This document shows positions 1-64,000 of a DNA stretch of 64,000 nt, piece after piece. The first letter of the stretch is position 1, and each line of letters opens with the position of its first letter. Location of the stretch: contig CANLXH010000002.1 in assembly GCA_947495075.1 (NCBI GenBank), forward strand, positions 1,240,001 through 1,304,000. The letters are read 5' to 3'. The notes under the pieces are model-generated. The model was not told where the DNA came from, ran no database searches, and saw nothing but the letters and a program-made list of their open reading frames with translations. The translations under genes were made by a program, and so were the position numbers. Origin of the DNA: an uncultured Croceitalea sp. (GTDB taxonomy: Bacteria > Bacteroidota > Bacteroidia > Flavobacteriales > Flavobacteriaceae).

Positions 1-38
1 TTAAGAGTAAATAGAAACAATTGGTATCAATACAAATA

Positions 39-78
39 ATGTTGTAAAAACCTATAAATGTTGTACCTATGTTGTACC
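39..78. repeat. three short direct repeats ATGTTGTA(CC)
   Basis: The octamer ATGTTGTA occurs at 39-46, 58-65 and 69-76, the last two extended to ATGTTGTACC. They lie just beyond the 3' end of the initiator tRNA gene. Repeats of this kind next to a tRNA 3' end can be integrase arm sites, but no integrase is visible and the window edge hides the neighbour, so the role is unknown. Confidence 0.4.
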
Positions 79-91
79 CAGCGCATAAAAA

Positions 92-117
92 AAGGCCTCA
101 CATTTCTGTGAAGCCTT
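92..117 (-). terminator. terminator of the initiator tRNA
   Basis: An 11-bp stem (AAGGCCTCACA / TGTGAAGCCTT, one C-A mismatch, TTTC loop) is followed by seven T on the minus strand. It lies 11 bases beyond the tRNA 3' end, the expected place for a rho-independent terminator. Confidence 0.75.
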
Positions 118-128
118 ATCATTACTAG

Positions 129-201
<73 letters not shown>

Positions 202-209
202 ATATGGGT

Positions 210-259
210 TTTATCTCACTTGTATTAAAACTTTTGGGTTATGAACCCAACGAGATAAA
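210..259 (-). other. tRNA-like structure with duplicated initiator anticodon arm
   Basis: Bases 234-254 match the anticodon arm of the adjacent initiator tRNA (159-179) at 18 of 21 positions. Two of the three changes are compensatory, converting a C-G stem pair to T-A. The arm is enclosed by an 8-bp inverted repeat, TTTATCTC at 210-217 and GAGATAAA at 252-259. On the minus strand this reads as an acceptor-like stem, a CAU hairpin and a 16-base tail, directly upstream of the real tRNA. It lacks D and T arms. It may be a decayed tRNA duplication or a processing signal in the leader. Confidence 0.5.
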
Positions 260-385
260 GGACACTTCTATTTAAAGTGGGCGACAAATATACAACCGTT
301 TTTTACTTCAATCAAAAAAAGTTGTTCCTTTCCTGCAAAATAGTTTCATTCTTTGACAATTCTTATGATTTTTGCTTTAAATAGC

Positions 386-393
386 TACCTTCG
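386..393 (+). promoter_or_regulatory. possible -7 element of the symporter gene
   Basis: TACCTTCG is one base away from the Bacteroidota -7 consensus TAnnTTTG and lies six bases before the ATG at 399. It would give a very short leader. No convincing -33 element stands at the right distance, so the call is weak. Confidence 0.3.
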
Positions 394-398
394 AAAAT

Positions 399-1778
399 AT
401 GGAACAAATCAATACATATTTAAAAAACTTAGATGCTCTTGCTAGTTGGCCTATGTTTATTTTATTGATAGGTGGTGGAATTTTTTTAATGGTATATTCA
501 AGGCTATCACCTTACCGTTTATTTGGCCATGCTATTGCGATAACAAGAGGTAAATATGATGATAAGAACGCCAAAGGGGAGATTACATCTTTGCAAGCTC
601 TATCAGCAGCAGTTGCAGCTACCGTCGGTTTAGGTAATATATCTGGAGTTGCATTAGCAATAAGGGACGGAGGTCCAGGTGTAGTTTTTTGGATTTGGAT
701 GACAGCTATTATTGGTATGTGCATTAAATTTTACTCTTGTAGTCTTTCTATTATGTTTAGAGGAAAAGATTCAGAAGGAAAATTACAAGGTGGTCCTATG
801 TTTTATATAACTCAAGGCTTAGGCAAAAAATACAAACCCTTAGCTATCTTCTTTTGTATTGCGGGTCTTTTTGGTTTTTTAGGGGTCTTTACTGCTAATC
901 AGTTTACCGAAACTTTTATGAGCGTAGTTAAGCCAGAAGAAACATTGCTTGCTCTAGGAGGTATTAATGACGATGCGCTATTTTATTGGAAATTACTAAT
1001 AGGTTTTACATTAGCAGCTATAGCTTCATTAGTAATATTTGGGGGGTTAAAAAAAATAGCGAAAGTAGCGACAACACTAGTGCCTTTTATGGCATTTATA
1101 TACCTATTAGCTGTAGTTGTTGTAATTATTTTAAACGCATCACAAGTATTACCCTCATTAAAACTAGTTATTACAGAGGCATTTAATTTTAATACAATGG
1201 TTTCTGGAGGTTTTTGGGGTCTAGTGATTATAGGAGTTAAAAGAGCTATGTTTTCTAATGAAGCGGGTTTAGGTAGTGCGCCGATGTATCATGGACAATC
1301 TAAAACTGATGAACCCATTAGAGAAGGTCTAGTGGCTATGTTGGGGCCTTTTATAGATACAATTGTTATTTGTACATTAACAGCTATAGTTATTATTATT
1401 AGTGGTTCGTATCTGCAAGACAATGAAGGTATTGTAATGACATTAAAGGCTTTTGAAACTACTCTTGGTAGTTATGGAGATGATTTATTAATGATTATTG
1501 TATCTGCTTTTGCACTATCTACATTATTTACCTATTCCTATTATGGCGTTAAGTGCCTCTCTTTTTTAACCAATGCAAAAGTTGGAAAATATTATAACCA
1601 CTTTTTTATATTGATGATTGTTTTGGCGGCAATAGTTTCTTTAGATTTTGTAAAAACACTCATAGATTTATCATATGCTTTAATGGTAATACCAAATATG
1701 ATAGCTGTACTTTTACTTGCTCCTAAGGTGAATAAAGCCGCTAAGATTTATTTTCAAAAAATGAAAAATGAAAAATGA
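399..1778 (+). CDS. alanine/glycine:cation symporter (AGCS family)
   Basis: Integral membrane carrier that imports alanine or glycine with Na+ (family knowledge). The 459-residue protein has about ten hydrophobic segments. It carries the AGCS signatures: an early SAAVAATVGLGNISGVA stretch near residue 70 and the segment with KRAMFSNEAGLGSAP near residue 295, where the family places substrate and ion contacts. The length is normal for the family. The last codons overlap the start of era by 4 bp (ATGA), so the two genes are probably translationally coupled, although no functional link is obvious. Exact substrate cannot be read from sequence. Confidence 0.93.
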   Translation: MEQINTYLKNLDALASWPMFILLIGGGIFLMVYSRLSPYRLFGHAIAITRGKYDDKNAKGEITSLQALSAAVAATVGLGNISGVALAIRDGGPGVVFWIWMTAIIGMCIKFYSCSLSIMFRGKDSEGKLQGGPMFYITQGLGKKYKPLAIFFCIAGLFGFLGVFTANQFTETFMSVVKPEETLLALGGINDDALFYWKLLIGFTLAAIASLVIFGGLKKIAKVATTLVPFMAFIYLLAVVVVIILNASQVLPSLKLVITEAFNFNTMVSGGFWGLVIIGVKRAMFSNEAGLGSAPMYHGQSKTDEPIREGLVAMLGPFIDTIVICTLTAIVIIISGSYLQDNEGIVMTLKAFETTLGSYGDDLLMIIVSAFALSTLFTYSYYGVKCLSFLTNAKVGKYYNHFFILMIVLAAIVSLDFVKTLIDLSYALMVIPNMIAVLLLAPKVNKAAKIYFQKMKNEK

Positions 1779-2662
1779 AAGAACTAAAGCATAAAGCAGG
1801 TTTTGTAAATATTATAGGTAACCCCAATGTGGGGAAATCCACTTTAATGAATGCTTTTATAGGTGAGAAGCTTTCTATTATAACTTCTAAAGCGCAGACT
1901 ACAAGGCATCGCATTCTAGGGATTGTTAACGGAGATGATTTTCAGGTAATTTTGTCTGATACTCCTGGGATTATAAAACCAGCTTACGAAATGCAAAATG
2001 CGATGATGGATTTTGTAAAATCTGCTTTTGAAGATGCAGACGTGCTTTTGTATATGGTAGAAATTGGTGAAAAAGCATTGAAAGATGAAGCTTTTTTTAA
2101 AAAAATTCAAAATAGCAAAATACCCGTATTGCTATTGCTTAATAAAATAGATACTACAGAACAGCGCTTTTTAGAAGAACAGATTCAACATTGGCAAGAA
2201 GAACTTCCAAGAGCAGAAATCCATCCAATTTCAGCCTTGGAGAATTTTAATGTAAAAGAAGTTTTTAATAGAATATTGGAGTTATTACCAGAAGCACATC
2301 CTTTTTATCCAAAAGACCAACTCACAGATAAACCCGAACGTTTTTTCGTAAATGAGACTATTCGAGAGAAAATTTTAATGCATTACAAAAAAGAGATTCC
2401 ATACTCCGTTGAAGTAGAGACAGAAGAGTTTTTAGAAGATGAAAAAATTATTAGAATCCGTTCTGTGATTATGGTAGAACGTGATACTCAAAAAGGAATT
2501 ATCATAGGACACAAAGGGAGTGCTTTAAAAAGAGTTGGGGTTGAAGCTAGAAAAGATTTAGAGAAATTTTTTGATAAACAAGTACATATAGAATTGTATG
2601 TAAAGGTTAATAAAAACTGGCGTAGCAATTCCAATCAACTAAAACGCTTTGGATACCAATAA
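1775..2662 (+). CDS. era: GTPase Era
   Basis: Essential GTPase that binds the 3' end of 16S rRNA and acts in 30S ribosome assembly. The N-terminal G domain shows GNPNVGKST (about residues 16-24), the switch-I segment with TTRHR, DTPG near 63 and NKID near 124. The C-terminal KH domain, near residue 200 onward, includes IIGHKGSALKRVG. At 295 residues it is full length. Its start overlaps the symporter stop by 4 bp. The gene ends at a hairpin shared with the convergent SYLF gene. Confidence 0.98.
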   Translation: MKELKHKAGFVNIIGNPNVGKSTLMNAFIGEKLSIITSKAQTTRHRILGIVNGDDFQVILSDTPGIIKPAYEMQNAMMDFVKSAFEDADVLLYMVEIGEKALKDEAFFKKIQNSKIPVLLLLNKIDTTEQRFLEEQIQHWQEELPRAEIHPISALENFNVKEVFNRILELLPEAHPFYPKDQLTDKPERFFVNETIREKILMHYKKEIPYSVEVETEEFLEDEKIIRIRSVIMVERDTQKGIIIGHKGSALKRVGVEARKDLEKFFDKQVHIELYVKVNKNWRSNSNQLKRFGYQ

Positions 2663-2664
2663 AA

Positions 2665-2687
2665 AAGGGCCGGTAAAACCGACCCTT
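2665..2687 (-). terminator. terminator after the SYLF gene, convergent with era
   Basis: Stem AAGGGCCGGT / ACCGACCCTT with one C-A mismatch and an AAA loop. On the minus strand the stem runs into six T, which suits termination of the SYLF gene. On the plus strand, after era, the 3' side lacks a T run, so termination there would be weaker. Confidence 0.7.
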
Positions 2688-2716
2688 AAACTAACTAACT
2701 CAAAACTAACTTAAAC

Positions 2717-3253
2717 TTATTGTGGAATAGGGGAGAACTTAAACTTTTGACCACCTACAGAAGCATCTGCCATAAGCCCTGCTTTAGGTAAAGCAAATAC
2801 AGCTACCCCATCTTTATATTTTGCATTGAATGCAATCCCTGATTTAACAGCTACAGCAGAAGCTTCAGCGCCAAATTGAAAATTACTATCCTTAAATGCT
2901 TTTAAATCTTCTTTTTCTTCAAAAAAGATTACCTCGATAATGGCTTGCCCACCGGCTTGTAATCCAACATTCAACTTTTTTAAGCTCGCCATTCCAATTA
3001 TGGCGTCATCCTCATAAACTACACCATTACCAGATGCTCCACCTATAATAAACCCACCTTTCCCTACATTTGGGAAAATTACATACCCAGCAGATTTATT
3101 AAAGAAATTTTCTAACCCAGCATCTTGTTTTAAAAGTGTTTGCTTGGCTTTGTTGGCATCGTTAATTATTTTTCTGTCTTTTTTATTTTGTCCATAAGTA
3201 ATGGTGACAACTAAAAGAGTAATTACTAGCGTTAATACTTTTAAGGTTTTCAT
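2717..3253 (-). CDS. secreted SYLF (Ysc84-type) domain protein
   Basis: SYLF/Ysc84 proteins bind lipid, and bacterial members are small exported proteins of unclear role. The start at 3253 is preferred over one 12 codons upstream because it opens directly with a clean signal peptide (MKTLKVLTLVITLL, cleavage after TYG). The mature part carries the family pattern: KSAGYVIFPNVGKGGFIIGG, then GNGVVY and a glycine-rich beta-sandwich with LNVGLQAGGQ and FGAEASAVAV. The gene stands alone, convergent with era. Function in this organism is unknown; the domain call is firm. Confidence 0.85.
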   Translation of the reverse strand: MKTLKVLTLVITLLVVTITYGQNKKDRKIINDANKAKQTLLKQDAGLENFFNKSAGYVIFPNVGKGGFIIGGASGNGVVYEDDAIIGMASLKKLNVGLQAGGQAIIEVIFFEEKEDLKAFKDSNFQFGAEASAVAVKSGIAFNAKYKDGVAVFALPKAGLMADASVGGQKFKFSPIPQ

Positions 3254-3414
3254 ATTTGTTTTTGGTATTTGTATTATATACGTTTTCACGTTTTTATTTA
3301 GTCGTTAAGTCAATGTTATAAAAGCTTAAAGTTTTGTTATAAAATAATTTGTAATTAAGAAGTACTTATCTACTATTAATCTTCTATAATGCTGTTAGGG
3401 ATTTTAGATTGTAC

Positions 3415-3422
3415 TACCTTTG
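3415..3422 (+). promoter_or_regulatory. -7 promoter element of der
   Basis: TACCTTTG is an exact match to the Bacteroidota -7 consensus TAnnTTTG, 17 bases before the der ATG. This gives a leader of roughly ten bases. A -33 TTG is not obvious upstream. Confidence 0.5.
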
Positions 3423-3439
3423 CCTACTAATTTATTGAT

Positions 3440-4741
3440 ATGGGCGCAATTGTAGCCATAGTGGGAAGACCAAATGTTGGAAAATCAACCTTCTTTAATC
3501 GCTTAATACAAAGAAGAGAAGCCATAGTTGATGCTGTAAGTGGAGTTACACGGGACCGTCATTATGGTAAAAGTGACTGGAACGGAAAAGAGTTTTCACT
3601 TATTGATACCGGAGGATATGTAGTTGGTAGCGATGATATTTTTGAAAAAGAAATTGATAAGCAAGTAGAACTAGCTATTGATGAAGCGGACGCTATTATT
3701 TTTATGGTTGATGTAGAATCTGGTGTTACTGGAATGGATGAAGATGTGGCTAAACTACTCCGTCGTGTAGATAAACCTGTTTTTTTAGCTATAAATAAAG
3801 TAGATAATGCGCAACGAGAAACTGATGCTGTGGAGTTTTATTCTTTGGGCTTAGGAGAATATTTCACACTTTCTAGTATTAATGGAAGTGGTACTGGGGA
3901 GTTACTTGATGCATTGGTTAAGGTTTTACCGGAGGTTGTTGAGGAAGATAGTGAGTTGCCTCGCTTTGCGGTTGTAGGAAGGCCAAATGCAGGTAAGTCA
4001 TCCTTTATTAACGCTTTAATAGGTGAAGAAAGATATATAGTAACTGATATTGCTGGGACGACTAGGGATAGTATTGATACCAAATACAATCGTTTTGGAT
4101 TTGAATTTAATTTGGTTGATACTGCTGGAATTCGTCGTAAGGCTAAAGTAAAAGAAGACTTAGAATTTTACTCGGTTATGCGTTCTGTTCGTGCAATTGA
4201 ACATGCAGATGTTTGTATTTTACTATTAGATGCTACTAGAGGATTTGATGGACAGGTACAGAATATATTTTGGCTAGCGCAACGAAATAATAAAGGGATT
4301 GTAATCTTAGTAAATAAATGGGATTTAGTTGAAAAAGAAACTAATTCTGTCCGTGATTTTGAGAAAAAGATTAGAGAGGCCATGGAACCTTTTGTTGATG
4401 TTCCAATTCTATTTATTTCGGTATTAAACAAACAACGTATTTTTAAAGCTATTGAAACCGCGGTTGAAGTGTATAAAAATCGTTCTAAAAAAATAGTCAC
4501 CAGAAAATTGAACGATGTTATGTTGCCTATTATAGAGAACAGACCTCCTCCTGCTTACAAGGGCAAGTTTGTAAAAATTAAGTTTTGTACGCAACTACCA
4601 ACACCGTATCCTCAGTTTGCATTTTTCTGCAATCTTCCACAATATGTGCGAGAACCTTATAAGCGATTTTTAGAAAATAAGCTCCGAGAAAATTATGATT
4701 TTTCAGGTGTTCCAATTACTGTTTTTATGCGTAAAAAGTAA
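3440..4741 (+). CDS. der: ribosome biogenesis GTPase Der (EngA)
   Basis: Essential tandem GTPase for 50S subunit maturation. Two G domains are visible: the first with GRPNVGKST (about 9-17), DTGG and NKVD; the second with GRPNAGKSS (about 180), DTAG and NKWD. A C-terminal KH-like domain follows ([17 protein letters not shown] near 365). At 433 residues it is typical in length. It converges on pbpC with 7 bp between the stops, and no terminator is visible between them. Confidence 0.98.
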
Positions 4742-4748
4742 TTAAAAG

Positions 4749-7112
4749 TCAATTTCTAGATGCCATTTTAAGCTGTAAATTTTGCTGAATTCTATTCCCA
4801 TTATCATCGACAGCTGTTAGTACATATTCACCTGGTTTTACAGTATGCAAAAGTTCATGAATATTGGTAGTAGAAGTGATGTATGTATCGTCTAAATACC
4901 AATGAATTTCAGTTTCTGGTTGTTGGTGCGCTAGCTTAAAAATTACTTCTGAAGATGAATTTCCTAAGTCTCTTGAGAGCAATACTACTTCATCCTTTTT
5001 AGGGTAAATGAATTCCATTAATGAATTTTCTAGTGTAGAACATCCATCTAAATAAGGTGGAAGCACTCTGTAATTAGTATTAGAAGTAGCATAATAATAT
5101 TCGATTCCTGTGGGTAAGCTAAACCAATTCTTATATACCATATTTTCTAAGGGATAACAAGCAGAATTAACTCTGAATTGCATTGAGTTATCTAAAATCA
5201 CTTGTTTATGATAAGGACATTGCTTTGTTTTTTCACCATTACGCGGCTGTAATTTTGTTTCTATCTCTTCACAGAAAGAAGAAGCTATATAACCACTTTT
5301 TTTACATGTTTCTAATTCGGTTAAATCATCAAAAGGTTCTTGGAACGATTTGCTTTTTGGTAAAACATCGAGCATATCAAATAAGATAGGAGCGGCAGCT
5401 GTAATTCCGGTAAGTCCTGGTCTCCCTTCACCATCCGCATTACCTACCCAAACACCGATAGCGTATTTTGATGTAACACCAACTGCCCAAGCATCTTTAA
5501 ACCCAAAACTAGTTCCAGTTTTCCAAGCTATGGGTTGTGACTCGTTAAAAAATTGCCAGTTTTCGCCACCTTCTGGTCGGTTAACTTCTTGCAAGGCTTC
5601 GGTCATATGATAAATAGCTCCAGCATTAAAAACAGAAGCTTCGAAAAGTGTTTTTCCAAAGTCTGGTTGGTGGTTGAATAAATAACTGGGTTCTACAAAT
5701 TCGTTAGAGCGATAAGTACTAGAGTTGGAAACAAAATAATTCAATATTGATGCAGATGAAGCATATGTTTTAGTAACATCCCAGAGAGAACTTTCAGCAC
5801 CGCCTAAAATTAGTGCAAGTCCATAATGGCTAGCGGATTTATCAATGGATTTTAGATTGGCTTTTTGGAGTTTGTTGTAAAATTTTTGAAGACCATATGA
5901 TCTTAATAACCTCACTGCAGGTACATTTAAAGAACGAGATAGGGCTCTGCTCGCAGGTACTACACCTGCATATTTTTTATTAAAATTTTTGGGATTATAC
6001 CCATTTATTACTGTTGGTATGTCTTTTACTAAAGCATCTGGAAGTAATTGACCTTCATGCAATAGAGCGGCAAAAAGAAATGGTTTTAGAGTGCTGCCAG
6101 TGCTTCTATTTTTAGTGATGATATCTACATAATTTCCATGTGCTTTGTTTGAAGCCGAATTTCCTACATAGCTAAGTACTTGTCTTGTTTCTATGTCTAA
6201 TACGAGTATGGCTAGATTATGTATTTCATTACTTTCTAAGCGTTGATGATGAATAGAAGCTATGTTATTTGCATTTAATTGTAATTGCCTGTCTATAGAG
6301 GTTTTAATTCGTTTTCCAGGATGTTCTTTTTTTATGCGTTCCATAAGATGTGGTGTTATGTTTGGGAGTGCAAGTGGTTTTTGAGGTAATGGTTCAGAAA
6401 GAGCAAGCTCATGTGTGGTTACATCAATAACTTTTTTAGTTAGTAATTTATCAAGTAATCGATTACGCTTATCCAATAGCAGTTTTTCATTCTTACCTGG
6501 AAAAATAAGAGAGGGTGCATTGGGTAATACGGCAAGCGTAGCGGCTTGGCCCCAACTTAATTCTTGTGCAGGAATTCCAAAGTAGCGCCAAGAAGCAGTT
6601 TCTAATCCTACTACATTTCCGCCATAAGGGGTATGGGTTGCATATAGCTTTAAGATTTCATCTTTAGAATGCCTGAATTCTAATCGTGTCGCCATGAAAA
6701 TTTCGATAACTTTTTCAAAATAAGTCCGACTTTTGTTTTTTCTGCTTAAGCGAATCACTTGCTGTGTAATAGTACTTCCTCCACGACGGGTTTCCTTGGT
6801 AATGTTGTGTTTTATGGCGTTGAAGATTGAAATTGGATTAAAACCAGGATGCTTGTAAAAATATTCATCTTCAAAAAGCAAAACACTTTGCTTAAATCGT
6901 TCGGGAACCGAATCCATTTTAGGGAAGCGCCATTGCCCATCATCGGCAATCCGAGCTCCAAGCAAAACATTATCGGAACTGGTTACTACTGTTGAAGTGG
7001 GTGCTGTAAATAGCTTTTTAGGTAGGCAGAACAGCCATACCACAAATACAACAGCAAAAAAAGAAAGTTTTATGCGGTGTTTTTTTAAATATGTGTAAAA
7101 CTTTACAGACAC
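4749..7112 (-). CDS. pbpC: penicillin-binding protein 1C
   Basis: Bifunctional peptidoglycan synthase: a glycosyltransferase (GT51) plus a transpeptidase. One N-terminal membrane anchor (residues 15-30). The GT51 domain has catalytic Glu81 in the FEDEYFYKHPGF segment and the RRGGSTITQQ motif (109-118). The transpeptidase shows SxxK at 340-343 (STLK), SxN at 394-396 (SLN) and KTGTS further on. The C-terminal 90 residues fit the beta-sandwich BiPBP_C domain typical of PBP1C. The next gene downstream in the same orientation is the alpha-2-macroglobulin, the classic pbpC partner. At 787 residues it is full length. Confidence 0.95.
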   Translation of the reverse strand: MSVKFYTYLKKHRIKLSFFAVVFVVWLFCLPKKLFTAPTSTVVTSSDNVLLGARIADDGQWRFPKMDSVPERFKQSVLLFEDEYFYKHPGFNPISIFNAIKHNITKETRRGGSTITQQVIRLSRKNKSRTYFEKVIEIFMATRLEFRHSKDEILKLYATHTPYGGNVVGLETASWRYFGIPAQELSWGQAATLAVLPNAPSLIFPGKNEKLLLDKRNRLLDKLLTKKVIDVTTHELALSEPLPQKPLALPNITPHLMERIKKEHPGKRIKTSIDRQLQLNANNIASIHHQRLESNEIHNLAILVLDIETRQVLSYVGNSASNKAHGNYVDIITKNRSTGSTLKPFLFAALLHEGQLLPDALVKDIPTVINGYNPKNFNKKYAGVVPASRALSRSLNVPAVRLLRSYGLQKFYNKLQKANLKSIDKSASHYGLALILGGAESSLWDVTKTYASSASILNYFVSNSSTYRSNEFVEPSYLFNHQPDFGKTLFEASVFNAGAIYHMTEALQEVNRPEGGENWQFFNESQPIAWKTGTSFGFKDAWAVGVTSKYAIGVWVGNADGEGRPGLTGITAAAPILFDMLDVLPKSKSFQEPFDDLTELETCKKSGYIASSFCEEIETKLQPRNGEKTKQCPYHKQVILDNSMQFRVNSACYPLENMVYKNWFSLPTGIEYYYATSNTNYRVLPPYLDGCSTLENSLMEFIYPKKDEVVLLSRDLGNSSSEVIFKLAHQQPETEIHWYLDDTYITSTTNIHELLHTVKPGEYVLTAVDDNGNRIQQNLQLKMASRN

Positions 7113-7208
7113 TAATTATGTTCTAAAGATTTGTGGATTCAAGTACTTCAACTATTGTTCTCGATACATTTTAATATTAAAACACTCGAACTGATGGTTA
7201 TTTCAAAT

Positions 7209-10200
7209 CTATCGAACAACCTTAATCCATTGCCCTATATTTCTGGCATAACTCGTATTGTCATACATGGCCTCTACTTGGGCTCCTGGTAAATAATACT
7301 CACCTAAGAACGAAGCGTTCAATTTTATAGTAAACGTTTTACTTTTTTTAGCTCCTAGTCCAAAATATAAATTGGTACGGTCGTCACGTGTGTCAATATA
7401 ATCTGCATTGCCTGAGTTATTATTAGCTCCATCAACGTATGAAGTATTTACAATCTCCCAGCCGCTCGGTACAATTTGAGTTAATGCTAAATTCTCGTAG
7501 CCATCGTTAGTTGTATTATAAACAGTAATCTGAGCTTGTAGTTCAGTTCCTTGCCTTAGTTCGGTTACGTTAATTGATTTCCCTACGGCATCTAAATAGT
7601 TAACTTTGATATTTAGCTTTTTTTGCTGCTCCAATTCCTGTCCTACAGGTAATTTACCACTTTGGGTAAGGGTAGCATAAATCACATTATTCTGATTATT
7701 TTTTACAAAGAGTTGTCCTTCTTTAGAAGAAATAGCAACAGAACGTTGTGCAATTGCTCTATCCGTTTTAACCGTTGTCTCTTTACCATTATTAGTAAAT
7801 ATGATGTTTATGGATTTACCACCATTTTTACCAACCATTTTTGCCATGGCCAATAAAGCATAAGAAGTTTCCTGTGTGCTAGACCATCTTTGTGAAGAAA
7901 GGTTCTTTGCCAGTGAGAGTGCTAAATCACGTTGTTGGCTATCACCAAGGAGAACCATTGTCTCCAGAGCCATAGCACGATTTCTAAACACAGAGCCATA
8001 AGTTCTATAATCGTAAGAGTTAGGCTTAAAGTTGATGTTTGCAACCTTAGTTAATTCTTTAGCGATTGCTTCTTTACCCACTAATGCATAAGCTGCCGCC
8101 AAACGCCATTTGGCTTCGTTACTTAAATTCTTGGTTTCTCGTAACCTATTCATAGCCGCTAACTCAGGTTGTTGTGCTAGCGCTAAAGTATATAGGCGAT
8201 ACGCTTGTGAGATGTCATCATTATACCTAGTGGTTTGATTACTCCATTGTTTAGATGCATTTTTCTGATAACGCAACCAATTACTTAAAAAAGTCAATGG
8301 TAATTGATATCCTTTTTGTTTGGCTTCTAATAAAAAATGTCCTGCGTAAGAGCTACCCCAATCATCTGCATAGTTATAACCAGGCCAATAGCTTAAACCA
8401 CCATTTGGTGCTTGAAAATCACTTAATTTTTTAATGGCACTTTTGATGTTTTTTTCAATCTCTTTTTTCTTCTCAAAAGTAATATCCACTATATCGGCCA
8501 AGAATAGTTGTGGAAAAGCTGCTGAAGTAGTTTGCTCTACACAACCATGTGGATATCTGACTAGATATTCTATTCTTTTAGAGAAATCCATTGGAGGTAG
8601 CGTAGAGAATTCAATGAAAGCCGAATTAGTACCAGAAGTTCCAAAAGTTGAAAAATCAATTGTTTGCGATTGATTTTCTATTATCGTATATAACGAACTT
8701 TTTGTAGTTATCGGATTAGGGTTTTCAACATCAATCTCTGTTTCACTGGTCGCTTTTTCTCCTGCTCCAGAAGCGCTCACTTTGATAGTTTGAAATGATT
8801 TTGTTGGATTTACCTTAAAGTCAAAATTGACAATTTGCTCCCCAACCGAATTAAAGGTGATGTTTTTAGAAGTAGCCCCAATAGGTTCTAATGAATTTCC
8901 AGCATCAATACTCACTTTTACATTTTTTACTTTTTTCTCCATAGCAAAAACTGTGACTGGGATGGTAACTGTTTCTCCTGGAGATAGTTTTCTAGGAATA
9001 GAGGTTAAAACCATAAGAGGTTTACGAACAGGAGTAGTTTTATCCGTTTTACCATAAGCACTTTTAGCATTACCAGCAATAAGCATGGTACGCACAGAAC
9101 CTACGTAATTTGGCATTTGTATTTCATGAGTTGCTTTATCGCCTGCTTTTAAGGTGAAAGGTCCCAAATAAGAAACAACAGGCTTAAAACGTTGTGCTTT
9201 TCGGTTCTTGCTACCTTCTGCAATACCACCACCACCAATAGCATAAATATTATCTACACTTATAGAATAGGCACCCATGACATCGTCAAAAATGTCAAAG
9301 GTTTTTACCCCTAAGGCTTGCCTTGCATAGAATGAAGAATGAATATCTGGCGTTTTAAATCGGGTTAAATCTAATAATCCGTCATCAACAACAGCGATGG
9401 AATACGTCATTGGTTTTTTGTTCGCTTCTGAGACTGAAACCTTAAAGCTTTTTTCTGGCTCTAAAACATCTGGCATTTGTAGTTTAGGCGCTAAAAATGT
9501 TGCTGGATTTTCAACTAGAATAGGCACAACACCGTATAATCTAATTGGTAAATCATTGACTACTTGGCCATGAGGTTGTAATAGTGAAATATTAATGTAA
9601 GCATTAGGCGCCATTTCCGCCGTGATAGGAATGGTAGCTTTGGTTTCTTTTGCTGAGGTTTCTATCCATTGTGTAGAAAGTACTTCAGAACCATTTTCAA
9701 TACTTAACAATGCACGTCCACCTTTGTCAGAAGCAAAAGTTACCACGGCATTTTCACCCAATTCATATTTTTCTTTATCTGCTGCAAACAGTAATATTTT
9801 AGAACTTTCCGTATCGCCAGAGGTAGGTCTTCTCCACCAGTTTCTGTAGAAATACGCTGTTCTTCCTGTGGCATGACCAGAAACTTCATCAAACACGCGA
9901 ATTAAGTAGCGACCACCGTCATCATCAGAGATATTTATATTAAAATTCCCTTTACCATCAGCTCCGGTGTTAACGGTCATTTCTTTAAATGGTCTATGAA
10001 CCGTTGCGTTTTCATATCTAGATAGATTGTCATAACCTCTGTTCCACCACCAGCGCCATTCAATCTTAAATACTTTTACTTTCAATTTTCTATTAGCTGC
10101 AGGTTTACCTTCTTCTGTTACTGAAGCCACATCAAAAGTGGTATTCTCATCCGTTAAAAAGGAACCATACTGTTTTGCTTCTGGAGAACGTAATCCTACA

Positions 10201-12773
10201 AAATGAGAGAAAGGAGCTAATTTTTTAGAAAATACATCAATGGAAAAATCACCGCCACCTTCAAATACTTTGGTTGTAAATGTAGCTTGTAGCATTCCAG
10301 GAGCATTGGTATTGGCACTTATCTTTTTATCGATAGTTGCGAAGCCATTTTCGTCTAGTTTTGTATTTAAAAACTGCAATTCTGCCTCATTAAATGTGCG
10401 GACAGGGTCCTGAAAAATATAACCTTTGTAGTTTTCAAACGCAGCTGCTGTTGGCTGTAACTTAGCATTAATATCTATTTTTAAGTTACGGGCAGGAGCA
10501 CCATGTAGCCATTGTACTTGTACTCTACCTTTATTATTTTTATTTGCTTTTAAAACTTCATCATCAAAAGCAAAGTTTACTTTTAATCTATTTGGCTTTA
10601 CCGTGGCAATTTTTAAGCTTTTGTTGAACTGTGCGCCACCGACAATTACTTTTGCATTCCATGTACCCGTTGGAGCATTAGCTCTTGTAGAGATAGGGAA
10701 ATAATAAAAATCACCTTCTTTTTTTGCATAAATTCCTTCAGAAATCTTTACGCTTTCACTTTTAAGTGTATTGCGTTGTACAAGTTTTCCTCTAGCATCT
10801 GTTACTTCTAAGGTGACTGGGTGATTCTGTGGTAGTGGATTTCCTTTGTCATCCAGTACAAACGTTAAGTGAGCAGTATCACCAGGGCGATGAACACCTC
10901 TTTCGGTATACATAAAACCTTGTAAACCACTTTGCAATTCTTGCCCAGAAACGTCAAATTTACTTAAGCTAAGTGCGTGTCCATCTTCTAATTTAGCATA
11001 TACATAATTTCTATTTTTTTCTGCTACAACAAAAGAAATAGTCTTGTCGCCATCATAAATGGCAAAACCTGAGGCATCTGTTGCAACTTCACTAATTAAT
11101 TGTTGTTGATAATTGTATAATTTAATTGTAGTGCTTGCCTCTGGCTGAGTGCTTAGCAAGTTTGTTACAGCAAAATGATAAGAACGGTTCTTACCTTTTT
11201 TTACGATTAAACCTAAATCGCTTCCTAAAAGGTTCGTAGTAACAACTCTATCTGGATTGTAGTAGGCTTGGTTACAAGGATTTTCTTGTTCCTCCCAATT
11301 GTAGTTGTAATTTCTCCAATAGTAAATTTCATTATCCCAGTAACGTTCTTCTTTGAGTTGTTCGGTTAAATCTTGACTACCATCATTAGAGACATAACGT
11401 TCTTCTTCCGTCGCGGTATCTGTTTCACAAGCATAACTTGTATGTTCTTTTTTAAAACTGAATTCAATTCGATATAAAGAGCCAGGATTCACTTTTATTA
11501 GCTCAGAAAGGTCTAGCGCGTGCGCTTTCCAATAACTGTTATTTTCATTGGACTCTTCTGTTAAAGTTATTACCTTATAAGCTACCCTACGACCAACAGT
11601 TCTTAAATCCGAATTGTATTGCTGGGTAAGATTATTGCCTTGAAGGTATTGTAACATATTATCTTCAAAAACTTGAACTACCCGAACTTCTACTGCCTTT
11701 AGGTTTACTGTTTCAAAATAAATGGGTGTTGATGCGGCATTTGGTAGAATTGTCCCCTTAGAAATTAAGCGGACATTTGGTTTTAACTGCTCAAAAGAAA
11801 TCCATTCTGAAAATGTGTTTTTTAAGGTAAAACCATATTCACTTTTAATACCTTCAAAAACATTGACACGAACCTGCCCCGTAATACGGTTAGAAGGATA
11901 AATTTTTAAAATATTTCCATTGGTTTCAAAACGTAGGTTTTCAGCATTTTCTATGGTTACTAAACCATTTAAATTCTGATTTTCTTTTAATGGTTCCGAA
12001 AAATTTAAGGTTAATGCTGCATTAGGTGATGTAGATGTTTTTGCACCAACCACTACAAATTTGTTTAGACCAGGAATAGTATAACTTTCTGTACCTTTAT
12101 TTTCCGCGTCAAGAGCTTTTCCATCCCAACTAATCTCTAATTTGGCATCATCTGTTTTACGTTGTATGCTATCTATTTTAAAACTAAAGTAACGTGCATT
12201 TTCAGCTGTATTCTCCCATTTTACAGGAATGGTTTTGCCTTCTTGTTTAACGGATAAAACCTCATTAATTTTTTCTGCATTAAGAATATCTGAAGCTTCT
12301 AAAGTGCCTGTTAGGTATTGTAAATCTTTATTGTAAGACTGCAAATCACCCAAATTTATTTTAAAATTAGGAGTGATGGTTTTGAAACTGAAGGTGTAAT
12401 TTTTGAATTCGTTATCCAAGCCTTCCACTAGTTTTCCTAAAGCCAGCGTAACAGTATACTCTGTATTTGAGTCCAAATGACTGTCTGGTTGAAAAGTAAG
12501 TTCTCTACCATTTTCGATAGCTAGTTTACCTTTAATTTTTGGGCTAGTTTTAATGTATTCTGCAGGGAGTTCTTGAGTGAGTTCAAATTGACCTAGCTGT
12601 TTTGCTAAAACTATCTTTATGGGAGCCGCAATACTTTGTTGCCCATTAGTATGGTAGCTAATGTGATCTTTAAACTTAAAAAGATTATCTGTTGTACTAG
12701 CGTCGTTCTTTTTTTTACAAGAACTAACTAGAATAACCAAGGAGATAACAAATACTTTAAAAAAACGACCCAT
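7209..12773 (-). CDS. bacterial alpha-2-macroglobulin lipoprotein
   Basis: Very large (1854 residues) cell-envelope protease trap, thought to protect the cell when the envelope is breached. A lipobox (VSSC, Cys19) predicts lipidation. Repeated MG-type beta domains fill the N-terminal two thirds, including the macroglobulin segment with GVHRPGDTAHLTF near residue 625. The thioester motif CVEQ is intact at 1411-1414, in the context YPHGCVEQTTSAAFPQ, followed by the helical TED domain and C-terminal beta domains. It lies just upstream of pbpC on the same strand. Pairing of this family with PBP1C, which could repair the wall where a2M traps an intruding protease, is well established. Confidence 0.95.
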   Translation of the reverse strand: MGRFFKVFVISLVILVSSCKKKNDASTTDNLFKFKDHISYHTNGQQSIAAPIKIVLAKQLGQFELTQELPAEYIKTSPKIKGKLAIENGRELTFQPDSHLDSNTEYTVTLALGKLVEGLDNEFKNYTFSFKTITPNFKINLGDLQSYNKDLQYLTGTLEASDILNAEKINEVLSVKQEGKTIPVKWENTAENARYFSFKIDSIQRKTDDAKLEISWDGKALDAENKGTESYTIPGLNKFVVVGAKTSTSPNAALTLNFSEPLKENQNLNGLVTIENAENLRFETNGNILKIYPSNRITGQVRVNVFEGIKSEYGFTLKNTFSEWISFEQLKPNVRLISKGTILPNAASTPIYFETVNLKAVEVRVVQVFEDNMLQYLQGNNLTQQYNSDLRTVGRRVAYKVITLTEESNENNSYWKAHALDLSELIKVNPGSLYRIEFSFKKEHTSYACETDTATEEERYVSNDGSQDLTEQLKEERYWDNEIYYWRNYNYNWEEQENPCNQAYYNPDRVVTTNLLGSDLGLIVKKGKNRSYHFAVTNLLSTQPEASTTIKLYNYQQQLISEVATDASGFAIYDGDKTISFVVAEKNRNYVYAKLEDGHALSLSKFDVSGQELQSGLQGFMYTERGVHRPGDTAHLTFVLDDKGNPLPQNHPVTLEVTDARGKLVQRNTLKSESVKISEGIYAKKEGDFYYFPISTRANAPTGTWNAKVIVGGAQFNKSLKIATVKPNRLKVNFAFDDEVLKANKNNKGRVQVQWLHGAPARNLKIDINAKLQPTAAAFENYKGYIFQDPVRTFNEAELQFLNTKLDENGFATIDKKISANTNAPGMLQATFTTKVFEGGGDFSIDVFSKKLAPFSHFVGLRSPEAKQYGSFLTDENTTFDVASVTEEGKPAANRKLKVKVFKIEWRWWWNRGYDNLSRYENATVHRPFKEMTVNTGADGKGNFNINISDDDGGRYLIRVFDEVSGHATGRTAYFYRNWWRRPTSGDTESSKILLFAADKEKYELGENAVVTFASDKGGRALLSIENGSEVLSTQWIETSAKETKATIPITAEMAPNAYINISLLQPHGQVVNDLPIRLYGVVPILVENPATFLAPKLQMPDVLEPEKSFKVSVSEANKKPMTYSIAVVDDGLLDLTRFKTPDIHSSFYARQALGVKTFDIFDDVMGAYSISVDNIYAIGGGGIAEGSKNRKAQRFKPVVSYLGPFTLKAGDKATHEIQMPNYVGSVRTMLIAGNAKSAYGKTDKTTPVRKPLMVLTSIPRKLSPGETVTIPVTVFAMEKKVKNVKVSIDAGNSLEPIGATSKNITFNSVGEQIVNFDFKVNPTKSFQTIKVSASGAGEKATSETEIDVENPNPITTKSSLYTIIENQSQTIDFSTFGTSGTNSAFIEFSTLPPMDFSKRIEYLVRYPHGCVEQTTSAAFPQLFLADIVDITFEKKKEIEKNIKSAIKKLSDFQAPNGGLSYWPGYNYADDWGSSYAGHFLLEAKQKGYQLPLTFLSNWLRYQKNASKQWSNQTTRYNDDISQAYRLYTLALAQQPELAAMNRLRETKNLSNEAKWRLAAAYALVGKEAIAKELTKVANINFKPNSYDYRTYGSVFRNRAMALETMVLLGDSQQRDLALSLAKNLSSQRWSSTQETSYALLAMAKMVGKNGGKSINIIFTNNGKETTVKTDRAIAQRSVAISSKEGQLFVKNNQNNVIYATLTQSGKLPVGQELEQQKKLNIKVNYLDAVGKSINVTELRQGTELQAQITVYNTTNDGYENLALTQIVPSGWEIVNTSYVDGANNNSGNADYIDTRDDRTNLYFGLGAKKSKTFTIKLNASFLGEYYLPGAQVEAMYDNTSYARNIGQWIKVVR

Positions 12774-13060
12774 TATTGAAGCAATTAAAAATTAAACAGT
12801 TTCATTTACCATTGCAAGATAGCCTAAATAAGAGGCAAGCAGTTCACTGAAAATGGGGTTTTTGAGTTTTTTGAACTCTATTTAGTTACGGACATATCTT
12901 TATCACTAGATGTTATTTTAAGAATATTTTGTGATGTTCGCCTAAATAGTTGCTTTGTATTCTTCATTTACTATTAAAATTACTTGTACAGCATATGATT
13001 AAATACTATAAGAAAGAAATATAGTATCTTGTTAGTGGGTGTAATAGTAAATACTGAAAT
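12774..13060. other. gene-free AT-rich spacer
   Basis: This stretch carries the divergent upstream region of the alpha-2-macroglobulin gene and of the small broken gene at 13061. I see no intact ORF, strong hairpin or clear TAnnTTTG promoter in it. Confidence 0.5.
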
Positions 13061-13196
13061 ATGAAATCAATATTTTATAAAATATTGATTGTCTGTGTTT
13101 TTATTATCACAATTTACTATAGAGGCACAGGACAATAAGTTAAGGATACATGCATTAAGCCTCGGAGGTGGTATTGAATCAACTACATGTTTATAA
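13061..13196 (+). pseudogene. remnant of a small secreted protein (frameshifted)
   Basis: The ATG at 13061 opens a signal-peptide-like sequence (MKSIFYKILIVCVFIIT) but stops after 25 codons, at 13138. One base over, the reading frame continues as FTIEAQDNKLRIHALSLGG and on to a stop at 13196. Joined, this gives a normal signal peptide with an EAQ cleavage site and a short mature start. It looks like the 5' scrap of an exported protein with a single-base frameshift, truncated soon after. No homologous intact copy is in the window. Confidence 0.4.
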
Positions 13197-13212
13197 TGTA
13201 CTGCTGAAAATT

Positions 13213-13656
13213 TTACCTTAGGCTAACTGAATAAGAACCGTTGTTTAGTTCTGTAACCCTCCCATTACTGGAAAAACTTTGTAATTGCTGTATGCCACCA
13301 CAACAACCGTCATTCTCTGAGAGTGTGATATCTATGGACAAATCTGCAGAAGCTTCACTCGCAAATGTTAAAGTGTAATTATTTTCTCCAAGTTGCCAAG
13401 GAAAATTATCTAAAATTAAAAGTAGTGTTCCGTCTTCGGTTTCAAAAATATTCAGTGTAATTTCACTATTGTTCTCACCGGTGATGACAATATCATCTAT
13501 CGTATAGGTTTCATTTGCAAAAACATTACCGCCATTTTCTAAGACTCTTAAAGCTAAGCTTGGAGGGCCTGCGCAGAGTACAGCTGCGCAATCGTCTTCT
13601 GGGCAGCAGGTTGCACATAAAATCATTAAACTAGCTATAAAATATTTTAGGAACAT
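13213..13656 (-). CDS. small Cys-rich lipoprotein, unknown function
   Basis: 147 residues. The N-terminus MFLKYFIASLMILCATC fits a lipoprotein signal, with Cys17 or 18 as the lipidation site. It is followed by a cysteine-dense stretch (CCPEDDCAAVLCAG). The remaining 110 residues look all-beta, and a CCGG motif near 120 suggests disulfides. I recognise no family. It lies between the broken gene and the TPM/LemA group, in the same orientation as the latter but separated by 74 bp. Confidence 0.7.
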   Translation of the reverse strand: MFLKYFIASLMILCATCCPEDDCAAVLCAGPPSLALRVLENGGNVFANETYTIDDIVITGENNSEITLNIFETEDGTLLLILDNFPWQLGENNYTLTFASEASADLSIDITLSENDGCCGGIQQLQSFSSNGRVTELNNGSYSVSLR

Positions 13657-13730
13657 ACGTTTTCTTTTAGGAGTTTATAAAGTTAAAAAGGTTGCGTTAG
13701 ATTTTACCATCAACTATCAACCATCAACTA

Positions 13731-14525
13731 TTACCATCCGCCAGAAGCACCGCCTCCACCAAAGCCTCCTCCACCGAAGCCTCCTCTAAATCCACCACTA
13801 CCAAAACCACCTCCTGAGGAGCCAGAACGGTAGCCACCACGGCCCATATTGCTAAGAATAATGATGTCAAGTAAATCGCCTCCTATCCCTCTGCGTCCAC
13901 CACCACGATTATTTCCTTTGCCGCCTCTTCCTTTTCTCCCAATAAGAATAAAGAAAATGACTAGAAAGATGATGAAAGGTAAAAGTGATTCAAAAGAAAA
14001 ACCTTGATTATTGCTAAAACTTCTATTTTCTTGAAATGCTCCAGTTAGTACCTTAAAAATAGCATCTGCACCCTTGTTTAATCCGTTGTAATAATTACCA
14101 ACTTTAAATTCAGGTATGATAATAGATTCAATAATGCGCTTGCTCATAGCATCTGTAAGTAATCCTTCAACGCCATAGCCTGTATTAATTGCGATTCTCC
14201 GGTCATCTTTAGCTAGGAGAACTAAAACTCCATTATCCTTATTTTCTTGACCAATACCCCATTTTTCACCCCATTGTGCACCAAGGAAATTTATATTTTC
14301 GCCTTCAGTAGAACTGATAATCGCAATAACTATTTGTGTTGAGGTACTATCTGCGTAGCGTATTAATTTTTGCTCTAACTTGGACTTTTGAGAAGCAGAT
14401 AGTAGATTTACATAATCGTAAACACTAGTTTGTTTTATGGGTTTTTCAGGAATGGTAAATTGCCCCCAAGCGAGGTTAGTAAAAAATAAAGTCAGTAATA
14501 GACTAACCTTTAGAAATCGCATCAC
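13731..14525 (-). CDS. TPM-domain membrane protein with Gly-rich tail
   Basis: 264 residues: a signal peptide (cleavage after AWG), a TPM/TLP18.3-type domain (residues 25-155, with YVNLLSASQKSKLE and the conserved DNGVLVLLAKDDRRIAI core), one membrane helix (about 180-198) and a tail of GGG/FGGGG repeats. TPM proteins in bacteria usually travel with LemA, as here. In plants a TPM domain acts as a phosphatase in photosystem repair; the bacterial role is unclear. The start overlaps the end of the upstream TPM gene by 23 bp, indicating one operon with it and lemA. Confidence 0.85.
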   Translation of the reverse strand: MMRFLKVSLLLTLFFTNLAWGQFTIPEKPIKQTSVYDYVNLLSASQKSKLEQKLIRYADSTSTQIVIAIISSTEGENINFLGAQWGEKWGIGQENKDNGVLVLLAKDDRRIAINTGYGVEGLLTDAMSKRIIESIIIPEFKVGNYYNGLNKGADAIFKVLTGAFQENRSFSNNQGFSFESLLPFIIFLVIFFILIGRKGRGGKGNNRGGGRRGIGGDLLDIIILSNMGRGGYRSGSSGGGFGSGGFRGGFGGGGFGGGGASGGW

Positions 14526-14940
14526 TAAGTTCGTTTGTATCGTTATGATTCCATGGAAAGTGTGCTTCTAATTCTTTTCCAGCTTTTAGAACACCATTTA
14601 CGATACCTTGTTTAAAGTTTCCAGTTTTAAAATGATGCGAAATTACTTCTTTAGTATCGTCCCAAAAACCTTTAGGAACGGCTTTGTCTATGCCTTTGTC
14701 TCCATAAAGCACAAACTTTTTGTCTTCTACAGCTACATAAAGTAATACCCCATTTTCATCTTTGGTATTATCCATTTTTAGAAAATGAAATACTTGTTGA
14801 GCACGGCTAAAATGGTCTATTTTGGCAGAAGCTTCAATATGAACTCTAATTTCGCCAGAAGTATTTTTTTCAGCTTCAAGAATTGCGTTTACAATTTCTT
14901 GTTCTTCATCAAAGGATAAAAAAGCTTCAACTTTAGACAT
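14503..14940 (-). CDS. cytosolic TPM-domain protein
   Basis: 145 residues with no signal peptide. The TPM fold is visible from EIVNAILEAEKNTSGEIRVHIE through DENGVLLYVAVEDKKFVLYGDKGID to a C-terminal HFKTGNFKQGIVNGVLKAG. It is the second, shorter TPM copy in the operon lemA-TPM-TPM; only 2 bp separate it from lemA, and it overlaps the membrane TPM gene. The pair probably works on opposite faces of the inner membrane (inference). Confidence 0.85.
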   Translation of the reverse strand: MSKVEAFLSFDEEQEIVNAILEAEKNTSGEIRVHIEASAKIDHFSRAQQVFHFLKMDNTKDENGVLLYVAVEDKKFVLYGDKGIDKAVPKGFWDDTKEVISHHFKTGNFKQGIVNGVLKAGKELEAHFPWNHNDTNELSDAISKG

Positions 14941-14942
14941 AT

Positions 14943-15539
14943 TTAATCAAAATTAAAATCTACATCAGGTGCATCTTCAGCCCTAGGTTTAGAACTAAAT
15001 AGTGCCAGAGGGTCAAAATTTGCAATATTAGCGATGATATTAGTAGGTATTTTTTTAATCTTAATATTGTATTCTCCAGCCAAATCATTAAACCTGTTAC
15101 GCTCAACATTTATTCGATTTTCAGTCCCTTCTAACTGTGATTGTAATTCTAAGAAGTTTTGGTTAGATTTTAAATCTGGATAACGTTCTACGGTTACTAA
15201 CAATCTAGAGAGTGCGGAGGATAATCCAGATTGTACCTGTTGAAACTGTGCTAACTTTTCTGGTGTTAAATTGTTAGCATCAATAGTGGTAGAGGTCGCT
15301 TTAGAACGTGCCTCGATTACATCTTTTAATGTGCCTCTTTCAAAATCAGCAGCCCCTTGTACCGTTTTAACCAAATTACCAATTAAATCGCTTCTTCTTT
15401 GGTAAGAACTTTCAACATTTGCCCATTGTTTAGTAGCTTGCCCTTTCATATCTACCAATGTATTATTCGTATTTACATACCACATACCACCGATTAGTAG
15501 GATACCAATAATGATGATTACAGGAATTAATTTTTTCAT
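14943..15539 (-). CDS. lemA: LemA family protein
   Basis: 198 residues: an N-terminal membrane anchor (KKLIPVIIIIGILLIGGMWYV) followed by the long helical LemA body with NTLVDMKGQATKQWANVE, YQRRSDLIGNLVKTVQG and RFNDLAGEYNIKIKK. LemA proteins are membrane-anchored helical bundles of unknown biochemical role. Linkage to TPM genes is conserved across Bacteroidota. It is the first gene of the three-gene operon; MerR ends 16 bp upstream on the same strand, so transcription may read through from there. Confidence 0.93.
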   Translation of the reverse strand: MKKLIPVIIIIGILLIGGMWYVNTNNTLVDMKGQATKQWANVESSYQRRSDLIGNLVKTVQGAADFERGTLKDVIEARSKATSTTIDANNLTPEKLAQFQQVQSGLSSALSRLLVTVERYPDLKSNQNFLELQSQLEGTENRINVERNRFNDLAGEYNIKIKKIPTNIIANIANFDPLALFSSKPRAEDAPDVDFNFD

Positions 15540-15555
15540 TTTAGTAAGTGTTTAT

Positions 15556-15885
15556 TTATAGTTGTTCTTTTACCTTAAGAAGTTCTGCTCGTATTTTCTG
15601 TAGTTTTTCTATAACTTCAAAATTGGATAGCGTTTTCTGCTTTTCTTCTTTTAAATGAATTTTAGCACCTTCTAAAGTAAAACCTCTTTCTTTTACCAGA
15701 TGGTATATTAGTTGAAGATTTTTAATGTCTTGGGGAGTAAATTTCCGATTACCCTTAGCGTTCTTTTTTGGCTTAATGGCATCAAATTCTTTTTCCCAAA
15801 AACGAATAAGAGAAGTATTTACACCAAAGGCCTTGGCTACTTCGCCAATACCATAATATCTTTTTTCAGGAAGTTCTACGTGCAT
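15556..15885 (-). CDS. MerR family transcriptional regulator
   Basis: 109 residues, small for the family. The winged HTH is clear: YYGIGEVAKAFGVNTSLIRF, then WEKEFDAIKPKKNAKGNRKF, a dimer helix and a short coiled tail. The C-terminus has no effector domain or Cys cluster, so the signal is unknown. It is packed immediately against the M23 peptidase gene (stop at 15886, start at 15885), and probably belongs to a peptidase-MerR-LemA-TPM transcript. This arrangement is common in Flavobacteriaceae. Confidence 0.9.
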   Translation of the reverse strand: MHVELPEKRYYGIGEVAKAFGVNTSLIRFWEKEFDAIKPKKNAKGNRKFTPQDIKNLQLIYHLVKERGFTLEGAKIHLKEEKQKTLSNFEVIEKLQKIRAELLKVKEQL

Positions 15886-16863
15886 TTAATCTAAGGATTG
15901 GTTCTCTTGATTTGCATATTTGAGCATATTCTCAAATTCTATTGGTGATAAACTACCGTAATAGAAATTAATTGGGTTAATTTTTTCTTTATCCTTCCAA
16001 ACCTCATAATGTAGGTGAGGTGCTTCTGAACGTCCGGTACTGCCAACAAAGCCAATTAAGTCGCCACGTTTTACTTTTTGCCCTTTACTTACATTGTATT
16101 TGCTCATATGCGCATATAAAGTCATGTATCCATGCCCATGCTCTATACGAATGTGTTTTCCATAACCAGAAGAATTACTGTCTGCTCGAGTTACTTTCCC
16201 ATTACCGGTTGCATATATAGGGGTTCCTCTAGGAGCTGTAAAATCCATCCCCCAATGTTTTTTTCTCGTTTTAAGAAAAGGATCTGTACGCCAACCAAAA
16301 CCTGAAGCCATTCGCTTTAAATCTTCATTTCTTACAGGTTGTATGGCAGGAATAGCTTCTAAGAATTTTTCTTTCTCTTCTGCTAAAATTGCAATTTCAT
16401 CTAAAGATTTGGATTGGATAACCATTTGTTTTTGGATGATATCCAAACGTTGCGTCGCATCGATAATAATTTTAGAATTATTAAATCCTTCTAAAGATTT
16501 ATAACGATTTACTCCACCAAACCCTGCTTTTCGTTGCTCTTCAGGAATTGGATTTGCTTCAAAATACAATCGATAAATATTATTGTCTCTATCCTCAATG
16601 TTTGCCAGCACTTGCTCCATTTGCTCCATCTTTTTCCCTAAAATATCAAACTGAAGCTCATAGTTTTCCACCTCTCTAGCTAAAGAGAGTTCTCTTGGAG
16701 TATTTAAAATATCAGTATTTAAAAGAATGACTAGACCAATTAATCCAAAAAGCGCAGAACCTAAAATAAAGAAGAATAGATTACGATACCTTTTAGATTT
16801 TTTAGGTTCAATCTTTCGATAAGAAAGCGTATCAGGATCGTAATAGTATTTTACTTTAGACAT
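15886..16863 (-). CDS. membrane-anchored M23 metallopeptidase
   Basis: 325 residues. A short cytoplasmic head, one membrane helix (about 28-48), a coiled coil (60-160) and a C-terminal LytM/M23 domain. Zinc ligands are present: H in HWGMDF with D four residues on, and HLHYEV near the end; GYGKHIRIEHG and LYAHMS are also typical. The ligand set is intact, so it should cut peptidoglycan cross-links. Such anchored M23 proteins act in cell separation and wall remodelling. It is divergent from alaS. Confidence 0.93.
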   Translation of the reverse strand: MSKVKYYYDPDTLSYRKIEPKKSKRYRNLFFFILGSALFGLIGLVILLNTDILNTPRELSLAREVENYELQFDILGKKMEQMEQVLANIEDRDNNIYRLYFEANPIPEEQRKAGFGGVNRYKSLEGFNNSKIIIDATQRLDIIQKQMVIQSKSLDEIAILAEEKEKFLEAIPAIQPVRNEDLKRMASGFGWRTDPFLKTRKKHWGMDFTAPRGTPIYATGNGKVTRADSNSSGYGKHIRIEHGHGYMTLYAHMSKYNVSKGQKVKRGDLIGFVGSTGRSEAPHLHYEVWKDKEKINPINFYYGSLSPIEFENMLKYANQENQSLD

Positions 16864-16968
16864 GAGTGGATTTTATCCTATTTTTGGTCATTCATTTTTT
16901 TGATAACAAACAAATATAAAAATTGTTTTGTTGAATCTGTTAAAATTAATTAAAGCTTAGCTCTTAAG

Positions 16969-19584
16969 ATGACATCGCAAAAGGTTAGAGAACAGTTTTT
17001 AAACTTTTTTAAATCGAAAGAACACAAGATTGTTCCTTCGGCCCCAATGGTCATGAAAAATGACCCAACATTATTGTTTACAAATGCGGGAATGAATCAG
17101 TTTAAAGAATTCTTTTTGGGGAATACTGTTTCGAAATCAAAACGGATTACCGACACACAAAAATGCCTTCGTGTAAGTGGGAAGCATAATGATTTGGAAG
17201 AGGTTGGTAAGGACACCTATCACCATACAATGTTTGAGATGCTGGGGAACTGGAGTTTTGGCAATTATTTTAAAAAAGAAGCTATTCAATGGGCATGGGA
17301 GCTTTTAACAGAGGTCTATAAAATTGATAAAGATAGCCTGTATGTTTCTGTTTTTGAAGGCAGCGACGATGCTGATAATCTAAAAATGGACCAAGAAGCT
17401 TTTGATCTTTGGAGTGCTATTGTTCCCAAGGACCGAATTATCATGGGCAATAAAAAAGATAATTTTTGGGAGATGGGCGAGCAAGGTCCTTGTGGTCCTT
17501 GTTCGGAAATTCATGTAGATATTCGCTCAGAAGATGAAAAAGCTAAAGTTTCAGGGGCTTCATTAGTAAACCAAGATCACCCTTTAGTGGTGGAGATTTG
17601 GAACTTGGTTTTTATGCAATACAACCGTAAGGCTAGTGGAAAATTAGAAAATTTACCAGAGAAGCATGTAGATACCGGAATGGGTTTTGAGCGTTTGTGT
17701 ATGGTTTTACAGGATGTAAAATCTAATTATGATACGGATGTTTTTACACCGCTTATTAGAGAAATAGAAACCATTACCAATCATAAATATGGTAAGGATG
17801 AGCAAACTGATGTTGCAATTAGAGTTATAGCAGATCATGTGCGAGCGGTTGCTTTTTCTATTGCTGATGGGCAATTACCAAGTAATACCGGAGCAGGATA
17901 TGTAATACGAAGAGTCTTGCGAAGAGCAATCCGCTATGGATTTACCTTTTTGGATGTTACAAAACCATTTATATACAGATTGGTCAAAGTTTTGGGGGAA
18001 TCTATGGGGAAGGCTTTTCCAGAATTAAAAGAGCAATACCAATTGATTGAAAATGTGGTCAAGGAAGAAGAAAATTCTTTCCTGAGCACCTTAGAACAAG
18101 GCTTGGTATTGTTGGACTCCGTAATTAAATCGTCCAAAGGCAAAACAATCGACGGCCAAAAAGCTTTTGAACTGTACGATACTTTTGGTTTCCCTATAGA
18201 TCTAACCGCTTTGATCCTTGAGGAAAAAGGATATGGTTTGGACGTGGAGGGTTTTGAAAAGGCTTTGCAAGCACAAAAAGACCGTTCTAGAGCTGCTTCA
18301 CAAACCTCAAAGGAAGATTGGACGGTTCTTTTAGACGATTCCGAACAAGAATTTATTGGATATGATAGCTTAGAGGCAAATGTTAAAATAGTCAAGTATA
18401 GAAAAGTCTCCAGCAAAAAAGATGGAGATCAGTACCAGATGGTATTTAATCTTACGCCATTTTATGCCGAGGGTGGTGGTCAGGTGGGTGATAAAGGCTA
18501 TTTAGAGGCGTCTAATGGGGATGTAACCTATATTATTGATACGAAAAGAGAAAACAACGAGATTGTGCATTTTTCAGAAACGCTCCCCAAAAACGTTTCA
18601 GGTTCTTTTAAGGCAGCAGTTGATGAAAAACAGCGTCGTAGAACGGAGCGTAATCATACAGCTACACACTTGTTGCATCAGGCATTGCGCGAAATATTAG
18701 GAGAACATGTGGAGCAAAAAGGCTCTGCAGTGCATTCTAAATACCTCCGATTCGACTTTTCTCACTTTTCAAAGTTGAGTACAAAAGAACTTAGAGCTGT
18801 TGAGAATTTTGTAAATGCACGTATCGATGGGCAATTGCCTTTTGAAGAAAATAGAAATACTCCTATAAAGGAAGCTATGGCACAAGGCGCTATGGCATTA
18901 TTTGGGGAAAAATATGGCGATACGGTAAGGACCGTACGATTTGGGCAATCCATAGAACTATGTGGCGGGACCCATGTAAAGAATACAGGAGATATCTGGC
19001 ATTTTAAAATTACGTCTGAAGGTGCTGTTGCAGCGGGGATACGAAGAATAGAGGCCATAACCTCGGATGCCGTTAAAGAATTTTACTTTAAGAACAACAG
19101 GTCCCTTTTTGAGATTAGAGACTTGTTGAATAACGCGCAAGACCCAGTAAAAGCAGTAGCATCTTTACAAGAAGAAAATATACAATTAAAGAAGCAGGTG
19201 GAGTCTTTGCTTAAGGACAAAGCCAAAGGTTTAAAGTCTGAGTTGTTGAATGAACTAACGGATATTAATGAAGTTAAATTTTTGGCCAAAAAGGTGGATT
19301 TGGATGCTGCAGGAATCAAGGATCTATCTTTTGAGATGGGGCAGAATAAGGAAAACCTGTTTTTATTGTTAGCTTCGGAGAAAGATGGTAAAGCCATATT
19401 GTCCTGCTATATCTCCAAAGAATTGGCTTTTGAGCGCAATCTTAATGCGGGGGCCATAGTTCGGGAGCTTGGTAAATTTATTCAAGGAGGTGGTGGGGGC
19501 CAACCGTTTTTTGCAACTGCTGGAGGTAAAAACCCTGCTGGTATTCCCGAGGCTTTGGATAAGGTAAAAGCGTATTTAAAATAA
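16969..19584 (+). CDS. alaS: alanyl-tRNA synthetase
   Basis: 871 residues, normal length. The class II catalytic core opens at the N-terminus ([19 protein letters not shown], then [20 protein letters not shown]). The editing domain carries the zinc ligands HTATHLLH (near 562-569) and CGGTHV (near 664). The C-terminal C-Ala domain has the oligomerising helix and ends with [15 protein letters not shown]. The gene is somewhat richer in G+C than its neighbours. It is divergent from the M23 gene and followed by a tiny lipoprotein ORF. Confidence 0.98.
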
Positions 19585-19592
19585 AAAAAAAT

Positions 19593-19685
19593 ATGAACAA
19601 GTTCAGGGGATTATTTGTTTTTCTATTATCAAGTCTGGCACTACTTAATTGTTCATCTTCTGATGATAGTTCTAGTGATGGGTAG
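19593..19685 (+). CDS. 30-residue lipopeptide or truncated lipoprotein
   Basis: Starting 8 bp after alaS, the ORF encodes a perfect lipoprotein signal (basic start, hydrophobic core FVFLLSSLALL, lipobox LLNC at 17-20), then only ten residues, SSSDDSSSDG, before TAG. The Ser/Asp-rich stretch after Cys is the type of sequence that sends Bacteroidota lipoproteins to the cell surface. Only 25 bp separate its stop from the next gene, so either a larger lipoprotein was deleted or the product is a genuine micro-lipoprotein. Confidence 0.5.
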   Translation: MNKFRGLFVFLLSSLALLNCSSSDDSSSDG

Positions 19686-19710
19686 TTTTAGAGTTTAATA
19701 ATTACCAAAT

Positions 19711-20328
19711 ATGAAAAAGGTACTTGCCGGAGTTATTATTACATTAACTGTTATTCTAGTGTATCGTTCATGTGCTAATGATGCAAAAAAAGAGACCGTC
19801 CTGGAAGAAAACTCTATGCTCATACAGCAGCAAATTAAGAATGTATCCAAACTCATTGTAACTGAAGGACATTTTGCCGAAGTGTACAATTATAGGGACT
19901 CCAAAACACTTTTTGGAGACTTTATAACGGCCGATAAAAAAGCATTGGTCGTAGTGAATGCAGACGTTAGTGTAGCTTATGATTTAAGTAAGGTCGCATT
20001 TGAGGTCAATGAAGAGAATAAAACCCTCTTCATTAAAAATATTCCGGAACCAGAAATAAAAATCAATCCGGATTTTGAGTATTATGATGTAAGTGCCGAT
20101 TATTTAAACCAGTTTGAGGCATCGGACCATAACAAAATCAAAAGAAACATAAATAACGCGCTATTACAAAAAGTAAGTGCTTCTTCTTTAAAGCGCAATG
20201 CACGGAATAGGTTATTGAGCGAACTTTCAAAATTTTTGGTTTTGACCAATTCTATGGGGTGGACTTTGGTGTATAACGACACTCCTGTAGAGGACCTAAG
20301 TGTTTTTGGTCAGACTTTGGTAGATTAA
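19711..20328 (+). CDS. DUF4230 family protein
   Basis: 205 residues: an N-terminal anchor (VLAGVIITLTVILVY) followed by the DUF4230 pattern (LIVTEGHFAEVYNYRDSK, ADVSVAYDLSKVAFEV, FYYDVSAD-like segment near 118). The family is common in Bacteroidota and Firmicutes; function unknown, extracytoplasmic by topology. Its 3' end overlaps the convergent phenylalanine hydroxylase gene by 33 bp, so the last 11 codons are antisense to that gene's end. Confidence 0.85.
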   Translation: MKKVLAGVIITLTVILVYRSCANDAKKETVLEENSMLIQQQIKNVSKLIVTEGHFAEVYNYRDSKTLFGDFITADKKALVVVNADVSVAYDLSKVAFEVNEENKTLFIKNIPEPEIKINPDFEYYDVSADYLNQFEASDHNKIKRNINNALLQKVSASSLKRNARNRLLSELSKFLVLTNSMGWTLVYNDTPVEDLSVFGQTLVD

Positions 20329-22065
20329 TTCCAAACCATCATCGATTAAACTACTCACCTTAGGGTTAGTTAGTTTTATAGTTTCTAAATGCGCTAAAAT
20401 ACTGTCTTGTGATTGTGTTATTTTTTCTTGGGTCACAATCTCATACAATTCAATAGGCAATAACCAATCATTTGGATAGTTTTTACGAAGTTTTTGAAAA
20501 ATAACTTCTACTTCTTCAACATTAGTAGTTTTTGAGTCCCTTAATTCTTTGGTTTCGCTATAGAGTGATTCAAGTGCTAGAGTCTCTTTGCTTTTTTGTG
20601 GTTTTACCGTTTCTGTAGCAGAAACATGATACAAATTATCAAAAGACCTAAAATCTGCTGCCCCGGCAAAAGCTGAAACAATAGACGAGCCTACCGCAAG
20701 TTTAAAAGTACCTTGTTCTGGTGAAAAAAGAACTCTTTCTTTATAACTCACTGTACAATCTTCAAATTCTATCAAAATTAATTTCCCGTAGATATTACGT
20801 ATTCCTGTAATATTTAAGCCTTCTATAGTAATGCCACTTTCGTACTCAAATGCGATACGCTTGCCATCATAAAAATTATAAGCTTTTAAATCGCGAGGTC
20901 CCATATCTTCTATGGCCAAACTAATTCCTTTTAATTTACCAATCGGAGAGCTAAAACCATTGCTATTATTCTCTGCTCCGTGACCAATAAGTTCTTTTTC
21001 CCTGTTTGCTAATGCGGTTGCCCCTTCGGTTTTAAAGAAAACAACATTGTTATCTTCATCGGTAATCATTTCAGTAAAAATACCTGAAATCTGTAGCCCG
21101 GTATTTAATTCTATTGTGCCTATTTTTTTTGAGTCAATTAACTTTTGTAATCCTCTAAAACCACCTTTTCTTAAGGCCATAGTATTTGAAAATTCCTCTA
21201 AAACTTCCATTAAATAGGCAAAATCTGGAGTAACAAATAATTGTGGTTGCGGTTTGGTGATATCAAATTCGACTTCAGCAGCTTCAATATCATACATTTT
21301 CTTTTCTACTTCAGGGGTCATGCACCATTTGCTTTCACCGATAGAAGAAAGTAAACCTGCGCCATAGATTTCGGGGTTTTCGAGACTGCCGATTAAACCA
21401 TATTCTACGGTCCACCAGTGTAAATTTCTAATTTTTGCCATTTCAGAAAGTGGAACTTTCTTGTTTTGCAAGGTGTGAACTAATGTTTCGGCATCTTTAA
21501 TTTCTTTTTGAGAGGAATTAGCTGATTCTTTTAAAATAGAGAGTGCTCTTACCGCTTCATAAACATCATTATCGTGTGAAGATAAAATTGCTTTTGACCC
21601 TATTTCACCAAATCTTCTTAAATATTCTGCGTAGTCTGGGTTTGCGATAATAGGAGCGTGTCCGGCTGCTTCATGAATAATGTCAGGAGCTGGGGTATAT
21701 TCAATATTCTCTAGTTGGCGAATATCAGAGGCAATAACTAAAATTTTATAAGCCTGAAACTCCATAAATGCATTTGGAGGTATAAAACCATCAACAGCCA
21801 CGGCTGCCCAACCAATGGCTTTAAGAATACGATTCATGCCGTACATGCTAGGGATAGAATCAACAGAGATTCCAGTCATATCTAGACCCTTTAAATAGGA
21901 GTGGTGTGCAACTTCTTTTAAATAAGAAATATTTTTACGCATTACATACCGCCATACTGCCTGATTTATGGGAGAATAATCCTCATAACTTTGTGGCTTT
22001 ATAAATTGTTTTAAATGTGGTGGTAACCTATCAATTAATGGGTTAGATTCAATCTCTTTCTTCAT
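20296..22065 (-). CDS. phhA: phenylalanine 4-monooxygenase with long C-terminal extension
   Basis: Hydroxylates phenylalanine to tyrosine using pterin and non-haem iron. The iron ligands are visible: His131 and His136 in HEAAGHAP, and Glu221 in WWTVEYGLIG. The enzyme core spans about residues 30-310. The protein is 589 residues against roughly 260-300 for typical bacterial enzymes; the extra 280 residues contain no domain I recognise, a layout I associate with Bacteroidota homologues. It is divergent from the TetR gene and adjacent to the phenylacetate operon, so the cell has two routes for phenylalanine side by side. Confidence 0.92.
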   Translation of the reverse strand: MKKEIESNPLIDRLPPHLKQFIKPQSYEDYSPINQAVWRYVMRKNISYLKEVAHHSYLKGLDMTGISVDSIPSMYGMNRILKAIGWAAVAVDGFIPPNAFMEFQAYKILVIASDIRQLENIEYTPAPDIIHEAAGHAPIIANPDYAEYLRRFGEIGSKAILSSHDNDVYEAVRALSILKESANSSQKEIKDAETLVHTLQNKKVPLSEMAKIRNLHWWTVEYGLIGSLENPEIYGAGLLSSIGESKWCMTPEVEKKMYDIEAAEVEFDITKPQPQLFVTPDFAYLMEVLEEFSNTMALRKGGFRGLQKLIDSKKIGTIELNTGLQISGIFTEMITDEDNNVVFFKTEGATALANREKELIGHGAENNSNGFSSPIGKLKGISLAIEDMGPRDLKAYNFYDGKRIAFEYESGITIEGLNITGIRNIYGKLILIEFEDCTVSYKERVLFSPEQGTFKLAVGSSIVSAFAGAADFRSFDNLYHVSATETVKPQKSKETLALESLYSETKELRDSKTTNVEEVEVIFQKLRKNYPNDWLLPIELYEIVTQEKITQSQDSILAHLETIKLTNPKVSSLIDDGLELIYQSLTKNT

Positions 22066-22222
22066 TGCAATAAATAGTTCATGCTATTTAGTCGATAAAA
22101 TTACCAATTAATAAATTGCACTCATCAGTAATTGTATAAAGGATTTCTATAAGACGATATGAATATATATCTTGCTAAAACTCAAAATTCAGCCATTTGT
22201 ATTTGGCCGAAAAAGATTGAAA

Positions 22223-22792
22223 ATGAAATTTGAAACTCGAAAAGAGGAAATAATAAAAGTTGCGGCTACACTTTTTAAAGAAAAAGGATATAGTGCGGTT
22301 ACAATGAGAGATATTGCTGCAGAGATGGGTATGAAAGCAGCCAGTCTTTATAATCATATTAGTTCTAAGCAACATATCTTAAAAGATATCATTATTAAAC
22401 TGGCAGAAGAATTTACAACTGGTTTGACCCAAATAAAAAACTCTAAGGCTACGAGTCTTGAGAAAATGCAAGCTATAGTAGCCTTGCATATTAAGATTAC
22501 CAGTTCTAATACAGACGGTATGGCTTCTTTAAATAATGATTGGATGCATTTAGAAGAGAAGTTGGAGTACTATTTAAAACTACGTTCTGATTATGAAGAT
22601 GATATAAGGGTTATAATAAAAGATGGAATTTTAAAAAAGGAGATTGCGGATGTTAGTGTAGACGTTATTCTTTTCTCTATGCTCTCAACCCTAAGATCAT
22701 TGTATTTATGGATACCTAAGAAGGATGACCTTCATCCTGAAAAACTTACTAAAGACCTTAGCAAAGTGTTAATTAGCGGGGTTAATAAGTAA
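22223..22792 (+). CDS. TetR family repressor, probable regulator of the paa genes
   Basis: About 189 residues from the ATG at 22223, preferred over one 17 codons earlier because it starts right at the helical HTH domain (MKFETRKEEIIKVAATLFKE). The TetR signature is complete: GYSAVTMRDIAAEMGMKAAS then LYNHISSKQHILKDI. The C-terminal ligand domain is unclassified. It is the first gene ahead of paaE on the same strand. The 55 bp after it hold overlapping ACTAAC/GTTAGT inverted repeats, and the same site recurs before the E2 gene at 34790. By analogy with PaaR-type TetR proteins it probably responds to phenylacetyl-CoA or a related acyl-CoA (inference). Confidence 0.9.
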   Translation: MKFETRKEEIIKVAATLFKEKGYSAVTMRDIAAEMGMKAASLYNHISSKQHILKDIIIKLAEEFTTGLTQIKNSKATSLEKMQAIVALHIKITSSNTDGMASLNNDWMHLEEKLEYYLKLRSDYEDDIRVIIKDGILKKEIADVSVDVILFSMLSTLRSLYLWIPKKDDLHPEKLTKDLSKVLISGVNK

Positions 22793-22806
22793 TATTTTGT
22801 AAATTT

Positions 22807-22831
22807 GTTAGTTAAACTAACAAGCGTTAGT
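22807..22831. promoter_or_regulatory. operator upstream of paaE (TetR-type)
   Basis: Two overlapping inverted repeats share a half site: GTTAGTT-A-AACTAAC (22807-22821, perfect) and ACTAAC-AAGC-GTTAGT (22816-22831, perfect arms). They end 16 bp before the paaE start. A second copy of the latter, ACTAACAAACGCTAGT, lies before the E2 gene at 34768. The position fits repression by the adjacent TetR protein. Confidence 0.65.
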
Positions 22832-22847
22832 TAGTCAATTATTTTTT

Positions 22848-23921
22848 ATGTCAGATTTTCACGAAGTTAAAATAGCCGAAGTTTATAAGGAAACTAAAGA
22901 CTGTAGTGTAGTTTCTTTTGATATTCCAGGGAATTTACATGATAAATTTTCTTATAAACAAGGTCAATATTTAACCTTACGTAAAGAATTAAATGGTGAA
23001 GAGGTTAGAAGATCTTACTCCTTATGCTCAAGCCCATTAGAGAACAAATGGCAAGTAGCCATAAAACAAATTCCCGGAGGTATTTTTTCTACCTATGCAA
23101 ATCAAGAGTTAAAGCATGGTGATAGTATAGAACTGATGCCGCCGGCTGGTAAATTCTATGTTGATGTTGATGAGAATAAAGCGAGGAACCATATTGCCTT
23201 TGCAGCCGGAAGCGGAATAACTCCTATCCTCTCTATAATAAAAACCCATTTAATAAAAGAACCACAAAGTACCTTTAAATTATTCTACCTAAATAGAACC
23301 GTTAAATCCATTATCTTTAAAGAAGAAATAGAAAGGCTTAAGAATCAGTTTTTTGGACGCTTTCAAGTATTTTATTTCTTGACCAAGGAAAAAAGAGATA
23401 TTCCTTTTTTAAATGGGAGATTCGATAAAGAGAAGTTAGCTGTACTAACAAAATCTTTTATCGACGTTAAAGATACTTCAAGTTGTTTTTTATGTGGTCC
23501 GCAAGAAATGGTTTTTTTGATTAGAGATAGTTTGCAAGAAGCTGGTTTAGCCAAAGAGAAGATACATTTTGAATTATTTTTTACTGGAACTAATGAAGCT
23601 TCAGAAAAACAAATCGCAGCGGCTCTTGAGCAAAAAGTAGAAGGCACGGAAGTTACAATCATTGATGCCGGAAAGGAGTTTCATTTTGTCATGGATGATG
23701 ATTTTGATAATATCCTTGATGGTGCTTTAGCTGCAGGAGCAGATTTGCCATTTGCATGTAAAGGTGGAGTATGTAGTACTTGTAAATGTAAAATAGTAGA
23801 AGGTTCTGTAGAAATGAAAGTTAATTATGCATTAGAAGAGGATGAAGTTGCTAAAAACTTAGTGTTAAGTTGCCAAGCAGTTCCTACGAGCAATATCGTA
23901 AAAGTCGATTTTGATGTTTAA
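22848..23921 (+). CDS. paaE: phenylacetyl-CoA epoxidase reductase subunit PaaE
   Basis: Passes electrons from NAD(P)H to the PaaABC di-iron epoxidase. Domains in order: an FAD-binding barrel with RRSYSLCSSP (54-63), an NAD(P)-binding fold with AAGSGITPILS (119-129) and CGPQEM (216-221), then a plant-type 2Fe-2S ferredoxin with Cys304, Cys309, Cys312 and Cys342. 357 residues, full length. It is the first structural gene of the operon, whereas in E. coli paaE is last of the five. It follows the operator directly. Confidence 0.96.
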   Translation: MSDFHEVKIAEVYKETKDCSVVSFDIPGNLHDKFSYKQGQYLTLRKELNGEEVRRSYSLCSSPLENKWQVAIKQIPGGIFSTYANQELKHGDSIELMPPAGKFYVDVDENKARNHIAFAAGSGITPILSIIKTHLIKEPQSTFKLFYLNRTVKSIIFKEEIERLKNQFFGRFQVFYFLTKEKRDIPFLNGRFDKEKLAVLTKSFIDVKDTSSCFLCGPQEMVFLIRDSLQEAGLAKEKIHFELFFTGTNEASEKQIAAALEQKVEGTEVTIIDAGKEFHFVMDDDFDNILDGALAAGADLPFACKGGVCSTCKCKIVEGSVEMKVNYALEEDEVAKNLVLSCQAVPTSNIVKVDFDV

Positions 23922-23943
23922 TAATTCGCAAATAACATAAGCT

Positions 23944-24900
23944 ATGAGTGAAGAACAAATAAAGAGTTTAGAAGCCGATTTTGACGCGCGTATTGTACGT
24001 GACGAAAAAATTGAGCCAAAAGATTGGATGCCAGAGAAATACCGGAAAACCCATATTAGGCAGATTTCTCAACATGCACATTCTGAAATTGTTGGGATGC
24101 TTCCAGAAGGTAATTGGATTACAAGAGCACCTTCTTTAAGAAGAAAAGTTGCTTTGTTGGCAAAGGTTCAAGATGAGGCAGGTCACGGTTTGTATTTGTA
24201 CAGTGCCTGTGAAACATTAGGGATTTCAAGAGATGAATTGTACGAACAACTACATTCTAGAAAAGCTAAATATTCGAGTATTTTTAACTATCCAACGGTA
24301 ACATGGGCAGACATGGGTGCTATTGGTTGGCTGGTAGATGGTGCTGCCATTATAAATCAGGTTCCACTTTGTAGTACTTCTTATGGTCCTTATGCGCGAG
24401 CTATGGTTCGTGTTTGTAAAGAAGAGAGTTTTCACCAGAGACAAGGATTTGAGATTATGCATAAGTTGTGTAATGGTACGCCTGAGCAAAAAGAAATGGC
24501 GCAAGATGCCTTAAATAGATGGTGGTGGCCATCGTTAATGATGTTAGGCCCAACTGATGCTGAATCTGTGCATACAGAGCAATCCATGAAATGGAAGCTA
24601 AAGCGTAAGACAAATGACGAATTACGCCAGCAATTTATAGACCAGACAGTTCCACAAGCCGATATTCTTGGCTTAAAAATTCCTGATGCAGATTTAAAAT
24701 GGAATGAGGAAACTGGGCATTATGACTTTGGTGAAATTCAATGGGATGAATTTTGGCAAGTTGTAAAAGGTCATGGTCCATGCAATAAAGAACGTTTAAA
24801 TGCTAGAAAAAAAGCATGGGAAAGAGGAGCTTGGGTTCGTGATGCCGCTATGGCTCATGCAGAAAAGCAATCTAATAAAAAAATAGGAAAAGTAGTTTAA
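23944..24900 (+). CDS. paaA: phenylacetyl-CoA epoxidase catalytic subunit PaaA
   Basis: Di-iron oxygenase subunit that epoxidises the aromatic ring of phenylacetyl-CoA. A ferritin-like helical protein of 318 residues. Iron-ligand motifs are present: the Glu in [16 protein letters not shown] near 79-85, and [12 protein letters not shown] near 159. Length and motif order match PaaA rather than PaaC. It is 22 bp after paaE and 1 bp before paaB, clearly co-transcribed. Confidence 0.96.
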
Positions 24901-24901
24901 G

Positions 24902-25186
24902 ATGAAAAAGAATTGGCCACTTTGGGAAGTTTTTGTTCGTAGTAAAAATGGTTTGGAGCACCGTCATTTTGGAAGCTTACATGCTGCTGATGAAGAAATG
25001 GCATTAGAAAATGCTAGAGATGTGTATACCAGACGAAATGAAGGTGTAAGTATTTGGGTGGTAGAATCTAAACATATTACAGCTTCTAATCCTGAGAATA
25101 ACGGAGAATTGTTTGAACCAGCACAAGATAAGGTGTATAGACATCCTACTTTCTATGACTTGCCTGATGATGTAAAGCATATGTAA
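24902..25186 (+). CDS. paaB: phenylacetyl-CoA epoxidase subunit PaaB
   Basis: Small structural subunit that bridges PaaAC heterodimers in the epoxidase complex. 94 residues with the family pattern WPLWEVFVRSKNGLEHRHFG, then HAADEEMALENARDVYTRR and SIWVV. It starts one base after the paaA stop. Its stop codon lies inside a 9-bp hairpin (25184-25205), which may slow or partly end transcription before paaC. Confidence 0.95.
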   Translation: MKKNWPLWEVFVRSKNGLEHRHFGSLHAADEEMALENARDVYTRRNEGVSIWVVESKHITASNPENNGELFEPAQDKVYRHPTFYDLPDDVKHM

Positions 25187-25205
25187 ATTGGGTAGTCCCA
25201 ATTTA
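25184..25205 (+). other. hairpin over the paaB stop codon
   Basis: TAAATTGGG-TAGT-CCCAATTTA forms a perfect 9-bp stem with a 4-base loop that includes the paaB stop. There is no T run after it, so it is more likely an mRNA stability or attenuation element than a full terminator. Confidence 0.45.
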
Positions 25206-25206
25206 C

Positions 25207-25227
25207 ATTTCGTGTGAAAACAGGAAA
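25207..25227 (-). repeat. palindrome of the paa-locus family, inverted copy
   Basis: ATTTCGTGTGAAAAC followed by AGGAAA. Its reverse complement matches the element at 26166-26185 before paaD except for one base, so paaC lies between inverted copies. The arms TTTC/GAAA and TGT/ACA can fold into a bulged hairpin. Confidence 0.5.
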
Positions 25228-25261
25228 CTCGTAAAATTAAATTAATGTTTAATTTAAATGA

Positions 25262-25279
25262 TTTCCACTTGAGTGGAAA
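25262..25279 (+). repeat. palindrome immediately upstream of paaC
   Basis: TTTCCACT-TG-AGTGGAAA is a perfect 8-bp inverted repeat ending six bases before the paaC ATG. In place and arm sequence (TTTCCAC) it resembles the element before paaI at 28826. It occupies the region where a ribosome would bind. Confidence 0.55.
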
Positions 25280-25285
25280 GTAAAC

Positions 25286-26041
25286 ATGAAAAACGAAAAT
25301 CTATATAATTACATCCTTGGGATTGCTGATAACAACTTAATTCTTGGGCAACGCCTAGGAGAGCTCTGTGGTCATGGGCCTAGTTTGGAGACAGACATTG
25401 CATGTACTAATATTTCTTTAGATTTATTGGGTCAGGTAAGAAGCTACTATCAATATGCTTCAAAACTAAAAGGGGAAGAAACCACGGAAGACAGTATTGC
25501 TTTTTTACGAAAAGAAAGAGAATACGTAAATGTACTTTTAGTAGAGCAACCTAATACAGATTTTGCATATACTATTGTTCGTCAATTTTTGTTTGATATT
25601 TATCATAACCTTTTTTTAGAAGAATTACAGAAAAGTCACGATATCACCCTGACAGCAATAGCAAAGAAAAGTATTAAGGAGGCTAACTACCATAAAAGAT
25701 TCTCCTCTGATTGGGTAAGACGGTTAGGAGATGGAACTCCAGAAAGTAACGCTAAGATTCAGGAAGCTATAGATAATCTTTGGACGTACACAGATGAATT
25801 ATTTCATCAAACAGAAGCTGATAAAGCTATGGTGAAAGAAGGCATTGGAGTAGACGTAACCTTACTTAAGTCTAAATATTATGAAATCGTAAATGAAGTA
25901 CTTACCGAAGCTACGATTACGGTACCTGATACAAAATGGTTTCAAAAAGGTGGTAAAAACGGTATACATACAGAGCATATGGGGTATTTGTTGAACGATA
26001 TGCAGTTCATGCAGCGTACTTATCCAAATATGGAATGGTAA
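25286..26041 (+). CDS. paaC: phenylacetyl-CoA epoxidase structural subunit PaaC
   Basis: Partner of PaaA in the epoxidase; ferritin-like but without a catalytic di-iron centre in characterised homologues. 251 residues with NYILGIADNNLILGQRLGEL, ALDLLGQ-like TNISLDLLGQVRSYY and EANYHKRFSSDWVRRLGDGT typical of PaaC, and WFQKGGKNGIHTEHMGYLL at the C-terminus. It is 99 bp after paaB, a gap filled with hairpins. Confidence 0.95.
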   Translation: MKNENLYNYILGIADNNLILGQRLGELCGHGPSLETDIACTNISLDLLGQVRSYYQYASKLKGEETTEDSIAFLRKEREYVNVLLVEQPNTDFAYTIVRQFLFDIYHNLFLEELQKSHDITLTAIAKKSIKEANYHKRFSSDWVRRLGDGTPESNAKIQEAIDNLWTYTDELFHQTEADKAMVKEGIGVDVTLLKSKYYEIVNEVLTEATITVPDTKWFQKGGKNGIHTEHMGYLLNDMQFMQRTYPNMEW

Positions 26042-26165
26042 TCAATTCCAGAGTAGGTAGGAATCTTATAATCAAAAGAGTAAAAGCTTAAGATTAGAAT
26101 ACAAATATCACTTCGAGTGATTTGTGAAGAATGAGCAAATTGTATCGAGAAGAAATATAATAAGA

Positions 26166-26185
26166 TTTCTGTTTTCACACGAAAT
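26166..26185 (+). repeat. palindrome immediately upstream of paaD
   Basis: TTTCTGT-TTTC-ACA-C-GAAA forms a hairpin with one bulged C, preceded by AATAAGA and followed four bases after GAAAT by the ATG at 26190. The layout is the same as the elements before paaH, paaI and paaZ. It is also an inverted near-copy of 25207-25227. Confidence 0.55.
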
Positions 26186-26189
26186 GTAT

Positions 26190-26690
26190 ATGACAACAAC
26201 AGCGCAAAATATAGATAAGAGACTAGAGGAAATCCTCACGAGTGTTTCTGATCCCGAAATCCCAGTATTATCTATCATGGATATGGGAGTTGTTCGTTCT
26301 GCTATCATAAAGGATGATATGGTCCACGTGGAAATAACACCTACATACAGTGGGTGCCCAGCAATGGATGTTATTGGTGACGATATTCAAAAAGCTTTAG
26401 CTGAGGCAGACTACAAATCAAGAGTAGAATTGGTGTTGGCACCAGCATGGACAACGGATTGGATTACACCCAAAGGCAGAAGAGCGTTAGAAGCCTATGG
26501 TATTGCAGCACCTTTAAATGAAGAAGCTGATAAAAACGTTTTATTGGGAGGGAAACAATTGGTAAAATGTACCAATTGTGGTTCTAAAAATACTAGAATG
26601 GTAAGTCAGTTTGGTTCTACAGCTTGCAAAGCACAGTTTCAATGTAATGATTGCCAAGAACCCTTTGATTATTTCAAATGTTTAAAATAA
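26190..26690 (+). CDS. paaD: PaaD, MIP18-family iron-sulfur maturation factor of the epoxidase
   Basis: Thought to help insert the iron centre of the PaaABC complex. From ATG 26190 the protein is 166 residues. The MIP18/DUF59 core (EEILTSVSDPEIPVLSIMDM, then YSGCPAMDVI) is followed by a C-terminal zinc-like domain with CTNCGSK and CNDCQEPF plus a terminal FKC. Upstream in-frame starts at 26184 and 26124 exist but would put the hairpin or non-homologous sequence into the coding region. The same GAAAT-nnnn-ATG spacing seen at other genes in the operon supports 26190. Confidence 0.92.
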   Translation: MTTTAQNIDKRLEEILTSVSDPEIPVLSIMDMGVVRSAIIKDDMVHVEITPTYSGCPAMDVIGDDIQKALAEADYKSRVELVLAPAWTTDWITPKGRRALEAYGIAAPLNEEADKNVLLGGKQLVKCTNCGSKNTRMVSQFGSTACKAQFQCNDCQEPFDYFKCLK

Positions 26691-26694
26691 CAAT

Positions 26695-27471
26695 ATGTCA
26701 ATAGCATTAAAGATTGAAAATCAGGTGGCTTACATAACATTGAATAGACCTGAGGTTTTCAATAGTTTTAATAGAGAAATGGCTTTAAGTCTGCAATCTA
26801 TCATGGATGATTGTGAGACCAACCCGCAGGTTAGAGCAATAGTTCTAACCGGAAATGGAAAAGCATTCTGCGCTGGTCAAGATTTAAAAGAAGTAACAGA
26901 CCAAGAGTTGAATCCAGGATTTAAAAAAATACTCGAAGAACATTACAATCCAATCATAACAAGAATACGAACTATAAAAAAACCAATAATTGCTGCCGTA
27001 AATGGAGTAGCAGCAGGAGCAGGAGCGAATATTGCGTTGGCGTGTGATATTGTTGTGGCACATGATAAAGTAAGCTTTATTCAAGCTTTTAGTTTAATTG
27101 GTTTAGTTCCCGATAGCGCAGGAACTTTTTTCTTACCACGTTTAATTGGATTTCAAAAAGCATCGGCATTGGCTATGTTAGGGGATAAAATTGGTGCAGA
27201 AGAAGCTGAAAAAATGGGAATGATTTACAAATGTGTCTCTTTAGAGGAATTTGATGAAACCATAAACAAACTAGCTGTAAAATTGGCTAGCATGCCGACC
27301 AAAGCACTTGGATTTATTAAAGAGCTATTTAATCACTCTATGACAAATACACTTGAAGAACAATTGACATTAGAATCTAAATTACAGATTGAAGCAGCAC
27401 AAAGTGAAGATTATGCAGAAGGTGTAGCTGCGTTCATTGAAAAACGTAAACCAAACTTTAAAGGGAATTAG
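26695..27471 (+). CDS. paaG: 2-(1,2-epoxy-1,2-dihydrophenyl)acetyl-CoA isomerase PaaG
   Basis: Crotonase-fold enzyme that turns the ring epoxide into oxepin-CoA. 258 residues; the oxyanion-hole segments are KAFCAGQDLKE (near 62) and NGVAAGAGANIALACD (near 103), and the acidic residue sits in GLVPDSAGTFFLPRLIG, the PaaG-type sequence. It is 4 bp after paaD. PaaG versus another enoyl-CoA hydratase is decided by this motif and by place in the operon. Confidence 0.9.
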   Translation: MSIALKIENQVAYITLNRPEVFNSFNREMALSLQSIMDDCETNPQVRAIVLTGNGKAFCAGQDLKEVTDQELNPGFKKILEEHYNPIITRIRTIKKPIIAAVNGVAAGAGANIALACDIVVAHDKVSFIQAFSLIGLVPDSAGTFFLPRLIGFQKASALAMLGDKIGAEEAEKMGMIYKCVSLEEFDETINKLAVKLASMPTKALGFIKELFNHSMTNTLEEQLTLESKLQIEAAQSEDYAEGVAAFIEKRKPNFKGN

Positions 27472-27489
27472 TATATAGTTTAGTTGTCT

Positions 27490-27508
27490 TCCTGAACTGG
27501 TTTCAGGA
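27490..27508 (+). repeat. interspersed palindrome (CCTGAA/TTCAGG type)
   Basis: TCCTGA-ACTGGT-TTCAGGA hairpin in the paaG-paaH gap. Sequences of this type, with arms TCCTGAA and TTCAGGA, are familiar scattered intergenic repeats in flavobacterial genomes (from memory; not checked). Confidence 0.5.
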
Positions 27509-27530
27509 TTTCATAAATGTTAATACTATC

Positions 27531-27552
27531 TGTTCGAGCGTAGTCGCGAACA
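27531..27552 (+). repeat. interspersed palindrome (TTCGAGCGTAGTCG type)
   Basis: TGTTCG and CGAACA arms surround AGCGTAGTCG. The core resembles the GAGC-GTAGTC-GA repeats common between flavobacterial genes, and a related core occurs at 28774. It is the second of three different palindromes packed into the 134-bp paaG-paaH gap. Confidence 0.5.
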
Positions 27553-27587
27553 AAGTAAAATAGAAATACAAGTTTAATTAAAAAAGA

Positions 27588-27605
27588 TTCCTGCTTTCGC
27601 AGGAA
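27588..27605 (+). repeat. palindrome immediately upstream of paaH
   Basis: TTCCTGC-TTTC-GCAGGAA is a perfect 7-bp stem with a 4-base loop. It is preceded by AAAAAGA and followed by ATGAATATG. This is the cleanest member of the paa-locus family. Confidence 0.65.
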
Positions 27606-27611
27606 ATGAAT

Positions 27612-28766
27612 ATGAATGTAGGGATTATTGGTTCAGGTACAATGGGGAGTGGTATTGCGCAAGTTGCGGCTACTGCTGGTTGTAAAGTAAAATTATTCGA
27701 TACCAATCAAGCTGTTTTAGATAAAGCAAAAGTTAGTTTAGAAAAGATTCTAAATCGGTTAATTGAAAAAGGAAGAATCAACGCTGATGAGAAAAATAGA
27801 ATTCAGTCTAACATTTCTTATGTTGATAGTTTAAAAGACTTGGCTGATTCAAACTTAACGATTGAAGCAATTATAGAAAATCTTGAGATTAAAAAGAAAG
27901 TGTTCGTTGAACTTGAAAGCTATGTTGCCGATGATTGTATTATAGCATCAAATACATCTAGTTTGTCAATTGCTTCAATTGCATCTTCCTTAGAGAAGCC
28001 AGAACGTTGCGTTGGTATTCACTTTTTTAATCCAGCACCTTTAATGAAATTGGTTGAGGTGATTCCTGCGATTCAAACCTCAAAAACAGTATTGAATAAA
28101 TCTGTAGAAGTAATAACCAGTTGGAAAAAGACAGTTGCCGTCGCCAAAGATACCCCAGGTTTTATTGTTAATAGAGTGGCGAGACCATTTTATGGGGAAG
28201 CCTTGCGAATTTATGAAGAAGGTATTGCAGATTTTGCGACTATAGATTGGAGTTTAAAAACTATTGGTGGTTTTAAAATGGGACCATTTGAACTGATGGA
28301 TTTTATTGGTAACGATGTCAATTATACAGTAACAGAAACTGTGTTTACAGCATTTTATTACGACCCAAGATACAAGCCAGCATTTACGCAAAAACGTTTT
28401 TCGGAAGCAGGTTATTTAGGACGTAAATCTGGGAGAGGTTATTATGATTACGCAGAAGGAGCAATTAAACCAAATCCAATAGAAGATAAAGAGCTTGCAG
28501 AAAAGATTTTTAATCGTGTTTTAGTCATGCTCATTAACGAAGCTGCAGATGCCTTGTTTTTAAATATTGCATCGGCAGAAGATATAGACAATGCCATGAC
28601 TAAAGGTGTTAATTATCCCAAGGGATTATTGACTTGGGCAGATGAAATAGGAATTAATAAATGTGTTACAGCATTAGATAGGTTGTATGATGAATACCAT
28701 GAAGATAGATACAGGTGTAGCCTATTATTACGTAAAATGAATAGAGAACATAAAACATTTTTTTAA
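27612..28766 (+). CDS. paaH: 3-hydroxyacyl-CoA dehydrogenase PaaH
   Basis: NAD-dependent oxidation of 3-hydroxyadipyl-CoA in the lower phenylacetate pathway. 384 residues from ATG 27612, chosen over 27606 because the protein then opens directly with the Rossmann motif MNVGIIGSGTMGSGIAQVAA and the palindrome keeps its usual spacing. Other family marks: SNTSSLSI, HFFNPAPLMKLVEV (catalytic His) and DTPGFIVNRVARPFYGEAL. Length fits the single-domain 3HCDH of PaaH type. Confidence 0.93.
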   Translation: MNVGIIGSGTMGSGIAQVAATAGCKVKLFDTNQAVLDKAKVSLEKILNRLIEKGRINADEKNRIQSNISYVDSLKDLADSNLTIEAIIENLEIKKKVFVELESYVADDCIIASNTSSLSIASIASSLEKPERCVGIHFFNPAPLMKLVEVIPAIQTSKTVLNKSVEVITSWKKTVAVAKDTPGFIVNRVARPFYGEALRIYEEGIADFATIDWSLKTIGGFKMGPFELMDFIGNDVNYTVTETVFTAFYYDPRYKPAFTQKRFSEAGYLGRKSGRGYYDYAEGAIKPNPIEDKELAEKIFNRVLVMLINEAADALFLNIASAEDIDNAMTKGVNYPKGLLTWADEIGINKCVTALDRLYDEYHEDRYRCSLLLRKMNREHKTFF

Positions 28767-28773
28767 TTATTAA

Positions 28774-28800
28774 GGTCACCTTGAGCACAGTCGAAAGGTC
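28774..28800 (+). repeat. interspersed repeat (CACCTTGAGC...GTCGAAAGGTC type)
   Basis: The unit GTCACCTTGAGCACAGTCG plus AAAGGTC has arms ACCTT and AAGGT. It is the familiar flavobacterial intergenic repeat with a GAGC-CAGTC-GA core. It lies between paaH and paaI, just before another palindrome. Confidence 0.55.
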
Positions 28801-28825
28801 TTATAATTAGAGTGAAATAATAAGA

Positions 28826-28844
28826 TTTCCACTTTCGTGGGAAA
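28826..28844 (+). repeat. palindrome immediately upstream of paaI
   Basis: TTTCCAC-TTTC-GTGGGAAA, a stem with one bulged G, preceded by AATAAGA and followed by TAAATATG. It shares its left flank, loop and start-codon spacing with the elements before paaD, paaH and paaZ. Confidence 0.6.
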
Positions 28845-28849
28845 TAAAT

Positions 28850-29257
28850 ATGAAAGGAGAGCAGATTCCACATAAAATGTTATCAGAAGACCCGTTCAGC
28901 ACTTGGATGGGGATTGAAATATTGGAATGTGAGATAGGGCGATGTAAAGTAGGGATGAAAGTTAGAGGAGATATGCTAAACAGTATGGGCAAAGCACATG
29001 GTGGTATTAGCTATACACTAGCCGATACGGCTTTTGGCTTTATAGCGAACACGCATGGTAAATATGCTGTGTCTATTGAAACAAGCATTAACCATATTGA
29101 AGCTTTAAATGAGGGTGACTATTTGGTTGCTGAATCAGTAATAGAAAAAGTAAATAACAAATTAGGGTTTAATATCATTGAGGTGAAACGAGGTGATGAA
29201 TTAATAGCGCTTTTTAAAGGTGTGGTGTATAGAACTCAAAAAGATTGGGAAGAATGA
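28850..29257 (+). CDS. paaI: hotdog thioesterase PaaI
   Basis: Releases CoA from hydroxyphenylacetyl-CoA and other stalled thioesters, a safety valve for the pathway. 135 residues; the hotdog core has KAHGGISYTLADTAFGFIAN, with the conserved HGG and the Asp of the helix, then the strand SIETSINHIEA and a FKGVVYR end. Its stop overlaps the paaJ start (ATGA). Confidence 0.92.
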   Translation: MKGEQIPHKMLSEDPFSTWMGIEILECEIGRCKVGMKVRGDMLNSMGKAHGGISYTLADTAFGFIANTHGKYAVSIETSINHIEALNEGDYLVAESVIEKVNNKLGFNIIEVKRGDELIALFKGVVYRTQKDWEE

Positions 29258-30462
29258 AAGAAGCATATATAATAGATGGTGTTCGCACGCCAATAGGAAA
29301 TTATAAAGGAACCTTATCAGCTGTTCGCACAGATGATTTAGGAGCCTTGGTTATTGCAGAAGTTGTAAAACGAAATCCAAATATACCAAAAGAAGCCTAT
29401 GATGATGTAATTATGGGTTGCGCCAATCAAGCAGGTGAAGATAATCGTAATGTTGCAAGGATGTCTTCACTATTGGCAGGGTTGCCCTTTACGGTACCGG
29501 GCGAAACGGTGAACAGATTATGTAGTTCAGGATTGTCAGCGATTATTCATGCAAACAGAGCAATAAAAGCAGGCGATGGTGATGTATTTATTTCTGGTGG
29601 AGTAGAAAACATGACAAGAGGACCTTACGTGATGGCGAAACCATCCACGGCATTTGGTGGAGATTCCAAAATGTATGATTCTACATTTGGCTGGCGCTTT
29701 ATCAACCCTAAAATGCAACAACTTTACGGAACTGATGGTATGGGCAATACTGCGGAAAATCTTGTAGAGAAATATAATATTTCTAGAGAAGACCAAGATA
29801 AGTTTGCGTATTGGAGCCAGATAAAGGCTACCAAAGCACAAGAAAATGGGCGTTTGGCTAAAGAAATAATTGCTGTAGAAATTCCACAACGTAAAAAAGA
29901 CCCAATTCAATTTTCAAAAGATGAATTTGTAAAACCAAATACATCATTGGAGATTTTAGGAAAATTAAGGGCGGCTTTTAAAAAAGAAGGAGGCAGTGTA
30001 ACTGCTGGAAATTCATCAGGATTAAACGATGGTGCAGCGGCTACTATTATAGCTTCTGAAAATGCTGTAAAAAAATATAATTTAAAACCATTAGCAAAGA
30101 TTGTAAGTTCTGCTGTGGTTGGAGTAGAACCAAGAATTATGGGAATAGGTCCAGTACAAGCTTCAAATAAAGCATTGGAAAAGGCTGGACTAACGCTGAA
30201 TGATATTGATGTTATTGAACTCAATGAAGCCTTTGCTGCACAAGCTTTAGCATGCACGAGAGCTTGGGGGCTAGCCGATGATGACCTAAGATTAAATCCT
30301 AATGGTGGATCAATTGCCATTGGTCACCCATTGGGAGTAACTGGTGCTAGAATTGCCTATTCAGCGGCACTAGAGTTACAAGAGCAAAACAAAAGATATG
30401 CACTAATTACCATGTGTGTTGGTGTAGGACAAGGTTATGCTGCAATTATAGAAAGAGCTTAA
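29254..30462 (+). CDS. paaJ: 3-oxoadipyl-CoA thiolase PaaJ
   Basis: Splits 3-oxoadipyl-CoA into succinyl-CoA and acetyl-CoA, the last step of the route. 402 residues from ATG 29254, which overlaps the paaI stop by 4 bp. Catalytic Cys lies in NRLCSSGLSAIIHA (near 90), His in IELNEAFAAQAL and GGSIAIGHPLGVTGAR, and the second Cys in MCVGVGQGYA. The sequence YDSTFGWRFINPKM is of the PaaJ/PcaF kind rather than biosynthetic thiolase. Confidence 0.92.
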   Translation: MKEAYIIDGVRTPIGNYKGTLSAVRTDDLGALVIAEVVKRNPNIPKEAYDDVIMGCANQAGEDNRNVARMSSLLAGLPFTVPGETVNRLCSSGLSAIIHANRAIKAGDGDVFISGGVENMTRGPYVMAKPSTAFGGDSKMYDSTFGWRFINPKMQQLYGTDGMGNTAENLVEKYNISREDQDKFAYWSQIKATKAQENGRLAKEIIAVEIPQRKKDPIQFSKDEFVKPNTSLEILGKLRAAFKKEGGSVTAGNSSGLNDGAAATIIASENAVKKYNLKPLAKIVSSAVVGVEPRIMGIGPVQASNKALEKAGLTLNDIDVIELNEAFAAQALACTRAWGLADDDLRLNPNGGSIAIGHPLGVTGARIAYSAALELQEQNKRYALITMCVGVGQGYAAIIERA

Positions 30463-30481
30463 TTCCTGCAAAAGCAGGAAT
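30462..30481 (-). repeat. palindrome at the paaJ end, inverted copy
   Basis: ATTCCTGC-AAAA-GCAGGAAT, a perfect 8-bp stem starting on the last base of the paaJ stop. Read on the minus strand it is GATTCCTGCTTTTGCAGGAA, nearly identical to the element before paaH. It faces the element at 30823 across the GIY-YIG gene. Confidence 0.65.
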
Positions 30482-30496
30482 CCCATAATAGATAAA

Positions 30497-30817
30497 ATGA
30501 AATATTGGTATGTCTACATAATGTCAAATAAACCTAATAGAGTAATTTATATTGGAGTGACTGATAATATTGATGAAAGAGTAAAAGAACATAAACTGAA
30601 ATTGTATTCTAAAGCTTTTACAGCAAGATATAATTGTAATAAATTGGTTTATTTCGAAGAATATAGAGATGTTAATGAAGCGTTGATAAGGGAAAGACGA
30701 TTCAAAAAATAGAAAAGGAATTGGAAAATTAAATTAATTGAGGAAATGAATCCAAGTTGGTCTGATTTAAGTACTAATTGGAATTTGGATATGACTCGAT
30801 TGAGAAATAATAACTAA
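30497..30817 (+). pseudogene. GIY-YIG nuclease gene with in-frame amber stop
   Basis: Encodes a small GIY-YIG endonuclease domain: WYVYIMSNKPNRVIYIGVTD, then the Arg of ERVKEHKL and YFEEYRDVNEALIRERRFKK. TAG at 30710-30712 interrupts it after residue 71. The same frame continues without another stop as KRNWKIKLIEEMNPSWSDLS to TAA at 30815-30817, the usual C-terminus of this family; a single TGG to TAG change (Trp in the FKKWKR-type motif) explains it. The truncated product keeps the Tyr and Arg residues but loses the C-terminal part. It is wedged into the paa operon between paaJ and paaZ and bracketed by inverted palindromes. Confidence 0.85.
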
Positions 30818-30822
30818 TAAGA

Positions 30823-30840
30823 TACCTGTCTTCGCAGGCA
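30823..30840 (+). repeat. palindrome immediately upstream of paaZ
   Basis: CCTGT-CTTC-GCAGG stem with one T-G pair, preceded by AATAAGATA and ending six bases before the paaZ ATG. It is the right-hand member of the inverted pair that brackets the GIY-YIG gene. Confidence 0.55.
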
Positions 30841-30846
30841 TTTATT

Positions 30847-33384
30847 ATGAAAAAAATACAACATTATGTTCAAGGTAATTGGACGACAGGAAAAGAAGAA
30901 GGAATACCAATTTTGGATGCCGTTACTGGAGAAACTTTTACTAGTGTAGCTACAGAAGGATTAGATATTCCTGAAATACTCAACTACGGTAGAACAAAAG
31001 GTGGTGAAAAACTTCGTAAAATGACTTTTCAAGAGCGAGGTAACATGCTGAAGAAGTTAGCATTATACTTAAATAAAAGAAAAAAAGATTTTTACGAGCT
31101 AAGTTATAGGACTGGAGCTACCAGAGTAGATAGTTGGATTGATATTGAAGGTGGTTTTGGTAATCTTTTTGCCAATGCATCTTTAAGAAAGTTATTTCCA
31201 AATCAACCTTATCATGTAGAAGGTGACCCAATAGATTTGTCTAGAGGTGGTAGGTTTATGGCGCATCATATAATGGTTCCTAAAAAAGGTGTAGCAGTAC
31301 ATATAAATGCCTTTAATTTTCCTGTTTGGGGAATGCTTGAAAAATGTGCAGTGAATTGGATGGCGGGTATGCCAGCTGTCGTATTGCCAGCGCCTTCATC
31401 ATCATATTTAGCAGAAGCTGTTGCCCGAAGCATTATAGAATCTGGAATTTTGCCCGAAGGAGCACTTCAAATAATAAATGGAACCATTAAAACCATACTT
31501 GATACGGTAGAGTCTCAAGACGTAGTAACCTTTACAGGTTCAGCGACTACAGGACGTCTATTGAAAGCACATTCCCGTTTAATACAAGAAGCTGTTCCAT
31601 TTACTATGGAGGCAGATTCTTTAAATGCTTCAATTTTAGGTGAAGATGCAGTTCCTGGAACACCAGAGTTCGATTTGTTCATAAAAGAAGTGCGAAAAGA
31701 AATGACTGTAAAAGCAGGTCAAAAATGTACTGCAATTCGCAGAATTATTGTACCTGAAAATTTGGTCGAAGATGTTCAAATTTCTTTAGGAAAAGCACTC
31801 GATAAAGTCACTATTGGTGACCCGAGAAGCAAAGAAGTGCGTATGGGTTCTTTAGTGAGTCAGCAACAGGTTCAAAATGTAAAAGATTCAGTTAACGATT
31901 TAGCTAAAGAAGCCGAAATCGTGTATGGTGATTTAGATAAAATCGAAATTATTGGTGCAGATGCTAAAAAAGGTGCGTTTATAAGTCCAATACTCTTACG
32001 AGCGAACAACCCGTTTAAAAATACGGTTATTCACGAACGTGAGGCTTTTGGCCCAGTAAGTACGCTAATGCCCTATAAGAATTTGGATGAAGCCATTACT
32101 TTGGCACAAATGGGTAAGGGTTCTTTGGTTTCATCAATTACAACGTTTGATGATAAAATTGCAAAGGACTATGTGGTAAATGCCGCTAGCCATCATGGTC
32201 GTATTTTGGTGTTAAATAGAGAAAGTGCTAAAGAGAGCACAGGGCATGGTTCACCGCTTCCTAATTTAGTGCATGGAGGTCCAGGTCGTGCTGGTGGTGG
32301 AGAAGAGATGGGTGGTATGCGCGGAATAAAGCATTATTTGCAACGTACGGCAATTCAAGGCTCGCCAACGACTATTACAGAGATTACAGGAATATACCAA
32401 GCGAATGCCAAATATATAGAGGCAGAACAACACCCATTTAAATACCACTGGGAAGATATTCGGCCAGGAATGTCCTTAAAGACGCATAAAAGGACTTTGA
32501 CGGATACTGACATTATCAATTTTGCTAACGTTACTTGGGACCATTTTTATGCACATACAGATATCACATCTTTGGATGGTAGCATTTTTGAAAAGCGTAC
32601 AGCACATGGCTATTTTATAATTTCTGCAGCGGCAGGATTGTTTGTGTACCCAAATAAAGGTCCGGTTGCAGCAAATTATGGCTTAGATAGTATTCGATTT
32701 TTGAGGCCATTATATCATAACGATACTATTTATGTAAGATTAACGTGTAAGGAAAAAGTAGATAGAGATGTAGCTTCTACAGAGCATCCAAGCGGTATAG
32801 TAAAATGGCACGTAGAAGTATTTGATGCGAACTTTGAAAATAGGCCTGAAAGTCAAAAAACAGAGAAAGATAGCCCGTTGGTTGCTATTGCTACGATTTT
32901 GACAATGGTTGAGAAGAAGCAAGAGACATTTGTTACTATAGATGAGGTAAAAATAAAAGAGTGTTTAGCTAAACTAGATGAGAACACTACTCCAATGTGG
33001 GGTGATATAAACGCGCAGTGTATGGTGGAGCATTTAGAATATAGTTATCGGATTGCATCTGGAGAGATACGGGATTTTAAAATCGCTACACCAGAAAAAA
33101 TATTGGATAAAGTTCATGCCACCCTTTATAATTATAAAAAAATGCCACATGATTATGATTTTCCACTAGCAGAAAAATCAGATATTAATATTCCAAAACA
33201 CAAGAGCTTAGCAATTGCTAAAGAGATGATGCTAGAAGCTCGAAAACAGTATATCTCGTTTTTTAATGAAAATCCAGAAGCGAGAACTAATAACCCTGTT
33301 TTTGGTGCTTTAAATAAATATGAATGGTCTTTATTGGAGCGAAAACATTTGAATCATCATTTTGAACAATTTGGATTAATATGA
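30847..33384 (+). CDS. paaZ: PaaZ: oxepin-CoA hydrolase / aldehyde dehydrogenase with extra C-terminal DinB-like domain
   Basis: Opens the oxepin ring of oxepin-CoA and oxidises the resulting aldehyde. The N-terminal aldehyde dehydrogenase (1-515) has Glu255 and catalytic Cys294 in [11 protein letters not shown]. The MaoC/hydratase domain (about 535-690) has its Asp and His in [10 protein letters not shown]. Residues from about 695 to 845 are an added domain with [20 protein letters not shown] and a helical bundle, resembling DUF1569/DinB-like proteins. E. coli PaaZ has 681 residues; this one has 845. Its stop overlaps the next gene by 4 bp. Confidence 0.93.
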
Positions 33385-34133
33385 CACAACCGTATGTAAA
33401 GCAGACTATAGAAAATGAAGTAGGATATATCGAATTTTTTCATCCTGCCCATAACTCTCTGCCAGGTGATATTTTAGCCAAATTGGCTAATACAATAACT
33501 GAAGCTGGTCAAAATAATGCTATAAAAGTTATCGTATTAAAAAGTGGAGGAGAAAGAACTTTTTGTGCAGGAGCAAGTTTTAAGGAGCTCATTAATATTA
33601 ATGACTCAGCAACTGGGAAAATCTTCTTTTCGGGATTTGCCAATGTAATTAATGCTATGCGTAAATGTCCAAAGTTCATTATAGGTAGAATACAAGGAAA
33701 AACTGTTGGCGGTGGTGTAGGGTTAGCAGCTTCAACCGACTACTGTATGGGAACAAAGTTTGCTGCCATTAAGTTAAGCGAACTGAATATTGGAATTGGA
33801 CCATTTGTGGTTGGCCCTGCAATTGAACGTAAAATGGGATTAAGTGCGATGTCTCAAATTGCTATTGATGCAAATTCCTTTTATCCTGCAGAATGGGCTA
33901 AACAAAAAGGTTTATTCACCCATATTTATGAGAGCACAGAGGCGCTAGATGAAGCAGTAAAAGCCACAGCTGAGCATTTGTGTACCTATAATACCGAAGC
34001 CATGTCCGAAATGAAAAAAGTATTTTGGAAAGGGACCGACGATTGGGATGAGCTCTTGACAGCGCGTGCACAAACCAGCGGTAGATTGGTGTTGTCTGAT
34101 TTTACAAAAGAAAAGTTGAAAGGATTTAAGTAG
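33381..34133 (+). CDS. paaF: enoyl-CoA hydratase PaaF-like
   Basis: Probable 2,3-dehydroadipyl-CoA hydratase of the beta-oxidation part. Crotonase fold, 250 residues: GERTFCAGASFKELININDS (near 53) and GKTVGGGVGLAASTDYCMG (near 103) form the oxyanion hole; the second acidic position lies in SELNIGIGPFVVGPAIERK. It is more divergent than the PaaG gene upstream, and could instead be a second isomerase. Overlaps paaZ by 4 bp. Confidence 0.8.
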   Translation: MTQPYVKQTIENEVGYIEFFHPAHNSLPGDILAKLANTITEAGQNNAIKVIVLKSGGERTFCAGASFKELININDSATGKIFFSGFANVINAMRKCPKFIIGRIQGKTVGGGVGLAASTDYCMGTKFAAIKLSELNIGIGPFVVGPAIERKMGLSAMSQIAIDANSFYPAEWAKQKGLFTHIYESTEALDEAVKATAEHLCTYNTEAMSEMKKVFWKGTDDWDELLTARAQTSGRLVLSDFTKEKLKGFK

Positions 34134-34134
34134 C

Positions 34135-34731
34135 ATGATTTATAGTTTTAAAGGATACATACCCGTAGTGCATAAAAGTAGTTTTGTGCATCCTTTGGCT
34201 GCTGTAACTGGTAACGTAATTATCGGAAAACATTGTTATGTTGGTCCTGGAGCAGCTATAAGAGGAGATTGGGGTCAAATAATTTTGAAAGATGGTGTAA
34301 ATGTGCAAGAAAATTGCACAGTTCATATGTTTCCAGGAAAGTCAATTATATTAGATGAGAGTGCGCATATAGGACATGGTGCTATTATTCATGGTGCAAA
34401 TATTGGCAAAAATGTATTGGTAGGTATGAATACTGTAATTATGGATGATACTGAGATTGGTGACGAAAGTATTATTGGAGCAATGGCATTTATAAAAGCA
34501 GAAACAAAAATTCCAAGACGGAGTTTGGTGGTTGGAAACCCTGGAAAGATAGTAAAAGAAGTTACAGATGATATGATTGCTTGGAAAACTAAAGGAACTC
34601 AACTATATCAGAAGTTGCCAGCAGAATGTCACGATAGCTTAAAAGAAGTGGAACCATTAAGAGAAATTCCAAAAGATAGAACCGTGCAAGATGCCATTTA
34701 CGATACGCTTCGGGGTTTTATGAAGAAATAA
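34135..34731 (+). CDS. paaY: hexapeptide-repeat protein PaaY
   Basis: Left-handed beta-helix protein of the gamma-carbonic-anhydrase type; PaaY homologues are reported to be thioesterases that rescue CoA in this pathway. 198 residues with HPLAAVTGNVIIGKHCYVGP, then HIGHGAIIHGANIGKNVLVG repeats and C-terminal GNPGKIVKEVTDDMIAWK. The metal-type His residues are kept. One base after the previous stop. Confidence 0.9.
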   Translation: MIYSFKGYIPVVHKSSFVHPLAAVTGNVIIGKHCYVGPGAAIRGDWGQIILKDGVNVQENCTVHMFPGKSIILDESAHIGHGAIIHGANIGKNVLVGMNTVIMDDTEIGDESIIGAMAFIKAETKIPRRSLVVGNPGKIVKEVTDDMIAWKTKGTQLYQKLPAECHDSLKEVEPLREIPKDRTVQDAIYDTLRGFMKK

Positions 34732-34736
34732 GATTG

Positions 34737-34755
34737 CTGTTTGTGTGATAAACAG
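34737..34755 (+). repeat. palindrome between paaY and the E2 gene
   Basis: CTGTTT-GTGTGAT-AAACAG, a 6-bp stem preceded by AATAAGATTG (overlapping the paaY stop) and followed by GAAAAT. The flanks match the other paa-locus elements, but here the operator lies between it and the start codon. Confidence 0.5.
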
Positions 34756-34767
34756 GAAAATATATAA

Positions 34768-34783
34768 ACTAACAAACGCTAGT
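34768..34783. promoter_or_regulatory. second TetR-type operator, upstream of the E2 gene
   Basis: ACTAAC-AAAC-GCTAGT matches the operator before paaE (ACTAAC-AAGC-GTTAGT) at 14 of 16 bases and ends six bases before the ATG at 34790. A start site must lie between paaY and here, so the bkd-like genes can be transcribed on their own yet under the same regulator. Confidence 0.6.
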
Positions 34784-34789
34784 TAATTT

Positions 34790-36097
34790 ATGTCGAAGTT
34801 AGAATTAAAGATGCCCAAAATGGGTGAGAGTATTACTGAAGGAACTATTATTGATTGGATGGTAAAAGAAGGGGATTCATTTAATGAAGGTGACATTCTT
34901 TTAGAAGTAGCCACAGATAAGGTGGATAATGAGGTGCCAGCAAATTCTTCTGGAATATTGATAAAAACTTTATTTCAAGCTAAAGATGTAGTACCTGTTG
35001 GTGAAGTTATTGCAATTATAGAGGTTACAGGTGAAAGCTTATCAGATAAAGATGTAGCAAAAGACAAGACTCCTAAAACAAATAGCTCAAAGGAGGCTGA
35101 GATTAAAAAAACCATAAAAAATAAAAAAGCAAAATCGGTACCTAGTACTACTTCTAATGCAGTACGGAATAATACATTCTTCTCACCTTTAATTACAAGC
35201 ATTGCAAAAGAACAGCACATAAGCTATGAAGAATTAGCACGTATTCCTGCGACAGGTAATGATGGACGTCTTAAAAAAAGCGATCTATTCAACTATATAA
35301 ATGATGGTAGACCTTATCAATTTGTGCAACCAACTGCTGAACCTGACCCAACAGCATACAGGATTCCACAATTAAATTTAGATAAAGGAACAGGTAAAAT
35401 TATAGAAATGGACCGCATGCGTCAAATAATTGCGGACCACATGGTATATTCTAAACATACATCACCCCATGTAACGGCATATGTTGAAGCTGACCTTACA
35501 GATATGGTTAATTGGCGAAATAATAATAAGGTCAAGTTTCAAGAAAAATATGGAGAGCGTTTAACATTTACACCACTTTTTGTGGAAGCTGTAGCAAAAG
35601 CGGTTAATGATTTTCCAATGATAAATGCTTCTTTAGATGATAAAAATATTATTGTAAAAGAAGACATAAATATAGGTATGGCGACGGCGTTACCTACAGG
35701 TAACCTTATTGTGCCAGTAGTTAAGAATGCTGATAAAAAACAATTACAAGAACTGGCGTCTGAAGTAAACATGTTAGCTACAAAAGCTCGTGAAAACAAA
35801 TTGAGCGGAGATGATATTAAGGGTAGCACTTTTACCATTTCTAATGTTGGCACCTTTGGTAGTTTAATGGGTACACCTATTATTAATCAGCCAGAAGTTG
35901 CTATTCTAGCTTTGGGAATCATTAAAAAAAGAGCAGAGGTAATTACAACGGATAAAGGTGACGAAATTGCTATTCGTAGTATGATGTATTTATCACTTTC
36001 TTTTGACCATAGAGTGGTAGATGGTTATTTAGGTGGTTCTTTTTTAAGAAGAATAGGTGATTATTTAGAAAAATTTGATGTTAATAGAACGATATGA
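34790..36097 (+). CDS. bkdB: 2-oxoacid dehydrogenase E2 (dihydrolipoyl acyltransferase)
   Basis: E2 core of a branched-chain-type 2-oxoacid dehydrogenase complex. Lipoyl domain at the N-terminus with lipoylated Lys44 in EVATDKVDNE, a Lys-rich linker (80-125), a peripheral-subunit-binding domain (about 133-170, IPATGNDGRLKKSDL) and the catalytic domain with SFDHRVVDGYLGG near the end. 435 residues. The start is preceded by an operator like that of paaE. The aminotransferase gene overlaps its stop by 4 bp and E1 follows; no E3 gene is in the window. Substrate could be branched-chain oxoacids or phenylpyruvate. Confidence 0.9.
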   Translation: MSKLELKMPKMGESITEGTIIDWMVKEGDSFNEGDILLEVATDKVDNEVPANSSGILIKTLFQAKDVVPVGEVIAIIEVTGESLSDKDVAKDKTPKTNSSKEAEIKKTIKNKKAKSVPSTTSNAVRNNTFFSPLITSIAKEQHISYEELARIPATGNDGRLKKSDLFNYINDGRPYQFVQPTAEPDPTAYRIPQLNLDKGTGKIIEMDRMRQIIADHMVYSKHTSPHVTAYVEADLTDMVNWRNNNKVKFQEKYGERLTFTPLFVEAVAKAVNDFPMINASLDDKNIIVKEDINIGMATALPTGNLIVPVVKNADKKQLQELASEVNMLATKARENKLSGDDIKGSTFTISNVGTFGSLMGTPIINQPEVAILALGIIKKRAEVITTDKGDEIAIRSMMYLSLSFDHRVVDGYLGGSFLRRIGDYLEKFDVNRTI

Positions 36098-37161
36098 TGA
36101 AGAAGATTACAATTACCAAAACCTCAGACTCAAAAGTTAAAAATCTGGACTTTGATAACATTCCGTTGGGAACTACATTCACAGACCACATGTTGATATG
36201 TGATTATGAAAATGGTGAATGGATAAACCCTAGAATAGAACCTTTAGCTTTAATCCCAACGCACCCAGCAGCAATGGCATTGCACTATGGGCAGGCAATT
36301 TTTGAAGGTATGAAAGCTACGAAACACATAGATGGAACTCCTTTATTGTTTAGACCAGCATTGAACGCTGCCCGATTAAACCAAAGCGCAAATCGAATGG
36401 GAATGCCAGAATTTCCAGAGGATTTATTTGTTGAAGGACTAAAAAGGCTAGTGGAAATAGAGGAAAACTGGATTCCACCTCAAAAAGGTAGTGCTTTATA
36501 TCTTAGGCCGTTTATGTATGCTGACGAAGCTTTTATTGGTATGAGAGCCTCTACCAAGTATAAATTTATCATTATGGCCTCACCAGCTGGACCTTTATAT
36601 GCGAAACCTATTCGATTATTTGCGGAAACTAAATATATACGAGCTATTGAAGGAGGAACTGGAGAGGCAAAAGCAGCAGGGAATTATGCAGCCGCAATTA
36701 GACCCACAGAATTAGCTAAAGCAAAAGGTTATGACCAAGTGCTTTGGTTAGATGGTAAAGACTTCAATTATGTACAAGAGGTTGGTACTATGAATATCTT
36801 TTTTAAGATAAATGGAGAGTTTTATACACCTAGTTTAGATGGGGCTATACTCCACGGAATTACTAGAAAAAGTGTTATTGAGTTATTGAGAGCAGAAGGT
36901 TATAAAGTAAATGAGCGTCCTATTACCATAAGTGAGATAATCACTGCATCAAAAGAAGGCACTTTAGAAGAAGCTTTTGGAACAGGTACTGCAGTTGGTA
37001 TTGCAATGATTGAAGAAATAGGGTACAAAGACCAAACTATTCTGGTTTCTAAAGAGAATACAGTAGGAAAGCATGTACTAGATAAGCTAAATGGTATTCG
37101 TTTAGGAGAATATAAAGACACATTAAACTGGATGGTTGCCATAGAAAAAGAAATTGCTTAG
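36094..37161 (+). CDS. ilvE: branched-chain aminotransferase (class IV)
   Basis: PLP-dependent aminotransferase of 355 residues, the large BCAT type. Marks: HYGQAIFEGMKATKHIDGT, RPALNAARLNQSANRMGMP, the PLP Lys region GGTGEAKAAGNYAAAIRPTE and QVLWLDG. Usually interconverts Leu, Ile, Val and their oxoacids, but BCATs often accept aromatic substrates. Its place between E2 and E1 of an oxoacid dehydrogenase, under the paa-type operator, argues for a catabolic role: amino acid to oxoacid, then acyl-CoA. Overlaps E2 by 4 bp and abuts E1. Confidence 0.9.
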   Translation: MMKKITITKTSDSKVKNLDFDNIPLGTTFTDHMLICDYENGEWINPRIEPLALIPTHPAAMALHYGQAIFEGMKATKHIDGTPLLFRPALNAARLNQSANRMGMPEFPEDLFVEGLKRLVEIEENWIPPQKGSALYLRPFMYADEAFIGMRASTKYKFIIMASPAGPLYAKPIRLFAETKYIRAIEGGTGEAKAAGNYAAAIRPTELAKAKGYDQVLWLDGKDFNYVQEVGTMNIFFKINGEFYTPSLDGAILHGITRKSVIELLRAEGYKVNERPITISEIITASKEGTLEEAFGTGTAVGIAMIEEIGYKDQTILVSKENTVGKHVLDKLNGIRLGEYKDTLNWMVAIEKEIA

Positions 37162-39228
37162 ATGAAGAAATCGAATTTGCAAAAAGGTTTTGAAAAGTTA
37201 TGTACTGCTAAGGCAATGACAGAGTTGTATGAGGAGAACTTTAAAACAGTTTCCAAATATGTACATGCTACTTCAAGAGGTCATGAGGCTATCCAGATTG
37301 CAGTAGGGATGCAACTACTACCTCAGGATTATGCTTTTCCATACTACAGAGACGATGCGATGTTACTAGCTCTAGGTATGAAGCCTTATGATTTAATGCT
37401 TCAACTTTTAGCAAAGAAAGAAGATCCATTTTCTGGAGGACGTACCTATTATTCACACCCTAGTTTAAAAGATGATGATAAGCCTAAAATTCCACATCAG
37501 TCTTCTGCAACGGGCATGCAAACTATTCCTGCTACAGGAGTTGCTATGGGAATGCAATACAAAGAAAAGCAAGGAATTCCTCATAATGATTCCGGTAATA
37601 GTGAGATAATAAAACCACCAATGGTGGTGTGCTCTTTAGGGGATGCATCTGTTACCGAGGGCGAAATTGCTGAAGCTTTTCAAATGGCTGCTTTAAAGCA
37701 AATGCCTATTCTTTATTTGATTCAAGATAATGGATGGGATATTTCTGCAAATGAAGCAGAGACAAGAGCTCAAAACGCCTATGAATATGCTCAAGGTTTT
37801 AAAGGTCTAGAAGCTATTTCTATTGATGGTGCAAATTTTAGTGAGAGCTATTTGGCAGTAGAAAAAGTTATTGAAACTATCCGTAAGGAGAGAAGACCGT
37901 TTTTAATTCATGCAAAAGTACCTTTATTAAATCACCATACTTCTGGGGTTCGTATGGAATGGTACCGAGATGATTTGGATGAAGCACGTTCTCGAGACCC
38001 ATACCCTGTTCTAAAACAGCAACTATTAGCTAACGGTTTCACAGAAGCAGAAATTAAAGCTATTGAGTCTAATGCAATTGAGATTGTAAAAAATGATTTT
38101 GAAAATGCTTTAAAAACTGAAGATCCAAAACCTGAGGATTTATTTACGCATGATTTTGCTCCAACACCAATTATAGAAGAATTGGGCGAACGTTCACCAA
38201 AAAGAGAAGACGGCGAAAAGGTTGTAATGGTAGATTGTGCTTTGTTTGCCGTTGAAGAGTTAATGAAAAAACACAAAGAATGTCTTTTATATGGTCAAGA
38301 TGTTGGAGGAAGATTAGGAGGTGTATTTAGAGAAGCAGCTACTTTAGCACAGAAATTTGGAGATGATAGAGTATTTAATACACCAATTCAAGAAGCCTTT
38401 ATTGTAGGTTCTACTGTTGGGATGAGTGCTGTAGGTCTAAAACCCATTGTTGAAGTACAATTTGCAGATTATATCTGGCCTGGACTCAACCAACTATTTA
38501 CTGAAGTAAGTAGAAGTTGTTATTTATCTAATGGAAAATGGCCAGTCAGTATGATTTTGAGGGTCCCAATTGGTGCTTATGGTAGTGGTGGACCATATCA
38601 TTCCTCATCTGTTGAAAGTGTGGTTACAAATATTAGAGGAATTAAAATTGCTTATCCTAGCAATGGTGCCGATTTAAAAGGCTTAATGAAAGCAGCTTAT
38701 TACGACCCAAATCCTGTAGTTATCTTAGAACACAAAGGATTGTATTGGAGTAAAGTTCCCGGAACAAAAGGAGCGACATCTATAGAGCCTTCCGAGGACT
38801 ATGTGTTGCCTTTTGGTAAGGCAAATGTTTTACAAGAAATTTGGAAACAGGAAGATGAAGAAACGACAACTATAGTAAGTTATGGAATGGGAGTGCATTG
38901 GGCTATGAATGCCACAAAAGGAATGCGTGATAAGGTTGAAGTGATAGATTTACGAACGCTAGCTCCATTGGATGAAGCAACTGTAATGGAATCTGTTAGA
39001 AAGACAGGTAAGTGTTTAGTTGTTACGGAAGAACCATCTGATAATAGTTTTGCCAGAGCATTAGCAGGAAAAATACAGGAAGAATGTTTTATGTACTTAG
39101 ATGCTCCGGTAATGACTATAGGAAGTGAAAATATGCCAGCTATACCTTTAAATTCGACTTTAGAGACTACCATGATTCCTTCTACTGAGAAAGTAAAGAA
39201 TAAACTATTATCACTTTTAGCATATTAG
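37162..39228 (+). CDS. bkdAB: 2-oxoacid dehydrogenase E1, fused alpha and beta subunits
   Basis: Thiamine-diphosphate decarboxylase component. The N-terminal alpha half (about 1-320) has RGHEAIQIAVGMQL, YYRDDAMLLALGM and the TPP motif GDASVTEGEIAEAF with IQDNGWDIS. The beta half (about 345-688) has LLYGQDVGGRLGG, TPIQEAFIVG and FADYIWPGLNQL. Alpha-beta fusion is common for the branched-chain type in Bacteroidota. 688 residues. It directly follows the aminotransferase with no gap and ends 0 bp from the convergent DUF3291 gene. Confidence 0.92.
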   Translation: MKKSNLQKGFEKLCTAKAMTELYEENFKTVSKYVHATSRGHEAIQIAVGMQLLPQDYAFPYYRDDAMLLALGMKPYDLMLQLLAKKEDPFSGGRTYYSHPSLKDDDKPKIPHQSSATGMQTIPATGVAMGMQYKEKQGIPHNDSGNSEIIKPPMVVCSLGDASVTEGEIAEAFQMAALKQMPILYLIQDNGWDISANEAETRAQNAYEYAQGFKGLEAISIDGANFSESYLAVEKVIETIRKERRPFLIHAKVPLLNHHTSGVRMEWYRDDLDEARSRDPYPVLKQQLLANGFTEAEIKAIESNAIEIVKNDFENALKTEDPKPEDLFTHDFAPTPIIEELGERSPKREDGEKVVMVDCALFAVEELMKKHKECLLYGQDVGGRLGGVFREAATLAQKFGDDRVFNTPIQEAFIVGSTVGMSAVGLKPIVEVQFADYIWPGLNQLFTEVSRSCYLSNGKWPVSMILRVPIGAYGSGGPYHSSSVESVVTNIRGIKIAYPSNGADLKGLMKAAYYDPNPVVILEHKGLYWSKVPGTKGATSIEPSEDYVLPFGKANVLQEIWKQEDEETTTIVSYGMGVHWAMNATKGMRDKVEVIDLRTLAPLDEATVMESVRKTGKCLVVTEEPSDNSFARALAGKIQEECFMYLDAPVMTIGSENMPAIPLNSTLETTMIPSTEKVKNKLLSLLAY

Positions 39229-39690
39229 CTAGATTTTATTTCCTTGAAAATCGTAGAATTCTTTAATGGTAAAAGCAGAAGGTGTAGACCCATTACGTTC
39301 TAGTTCTTCTAACTTTTGTTTGGTCACTTGCAAGGTGGGGAATTCACCTTCAGGTAGCCACCACATCACAAATTGTGATGTTCCATCCATATCAAACCAT
39401 TTCTTTTTATTTCTAAGGAAATAACTATGGACAGAGCCATATACAAAGTCTTTAAAGGATTCTAAATCTTCCCAAACACTAATATTAATTGCCATCATTT
39501 CATCTTTAAATGGCGATTCTATATAGGAAGCTGATCTACCATCATCATCTTTTAATCGCCAAACAAAGCCTTTACTTTCTTCTGCGAACCTATTAACTGG
39601 TTCTAAAAAGTCTACAAATTCTTTCATTTTGGGATTGTCAAGTGAAGCTTTAAAACGAGCGATATTAGCTTGTGCTAAATGATATTTCAT
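39229..39690 (-). CDS. DUF3291 family protein
   Basis: 153 residues, all cytoplasmic. The pattern YHLAQANIARFKASLDNPKM, SIWEDLE-like NISVWEDLESFKDFVYGSVH and VMWWLPEGEFPTLQ is that of DUF3291, an antibiotic-monooxygenase-like (dimeric alpha-beta barrel) fold. No known substrate. Its stop abuts the E1 stop on the other strand. Confidence 0.85.
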   Translation of the reverse strand: MKYHLAQANIARFKASLDNPKMKEFVDFLEPVNRFAEESKGFVWRLKDDDGRSASYIESPFKDEMMAINISVWEDLESFKDFVYGSVHSYFLRNKKKWFDMDGTSQFVMWWLPEGEFPTLQVTKQKLEELERNGSTPSAFTIKEFYDFQGNKI

Positions 39691-39734
39691 AAAAGTAGAT
39701 TTAATGGGAAGATAGCTAATACCCTAAAAAAATA

Positions 39735-39766
39735 GAGGTCTTTTTGGTATTCACCAAAAAGACCTC
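39735..39766 (-). terminator. strong terminator downstream of the DUF4136 gene
   Basis: A perfect 14-bp stem, GAGGTCTTTTTGGT / ACCAAAAAGACCTC, with loop ATTC. On the minus strand it runs into CTATTTTTTT. It lies 93 bp beyond the DUF4136 stop, past another inverted repeat. Confidence 0.75.
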
Positions 39767-39778
39767 CTTATAAGATAA

Positions 39779-39841
39779 AGCGAAGTAGCTGTTTCACTTT
39801 TCTGCATAAACACTCAAACTTGGTTACGCAGCTACTTCGCT
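39779..39841. repeat. 13-bp inverted repeat with 37-base loop
   Basis: AGCGAAGTAGCTG at 39779-39791 and CAGCTACTTCGCT at 39829-39841 are perfect arms. The structure lies in the 3' untranslated part of the DUF4136 gene, between its stop and the terminator. It might protect the transcript or be a scattered repeat. Confidence 0.55.
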
Positions 39842-39858
39842 CAGCTTAAATATATTAT

Positions 39859-40461
39859 TTAGTTTGCTGCTATAGCAGGTGGATACGCTTCAAGAATTTG
39901 AGAGACAAATTCTTTGATACGTTCTTCCTTCTTTTCAATATTTGTAGTACTGTTTAATGTGCCAATACCACGACCTTGCCATACTAAAGATTTGTTTTTA
40001 GAATCAATTAAATCAATGTATAGTGAGCCCTCTGTTCTTGTAGATACGTTTGGACCAAAGCCGCCGCCCCAACCAAAACCAGGACCAAAGCCACCCCAAC
40101 CAAAACCAGGACCAAAGCCGCCCCAACCGAAACCTCCCCAGCCATATCCACCCCAACCAAAGTTGTTGTTGTAGACATCTACTTGTTCACGTTCTTTAGT
40201 AAATATACTCACTAGAATATCTGGATTCTGTGATTTGGTAAAACCACGTGAAGCCATTTCAGTATCAATAGCTTTTAAAATACGTTTTTTATCAAGGTCA
40301 GAAATCTGTGCTTTGTCTATGCCTGTTTTATAAAACGCATAGGTTTTGTATTCTTTAAAATTAGTTTCACGGTCATAATCTGAAGCTACGCGCACTGAAA
40401 CACAAGAGCCTAGAAATAAAACAACCAATAATGGTAAGGCAAGAAATTTCACTTTTTTCAT
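39859..40461 (-). CDS. DUF4136 lipoprotein with Gly/Trp/Phe repeat insert
   Basis: 200 residues. Lipobox LGSC (Cys near 20) gives a lipoprotein. DUF4136 is split into two parts, ASDYDRETNFKEYKTYAFYK through DILVSIFTKE, and SLYIDLIDSKNKSLVWQGRG to the end, by a 45-residue insert of WGGFGPGFG-type repeats. The insert is encoded by 27-bp tandem repeats at 40067-40128. Function unknown; surface or periplasmic. Confidence 0.85.
   Translation of the reverse strand: MKKVKFLALPLLVVLFLGSCVSVRVASDYDRETNFKEYKTYAFYKTGIDKAQISDLDKKRILKAIDTEMASRGFTKSQNPDILVSIFTKEREQVDVYNNNFGWGGYGWGGFGWGGFGPGFGWGGFGPGFGWGGGFGPNVSTRTEGSLYIDLIDSKNKSLVWQGRGIGTLNSTTNIEKKEERIKEFVSQILEAYPPAIAAN
40067..40128 (-). repeat. 27-bp tandem repeat inside the DUF4136 gene
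   Basis: Two nearly identical 27-bp units start with CCCCAACCAAAACCAGGACC (40067 and 40094) and a third partial unit begins at 40121. Each encodes nine residues of the FGWGGFGPG type. Copy number may vary between strains by slippage. Confidence 0.7.
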
Positions 40462-40537
40462 ATCAATTTTTTTTTTGAGTTAAACCAAAATCCACATTTT
40501 ACTAACCACAAAGACTATGCCGAAAATTAACATTTAG

Positions 40538-40705
<168 letters not shown>

Positions 40706-40833
40706 CTAAATACAATAGTAAAGGTACATTTTTTACAAATAAGCACTAAAATTCTTATAGTTGCCAATTGGTTATCCACCGATATTGTTAGTAATATCAA
40801 CGAATATTCTTACAGTTAAACCAATTGAACTAA

Positions 40834-40841
40834 TATATTTG
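40834..40841 (+). promoter_or_regulatory. -7 promoter element
   Basis: TATATTTG matches TAnnTTTG exactly and lies 27 bp before the ATG at 40868, a normal distance for a Bacteroidota promoter. Confidence 0.4.
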
Positions 40842-40867
40842 AGTATCCCTCGTTTTAAAATGAGCAA

Positions 40868-41200
40868 ATGATTTTAGTATTTAAACATTTTTTTCGGAGA
40901 AACTACGTAGGTCTTACACTTTGGCCTTTCATTTTTATTAAAGAGGGCGGTCTTAAAGAAGATGTAGTATTAATTAATCATGAAAAAATTCATCTTAAGC
41001 AACAACTAGAACTTTTTATACTACCTTTCTATATTTGGTATATCAGCGAATGGTTGTTTAGAACTATACTTTACTTAGATACCTATAGAGCTTATCAAAA
41101 CATTTCATTTGAGCGTGAAGCATATGCTAATGAAAATGATTTAGGCTATACACAACGTAGGAAGTCGTACAATTTTTTAAATTATATTTTTCGACCATAA
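40868..41200 (+). CDS. small membrane protein with HExxH zincin-like motif
   Basis: 110 residues. HEKIH at 38-42 is followed by one or two hydrophobic segments (48-70) and FEREAY at 81-86, giving a possible third ligand (Glu82 or Glu84). This is the gluzincin arrangement of HExxH plus a downstream Glu in a very small frame. No signal peptide. I do not know a named family; activity is unproven. The next gene follows within 4 bp and probably shares the transcript. Confidence 0.75.
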   Translation: MILVFKHFFRRNYVGLTLWPFIFIKEGGLKEDVVLINHEKIHLKQQLELFILPFYIWYISEWLFRTILYLDTYRAYQNISFEREAYANENDLGYTQRRKSYNFLNYIFRP

Positions 41201-41203
41201 CCT

Positions 41204-42106
41204 TTGGATGTAGAGAATCAGAAAATTGATTTACCCTTATTGGATAGAAAAGAAATTAGTCTTTTTATTAAAAGGGAAGACACTATCCATCCTATTGTAT
41301 CAGGTAATAAATACCGCAAACTTAAATACAATATACAAGAAGCAAGAAAATTGAGATTTTCTACGCTTCTAACCTATGGAGGAGCTTATTCAAATCATAT
41401 TGCAGCCACAGCTTGCGTTGGTCAAGAATTTAATTTTAAGACTATCGGTGTTATTAGAGGGGAAGAACTTATAGATAAATGGAAAACCAATCCAACTCTT
41501 GCTTCTGCAAAAGAACACGGCATGGACTTCCATTTTGTATCTCGAGAAACGTATCGGAATAAGCAGAAAGATGAATTTTCATATCAACTTAAAAAGAAGT
41601 TTGGAAATTTTTATGCCATACCAGAGGGTGGAACCAATAATCTAGCAGTAAAAGGCTGTGAAGAAATATTAACTACTAAGGATACCCAGTTTGATTTTAT
41701 CTGTTGTTGCGTGGGTACAGGTGGGACTTTAACAGGTTTAATTAATTCAGCTATGGCACATCAGATTGTTCTAGGATTTCCTGCGTTAAAAGGAGATTTT
41801 TTAAAAAACGATATTCGTAAATTTGTTCAAAATGAGGATTGGAAATTAATAACCAACTATCATTTTGGTGGTTATGCCAAAATTAATGCCAATTTAGTGA
41901 CCTTTATTAATAATTTTAAAAGTGAAACTAAGATTCAGTTAGATCCCATTTATACAGGTAAAATGGTTTACGGGCTTTTAGATTTAATTGCTAAAGACTA
42001 CTTTCAAAAAGGCAGTAAAATTCTGGTAATCCATACTGGGGGACTACAGGGGATTCTTGGTATGAATATGGTATTGAAAAAGAAAAATTTACCCTTATTA
42101 AAATGA
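41204..42106 (+). CDS. PLP-dependent desulfhydrase / ACC deaminase family protein
   Basis: 300 residues, fold-type II PLP enzyme. The Schiff-base Lys is in VSGNKYRKLKYN (near 37), followed by LLTYGGAYSNHIAATA and CCVGTGGTLTGLI for phosphate binding. The family covers D-cysteine desulfhydrase and 1-aminocyclopropane-1-carboxylate deaminase; the sequence does not decide which, and bacterial annotations usually mean the former. Its end overlaps the glucosaminidase by 4 bp. Confidence 0.85.
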   Translation: MDVENQKIDLPLLDRKEISLFIKREDTIHPIVSGNKYRKLKYNIQEARKLRFSTLLTYGGAYSNHIAATACVGQEFNFKTIGVIRGEELIDKWKTNPTLASAKEHGMDFHFVSRETYRNKQKDEFSYQLKKKFGNFYAIPEGGTNNLAVKGCEEILTTKDTQFDFICCCVGTGGTLTGLINSAMAHQIVLGFPALKGDFLKNDIRKFVQNEDWKLITNYHFGGYAKINANLVTFINNFKSETKIQLDPIYTGKMVYGLLDLIAKDYFQKGSKILVIHTGGLQGILGMNMVLKKKNLPLLK

Positions 42107-42957
42107 TAAAACGGTTTGGATATGTAATCTTGGTTCTTGTGATACTAGTTGGTTGTAAAGCAAAGAAACGTGCTACATCAAGTACAAAAGTGAAAACTGA
42201 AGAACAAAAAAGAGGTGTGTATAAGCCTAATGATGGTATAGAGGGCACTAAGTTTAATAAGTCAGAACTATATCCACTCCCTGCAGACCCAGGAAAGTTT
42301 GTAAAATTTCCTATTAATTCTACCACAGAATATGTAGAAGAGTTTGCCGAGATGGCACAATATGAGATGCGTGCATTTGGAATACCGGCGAGTATTACAC
42401 TCGCGCAAGGTATTTTAGAAAGTGGTTCGGGTAAAGGACAATTAACTCAGAAAACAAATAACCATTTTGGAATAAAATGTCATACAGGTTGGCAGGGAGA
42501 ATATGATTTTCATGATGATGATGCCAAAGGCGAATGCTTTAGAAAGTACAACCATCCCATGTTTTCTTATAGAGACCACAGTATTTTCCTTGCTTCACGT
42601 TCACGTTATCGCTTTCTGTTTAATTACCGTAGGGATGATTATAAGAAATGGGCACATGGTTTGCGTAAAGCGGGTTATGCAACAGATAAAAAATATCCAC
42701 AAAAACTAATTGCTTTAATAGATAGGTATAATTTAGATGACTATGATGAAGAGGTGGTTCGTAATGGTCTAGATACTGTTAGGCAGCCAAAAGAATATGA
42801 AGTTTTTACCCATATGGTAGAAAAAGGAGATACACTTTATGGGCTTTCTAGAAAGTATTCAATTTCTGTAGATGAAATCAAACAATTAAATAGCCTAGAG
42901 AATAATAATTTGGCCATAGGTCAGGTGATAAACCTTAGAAAGGTAAAAAGAAAATAG
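42103..42957 (+). CDS. lipoprotein glucosaminidase with LysM domain
   Basis: 284 residues. Lipobox LVGC (Cys near 18) predicts lipidation. A GH73-type N-acetylglucosaminidase domain (about 75-215) has FGIPASITLAQGILESGSGK with the catalytic Glu and NNHFGIKCHTGWQG. A single C-terminal LysM repeat (HMVEKGDTLYGLSRKYSISV) binds peptidoglycan. It should trim glycan strands in wall turnover. Overlaps the upstream PLP gene and ends 21 bp before hemL. Confidence 0.93.
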   Translation: MIKRFGYVILVLVILVGCKAKKRATSSTKVKTEEQKRGVYKPNDGIEGTKFNKSELYPLPADPGKFVKFPINSTTEYVEEFAEMAQYEMRAFGIPASITLAQGILESGSGKGQLTQKTNNHFGIKCHTGWQGEYDFHDDDAKGECFRKYNHPMFSYRDHSIFLASRSRYRFLFNYRRDDYKKWAHGLRKAGYATDKKYPQKLIALIDRYNLDDYDEEVVRNGLDTVRQPKEYEVFTHMVEKGDTLYGLSRKYSISVDEIKQLNSLENNNLAIGQVINLRKVKRK

Positions 42958-42978
42958 TAATTTTTTTCATAATACTAC

Positions 42979-44256
42979 ATGCGATACCAAAGAAGCAGTG
43001 CATTATTTACAGAAGCGAAGAAATATATTCCAGGAGGTGTAAATTCTCCGGTTAGAGCATTTAAGGCTGTAGGTGGAGACCCTATTTTTATCAAAGAAGC
43101 AAAAGGCGCTTATCTTTTTGATGAAGATGATAATAAATACATTGATTATATCGCCTCTTGGGGTCCATTAATTTTAGGACATGCGCATCAACCTGTTTTA
43201 GATGCGGTAATAGAAAAAGCTAAAAAGGGAACTTCTTTTGGTATCCCAACCGAAATTGAAACCGAACTTGCTAAACTAGCCGTAAGCATGGTGCCCAATA
43301 TTGATAAGATTAGGTTTGTGAATTCAGGTACCGAAGCTTGTATGAGTGCGGTTCGTTTGGCACGTGGATATACCGGAAAAGATAAAATTATCAAGTTTGC
43401 GGGTTGCTACCATGGACATTCAGATTCGTTTTTAATACAAGCGGGTAGCGGTGCGGTAACCTTTGGTAGCCCTAATAGTCCTGGAGTAACACAAGGCACA
43501 GCTAAAGATACTTTGTTGGCAAATTATAATGATTTGGAAGGTGTAAAAAACTTAGTTGAAGCTAATAAAGGAGAAATTGCTGCGATTATTATCGAGCCTG
43601 TGGCAGGGAATATGGGTTGTATTATTCCTTCAGATGAATTTATTAAGGGTCTGCGTGAACTATGCACACAAGAAGGTATTTTATTACTTTTTGATGAGGT
43701 AATGACTGGTTTTAGATTAGGAAAAGGTGGTGCTCAAGAGGCGTTGGGAGTAGATGCGGATATAGTAATGTTTGGTAAAGTAATTGGCGGTGGCCTACCT
43801 GTAGGCGCTTTTGCAGCCAGAGGGGAAATTATGAGCCATTTAGCACCAGAAGGACCAGTATACCAAGCGGGAACTTTAAGTGGAAATCCTTTAGCAATGA
43901 GCGCTGGATTGGCCATGTTAACTGAACTGAATACCAAACCGGAAATTTTTACTAGTCTCGCTAAAAAAACAGAATATCTACATAAAGGTATTGAAGTGGT
44001 GTTGACTGAAAAAGGAGTTACGCACCAAATCAACCGATATGGCAGTATGATTTCTGTACATTTCTGTGAAAATCCCGTAGTGGATTTTGAGTCTTCGACA
44101 AAAGGGAATAACAATACCTTTAAAAAGTATTTTCATGAGATGCTGGATCAGGGTATTTATTTACCACCTTCTGCTTTTGAAAGTTACTTTTTAAACGATG
44201 CCATTAGCTATTCGGATTTGGACAAAACCATTGAAGCGGTAAGAAAGCTTTTTTAA
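42979..44256 (+). CDS. hemL: glutamate-1-semialdehyde 2,1-aminomutase
   Basis: Makes 5-aminolevulinate for haem by the C5 route. 425 residues; [20 protein letters not shown] at the N-terminus, [16 protein letters not shown], the Asp of [12 protein letters not shown] and the PLP Lys in [17 protein letters not shown]. Full length. Same orientation as the glucosaminidase and convergent with the next membrane gene. Confidence 0.97.
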
Positions 44257-44287
44257 ATTGTTGTTCCTTTTTAAGGAAGCTTATAAT

Positions 44288-44848
44288 TCATGATTTAACT
44301 GAATACTTCCAAATCCTCCAACCAAATATAACTCCGGATAATACAATAATGGCCAGCATCATATAATGGAACCAAAAAGGTTCTGCACCTTCAAAATCAC
44401 CTTTGGCCCTTGACAAATAGGTAACAAACATTACAAGGCTTACATAATAAAAATACAATAGTTGCCAGCCTAGTTTTAACTTGTGAAGTACTAAAGGAGC
44501 CAAAACTATCATTAAATAAGCCAACGTACCTCCTGTCAGTTTTACCGGTACAATGGGAATGTTATTTAAAACTACATTGGTTGCCAAAAAGCCAAAATGG
44601 ATGACATGCACCATTGCAAAGAGTAACAGCCAATTCTTTAGTTTTGTATTTTCTTTTATTGGTTTTGGACGTCCAAAAGCAAATAGGTAAAAAGTTGCTA
44701 AAAAAACAAAAGCAGATAATCTGCCAGAATATCGTGCGGCATGCCTAAAGGTTTCTTCTATAGATGGTTGCTGAAGATAACAGACCAAAAAGATACCCAA
44801 CTCAACTAATACTCCAAAAAAAAGTAATTTTTTAATTGAGTCTTTCAT
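44288..44848 (-). CDS. six-TM membrane protein, possibly ferric-reductase-like
   Basis: 186 residues with about six membrane helices. Histidines lie in FRHAARYSGRLSAF (near 36) and in MVHVIHFGFLATN (near 80), a spacing reminiscent of haem-binding ferric-reductase-like or MsrQ-like proteins, but it is too short and too diverged for a firm call. An independent terminator is not evident. Same strand as the MFS gene 50 bp further on. Confidence 0.6.
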   Translation of the reverse strand: MKDSIKKLLFFGVLVELGIFLVCYLQQPSIEETFRHAARYSGRLSAFVFLATFYLFAFGRPKPIKENTKLKNWLLLFAMVHVIHFGFLATNVVLNNIPIVPVKLTGGTLAYLMIVLAPLVLHKLKLGWQLLYFYYVSLVMFVTYLSRAKGDFEGAEPFWFHYMMLAIIVLSGVIFGWRIWKYSVKS

Positions 44849-44898
44849 GTCGGGTTTGGTTGATATTGGTAATTAAAGGTATAAAATCACAAATTTAA

Positions 44899-46068
44899 TT
44901 AAGATTTGGTCTTATATAAACTTAGCAAACCAAATAGAGGTCCTAAGGCCAAAACCATAAAAAGATATGCTGATGGGATAATCGTTTGTAAAATAGTAAT
45001 CGTCTGTAAACTTATAATGGTAATAGCAAAACCAATAGAGTTAACAATAGTTAATGCAGTACCTTTAATTTTCATTGGGGCATTTTGTGCCACAAGGGTA
45101 GAAAAAAGAGGTGAATCTGCAATTACTACCATACCCCAAAACAGTAGAAATGTTATAAAAACAGGTGTAGGGGCATAAAGTAGTAGCAGTGGAGATGCCA
45201 AGCAGCAAACCCCAGAGAGAAATAAAGCTATTGCTGCAGTACGTTTGGTGCCTTTATGTTGTGAGATATAACCACCGATTACACAGGCTACCCCTCCAAT
45301 AGCAATCACCCAAAAAGACCAAAACGAAACCCGAAACAAATTATGGTCCTGTATTTCTGCATGTAATCCAAGTAACATGGGAACAAAGGCCCAGAAAGTA
45401 TAGAGTTCCCACATATGTCCAAAATACCCATAGGCAGCAGCTCTAAAATCTGTCTTCTTAAAAATAGAAAAACAGGCGGTAAAATTTTGATGTTGACTTG
45501 GCTTCCTATAAGGTCCATTGGGCACTAAAACAACCATAAGCAGCCCACCCAAAACAGCAAGGAAAGAAGTTGCATAAATAACATATTGCCACAAAAAGAC
45601 TGCGGAAAGCCATTTTAGAAAATGAGGAAGCGCAGTACCCAAAACTAAGGCACCTACAAGATAGCCTAGAGATTTGCCCAATCCTTTATCAAAATAATCG
45701 GCAGCGATTTTCATACCTATGGGATAAATACCAGCAAGGAAAAAACCGGTTAAAAATCGAAACAAAAGTATGCTAGTAGAGCTATTGCCTTCCCAAACAA
45801 TACCCAAATTAAAAATAGCTCCCAAGACAGCGCACCATAAAAATACTTTTGAGGGCGAAAAACGGTCCGTAAGGGTAAATATGGCAAAAATTAAGGTGCC
45901 TACTATAAAACCAAATTGAACAGCGGAAGTAATATCACCTAAACCAGTTCCTTTAAAATTGAAGTGGGCAATTAATGAGAACATAACGCCATTTCCTGCA
46001 AACCAAAGCGAGGTGCAAAAAAATTGTGCCAATACGATTATGGGTAGAATATGCTTTGGTATTTTCAT
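44899..46068 (-). CDS. MFS transporter
   Basis: 389 residues, twelve hydrophobic segments. The motif A-like loop is weak (TDRFSPSKVF near 70) but the overall layout, with GFIVGTLIFAIF, FLAGIYPIGMKIAADYFDKG and a charged central loop (185-215), is that of the major facilitator superfamily. Substrate not deducible. It precedes the VOC gene by 24 bp on the same strand. Confidence 0.85.
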   Translation of the reverse strand: MKIPKHILPIIVLAQFFCTSLWFAGNGVMFSLIAHFNFKGTGLGDITSAVQFGFIVGTLIFAIFTLTDRFSPSKVFLWCAVLGAIFNLGIVWEGNSSTSILLFRFLTGFFLAGIYPIGMKIAADYFDKGLGKSLGYLVGALVLGTALPHFLKWLSAVFLWQYVIYATSFLAVLGGLLMVVLVPNGPYRKPSQHQNFTACFSIFKKTDFRAAAYGYFGHMWELYTFWAFVPMLLGLHAEIQDHNLFRVSFWSFWVIAIGGVACVIGGYISQHKGTKRTAAIALFLSGVCCLASPLLLLYAPTPVFITFLLFWGMVVIADSPLFSTLVAQNAPMKIKGTALTIVNSIGFAITIISLQTITILQTIIPSAYLFMVLALGPLFGLLSLYKTKS

Positions 46069-46092
46069 ATGGTGATGCGAATGTAAGAAAAC

Positions 46093-46473
46093 CTAGTTTT
46101 TAATGCGCCAAGGCGGATTTAACCGATTCTCCCCAGCAAAGTATAAAATAAGTTGGTTGCCATCCGGATCTTTTAAACGAGCCTCTCGCCATAACCAAGT
46201 CCTATCACTGGGAGTTTCATCAAATACAATACCTTGTTCCTGTAGTTTGGCAACATAGGTATCCAAATTTTCGCATTCAAAATACACATAGATACCGTCA
46301 CCTTTTGGTAACTCTTCTACCAAATGCACAGAAAAAGTTCCTGAACCAATAGGGCAAATAAAGCGTGCGTAATGGGGTAGGGCTTCTACAATAAGTTCCA
46401 GTCCCAAAATTTTATAGAATGTGATGGATTTGGACAGGTCTAGTGAAGGAACGGTTATTTGGTTGAGGTTCAT
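46093..46473 (-). CDS. VOC/glyoxalase superfamily protein
   Basis: 126 residues: one VOC module pair, MNLNQITVPSLDLSKSITFY at the N-terminus and WLWREARLKDPDGNQLILYF near the end. The Glu of EARLKDPDGN is in the metal-ligand place. Could be a lyase, dioxygenase or resistance protein; the family cannot be narrowed here. Same strand as HIT and MFS. Confidence 0.85.
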   Translation of the reverse strand: MNLNQITVPSLDLSKSITFYKILGLELIVEALPHYARFICPIGSGTFSVHLVEELPKGDGIYVYFECENLDTYVAKLQEQGIVFDETPSDRTWLWREARLKDPDGNQLILYFAGENRLNPPWRIKN

Positions 46474-46503
46474 ATTTCTAAGTTAAGACAAAGCTTTTAG
46501 CTA

Positions 46504-46962
46504 TTACTTCTCTTTTCTAGGAAGCATAGGGGCTAATTTTTCTCCTCCTAAAAGATGCATGTGTAAGTGGAATACAGATTGCCCTGCATCTTCATTGATG
46601 TTCATTGCTAAACGATAACCTGTTTCCGAAATACCATTTTCTTTAGCCAGTTTTTTAGCTACCAAAAAGAGCTTCCCCAATACGAGTGCATCTTCTTCTT
46701 CAACATCATTTATGGTATGGATTTCTTTTTTGGGAACTATAAGAAAATGAACAGAAGCCTGTTTTCTTAAGGGTAAAAAAGCGATTACTTCTTCATCTTC
46801 GTAGGCAATAGTGGCGGGTAGTTCTCTATTGATAATTTTAGTGAATACAGACCCTTCTGCTATTTTTTCTGCTTTTTGTTTTTGGTAGGCTTTACTTTGA
46901 GCATAGGTTGCAAAACAAGAAAGAGCTAAGATTGCAAGTAGTAGTTTTTTCATGATTTTCAT
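46504..46962 (-). CDS. exported HIT-family protein
   Basis: 152 residues. The histidine-triad domain is complete: SVFTKIINRELPATIAYEDE, FLIVPKKEIHTI and the active-site triad in SVFHLHMHLLGGEK. It hydrolyses or transfers nucleotide phosphoramidates in characterised homologues. What is odd is the front: MKIMKKLLLAILALSCFATY plus AQ is a good signal peptide, so the enzyme should act in the periplasm or on the surface, whereas HIT proteins are normally cytosolic. An alternative start at 46953 keeps the signal. Confidence 0.88.
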   Translation of the reverse strand: MKIMKKLLLAILALSCFATYAQSKAYQKQKAEKIAEGSVFTKIINRELPATIAYEDEEVIAFLPLRKQASVHFLIVPKKEIHTINDVEEEDALVLGKLFLVAKKLAKENGISETGYRLAMNINEDAGQSVFHLHMHLLGGEKLAPMLPRKEK

Positions 46963-46987
46963 ACTTTTAAAGTGATAAAATCACACT

Positions 46988-47506
46988 TTAAGATAATTTT
47001 AATTCTTTAATTAGTGTTGTTCTATCCATTTTAGTGGATTTAACCATGTTTAGAATAAATAAAGTTAGTTTGACCTCGTCAATTTTTTGAATTTGCCCTA
47101 GATTAATATTTAGTTCTTGTGCACCGATTACCTCATTTAATTTGCCCACACTTTTGTAAAATCGATTCTTTTTTTTAGAAGGTTTAAAGTGCTCATCAAT
47201 AAGTAAACAAATAAATTTTTGCCCACCGATATTAATGGGGTAGGCATCATTTATTAGTTCCCAGTTGATAAATTCGTTATGGGTACTACGGTCAAAGAGG
47301 CCAATCTCATTGAAGATTAGCATGGGTCTTTTATCCAATAGATTAAAAATACCCATAGGGTAGGCCAAACCAAAAAATGCTACACTAAACCAACCCAACC
47401 ATGGATTTTTGCCAATCATTAGAATACCCAGTACCACAAAAGGGGTGCATAGGGCCATTACCTTGATTGCTTTTTTGTTGGATTTATAGAGTTTTATCTC
47501 GGTCAT
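46988..47506 (-). CDS. STM3941-family membrane protein (PH-like)
   Basis: 172 residues with two adjoining N-terminal membrane segments (about 14-50) and a C-terminal PH-like beta domain (DKRPMLIFNEIGLFDRSTHN, FINWELINDAYP, FICLLIDEHF). This architecture is annotated as STM3941 family; function unknown. Same strand as its neighbours. Confidence 0.75.
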   Translation of the reverse strand: MTEIKLYKSNKKAIKVMALCTPFVVLGILMIGKNPWLGWFSVAFFGLAYPMGIFNLLDKRPMLIFNEIGLFDRSTHNEFINWELINDAYPINIGGQKFICLLIDEHFKPSKKKNRFYKSVGKLNEVIGAQELNINLGQIQKIDEVKLTLFILNMVKSTKMDRTTLIKELKLS

Positions 47507-47556
47507 TTAATTTGTATTGGTGATTAAAGTTAACCTATTCTTGATTTATTGCTTGT

Positions 47557-48051
47557 TTATAAATACCAATAGTCTTTTTCTTTCGTATCTAAAATTTCAT
47601 CTTTTGGTACCAAACCAAGTTTTATCAAGAGCTTTTTAGACTTTATATTGGCCTTCGTTGTTATCGCTAAGATGGTCTCTAGGTTCAGATAATTTAAACC
47701 GTACTGTATAATTGCTTTGGCTGCCTCATAGGTATACCCTTTTCCTTCGTATTTAGGTAAAGTAGCAAAACCAATATCAGGTTTGTCTAAATAGTCCCGT
47801 TTTAAAAACCCACAGATGCCAATGGGTGTGCTGGTAGATTTTAAAGATACTTTATATAGACCGAAACCATTTTCTTGGTAAGAGTAAATTAAGCTCTCTT
47901 GAATATATTTTTTAGCATCTGCTAAAGTGTGAATGCCTCTATCCCCAATAAATGCTAACCAATTGGGGCTATTGACCAATTCTAAAATAAATGGAGCGTC
48001 GTTTAAAATAGCTTCTTCTAGTAGGAGTCTTTTTGTACTTAGAATTTTCAT
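47557..48051 (-). CDS. GNAT N-acetyltransferase
   Basis: 164 residues of RimJ/RimL type: STKRLLLEEAILNDAPFILE at the start, YKVSLKSTSTPIGICGFLKR, PDIGFATLPKYEGKGYTYEA containing the acetyl-CoA loop, and a C-terminal ANIKSKKLLIKLGL. Substrate unknown. Its start overlaps the end of the upstream gene by 4 bp. Confidence 0.88.
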   Translation of the reverse strand: MKILSTKRLLLEEAILNDAPFILELVNSPNWLAFIGDRGIHTLADAKKYIQESLIYSYQENGFGLYKVSLKSTSTPIGICGFLKRDYLDKPDIGFATLPKYEGKGYTYEAAKAIIQYGLNYLNLETILAITTKANIKSKKLLIKLGLVPKDEILDTKEKDYWYL

Positions 48052-48947
48052 GATTTTTCCCTTCTCTTAAGGTAATAGGTGAATTGAATTCCTATTCCTA
48101 AGCTAACCTCGTTAAAACTACCTATCTTATTATATTTTATAAACCCTGAAATACCTCTGTAGCTACTTCTTATTTCAGCTTGGTATTCACTTAGGTTTTT
48201 ATAAATACTAGTTTTGACAAAAACGGTGACATAAAATGGGCGACCAATTCGTGTTCCAAGTCCAATTAACGGACCGTTAGAATTAATTATCCTGTTTGCG
48301 CTAAGATTTGTAAAACTGATATTACTATACCCGATAAGTGCTTTTATCCCATTAAAATTAGTGCCGGTTTCTATACTATACCTTTTTGAATCAATGTTGT
48401 TTTTAAAATGAATACTTTGAAAAGAGCTATTTAAATCTATTCTGTAACCACAATCGAAAAATAAGTGTTCTAAATTTAGATATGCATCTAACAAGCTGTT
48501 CTCCCTAAGATTGGTTTGGTACCCAATACCACTTTTTAACGTAGGTTTGCCGAAAATAGTCGGAAAAGATAAGTTGAATTCTCCACCAATAGGATTATCT
48601 AAAATTCCATTCTGAGCATAAATGCTTATTTGTTGAGCATCTAGAAAGCAAATATTGCAATCTTCTTTTAATTCTATTTCAAGAAATGATTCTTTCCCTA
48701 GTTTATATTCCATCGGTTTAACTCCTAAGTACGAAAATGAAATAATTTTTAGAGAATCGGGGACTATTATTTTAAACTTTCCATCAAAATCTGTCTGAGT
48801 ACTGATTTCGGCTCCTTTCACTAAAATAGTTACTCCTGGCAATGGATATTTATCACCTTTTATTTTTACTATTCCTGAATATTCTATTGTTTGGGCAACG
48901 ATGATGGTGGATATCAGAAAAAAAAGATAGATTATATATTTTTTCAT
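48048..48947 (-). CDS. secreted protein with carboxypeptidase-regulatory-like domain
   Basis: About 299 residues from ATG 48947, chosen because the signal peptide MKKYIIYLFFLISTIIVAQ then comes first. An N-terminal CarboxypepD_reg-like beta sandwich (SGIVKIKGDKYPLPGVTILV, TDFDGKFKIIVPD) is followed by about 200 residues resembling short beta-barrel strands, without a TonB plug. May be a small outer-membrane protein. Overlaps the GNAT start by 4 bp. Confidence 0.75.
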   Translation of the reverse strand: MKKYIIYLFFLISTIIVAQTIEYSGIVKIKGDKYPLPGVTILVKGAEISTQTDFDGKFKIIVPDSLKIISFSYLGVKPMEYKLGKESFLEIELKEDCNICFLDAQQISIYAQNGILDNPIGGEFNLSFPTIFGKPTLKSGIGYQTNLRENSLLDAYLNLEHLFFDCGYRIDLNSSFQSIHFKNNIDSKRYSIETGTNFNGIKALIGYSNISFTNLSANRIINSNGPLIGLGTRIGRPFYVTVFVKTSIYKNLSEYQAEIRSSYRGISGFIKYNKIGSFNEVSLGIGIQFTYYLKRREKS

Positions 48948-49043
48948 GCTAGGTTGGTAAAAGTATAAGACCAAAATATAGTATACCTATATTTAAAAAA
49001 AAGTATATTGAGTAAAACACCTATTTGATTGAGCGAAATTGAA

Positions 49044-49587
49044 TTACTGAAACAAAACATACCTAGGTGGTACCAACCTATTTAGTCGTATATGTACCAG
49101 CATTTGTGCTCGGTGATGCGTGATATAATCTGCAAGCAGCATAAAAATTTGACGTTTTGTTCTATCCAAACCAAAATAATCTAGCCTATCTTCTAGTTTG
49201 GTGGTATCGAATTCTTTTAGCAGCTTTGCGGTGGCATCAAAAGTCTTTTCCACTAAGTCAATCATCTCTTTTTTAGACTTGCCTTTTACCTTAAAAATGG
49301 TGTCCGTTTGCCAAACTCGAGCTTCTCGTCCACCTAAAAGTGACTGGCTATGCCAGTCCATAGCATAGGCGATATGCAACAGGTTTTGGGCAAAGCTTAA
49401 CGATTCTGGTGTTGCTTTAAAGTTGTAGTTATCCTCTGGCATGGTCTCTGCCAAAAGAACCAAATATTTTTTGGAGTTTTCCAAACGCTCTACAAAGTCT
49501 CTGATAAAGTTGTCTTCTTGTGCAAATAGCTGTGAAGAAACGAAGCTAAAGAATAAAACTATATATTAGAATTAATTGTTGTTTCAT
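49044..49587 (-). pseudogene. exported DinB-like protein, frameshifted in its signal peptide
   Basis: The DinB/DUF664-like four-helix domain is intact (NSKKYLVLLAETMPEDNYNF, HIAYAMDWHSQSLLGG, YITHHRAQMLVHIRLNRL). In frame upstream is IVLFFSFVSSQLFAQEDNF, the second half of a signal peptide, but it has no start in that frame. The ATG at 49587 begins MKQQLILI in the next frame. Removing one base from the AT run near 49561-49571 joins the two into a normal signal peptide. Otherwise translation must start at an internal TTG (49484) without export. May be real decay or a base error. Confidence 0.7.
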
Positions 49588-49645
49588 AATATTTAATTTT
49601 ACTCGGAGCTCATAAGTTCAATATTAAAACTAATATATAGGTATT

Positions 49646-51973
49646 TTATCCAAGTTTAGTTATTAAAAAACCCTCTATTAGCTCTACTGATTTTTTCCAA
49701 TTATCATTTTCCTTTAACTGTTTCTTATAATCTGGATGAATATATATTCTTAACCATTGTAAATGTGAATCAAAATAATTATTTATCCCGCTTACTATTC
49801 CAGATATGTCAGTGAGCTTTGCAACAGATTTATCATATTTTACTACATTAATATCTTTTCCCAATTTTTTATTCTCATCTCTTGGGATATCTATTAGTAA
49901 GTTAATCTTATCTTTTTCGAAATTGATAACATTAGAAAGTCTATTTTCTAATTCAATTCTTAACTCATCTAATTCAGAATACTTCATACTAGCGACTCTC
50001 TCACAAATACCACTTAAAACACTATCCTCTTCAGATTTGTTAATTATATAAAGACGTTTGAAGATACGGGGTCTTTTTGCATTTATTAGGTTTAATAAGT
50101 TTAATATGTCAGGTTTCTCTAAGGCAAAATCTTTGAATATTTTTAATAACTCATTTGGAGTTGCGAATAAAAATTCATCAATAATTTTACTTTCAAAATC
50201 ACTTAAAGATGCAAGTTCAAAAATAATTTGTTTAAGCATAGCTGTATATGCTCTATTGGGTTGATTCCAATATATGTTTTTATAAAGCCAATATCTTGCT
50301 GAAATGACTTGTTCCACAGAACTAACACCTTGACTTTTTATGGCAATTTTATTGTTATAAACATCTAAAAAGGCAACAAGACTTTCAATATCTAGTTGAA
50401 AGCCATTGGACATCCCTAAATGATGGGGGTCTCTTTGGAGGAAATCTAGTACTCTTACATCAATTGAGGAATTCAATAAAGAATATATTATTTGTACTTC
50501 CTGATTTTCAAAACCACTAGGAGATCCACATATGATTTTTTTTACAAGTTCAATATCTATGTTATCAAAATGTTCATTGATAGTATCTAATAAGCTATAT
50601 TTAAAACCATTAGATTCTTCTTTGTAATTAAGTACTTTATGTAGTAGATTTTTTTGATTAATATTTTTTAAAAGTGATTTCTCAGAATTTCTTAGTTCAT
50701 GAATTGCAAAGGAAAATGGGAATCGTGTTGAATTTGCAAGTAGAGAAGAAATTAATGCTAGCTCGAGTAAATCTTTGCTAAATAATTCAATAAACTTTTC
50801 TTTTTTTAATAAACCAATTAATACCCTTCGCATGTTTTCATATGTTCCTAAAAGATGCTCATACCTTGTATGATTAGAACCAGGAAAGATTATTGAGCCC
50901 ATTAATAGTTGAGGGACATTTTTTAATCTTATTAAAGAGGGATGATTGGTTATTTTCTTTACTCTATATGTGAATAATACATCATTTAAAGGGATTAACT
51001 TCTTCCAACTACCTCCATCCGATTCGGAGAGTTCTGGTAGGCCAGCAATAGTCCTATGGATCGGCCTTACACGTTCAATAGCTCTTTCTAAGTCTTCTAA
51101 TGAATAATATTTTTTCTTTAAAACAGAAATCAATGCGTTTAGCCAAGAGTGTTCACTCTTATCTGTCATGGATATGCGTAAGATTTTTTCAATACACTTT
51201 TCAAATGTTAATTTTACAGAATGAATATCCCAATTAGGCTGTAATTTTTTGAATACTTTAAAATTTACTTTTTTGTTTTTTATTTTGAGTACCTCTTCTG
51301 GCATATAAGCACTGGTGCCAGTAACTAATAGTTCTTTAGTATTTGCCATTGCGCTACTCCCTAAAGTATGTCCTACACCTAAGTCTCCAATAATTACATG
51401 GAAACCTTCACTTGTAAGATTAATGAAGATATTTTTAGGAGCAATATCACAATGAAAAAATTTTCTGTTATGTAAATAAATTAATCCATTAAGGATTTGT
51501 TGAAAAAGATCAAAAATTGACTCATGATTTTTAAAATACTTTTCTTTTGTTTCGTTGTCTTCAAATATTTCTTCAAGTGTCTTGCCGGAAACAAAATCTG
51601 ATACAATGTAGGGTATGTTTACTTCATCTCGATTATAGTAACCTCCATCAATAATTTTTAAAATGTTTTGATGATTGAACTTTGATATATTTACAATCTC
51701 ATCTTCAAAATTTATTGAGGAAATATATTTATCCAGTGATTTGATTAAGTCATCTTTGAAAACAAAAAACTTAATGGCTCTGGTAGTTGCAACTTCTGGA
51801 ACGAATTCTTGATTTACTTTGAAGACAATACCGGACCCTCCTTCTCCTAAAACAATATTATCAGAATTTTCATCTTTTTGAAATTTATAGTTATCTATTT
51901 TAATATTTTTTATTGATAAAAGCTCAGTTCTTGTTTTTTTAGCCATTGATTTTTTAATTATACCAACCATCAA
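49646..51973 (-). CDS. Ser/Thr protein kinase fused to degenerate SAMHD1/dNTPase-like HD domain
   Basis: 775 residues, soluble. Residues 30-300 form a Hanks-type kinase: LGEGGSGIVF (42-51), Lys68 in AIKFF, catalytic HCDIAPKNIFI (174-184), DLG at 197-199 and MPEE (224-227), all compatible with activity. Residues 330-580 follow the SAMHD1/COG1078 dNTPase pattern: NHPSLIRLKNVPQL, FPGSNHTRYEHLLGTY (first His present), IDVRVLDFLQRDPHHLG (metal Asp kept) and ARYWLYKNIYWNQP. The central HD pair is missing: LLANSTRFPFSF stands where LCHDLGHGPFSH is expected. The C-terminus (600-775) is unassigned. Start could also be 51970 or 51946. Stands alone beside a repeat cluster. Confidence 0.85.
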   Translation of the reverse strand: MMVGIIKKSMAKKTRTELLSIKNIKIDNYKFQKDENSDNIVLGEGGSGIVFKVNQEFVPEVATTRAIKFFVFKDDLIKSLDKYISSINFEDEIVNISKFNHQNILKIIDGGYYNRDEVNIPYIVSDFVSGKTLEEIFEDNETKEKYFKNHESIFDLFQQILNGLIYLHNRKFFHCDIAPKNIFINLTSEGFHVIIGDLGVGHTLGSSAMANTKELLVTGTSAYMPEEVLKIKNKKVNFKVFKKLQPNWDIHSVKLTFEKCIEKILRISMTDKSEHSWLNALISVLKKKYYSLEDLERAIERVRPIHRTIAGLPELSESDGGSWKKLIPLNDVLFTYRVKKITNHPSLIRLKNVPQLLMGSIIFPGSNHTRYEHLLGTYENMRRVLIGLLKKEKFIELFSKDLLELALISSLLANSTRFPFSFAIHELRNSEKSLLKNINQKNLLHKVLNYKEESNGFKYSLLDTINEHFDNIDIELVKKIICGSPSGFENQEVQIIYSLLNSSIDVRVLDFLQRDPHHLGMSNGFQLDIESLVAFLDVYNNKIAIKSQGVSSVEQVISARYWLYKNIYWNQPNRAYTAMLKQIIFELASLSDFESKIIDEFLFATPNELLKIFKDFALEKPDILNLLNLINAKRPRIFKRLYIINKSEEDSVLSGICERVASMKYSELDELRIELENRLSNVINFEKDKINLLIDIPRDENKKLGKDINVVKYDKSVAKLTDISGIVSGINNYFDSHLQWLRIYIHPDYKKQLKENDNWKKSVELIEGFLITKLG

Positions 51974-52088
51974 ATTGGCTTATTAATAGATTTATTTGTT
52001 AAAACCATTAGATAATCCTCTATTTGATATTTTTCGGGGAAAGAAAATAAGGGGTTAATATAGAAGTAAAAACACTTTTTTGCAATAG

Positions 52089-52113
52089 ACAAAAACCCTA
52101 AATATTTAGGGTT
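52089..52113 (-). terminator. terminator downstream of the ankyrin/PD40 gene
   Basis: Perfect inverted repeat AAAACCCTAAAT / ATTTAGGGTTTT, with five T on the minus strand. It ends the ankyrin gene's transcript before the kinase gene on the same strand. Confidence 0.65.
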
Positions 52114-52143
52114 TTGCTGTAGATGTTTGTAGTGCAAAGGAAG

Positions 52144-52348
52144 AGATTTCTCACGCTCACTACGTTCAATTCGAAATGACGGTATTTTCGGTTTCAGTCA
52201 TTTCGACATAAGTAGTTTTACTACGATTGAGAAATCCCACGTAAAAGGTATACTTGGACGGGGCTGCCTGTTCTGTTTAGGCAGGCTCAACGTAACAATG
52301 TTTAAAGTATTAGATTTCTCACGCTCGCTACGCTCGGTTCGAAATGAC
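52144..52348. repeat. cluster of interspersed palindromic repeats
   Basis: Three copies of one element: 52144-52180 and 52312-52348 (both AGATTTCTCACGCTC-x-CTACG to TTCGAAATGAC, differing at few bases) and an inverted, more diverged copy at 52197-52236 (GTCATTTCGA to TTGAGAAATC). Between them lies a separate hairpin, CTGCCT / AGGCAG at 52264-52284. This is the REP-like element widely seen between flavobacterial genes. No coding potential is visible in 51974-52356. Confidence 0.7.
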
Positions 52349-52356
52349 AGCTAATT

Positions 52357-53745
52357 TTATTTGAATACAGTTGCTTTTAGCTCAGCAATAATTTCTGTGC
52401 TAATCCAGTAAATATCTTGCTTGCTGGTATAGAAAAAGTATTTTCCGTCTTGGGTCACAAAAGGGCAGAGCTCATGACCTTCAGTATTTATTTTGTTCCC
52501 CATGTTTGCAGCGGTCGACCAAGAACCATCGGCTTTCTTAAAACTGATATAGAGGTCGCCTCTACCAAGACCTTCTCGTCTTTGTGCACAAAAAATTAAA
52601 TAGGTCTCGTCTGGGGCAACAAAAACATCGGCTTCATAAGCATCGGTATTTATAGCATCACCCAATCTCATCGCTTTTTGAAATTCCCCATTCACAAATT
52701 TGGAATAGTAAATATCATGGTTCTTGTTACTTTCGTCGCTGTAAGCATCAGTAGCAAAATACATAGTACCCTTATTGGTGAACGAGATGTAGTATTCTTC
52801 ACTACTCGTGTTGATGTTAGGTCCTGCATTTATAGGTTTAGACCAACCATTTTCTGTTCGGTTTACATACCAAATATCGATATCTTTTTGTTCTCCGATA
52901 CCGTCCATTGCTTGGTTAGAAATAAAATATAATCTGTTCTCGTCAGGTGATAAAAAAGGATCGTTATACCCGTACTCCTCATGAGAAAGTAGGATTCTTG
53001 GAGAGCTCCATTTGTTGTCTTTCAGTTCTGCGTAGCGTATCTCGCTTTTTCCACCAGTGTCTACACCATAATAGAATTCGGTACCATCCGCATTAAAAAC
53101 AGAACCAAATTCATATTCTTCTGTAGAGATAAAATTAGACGCAAATACTCTGGCTGTATTCCCAGGGGGTTCTTGCCCCATAAAAGGTCCCTTTAAAATG
53201 ATATTTTGAACTAGTTTTTTGTCTGCCCCGCTCTCGGTAAGCCAAGTAGCAATTTCATTGGCTTTTGTTTTCTGTGCAATTGTCAAAGCGGTATTCCCTC
53301 TTTTGTTCTTTGCATTGATATCGACTCCGTTGGCAACCAGCTGTTGTACAAAAGCGAGGTCTTTATTTAAAACCGCCTTAGCCAATAACTCACCTCCGTG
53401 GCGTTTTTTCCATTTAGTGTTAGGTTGTAAGGCCAATATCTTATTAAAAAGAGACATATTTTGAAAACGTACCGCCATGTACAAAGGGGTAACACCATCA
53501 TTATCTTCTGTAGTTACTATAATCCCTTTAGCAACTAGGTACTCAAAAATCTCTTTTTTGTTGCAACCCACTGCCCAGTGTAGCAAGGAACGCCCTCGTT
53601 CGTCTTGAGCATTGATTTCTACTTTTTGTAATAAACTATCTAAACGAGCAATATTTCCTTGGCATACGGTTCTATATATGTTTTGGGCATTACTGGCGAA
53701 GCAACAAAGTAATAGCAGTGTTGAAAAGGGTAGTAGCGATTTCAT
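52357..53745 (-). CDS. secreted ankyrin-repeat / PD40 beta-propeller protein
   Basis: 462 residues. Signal peptide (LPFSTLLLLCCFASNAQ). Ankyrin repeats at about 30-185 (DERGRSLLHWAVGCNKKEIF, DNDGVTPLYMAVRFQN, NKRGNTALTIAQKTKANEIA). Then a WD40-like PD40 propeller (210-455) with SPDENRLYFISNQA, SFTNKGTMYFATDA and VAPDETYLIFCAQR repeats. Both parts bind proteins or ligands; no catalytic residues are seen. Outside the cytoplasm by its signal. Confidence 0.88.
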   Translation of the reverse strand: MKSLLPFSTLLLLCCFASNAQNIYRTVCQGNIARLDSLLQKVEINAQDERGRSLLHWAVGCNKKEIFEYLVAKGIIVTTEDNDGVTPLYMAVRFQNMSLFNKILALQPNTKWKKRHGGELLAKAVLNKDLAFVQQLVANGVDINAKNKRGNTALTIAQKTKANEIATWLTESGADKKLVQNIILKGPFMGQEPPGNTARVFASNFISTEEYEFGSVFNADGTEFYYGVDTGGKSEIRYAELKDNKWSSPRILLSHEEYGYNDPFLSPDENRLYFISNQAMDGIGEQKDIDIWYVNRTENGWSKPINAGPNINTSSEEYYISFTNKGTMYFATDAYSDESNKNHDIYYSKFVNGEFQKAMRLGDAINTDAYEADVFVAPDETYLIFCAQRREGLGRGDLYISFKKADGSWSTAANMGNKINTEGHELCPFVTQDGKYFFYTSKQDIYWISTEIIAELKATVFK

Positions 53746-53791
53746 TTGTGATTTGATTTTCGTTTTTTGATTGTTCTAAAGTTACTTTATC

Positions 53792-54826
53792 TCATTTAAA
53801 TATGGAATAGATTGTAATTTCTGTTTGTTTTCCTTTAAGTGGGATAGCGCCTTTTTTTGAGAATGAATACTCTTCTAATAGCAATTGATTTTTTAAAGTT
53901 TCTGAAATTAATAAAGAAGCTTCTAATTTATTGCATTGCCCTTGTATACGGGCAGCCGTGTTAATAGTGTCGCCATGGTAAGCGATTTCTTTTTTATACT
54001 TTCCAACTTCGGTTACGGTAACTAAACCAGCATGTAAACCTGCTTTAAAAAAAGGTTCACAATTGTATTTTTCTTGGTAGTAATCGCTTCGTCGTTTTAA
54101 GAATTCTGCAAAATTAAAATAGGCCTCTAGGCAGTTTTGATTTTTTAGACCTTTTTCTAGTTGCCATGTTAGTACAGCTTCGTCTCCGACATATTGGTAG
54201 ATTTCGGCTTCATGTTCGAGTACAATAGCTAAATCGTTAAAACAGTCTTGAATAAGCATGCTGTATTTTATATGTCCGAGACGTTCAGCTAAGACAGTAG
54301 AGGCTTGCAAATCTAAAAACATAAAAATGCGTTCTTCTTCACTTGGGGTATAGAATTTACCACGGATTAGCTTCATTAAGTTACCTTCTCCTAGCATTAG
54401 ATTTACTTGTCTTAGTACCGTTAAAACGGAATCTGTTACCCAAATGTAGAAATAGATGGCACCGCTCCCCTTATCCATTGCAAAAGTTTGCAAACTTATA
54501 TCTGTGCCAAAATAGAATTGATAGACCCAGTAAGCCACAAAAGTCATGAAAATGATAAAAAGGAAGGCATATAGGGTCCTTAAAAGCAAAAGCTTGCCTA
54601 AAGTGAGTTTTCGATACAGTTTTTTTTCTACCCAAATAGAAGCTAGCCCAGAAATGATACCCAAAATAGGCCCGAGCGTTAGTCCAATAATTATACCTGA
54701 TTTAAAGTCAAACTTTAATTGCCCTAATTCTTCGGTACCAACGCCTCTGATAATTACAAGAAATAGCATAGATAGTGTCCACCCAATACTATAAAACTTT
54801 AGAATGTGCCAACTTCGCTTACTCAT
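53792..54826 (-). CDS. membrane adenylate/guanylate cyclase
   Basis: 344 residues: four membrane helices (about 10-125) and a C-terminal class III nucleotide cyclase domain (165-344). Both metal Asp residues are present, in FMFLDLQASTVLAE and YQYVGDEAVLTW; the later segment AYHGDTINTAARIQGQCNKL carries the transition-state Asn and Arg. Which nucleotide is cyclised is uncertain. Flavobacteria often keep several such genes of unknown signal. Confidence 0.9.
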   Translation of the reverse strand: MSKRSWHILKFYSIGWTLSMLFLVIIRGVGTEELGQLKFDFKSGIIIGLTLGPILGIISGLASIWVEKKLYRKLTLGKLLLLRTLYAFLFIIFMTFVAYWVYQFYFGTDISLQTFAMDKGSGAIYFYIWVTDSVLTVLRQVNLMLGEGNLMKLIRGKFYTPSEEERIFMFLDLQASTVLAERLGHIKYSMLIQDCFNDLAIVLEHEAEIYQYVGDEAVLTWQLEKGLKNQNCLEAYFNFAEFLKRRSDYYQEKYNCEPFFKAGLHAGLVTVTEVGKYKKEIAYHGDTINTAARIQGQCNKLEASLLISETLKNQLLLEEYSFSKKGAIPLKGKQTEITIYSIFK

Positions 54827-54896
54827 GGTAACTTTTTCCTATGATTTTAAATATTTGCTATTGACAGCCAGCCGATATACTTTTTCTGAGTAAGTT

Positions 54897-55622
54897 TCAG
54901 ATTAAAGTAATCAAATGATTATACGCCAATCCTGCCAAAATTGCTAGACCGAAACTTAGTAAGGTTCCTATAAGTACATATTCTGTGAGTTTCCGGTTTT
55001 TACCTTTGTTGAGATCACCAAAACGAAAGACAGATTTTGCGGTTATCAATAGCCCAATAGCTGACCATTGCCCTAAGAGTATAAATACAAAAACAAAAAT
55101 ACGCTCCAACATGCCAATATAGCGACCTGCATTTTTAAGTGATGTTCCTTCGCCTTCATCTTGGTCTTTGACTAGTTCATCTATATATGGTGCTAATAGC
55201 ATCTTGATTAAAATTGCCGCCACATAGCTTACAAAGGCGATCATAGCTACAAAGAGAAGAATTTCAGGTGCCAGTAATAGGCTAAAATCTATTGCAAAAG
55301 GCTCTAGTATATAGACAACAGCAGCTAGTACCAGTAAATGCGCTATTTGGTCTACTACAAAAAGCCAACGGAAGTTTTTTTCGTTAGTAAGGCTGAGTTT
55401 TGTTAAATCGATGAGGTAATGACTTACAACAATGATTGCGATACTGCCTATATGCTTAAACTGCAATAAAAGTAAGAGCGCAATTAAATGCACTCCAATA
55501 TGGTAGTACAGGTATTTTGACCTTGCCTTTTTTTTGAGCTTGTCTGCTACCCAATAGGCGGGTTGTAAGACAAAATCTCCAAGAAAGTGCGCTAGTACAA
55601 GTTTTAAAGCTAAAAGAATCAT
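54897..55622 (-). CDS. DUF3307 membrane protein
   Basis: 241 residues and about six membrane helices. LVLAHFLGDFVLQPAYWVAD at the N-terminus and HYLIDLTKLSL near 67 are the DUF3307 marks (a conserved His-Asp pair in each). DUF3307 usually follows a SatD gene, as here; the two overlap by 4 bp. Function unknown. Confidence 0.9.
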   Translation of the reverse strand: MILLALKLVLAHFLGDFVLQPAYWVADKLKKKARSKYLYYHIGVHLIALLLLLQFKHIGSIAIIVVSHYLIDLTKLSLTNEKNFRWLFVVDQIAHLLVLAAVVYILEPFAIDFSLLLAPEILLFVAMIAFVSYVAAILIKMLLAPYIDELVKDQDEGEGTSLKNAGRYIGMLERIFVFVFILLGQWSAIGLLITAKSVFRFGDLNKGKNRKLTEYVLIGTLLSFGLAILAGLAYNHLITLI

Positions 55623-56221
55623 AGTTGCTGAAGTTGGGTTGTATAAAATTGCATCATTTTTTTTACTTCATCAAACCCGGTACGTAATAAAGCTTCGCTG
55701 ATACTACTTTGAGACTTTCCTAAAAGTTTTGCGAGCTCTTTTTGATTAGACTTAGGATTTTCTATTGCCGTTTTTAAGGTTCTTGAGCTAGCAGGGTGCC
55801 AATTGTCCATCGTTAACAAGGCTAATTGCAACATTAGGTTAATAGTATCGTCAAATGCTTGGTTATTGGATTTTATGCCTAGGGTTTGTTTTTTTAAGCC
55901 TTCAAAGCATTCACCAGAGTTTACAAAAGCAGAACCATTAGATTCTGTTAGTTTTTCAGCATCGTAATCTTTTTCTCCAAGACCAATGGCCATGCGAACA
56001 TCTATTATTGATTCTTGCTTTAAACAGGATTTTATGTAAATAGCAGCTTCTAAAGCTTTTTCTGGTATAACTTCTAATTGAAAGCTGTCTCCTCTATAGA
56101 CTTCCCAATGCTTAGGTTCTTGGCCATAATTGTTTAATGCCTCTTTTAAATGAGGAAGCCATATTTGTGGAGCTTCTTTTCTAGAGTTAATAATATCTCC
56201 GGTAATAATAGCAGTTGTCAT
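55619..56221 (-). CDS. SatD family regulator
   Basis: About 200 residues. SatD N-terminal fold (MTTAIITGDIINSRKEAPQI, then WEVYRGDSFQLEV) and a C-terminal helix-turn-helix (NQKELAKLLGKSQSSISEAL). ATG at 56221 is preferred: MTTAIITGD is the usual family start, and 56236 lies against the operators. Probably controls its own operon with the DUF3307 membrane protein through the three inverted repeats just upstream (inference). Confidence 0.85.
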   Translation of the reverse strand: MTTAIITGDIINSRKEAPQIWLPHLKEALNNYGQEPKHWEVYRGDSFQLEVIPEKALEAAIYIKSCLKQESIIDVRMAIGLGEKDYDAEKLTESNGSAFVNSGECFEGLKKQTLGIKSNNQAFDDTINLMLQLALLTMDNWHPASSRTLKTAIENPKSNQKELAKLLGKSQSSISEALLRTGFDEVKKMMQFYTTQLQQL

Positions 56222-56237
56222 ACTCATAGAATACAAA

Positions 56238-56313
56238 TATCGGTAAAAATACCGATAATTAAAAATATCGTTTATATAGACGATAATAATATATATCGGT
56301 TAATTAGCAGATA
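56238..56313. promoter_or_regulatory. array of three 20-bp operators, 28 bp apart, before satD
   Basis: Site 1 (56238-56257) is TATCGGTA-AAAA-TACCGATA, perfect. Site 2 (56266-56285) is TATCGTTT-ATAT-AGACGATA. Site 3 (56294-56313) is TATCGGTT-AATT-AGCAGATA, weaker. Each has 8-4-8 geometry, and the starts are spaced by exactly 28 bp. The array fills the region before the SatD start and probably binds SatD or another dimeric regulator. Confidence 0.65.
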
Positions 56314-56335
56314 TATTGTTTTAAGAAAGTAAAAA

Positions 56336-56357
56336 GCCCCTGACATTCATCAGGGGC
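56336..56357 (-). terminator. terminator of the Spy-like gene
   Basis: GCCCCTGA-CATTCA-TCAGGGGC, an 8-bp GC-rich stem followed on the minus strand by TTTTT. It lies 25 bp after the stop of the gene at 56382. Confidence 0.8.
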
Positions 56358-56381
56358 CTTTCAAAAATCAACAAAAAATAT

Positions 56382-56828
56382 TTATCCTCTTCTACCAACT
56401 TTCTGCATTTTCTTTTTGTCGTGCATACCTTTTCGATGGCGTGCTTTTTTCCAAAGCTCAAACTGCTCATCGGTAAGTATTTCTTTTAATTTTTCTTGTT
56501 GTGCTAGTTTGCGGTCCAATAATTCATTTTGCATTTTAAACCTTTCATCACTTGTGGGCCTCTTAGCTTCATCATTTTCTTTTCTCGCCTTTCGTTCTGC
56601 TATTTTTGCTTTACGAAATTCTGCTTCTTCTAGATTAATTTTTAAAACTTCATCTTGTTGTTTAGATGTTAACTCTAAAGTTAAAGCCATCCTTTTTGTC
56701 TTAAGCGTAGCCAATTGCTCAGCAGTCATATCATGTGCTGCTCTTTGACGGTTATGGTCACGTTTGCCAGGTTGTGCAATTGCTGTTAGGCTCAACAACA
56801 AAGCCATTGTTAAAATTAAATTCTTCAT
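56382..56828 (-). CDS. Spy/CpxP-like periplasmic helical protein
   Basis: 148 residues. Signal peptide (LILTMALLLSLTAIAQ), then a highly charged all-helical body: MTAEQLATLKTKRMALTLEL, TSKQQDEVLKINLEEAEF, ILTDEQFELWKKARHR. The paired T-x-EQ motifs resemble LTxxQ of Spy/CpxP chaperones. Many Lys/Arg and His at the C-terminus. Possibly an envelope chaperone or metal-responsive protein; no partner kinase nearby. Confidence 0.8.
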   Translation of the reverse strand: MKNLILTMALLLSLTAIAQPGKRDHNRQRAAHDMTAEQLATLKTKRMALTLELTSKQQDEVLKINLEEAEFRKAKIAERKARKENDEAKRPTSDERFKMQNELLDRKLAQQEKLKEILTDEQFELWKKARHRKGMHDKKKMQKVGRRG

Positions 56829-56924
56829 GTTATAGATTTTAAATGATTTGCCTATTTGACCAATGCGGCCGTAATAGGTTTAAAGCCATTTAGAAGTTTA
56901 TGAAGCTTTTAACAAGTATGGTAA

Positions 56925-57110
56925 TTATTGTATAGGGGTTTCGAGCTCATCAGTCTCGGAATCTTCAAGTTGTTCTGTGTCGATATCGACAACTTCATTT
57001 GAAGTAATCTGATCTTGAAATTTTTTGTCTTGCTCAATATTATTATAGAAGAATGCTGCTACAGCAAATAATAGAAAATAAATAAAGCTTTTGATTTTGT
57101 AGGTCTTCAT
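56925..57110 (-). CDS. small single-TM protein, unknown
   Basis: 61 residues: MKTYKIKSFIYFLLFAVAAF is one membrane helix or uncleaved signal, followed by an acidic tail (about 13 Asp/Glu among 35). No family recognised. It lies between the Spy-like and metalloprotease genes on the same strand; gaps of about 100-140 bp suggest its own transcript. Confidence 0.55.
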   Translation of the reverse strand: MKTYKIKSFIYFLLFAVAAFFYNNIEQDKKFQDQITSNEVVDIDTEQLEDSETDELETPIQ

Positions 57111-57203
57111 AATGTTTATGATTTGGGTGAGATAAATGTAGGAATTTATATCAAGGGATATTCAGATATGTTGTGAAACAGCAATTTATGTAGGTAAAAA
57201 TAA

Positions 57204-57228
57204 AAAGGGGCAATTTGATTGCCCCTTT
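57204..57228 (-). terminator. terminator of the metalloprotease gene
   Basis: AAAGGGGCAA-TTTGA-TTGCCCCTTT, a 10-bp stem that continues on the minus strand as TTATTTTT. It lies 24 bp downstream of the metalloprotease stop. Confidence 0.8.
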
Positions 57229-57252
57229 CATCGATAAAACAGTTTCTATTTA

Positions 57253-59754
57253 TTATCCATTAGGATTTAAAATAGCATCTATACGTTCTAGTGCATCTTG
57301 TAAATGATACCTACTCATACTATTAGAGGTTCTTGCAAGTCCGTTTCTAATATCACGCTTTAAATTATTTAACTCTGCACGTGCTACCGAACGAATATCT
57401 GACTGACTTGTATTAACAGCAGTAGACTTCTGATACCCCCCAAAACTTGGTTGCTTACGTTGGTTTTTAGCAGTCATTAAATAACCAAGTCTATCTATAT
57501 GTGCTTTTTGTAAATTTCTACGATACGTATCTATAGATTTTCCACTTCTAGTTTCTGACCAAATACCTTTTCTAAGATCTCCCATAATATCTGTAATCTT
57601 ATACGCATCACTACCATTTATAGTTTCATTCTCAATAGCTCTGGCCAATTTACCCAAGCTCAACATGGTATTTAAAGTTCTAGTCTGTACAGAACGAACA
57701 CGTTCTACAGAACCAGAATATTGAATTTTATTGAAAATTTCTTGGTCTAACATCCATTCTGGAGTTTGGAACAATTGCTCTTGAATAAAGTTCATACATT
57801 TTTTTTGATGTGCTTTATCCACATGCGTGTATACCGCACCTTCTTGGTCAAATGTTTTGTTGTATTCATAAACACCACCAATATTATTAGCAACGTGCCC
57901 CATGTATCTATTAAACTGACCTACAACTTGTCCATATAAAGTAGCTAAGTCATCATAGTTTTTACCATCTTCTGCTATCCATTCATTTAAATTAGGAACG
58001 ATACGTTTAAGGTTTGCAATACCATAAAGGCTTGCTTTAACAGCATCGTCCCCTAAATCTTCGGTTTGTGAACTTGGGTCATGGATATCACCTACTTGTT
58101 GGTGACCAAAACGATACATTGGATCGTCTGCATGATCTAGTATCCATTTGTCCAACGTAGATTTTTCATCCTTTGCTGTCTTATCTAAAATAGGACGATA
58201 TCCCCAGTTTATTGCATGCTTGTCGTATATACCTATGTCTGGCATTAAAGCAACACCCTCATCGCCTGGCTGAGCTACATAGTTAAAACGGGCATAATCC
58301 ATTATAGAAGGAGCAGTACCATATTTCTTAGTGAAGGCCGCAGAACGTAAAGAGTCTACAGGATAGGCAACACTACTACCCATATTATGTGGTAAACCTA
58401 ATGTATGCCCAACTTCATGAGAAGAGACAAAACGTATTAAGCGTCCCATGATTTCATCTTTAAACTCAACTCCTCTAGCTTCTGGGTTAATAGCAGCTGT
58501 TTGTACAAAGAACCAGTTACGTAATAAGGTCATCACGTTGTGGTACCAATTAATATCAGATTCTAAAATTTCTCCACTTCTTGGGTCACTTACGTGAGGT
58601 CCGTTTGCATTTGGTATTGGAGATGCCAAATAGCGTACTACGGAGTAGCGCACATCTTCTGGTGACCATTCTGGGTCTTCTTCTACAGATGGAGGGTCTT
58701 TGGCGATAATTGCGTTTTTAAAACCAGCGGCTTCAAATGCAACTTGCCAATCTTCTATACCTTGTTTAATAAAAGGTACCCATACTTTTGGTGTAGCTCT
58801 ATCTATGTAGTATACAATTTGTTTTTTTGGTTCTACTAATTCCCCAGCCTTAAACTTAGCCAAATCTTCATCCTTAACCTCTAAACGCCATCTGTCTAAA
58901 TAAGTAACACGCTTGCTTTCTTGTGCATCTAGACCGTAATCTACTTGGCCACGGGCAAACCAACCTACACGCTTGTCAAAATAGCGTCTTTTCATTGGCT
59001 CGGCAGGTAATAAGATCATCGAATTATTAATTTCAATAGAAATAGACCCTAAGCTTTGATTGCTTGGCGCAGATTTAGCAACATATGTTTTAACGTGTCT
59101 CGCTTCTACATTTAAAGGATAACTTTTTACACTTTCAATATAACTTCTAGCGGCATCTAAACGGCTTACTTTGTAACGTGTTCTATAAAGGTCTGGCATA
59201 CCCAAGGCATTTACATCTTTGGTAAATAATGGGTCAATTTCAATTACAGTAGCAGGATTAAGGGAATCTTTTTTATTTATAGCTTTAATATCAAAAGCAT
59301 AGAGAACAGGCTCAAAATTAGAATTTACTACTGCTTCATGTATAGGTAATGAATCTGCAGCAACATTACCGTAAGAAACTACTCTTAATAATACTTTCTT
59401 TGGTTTTTTCTCCCAGCGGAGTACCTGAGTGTTTATTTTACCACCCCCAAAACCAATTCCAGTAGCAGTTTTTGAAATTCTACTTACCATTAACATTTCG
59501 CGATTAAAAAGCGAATCTGGAATTTCATAAAAGTGTTTATCCTCAACCTTATGTATATGAAAAAGACCTTCATCTGTTTCTGCATCTTTGGTTATTACTT
59601 TGTTGTAAGGTTGAATGCCTCCTTTTTTAGGTTTTGTAGGAGCTTTTTGTTCTGTTTTTTTCTTTTTCTTTTTAAAGAGTTGAGCCTCTGTAGTTTGAAA
59701 ACTTGCTAGGGTAAAAATTACCAAAAGCAATTTAGGAAGTAAATTTTTCATCAT
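57253..59754 (-). CDS. secreted zinc metalloprotease (DUF5117/DUF5118 type)
   Basis: 833 residues. Signal peptide (LLPKLLLVIFTLASFQTTEA; first Met or second equally possible), a Lys-rich KKKKKKTEQK stretch, DUF5118/5117-like beta domains (50-330), then the metzincin-type site SSHEVGHTLGLPHNMGSS with three His ligands and the Met-turn in SIMDYARFNYVAQ. A C-terminal helical region follows. These enzymes are common in Bacteroidota and assumed to be periplasmic or surface proteases; substrate unknown. Confidence 0.92.
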   Translation of the reverse strand: MMKNLLPKLLLVIFTLASFQTTEAQLFKKKKKKTEQKAPTKPKKGGIQPYNKVITKDAETDEGLFHIHKVEDKHFYEIPDSLFNREMLMVSRISKTATGIGFGGGKINTQVLRWEKKPKKVLLRVVSYGNVAADSLPIHEAVVNSNFEPVLYAFDIKAINKKDSLNPATVIEIDPLFTKDVNALGMPDLYRTRYKVSRLDAARSYIESVKSYPLNVEARHVKTYVAKSAPSNQSLGSISIEINNSMILLPAEPMKRRYFDKRVGWFARGQVDYGLDAQESKRVTYLDRWRLEVKDEDLAKFKAGELVEPKKQIVYYIDRATPKVWVPFIKQGIEDWQVAFEAAGFKNAIIAKDPPSVEEDPEWSPEDVRYSVVRYLASPIPNANGPHVSDPRSGEILESDINWYHNVMTLLRNWFFVQTAAINPEARGVEFKDEIMGRLIRFVSSHEVGHTLGLPHNMGSSVAYPVDSLRSAAFTKKYGTAPSIMDYARFNYVAQPGDEGVALMPDIGIYDKHAINWGYRPILDKTAKDEKSTLDKWILDHADDPMYRFGHQQVGDIHDPSSQTEDLGDDAVKASLYGIANLKRIVPNLNEWIAEDGKNYDDLATLYGQVVGQFNRYMGHVANNIGGVYEYNKTFDQEGAVYTHVDKAHQKKCMNFIQEQLFQTPEWMLDQEIFNKIQYSGSVERVRSVQTRTLNTMLSLGKLARAIENETINGSDAYKITDIMGDLRKGIWSETRSGKSIDTYRRNLQKAHIDRLGYLMTAKNQRKQPSFGGYQKSTAVNTSQSDIRSVARAELNNLKRDIRNGLARTSNSMSRYHLQDALERIDAILNPNG

Positions 59755-60021
59755 TTAATGTCAGTTTGATTTTTTGTAGTGGGCCAAAGAACTTAAAAAT
59801 TGATAGAATCTTCTGTTAAATAAATACTAACTCTAATTTTTTTTATAAAAATGTGGAACTTCTGGGAGTATTGCCTTTTACTGATAGTTTGCGTTTAAAT
59901 ACCTGCTATAACTGGGATGCAAGCGGATACTAAATTTGTTAAAAAAGTTAAAATGGTGTAACAATTAAATTTCTAAGTAGTCTTATAAGCATACAACATC
60001 AATCATCAAATCAATCAAAAA

Positions 60022-60747
60022 ATGAACAAATTATTATTAATTTATGGTTGCGCACTCTTTAGTGGTTCGCCCATATTAGAAGAACAAGAAAGTACGGTAA
60101 CTGTTAATCAAGAACAAAACAAAACTGAAACTACGCGTACATTAGAAGACAATTTAACTGCACTTAATATTAGTGCTGAGAAAGCAAAAACTACTGTACT
60201 ATACACTACAGCTAAAGAGAACTTTGATATAAAAGATATTGAGTTCTTAGAAGTAGAAGAGGAATTTGACTTAGGTTTTGATACTTCGGAATATTTACCG
60301 AATGGCTTTAATCCTTATGAAGCAAATTTTGAGATTACTTCAGTAGAATTCATCAACTCTGAAGATAATGTAGAACTAGGTTTTGATACTGTAACTTACC
60401 TTCCTGAAGGTTTTAATCCATATGAGACCACAGTAAACATAAAGTCTATCAACTTTATGGAAGAAGATGAAATCGACTTAGGTTTTAATACAGAAGATTA
60501 CTTGCCAGAAGGTTTTAACCCTTACGAAACATACTTTGATATTAGAAGGGTACAATTTGGGGAAGAAAATTTAGAGTATGACCTAGGTTTCGATACCACA
60601 AAATACCTTCCAATAGGATTTAATGCATATACTAATGAAGTTGCGATGCAAACAGTAAACTTTATTGAAGATGAAGAAATAGATTTAGGTTTTGATACTT
60701 CTAAGTATCTACCAGAAAACTTTGACCCTTACGCAAGGGCAAACTAG
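60022..60747 (+). CDS. secreted protein of five 35-residue acidic repeats
   Basis: 241 residues. The N-terminus looks like a signal (MNKLLLIYGCALFSGSP), followed by an acidic spacer to residue 70. Then come five repeats of about 35 residues, each ending in a conserved core of the form LGFDTxxYLPxGFNPY (cores near 89, 124, 159, 194 and 229) and opening with F/V-x-I-x-x-I-x-F. Repeats four and five are the most changed (FNAY, FDPY). No family known to me. A shorter relative with two repeats lies 340 bp downstream. Confidence 0.8.
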   Translation: MNKLLLIYGCALFSGSPILEEQESTVTVNQEQNKTETTRTLEDNLTALNISAEKAKTTVLYTTAKENFDIKDIEFLEVEEEFDLGFDTSEYLPNGFNPYEANFEITSVEFINSEDNVELGFDTVTYLPEGFNPYETTVNIKSINFMEEDEIDLGFNTEDYLPEGFNPYETYFDIRRVQFGEENLEYDLGFDTTKYLPIGFNAYTNEVAMQTVNFIEDEEIDLGFDTSKYLPENFDPYARAN

Positions 60748-60795
60748 ATAGGATGTTTTTATTTTATCAATTTTTTTGAATTAGTTAGTTGAAAG

Positions 60796-60814
60796 TCCCA
60801 GTTCCACACTGGGA
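60796..60814 (+). terminator. terminator of the five-repeat gene
   Basis: TCCCAGT-TCCAC-ACTGGGA followed by TTTTT on the plus strand, 49 bp after the stop. Confidence 0.75.
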
Positions 60815-60819
60815 TTTTT

Positions 60820-61088
60820 CAATTTAAAAACCCTCTAAAAGAATCAATAAAATACACTTAACAAGAAATTAACAAAAAAATCGATGAAGTGTATTTGCTA
60901 AAATTGTGTGTTTAAAATTACGATTATCGCAAAATTTTGAAATTAGAGTTATCAGATTAAGAGTCTTTACAGATGTTAATTATAAATACTTTTCTTACAG
61001 ATAAATTTGCAATTGTTAAGTGAAACTAAAACATACTAAACCTTATTTTTTACGGTTTTACCTTTGTCTCAAATTATTAAAAAACGAC
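60820..61088. other. gene-free spacer between the two repeat-protein genes
   Basis: AT-rich, without an intact ORF. It contains one good -7 promoter element (61002) and no other structure I can support. Confidence 0.5.
61002..61009 (+). promoter_or_regulatory. -7 promoter element of the two-repeat gene
   Basis: TAAATTTG matches TAnnTTTG exactly, 80 bp before the ATG at 61089. A leader of about 70 bases would result. No clear -33 element. Confidence 0.4.
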
Positions 61089-61388
61089 ATGAAATATAAA
61101 AAATACATATCTACTGCTTTTTTGGCATTTCTTTTACTGCCTTTATTAAGCGCAAAAACTACACCATCATCTAAAGAAGATTTTGATGTTAGTAAAATCT
61201 CTTTTATTGAAGAAGACCAGCAAATAGATTTAGGTTTTGATACAACAGAATATCTTCCAGAGGATTTTAATCCTTATCAAGAAGAGGTTTCTATAGAGGG
61301 AATAAATTTTATGGAAGATGAACTTATTGACTTAGGTTTTGATACAGAAAATTACCTACCAGAAAATTTTAATCCCTATAAAAAATAG
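61089..61388 (+). CDS. secreted protein of two 35-residue acidic repeats
   Basis: 99 residues from ATG 61089, chosen because it begins directly with a signal peptide (YISTAFLAFLLLPLLSA). The mature part is two repeats of the same unit as in the gene at 60022, with cores LGFDTTEYLPEDFNPY and LGFDTENYLPENFNPY, and nothing else. It likely arose by duplication from the longer gene or the reverse. Followed by a strong terminator. Confidence 0.8.
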   Translation: MKYKKYISTAFLAFLLLPLLSAKTTPSSKEDFDVSKISFIEEDQQIDLGFDTTEYLPEDFNPYQEEVSIEGINFMEDELIDLGFDTENYLPENFNPYKK

Positions 61389-61412
61389 TTCCACAAATTT
61401 TGAGTTAGTCTG

Positions 61413-61452
61413 CAAAGCCCTATTCTTTGATTTTTCAAAGAATAGGGCTTTG
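61413..61452 (+). terminator. strong terminator of the two-repeat gene
   Basis: An 18-bp perfect stem, CAAAGCCCTATTCTTTGA against its complement with a TTTT loop, followed by TTTT on the plus strand. Confidence 0.85.
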
Positions 61453-61578
61453 TTTTGCATTTCATCGAATAAATATGGAATTCATAGATGCTAGAAACTT
61501 TTTTTTATATTTTCAACGTTGCTCATAGGTACTACCTATTTATGCATTTTAATATAACTAAAACCAAATCTTTAGACT

Positions 61579-62325
61579 ATGAGAATTTCTAAACTTACCT
61601 GTTCTTTCCTAGGATTATTCTTACTATGTTTTAATTTACTTATTGCACAATTAGAGATTAGTGAAAGAGAAGCAATAGCACTTCTTGAACTAAGAGCTAA
61701 AACTAAAGGCGATTTATGGACCAACCAATGGGATACGGAAACTCCAATATCTGAATGGTACGGCGTAACTATCAAAAACGGAAAAGTTGTTGGTTTAGAC
61801 TTGTCTAATAACAACTTACAAGGTAGAATTCCAATTACAATTGGGAACCTTAAAAACTTAGAGACTCTTAATTTATCTCAAAATAAGATTTCTGGAAGAA
61901 TACCAGGGTTATTTCGCAAGTTCAAAAATTTGAAGGAGGTTAATTTTGAAAATAATCAGTTAGTGGGTAATATCCCTAATACAATTAATAAGCTTCAGAA
62001 TTTAGAAGAATTAAATTTAAGTAACAATAAGTTAGAAGGTACTTTGCCTAAGACCATAAATGAGTTAGGAAAATTAAGCACCTTAGCACTTGCAAATAAT
62101 GATTTGAATGGTGATATTCCATCTGGAATGGAGAACTTAAAGAAACTTAAGAAATTATATCTTTCTAATAATGAGTTCGCCAGTATGAATGGTTTAAGAG
62201 CTCTTTCTAAGCAACAATTGGTATTAACGGATTTTAGATTAAAAGACGGAAACGTAATGCCAGTAGATTTTTCAAAAGCCCAGGAAGGATTATCCAAATT
62301 AGAATTTGAAGACTATCAAGATTAG
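61579..62325 (+). CDS. secreted leucine-rich-repeat protein (plant-type LRR)
   Basis: 248 residues. Signal peptide to about residue 24, then an N-cap like the plant LRRNT_2 motif (SEREAIALLELRAKTKGDLW, WYGVTIKNGKVVGLDL). Five to six 24-residue repeats of the form LxxLNLSxNxIxGxIPxxI follow. The tail (210-248) is different and acidic. Likely a binding or adhesion protein outside the cell. Preceded and followed by terminators, so a single-gene unit. Confidence 0.9.
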   Translation: MRISKLTCSFLGLFLLCFNLLIAQLEISEREAIALLELRAKTKGDLWTNQWDTETPISEWYGVTIKNGKVVGLDLSNNNLQGRIPITIGNLKNLETLNLSQNKISGRIPGLFRKFKNLKEVNFENNQLVGNIPNTINKLQNLEELNLSNNKLEGTLPKTINELGKLSTLALANNDLNGDIPSGMENLKKLKKLYLSNNEFASMNGLRALSKQQLVLTDFRLKDGNVMPVDFSKAQEGLSKLEFEDYQD

Positions 62326-62346
62326 TTTTTGAACAAAACATATAAG

Positions 62347-62374
62347 AAAAGGCTCCAATTTATTGGAGCCTTTT
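62347..62374. terminator. bidirectional terminator between LRR and DASS genes
   Basis: AAAAGGCTCCAA-TTTA-TTGGAGCCTTTT, a 12-bp stem, symmetrical in A/T flanks. It serves the LRR gene on plus and the transporter gene on minus, 22 bp and 5 bp from their stops. Confidence 0.85.
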
Positions 62375-62378
62375 CTTT

Positions 62379-63809
62379 TTAGAATAATAATGGGATTATA
62401 AATTGAAATACGAATATAAGTAGTGCAACAGCTATTAAATTTAATATAATACCTACTCTAGCCATCTGGGGTACTTTAACATAGCCACTTGCAAATACTA
62501 TAGCATTAGGTGGTGTAGCCATAGGTAACATAAAGGCACAACTACTTGCCATTGTAACAGGAATTAGCAGATAAAGTATAGGAATCTCTAATCCAATAGC
62601 TATACCGGCGACTACTGGTGCAAGTACTGCGACTAAGGCTACATTACTCATTAATTCTGTCATGAACAGCATTAATAAAATTAATAATGAAGCGGTTAAT
62701 AAAATACTTATATCACTAGAAGCAATTGCGTTAGCTACTAAATCTACAATACCACTCACAGACATGCCTTTGGCCAGTGCTAATCCACCACCAAAAAGAA
62801 TTAAAATTCCCCAAGCTAGTTTAGAAGTATCTTTCCAGTTAATAATAAAATCCCCCTTTTTAATATTGTAGGGAATTGCAAATAATGCTATTGCTGCAAA
62901 GATGCTAATCATTGTATCGGATAACCCTAAAGTAGGAAAGATACTATTGATGAGTGTTCGAAATATCCATAAGAATACAGTTACTCCAAATATGATTAAA
63001 ACCATCTTTTCTTTCCCAGATGTAGCTCCTAGTTTTTTAAGTTCTATTTGTATTACTTCCTTTGAAGCATTAAATTTTAAATCCTTGTTTGGGAACATCC
63101 ATTTTACCAAAACTAAATAGGTGATAGTAATCATAACAATTGAAAATGGAAGTCCTAAGGTCATCCATTTTAAAAATGAAATCTGAATATTGTATTCGTT
63201 CTCTAGAAGCCCAATTAATATTGAATTAGGAGGTGTACCTATAACAGTTGCAATTCCTCCTGCATTGGCGGAGAAAGCAATTCCTAACATTACACTTAAT
63301 GCAAAGTTTTTATCATTTTTTGTAAACCCGTCTTCATCATCTATTAAAAGATTAATAACAGATAGCGCTATAGGTAACATTACCACGGTACTTGCTGTAT
63401 TGCTTATCCACATACTTAAAGAAGCTGTGGCAATCATAAAACCTAAAACCACTTTGTTGGGAGTTGTACCTGTAAGTTTTATGATATTTAAAGCAATGCG
63501 TTTGTGAAGATTTACTTTTTCTAGTGCTAGTGCCATCACAAACCCTCCAAAAAATAGAAATACTATTGGACTTCCATAATTGGCGCCAACATCTGCGATA
63601 GGGAGAATTTTAAGTAACGGGAAAAGTAAAAGTGGTAATAAAGCGGTTACTGAAATAGATACTGCTTCAGCAATCCACCAAATGAGCATCCAAGCAGCAA
63701 CGGCAATCACGGCGTCACCTTTTTCAGAGACCAATTCTATTGGTAGGTTGATAAGAATTAAAAATAGGATGGGCCCCACTATAAGGCCTAGTTTTTTGCT
63801 AAGCTCCAT
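62379..63809 (-). CDS. DASS/SLC13 family Na+:carboxylate symporter
   Basis: 476 residues and about eleven to twelve membrane segments. WMLIWWIAEAVSISVTALLP near the N-terminus, SNTASTVVMLPIALSV near 140 (the SNT motif of the ion site), and SNVALVAVLAPVV near 390 plus MLPMATPPNAIVFASG are hallmarks of SLC13 carriers. It imports di- or tricarboxylates, or sulfate in some relatives. Single gene by its terminator. Confidence 0.93.
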   Translation of the reverse strand: MELSKKLGLIVGPILFLILINLPIELVSEKGDAVIAVAAWMLIWWIAEAVSISVTALLPLLLFPLLKILPIADVGANYGSPIVFLFFGGFVMALALEKVNLHKRIALNIIKLTGTTPNKVVLGFMIATASLSMWISNTASTVVMLPIALSVINLLIDDEDGFTKNDKNFALSVMLGIAFSANAGGIATVIGTPPNSILIGLLENEYNIQISFLKWMTLGLPFSIVMITITYLVLVKWMFPNKDLKFNASKEVIQIELKKLGATSGKEKMVLIIFGVTVFLWIFRTLINSIFPTLGLSDTMISIFAAIALFAIPYNIKKGDFIINWKDTSKLAWGILILFGGGLALAKGMSVSGIVDLVANAIASSDISILLTASLLILLMLFMTELMSNVALVAVLAPVVAGIAIGLEIPILYLLIPVTMASSCAFMLPMATPPNAIVFASGYVKVPQMARVGIILNLIAVALLIFVFQFIIPLLF

Positions 63810-63848
63810 TGGGATTCTAAGCTATACTAAATTCTTTAAGTAAAAAAA

Positions 63849-64000
63849 TCAATCTTTAAATCTAATTAAAAGATCATCGTTACTTTTAAAGATTTCGATA
63901 ATTTTTTTTGATTTCAGTGATTTTGTGGTTTTATCCCATTTTTTGCCACTAAAACCAGACTTTTCTTTTATCTCAGCTAGGTAATATTTGTCATCATTAT
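63849..64000 (-). CDS. 3' end of an unidentified gene (partial)
   Basis: An open frame on the minus strand enters from the right edge and ends at TGA 63849-63851. It reads DDKYYLAEIKEKSGFSGKKW and then a Lys-rich stretch ending KSNDDLLIRFKD. About 50 residues are visible, with no membrane segment. I do not recognise it; the upstream part is outside the window. Confidence 0.5.
   Translation of the reverse strand, partial: NDDKYYLAEIKEKSGFSGKKWDKTTKSLKSKKIIEIFKSNDDLLIRFKD

Follow-up and report, generated by a model that had tools for sequence, protein, structure and literature searches.

The window analysed here, a stretch of 64,000 nucleotides from an uncultured Croceitalea sp., carries on its minus strand a gene that joins an active-looking protein kinase to a SAMHD1-like domain whose catalytic residues have been replaced. 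The same loss is found in a copy from a distant genome, the gene has been transferred horizontally, and constraint on the protein is strongest in the dead domain. We propose, with a probability of about 0.5, that the gene encodes a horizontally spread single-gene signalling protein, in which the kinase would be regulated by a non-hydrolysing pseudo-dNTPase module that both senses a ligand and oligomerises. The dead SAMHD1-like domain is probably a regulator of the kinase, and perhaps a sensor.

The gene and its surroundings

The open reading frame is real and runs over 49646-51973 if read from a TTG, or over 49646-51946 (766 aa) from an ATG, the TTG at 51973 adding 9 aa. We favour the ATG because DNA homology to the Balneola copy described below begins one base ahead of it, and all residue numbers are in ATG numbering unless stated otherwise. 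The sequence-only reading had placed the gene at 49646..51973 with its strand left unstated; the frame stands, on the minus strand and with the start at 51946 (49646..51946), and the residues it named Lys68 and Asp176 are Lys59 and Asp167 here. It had also described the gene as standing alone, and this we confirm: the genes alongside are ordinary, with a DinB-family gene on one flank and an ankyrin/PD40 gene on the opposite one, and tblastn found no GmrSD-HNH or MTase partner of the fusion gene within the window. At 52357-53745, a single protein combines ankyrin repeats with a PD40 beta-propeller. Two 45-nt direct repeats, 84% alike and 168 apart, lie upstream of the gene (52136-52348) and are probably the repeat cluster noted previously; their 34-nt core, allowing up to three mismatches, has just two occurrences in the window. 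An inverted repeat with 25-nt arms (49552-49647; 80% complementary) reaches the stop codon of the gene and is perhaps a terminator.

A kinase domain joined to a SAMHD1-type fold

The protein kinase domain covers approximately residues 30-300 (51047..51859, minus strand; the end near 300 is an estimate). Pfam Pkinase matches it with an E-value of 3.5e-21 and 76.2 bits (cut-off 31.7) over residues 41-236 in TTG numbering, which is 32-227 in ATG numbering. Lys59, Glu83, Asp167, Asn172 and Asp188 are present, as is Asp240, and in an alignment of all seven fusions that we found, equivalents of the first five are conserved in every one. The kinase had been said to keep all residues needed for activity, and for these five that is so; the catalytic-loop Lys of Ser/Thr kinases, however, is Ala169 (HCDIAPKN) in the window and Balneola proteins and Lys in 5/5 other fusions. 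We take this loop with Ala169 to be tyrosine-kinase-like, and the kinase looks active on its residues. In the predicted model this part is poor, with pLDDT mostly below 50.

The likening of the C-terminal region to SAMHD1/COG1078 was borne out by several lines of evidence. The motifs on which it had been based are present (RYEH at 361-364, LLANSTRFPFSF at 402-413, IDVRVLDFLQRDPHHLG at 495-511 and ARYWLYKNIYW at 550-560), phmmer against PDB sequences returned 2hek (2.7e-19), 2q14 (3.5e-18), 2o6i (1.8e-11) and SAMHD1 (2.7e-8), and Pfam HD_assoc_2 matches at 1.5e-7 (residues 528-755 in TTG numbering). Pfam HD (PF01966) gave no match in the protein up to E 1, as expected if the HD motif is gone. 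Structure prediction, suggested earlier as a check of the HD fold, found a SAMHD1-type fold, with a structural match over approximately residues 295-766; among the matches listed it extends to residue 759-766 in most rows, residues 601-663 having pLDDT below 50. Within this region, the pseudo-HD core (residues 321-580; 50207..50986, minus strand) is the most conserved part, being 85% identical to the Balneola copy, and the C-terminal part (residues 581-766; 49649..50206, minus strand) carries HD_assoc_2 and aligned with the C-terminal lobe of SAMHD1/EF1143.

Replacement of active-site residues

Residue roles were taken from accounts of SAMHD1 in PMC7045340 and PMC7311409, and human numbers were placed on an alignment with pig SAMHD1 by spacing. 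The metal ligands H167/H206/D207/D311 correspond to H364/A404/N405/R498, the first kept and the other three replaced, and the catalytic residues H210/H215/D218/H233 to R408/F413/H416/Q431 (N430 by the other alignment), all four replaced. Phosphate contacts R164/K312/R366 align with R361/V499/R551 (two of three kept), the deoxyribose and base contacts Q149/L150/D319/Y374 with Q346/L347/D506/Y559 (all kept), and the position of Y315 is F502. On the DNA (minus strand throughout), RYEH, which keeps the equivalents of Arg164 and His167, lies at 50855..50866; LLANSTRFPFSF, where the HD pair has become A404 N405, His210 R408 and His215 F413, as in Balneola, at 50708..50743; and IDVRVLDF (495-502), where Asp311 has become R498, Lys312 V499 and Tyr315 F502, at 50441..50464. 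The Ala-Asn in place of the HD pair reported from the sequence is therefore accurate, and Asp311, His210, His215, Asp218, His233 and Lys312 are replaced too.

As read from this alignment, the hydrolysis machinery is gone, and the sugar contacts and two of three phosphate contacts are left. The protein is a homologue of dNTP hydrolases and, "as far as sequence can tell", a non-working member; dNTP hydrolysis is expected to be absent. SAMHD1 itself is described as inactive when carrying H206R/D207N, D311A or H215A (PMC7045340, PMC7311409). Loss of the HD pair need not end dNTP binding, since dNTP-bound SAMHD1 structures have often used the inactive H206R/D207N double mutant; the same account gives the catalytic site of H210A as being without nucleotide (PMC7045340). 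Equivalents of Q149, R164 and D319 are present in 72/72, 72/72 and 71/72 other family proteins in the alignment, and their conservation may be structural. The sequence-only reading stated that family members bind dNTP/GTP allosterically; the positions of Asp137, Gln142 and Arg145, which we take to form the allosteric GTP site of SAMHD1, are Asn334, Ile339 and Lys342 (counted on the pig SAMHD1 alignment), and that site is not evidently kept.

Constraint and horizontal transfer

In a Balneola MAG (L009/L039/L041) we found a second copy, 76% identical, in which the same residues are replaced in the same way. At synonymous sites the two genes have diverged to saturation (pS 0.81), with pN at 0.152, ranging by region from 0.093 in the HD domain (321-580) through 0.165 in the tail and 0.173 in the kinase (30-230) to 0.215 in the linker. 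Two distant genomes share the dead state, on which purifying selection is strong, and pN is lowest in the dead domain. The gene has been transferred horizontally: when the window was compared with the 22 kb locus of Balneola, the DNA matched (72.4%) over 49631-51947 only, hardly beyond the gene itself, and stand-alone HD proteins of the two genomes share 42% identity. GC content is 28.5% for the window gene against 35.0% for the window, and 30.1% for the Balneola copy against 38.7% for its locus. Two peptide patterns searched against genome contigs for close copies returned the Balneola copy only; loci L042-L045, considered as further close copies, were rejected as kinases with no HD part in the ORF. 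In the single same-genus genome (G304), a search for an empty site matched just 65 bases of flank, and one flanking protein of the window was not found there, in a comparison that had no positive control.

A family of kinase-HD fusions

Seven distinct fusions in one open frame were found: those of the window and Balneola, and L040, L069, L083, L087 and L088. All seven match both Pfam Pkinase and HD_assoc_2. In taxon samples that overlap, fusions occur in at least 3/395 genomes of the phylum sample (G000, G038, G047; weaker ones may have been missed among the 278 matching genomes), 2/341 of the class of G047 (G047, G457; E up to 1e-25), 1/244 of the class of G038 (E up to 1e-25), 1/20 of the order of G457 (E up to 1e-40), 2/68 of the phylum of the Hydrogenedentota MAG and 1/349 of the window's own family, this being the window's itself (E up to 1e-32). 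The phylum of the Thiotrichaceae MAG yielded 0/299 (E up to 1e-25), the longest matching frame there having 599 aa.

One fusion, L083, is on an IMG/VR contig. A first viral scan gave no relatives; later ones gave four loci including L083, and four including the same fusion again (L089), and a further scan of 29 viral loci gave no kinase fusion recognised by ORF length, or by Pfam for L112 and L110. No plasmid record covers 80% of the query, the best 30 of 34 (window query) and 12 of 46 (L069) matching over kinase or HD only, and the same holds for phages (9/9 for the window query, best 6 of 14 for L083). A Thermomicrobium plasmid match (H42) was rejected as a fusion, being a stand-alone HD gene. 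Among viral-contig HD proteins, L112:1571-3874 has approximately 300 aa ahead of HD, and L084:3020-5515 a long C-terminal part, in both cases with no Pfam match at E 0.01.

Five of the seven fusions (L040, L069, L083, L087, L088) have an intact HD pair, and the Pfam HD model matches all five (one just below cut-off) and neither of the dead pair. By alignment, its loss is a feature of one branch of fusions. H206, D207 and D311 are retained in 5/5 other kinase fusions and in 56/56 stand-alone proteins, a set of 60 ORFs minus identical regions that includes a plasmid locus and a few viral loci and in which many are mutually close relatives (30 loci were fetched for the 278 matching genomes); a further 11/11 viral proteins keep all three residues, and are not to be counted because they were fetched by patterns favouring an intact motif. 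By the test that the sequence-only reading itself set, the intact pairs weaken the view of a dead HD domain on a kinase for the architecture as a whole, though a local mutation is excluded for this branch. The His210 position is Gln in 3/5 intact-pair fusions (L069, L083, L088) and His233 is Gln in 1/5, so that the catalytic site, as aligned, drifts among fusions even with the HD pair intact. In a tree of HD domains (54/73 rows kept, near-copies dropped) the seven fusions fall on one side of a weakly supported branch (75/68). The branch of the dead pair is long (4.08 changes per column), and its joining the other fusions is possibly a long-branch artefact. It is mainly the domain order, the same from end to end in the fusions, that suggests the fusion arose once.

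Gene neighbours of the fusions

A restriction-type, phage or recombinase neighbour was seen at 4/7 fusions, a raw count with no random-gene control. In Balneola, 80 bases downstream on the same strand, lies a gene (L039:10593-12137) for a protein with GmrSD_N (1.1e-12) and HNH (9.5e-7), both restriction-type domains, and the two genes are a possible two-gene cassette. This GmrSD_N-HNH protein shows a weak PADLOC similarity to NsnA (6.1e-9). In L088 (Hydrogenedentota; L088:6371-15269) the fusion overlaps by four bases a downstream N6 DNA methyltransferase gene (Pfam 5e-5; PADLOC Type II MTase 4.7e-32, mad2 6.1e-13), and upstream, beyond a 0.9 kb gap, the same strand encodes a class II ribonucleotide reductase and ThyX. 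The intact-pair fusion L083:5479-8079 sits amid phage portal, head protease, terminase-like, Sak4-like and integrase genes, and at L069 a serine recombinase lies 0.6 kb away. The L040 and L087 fusions are surrounded by ordinary genes, with no restriction-type, phage or recombinase neighbour at L040, where the gene is 0.3 kb from the contig end, or among the ORFs inspected at L087. A defence role, as first put forward, is plausible from the context of some relatives, but the window gene stands alone.

Proposed role and alternatives

We suggest that a COG1078/SAMHD1-type pseudoenzyme, unable to hydrolyse dNTPs, would serve as the ligand-sensing, oligomerising regulatory module of the kinase. The kept deoxyribose contacts, together with arginines that replace a metal ligand and a catalytic histidine, suggest that the pseudo-HD pocket binds a deoxynucleotide or related ligand independently of metal; a deoxynucleotide receptor is a "reasonable guess" from the kept pocket. 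A change in ligand, for example during phage replication, would then switch the kinase, and the kinase might act on a target of the host or the phage, or on a partner protein at loci that encode one next to it. The nucleotide-sensor role proposed at the outset agrees with which pocket residues have been kept and which lost. Other observations weigh against our reading: His210 is replaced here (by Arg) and Lys312 is lost, the H210A site of SAMHD1 being reported without nucleotide (PMC7045340); the window gene has no partner or defence neighbours, and L040 and L087 lie amid ordinary genes; and the near-universal Q149/R164/D319 equivalents may be structural.

The loss of the phosphate ligands His210 and Lys312 would also fit a dead HD domain that is a scaffold only, oligomerising the kinase or binding nucleic acid or protein, with no nucleotide in the old pocket. 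SAMHD1 is described as forming dimers and tetramers (PMC7045340), and its allosteric sites as able to accept oligonucleotides (PMC7854603). We consider a pure scaffold somewhat unlikely, as neither the deoxyribose contacts nor the two remaining arginines have changed along with the metal and catalytic residues, and constraint is stronger on the HD core than on the kinase. The solitary window gene amid ordinary genes, and the ribonucleotide reductase and ThyX genes near L088 (past the 0.9 kb gap), would suit a horizontally travelling regulatory kinase unrelated to phage defence, sensing for example the cell's own dNTP or stress state. This we regard as improbable, given a patchy, AT-rich, transferred gene whose relatives adjoin GmrSD_N-HNH, overlap an N6 methyltransferase gene, lie on a phage contig or are near a serine recombinase. 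Strong conservation of the HD domain between the window and Balneola copies could instead reflect a kept or newly gained enzymatic activity; with 3/4 metal ligands and 4/4 catalytic residues replaced, and the H206R/D207N, D311A and H215A forms of SAMHD1 inactive (PMC7045340, PMC7311409), this is very unlikely. Drift in a decaying gene, to which the long HD-tree branch of the dead pair (4.08 changes per column) might point, is hardly credible and already contradicted: the frame is open, core kinase residues are intact, the 76%-identical copy has the same substitutions, and pN is far below pS and lowest in the dead domain.

A wider reading, which we hold tentatively and think doubtful, is that the fusions are an undescribed mobile immune kinase family reading the dNTP pool, with one branch a metal-free deoxynucleotide receptor that would switch the kinase once a phage alters this pool, and others still dNTP-degrading. 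In animals, SAMHD1-type enzymes act against viruses by draining dNTPs; if the wider reading is true, sensing (dead branch) and dNTP depletion (intact branches) would be variants of one architecture. A natural pseudo-SAMHD1 governing a kinase would be a case of the SAMHD1 fold reused as a regulator, resembling the laboratory H206R/D207N mutant, which held dNTPs in crystals and did not cut them. The fusion offers a testable route by which bacteria might sense phage takeover of nucleotide metabolism, and in a small family with intact and dead branches the change from enzyme to regulator can be traced.

Comparison with known systems

With the HD triphosphohydrolases of the SAMHD1/EF1143/COG1078 type (4lrl, 2o6i, 2hek, 2q14, human SAMHD1), the window protein shares the fold over approximately residues 295-766, motif order, deoxyribose contacts and the R164/R366 arginines; it differs in having a fused kinase, in lacking the HD pair, Asp311 and His210/His215/Asp218/His233, and in its allosteric GTP-site positions. 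The intact-pair fusions (L040, L069, L083, L087, L088) resemble it in the order kinase-linker-HD-tail and in a conserved HP motif at the C-terminus, but are 19-23% identical to it and have the HD pair and the catalytic-loop Lys.

Among defence kinases, the best PADLOC matches, to mad6 (7.4e-24; profile 29-236 of 659) and PD-T4-6, cover the kinase part only, and say little because PADLOC holds only defence models. For PD-T4-6, which we take to be a stand-alone kinase architecture, many profiles match over the kinase only (best 25 of 29 PADLOC families). The full-length MAD6 model, NF047741 (MADS6 NCBIfam), reached 48 bits against a cut-off of 460, and the best NCBIfam match, a PASTA kinase, 68 of 450 bits, far below cut-off. 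Judged by these scores the protein is not MAD6, and its likeness to MAD6 (MADS) is limited to the kinase. Among the matches listed from open-licence PMC papers, none described a fusion of a kinase with a SAMHD1/COG1078 domain. A parallel is PglW of type 2 BREX, described as a kinase joined to a degenerate nucleotide-binding-type domain and proposed to be a sensory hub (PMC12839542), a paper in whose main text 'HD domain' and 'SAMHD1' do not occur. PglW differs from the window protein in its nuclease, winged helices and inactive STAND domain and, as described there, is like it in joining a kinase to a degenerate sensor-type domain; defence kinases with such domains are known in principle (PMC12839542).
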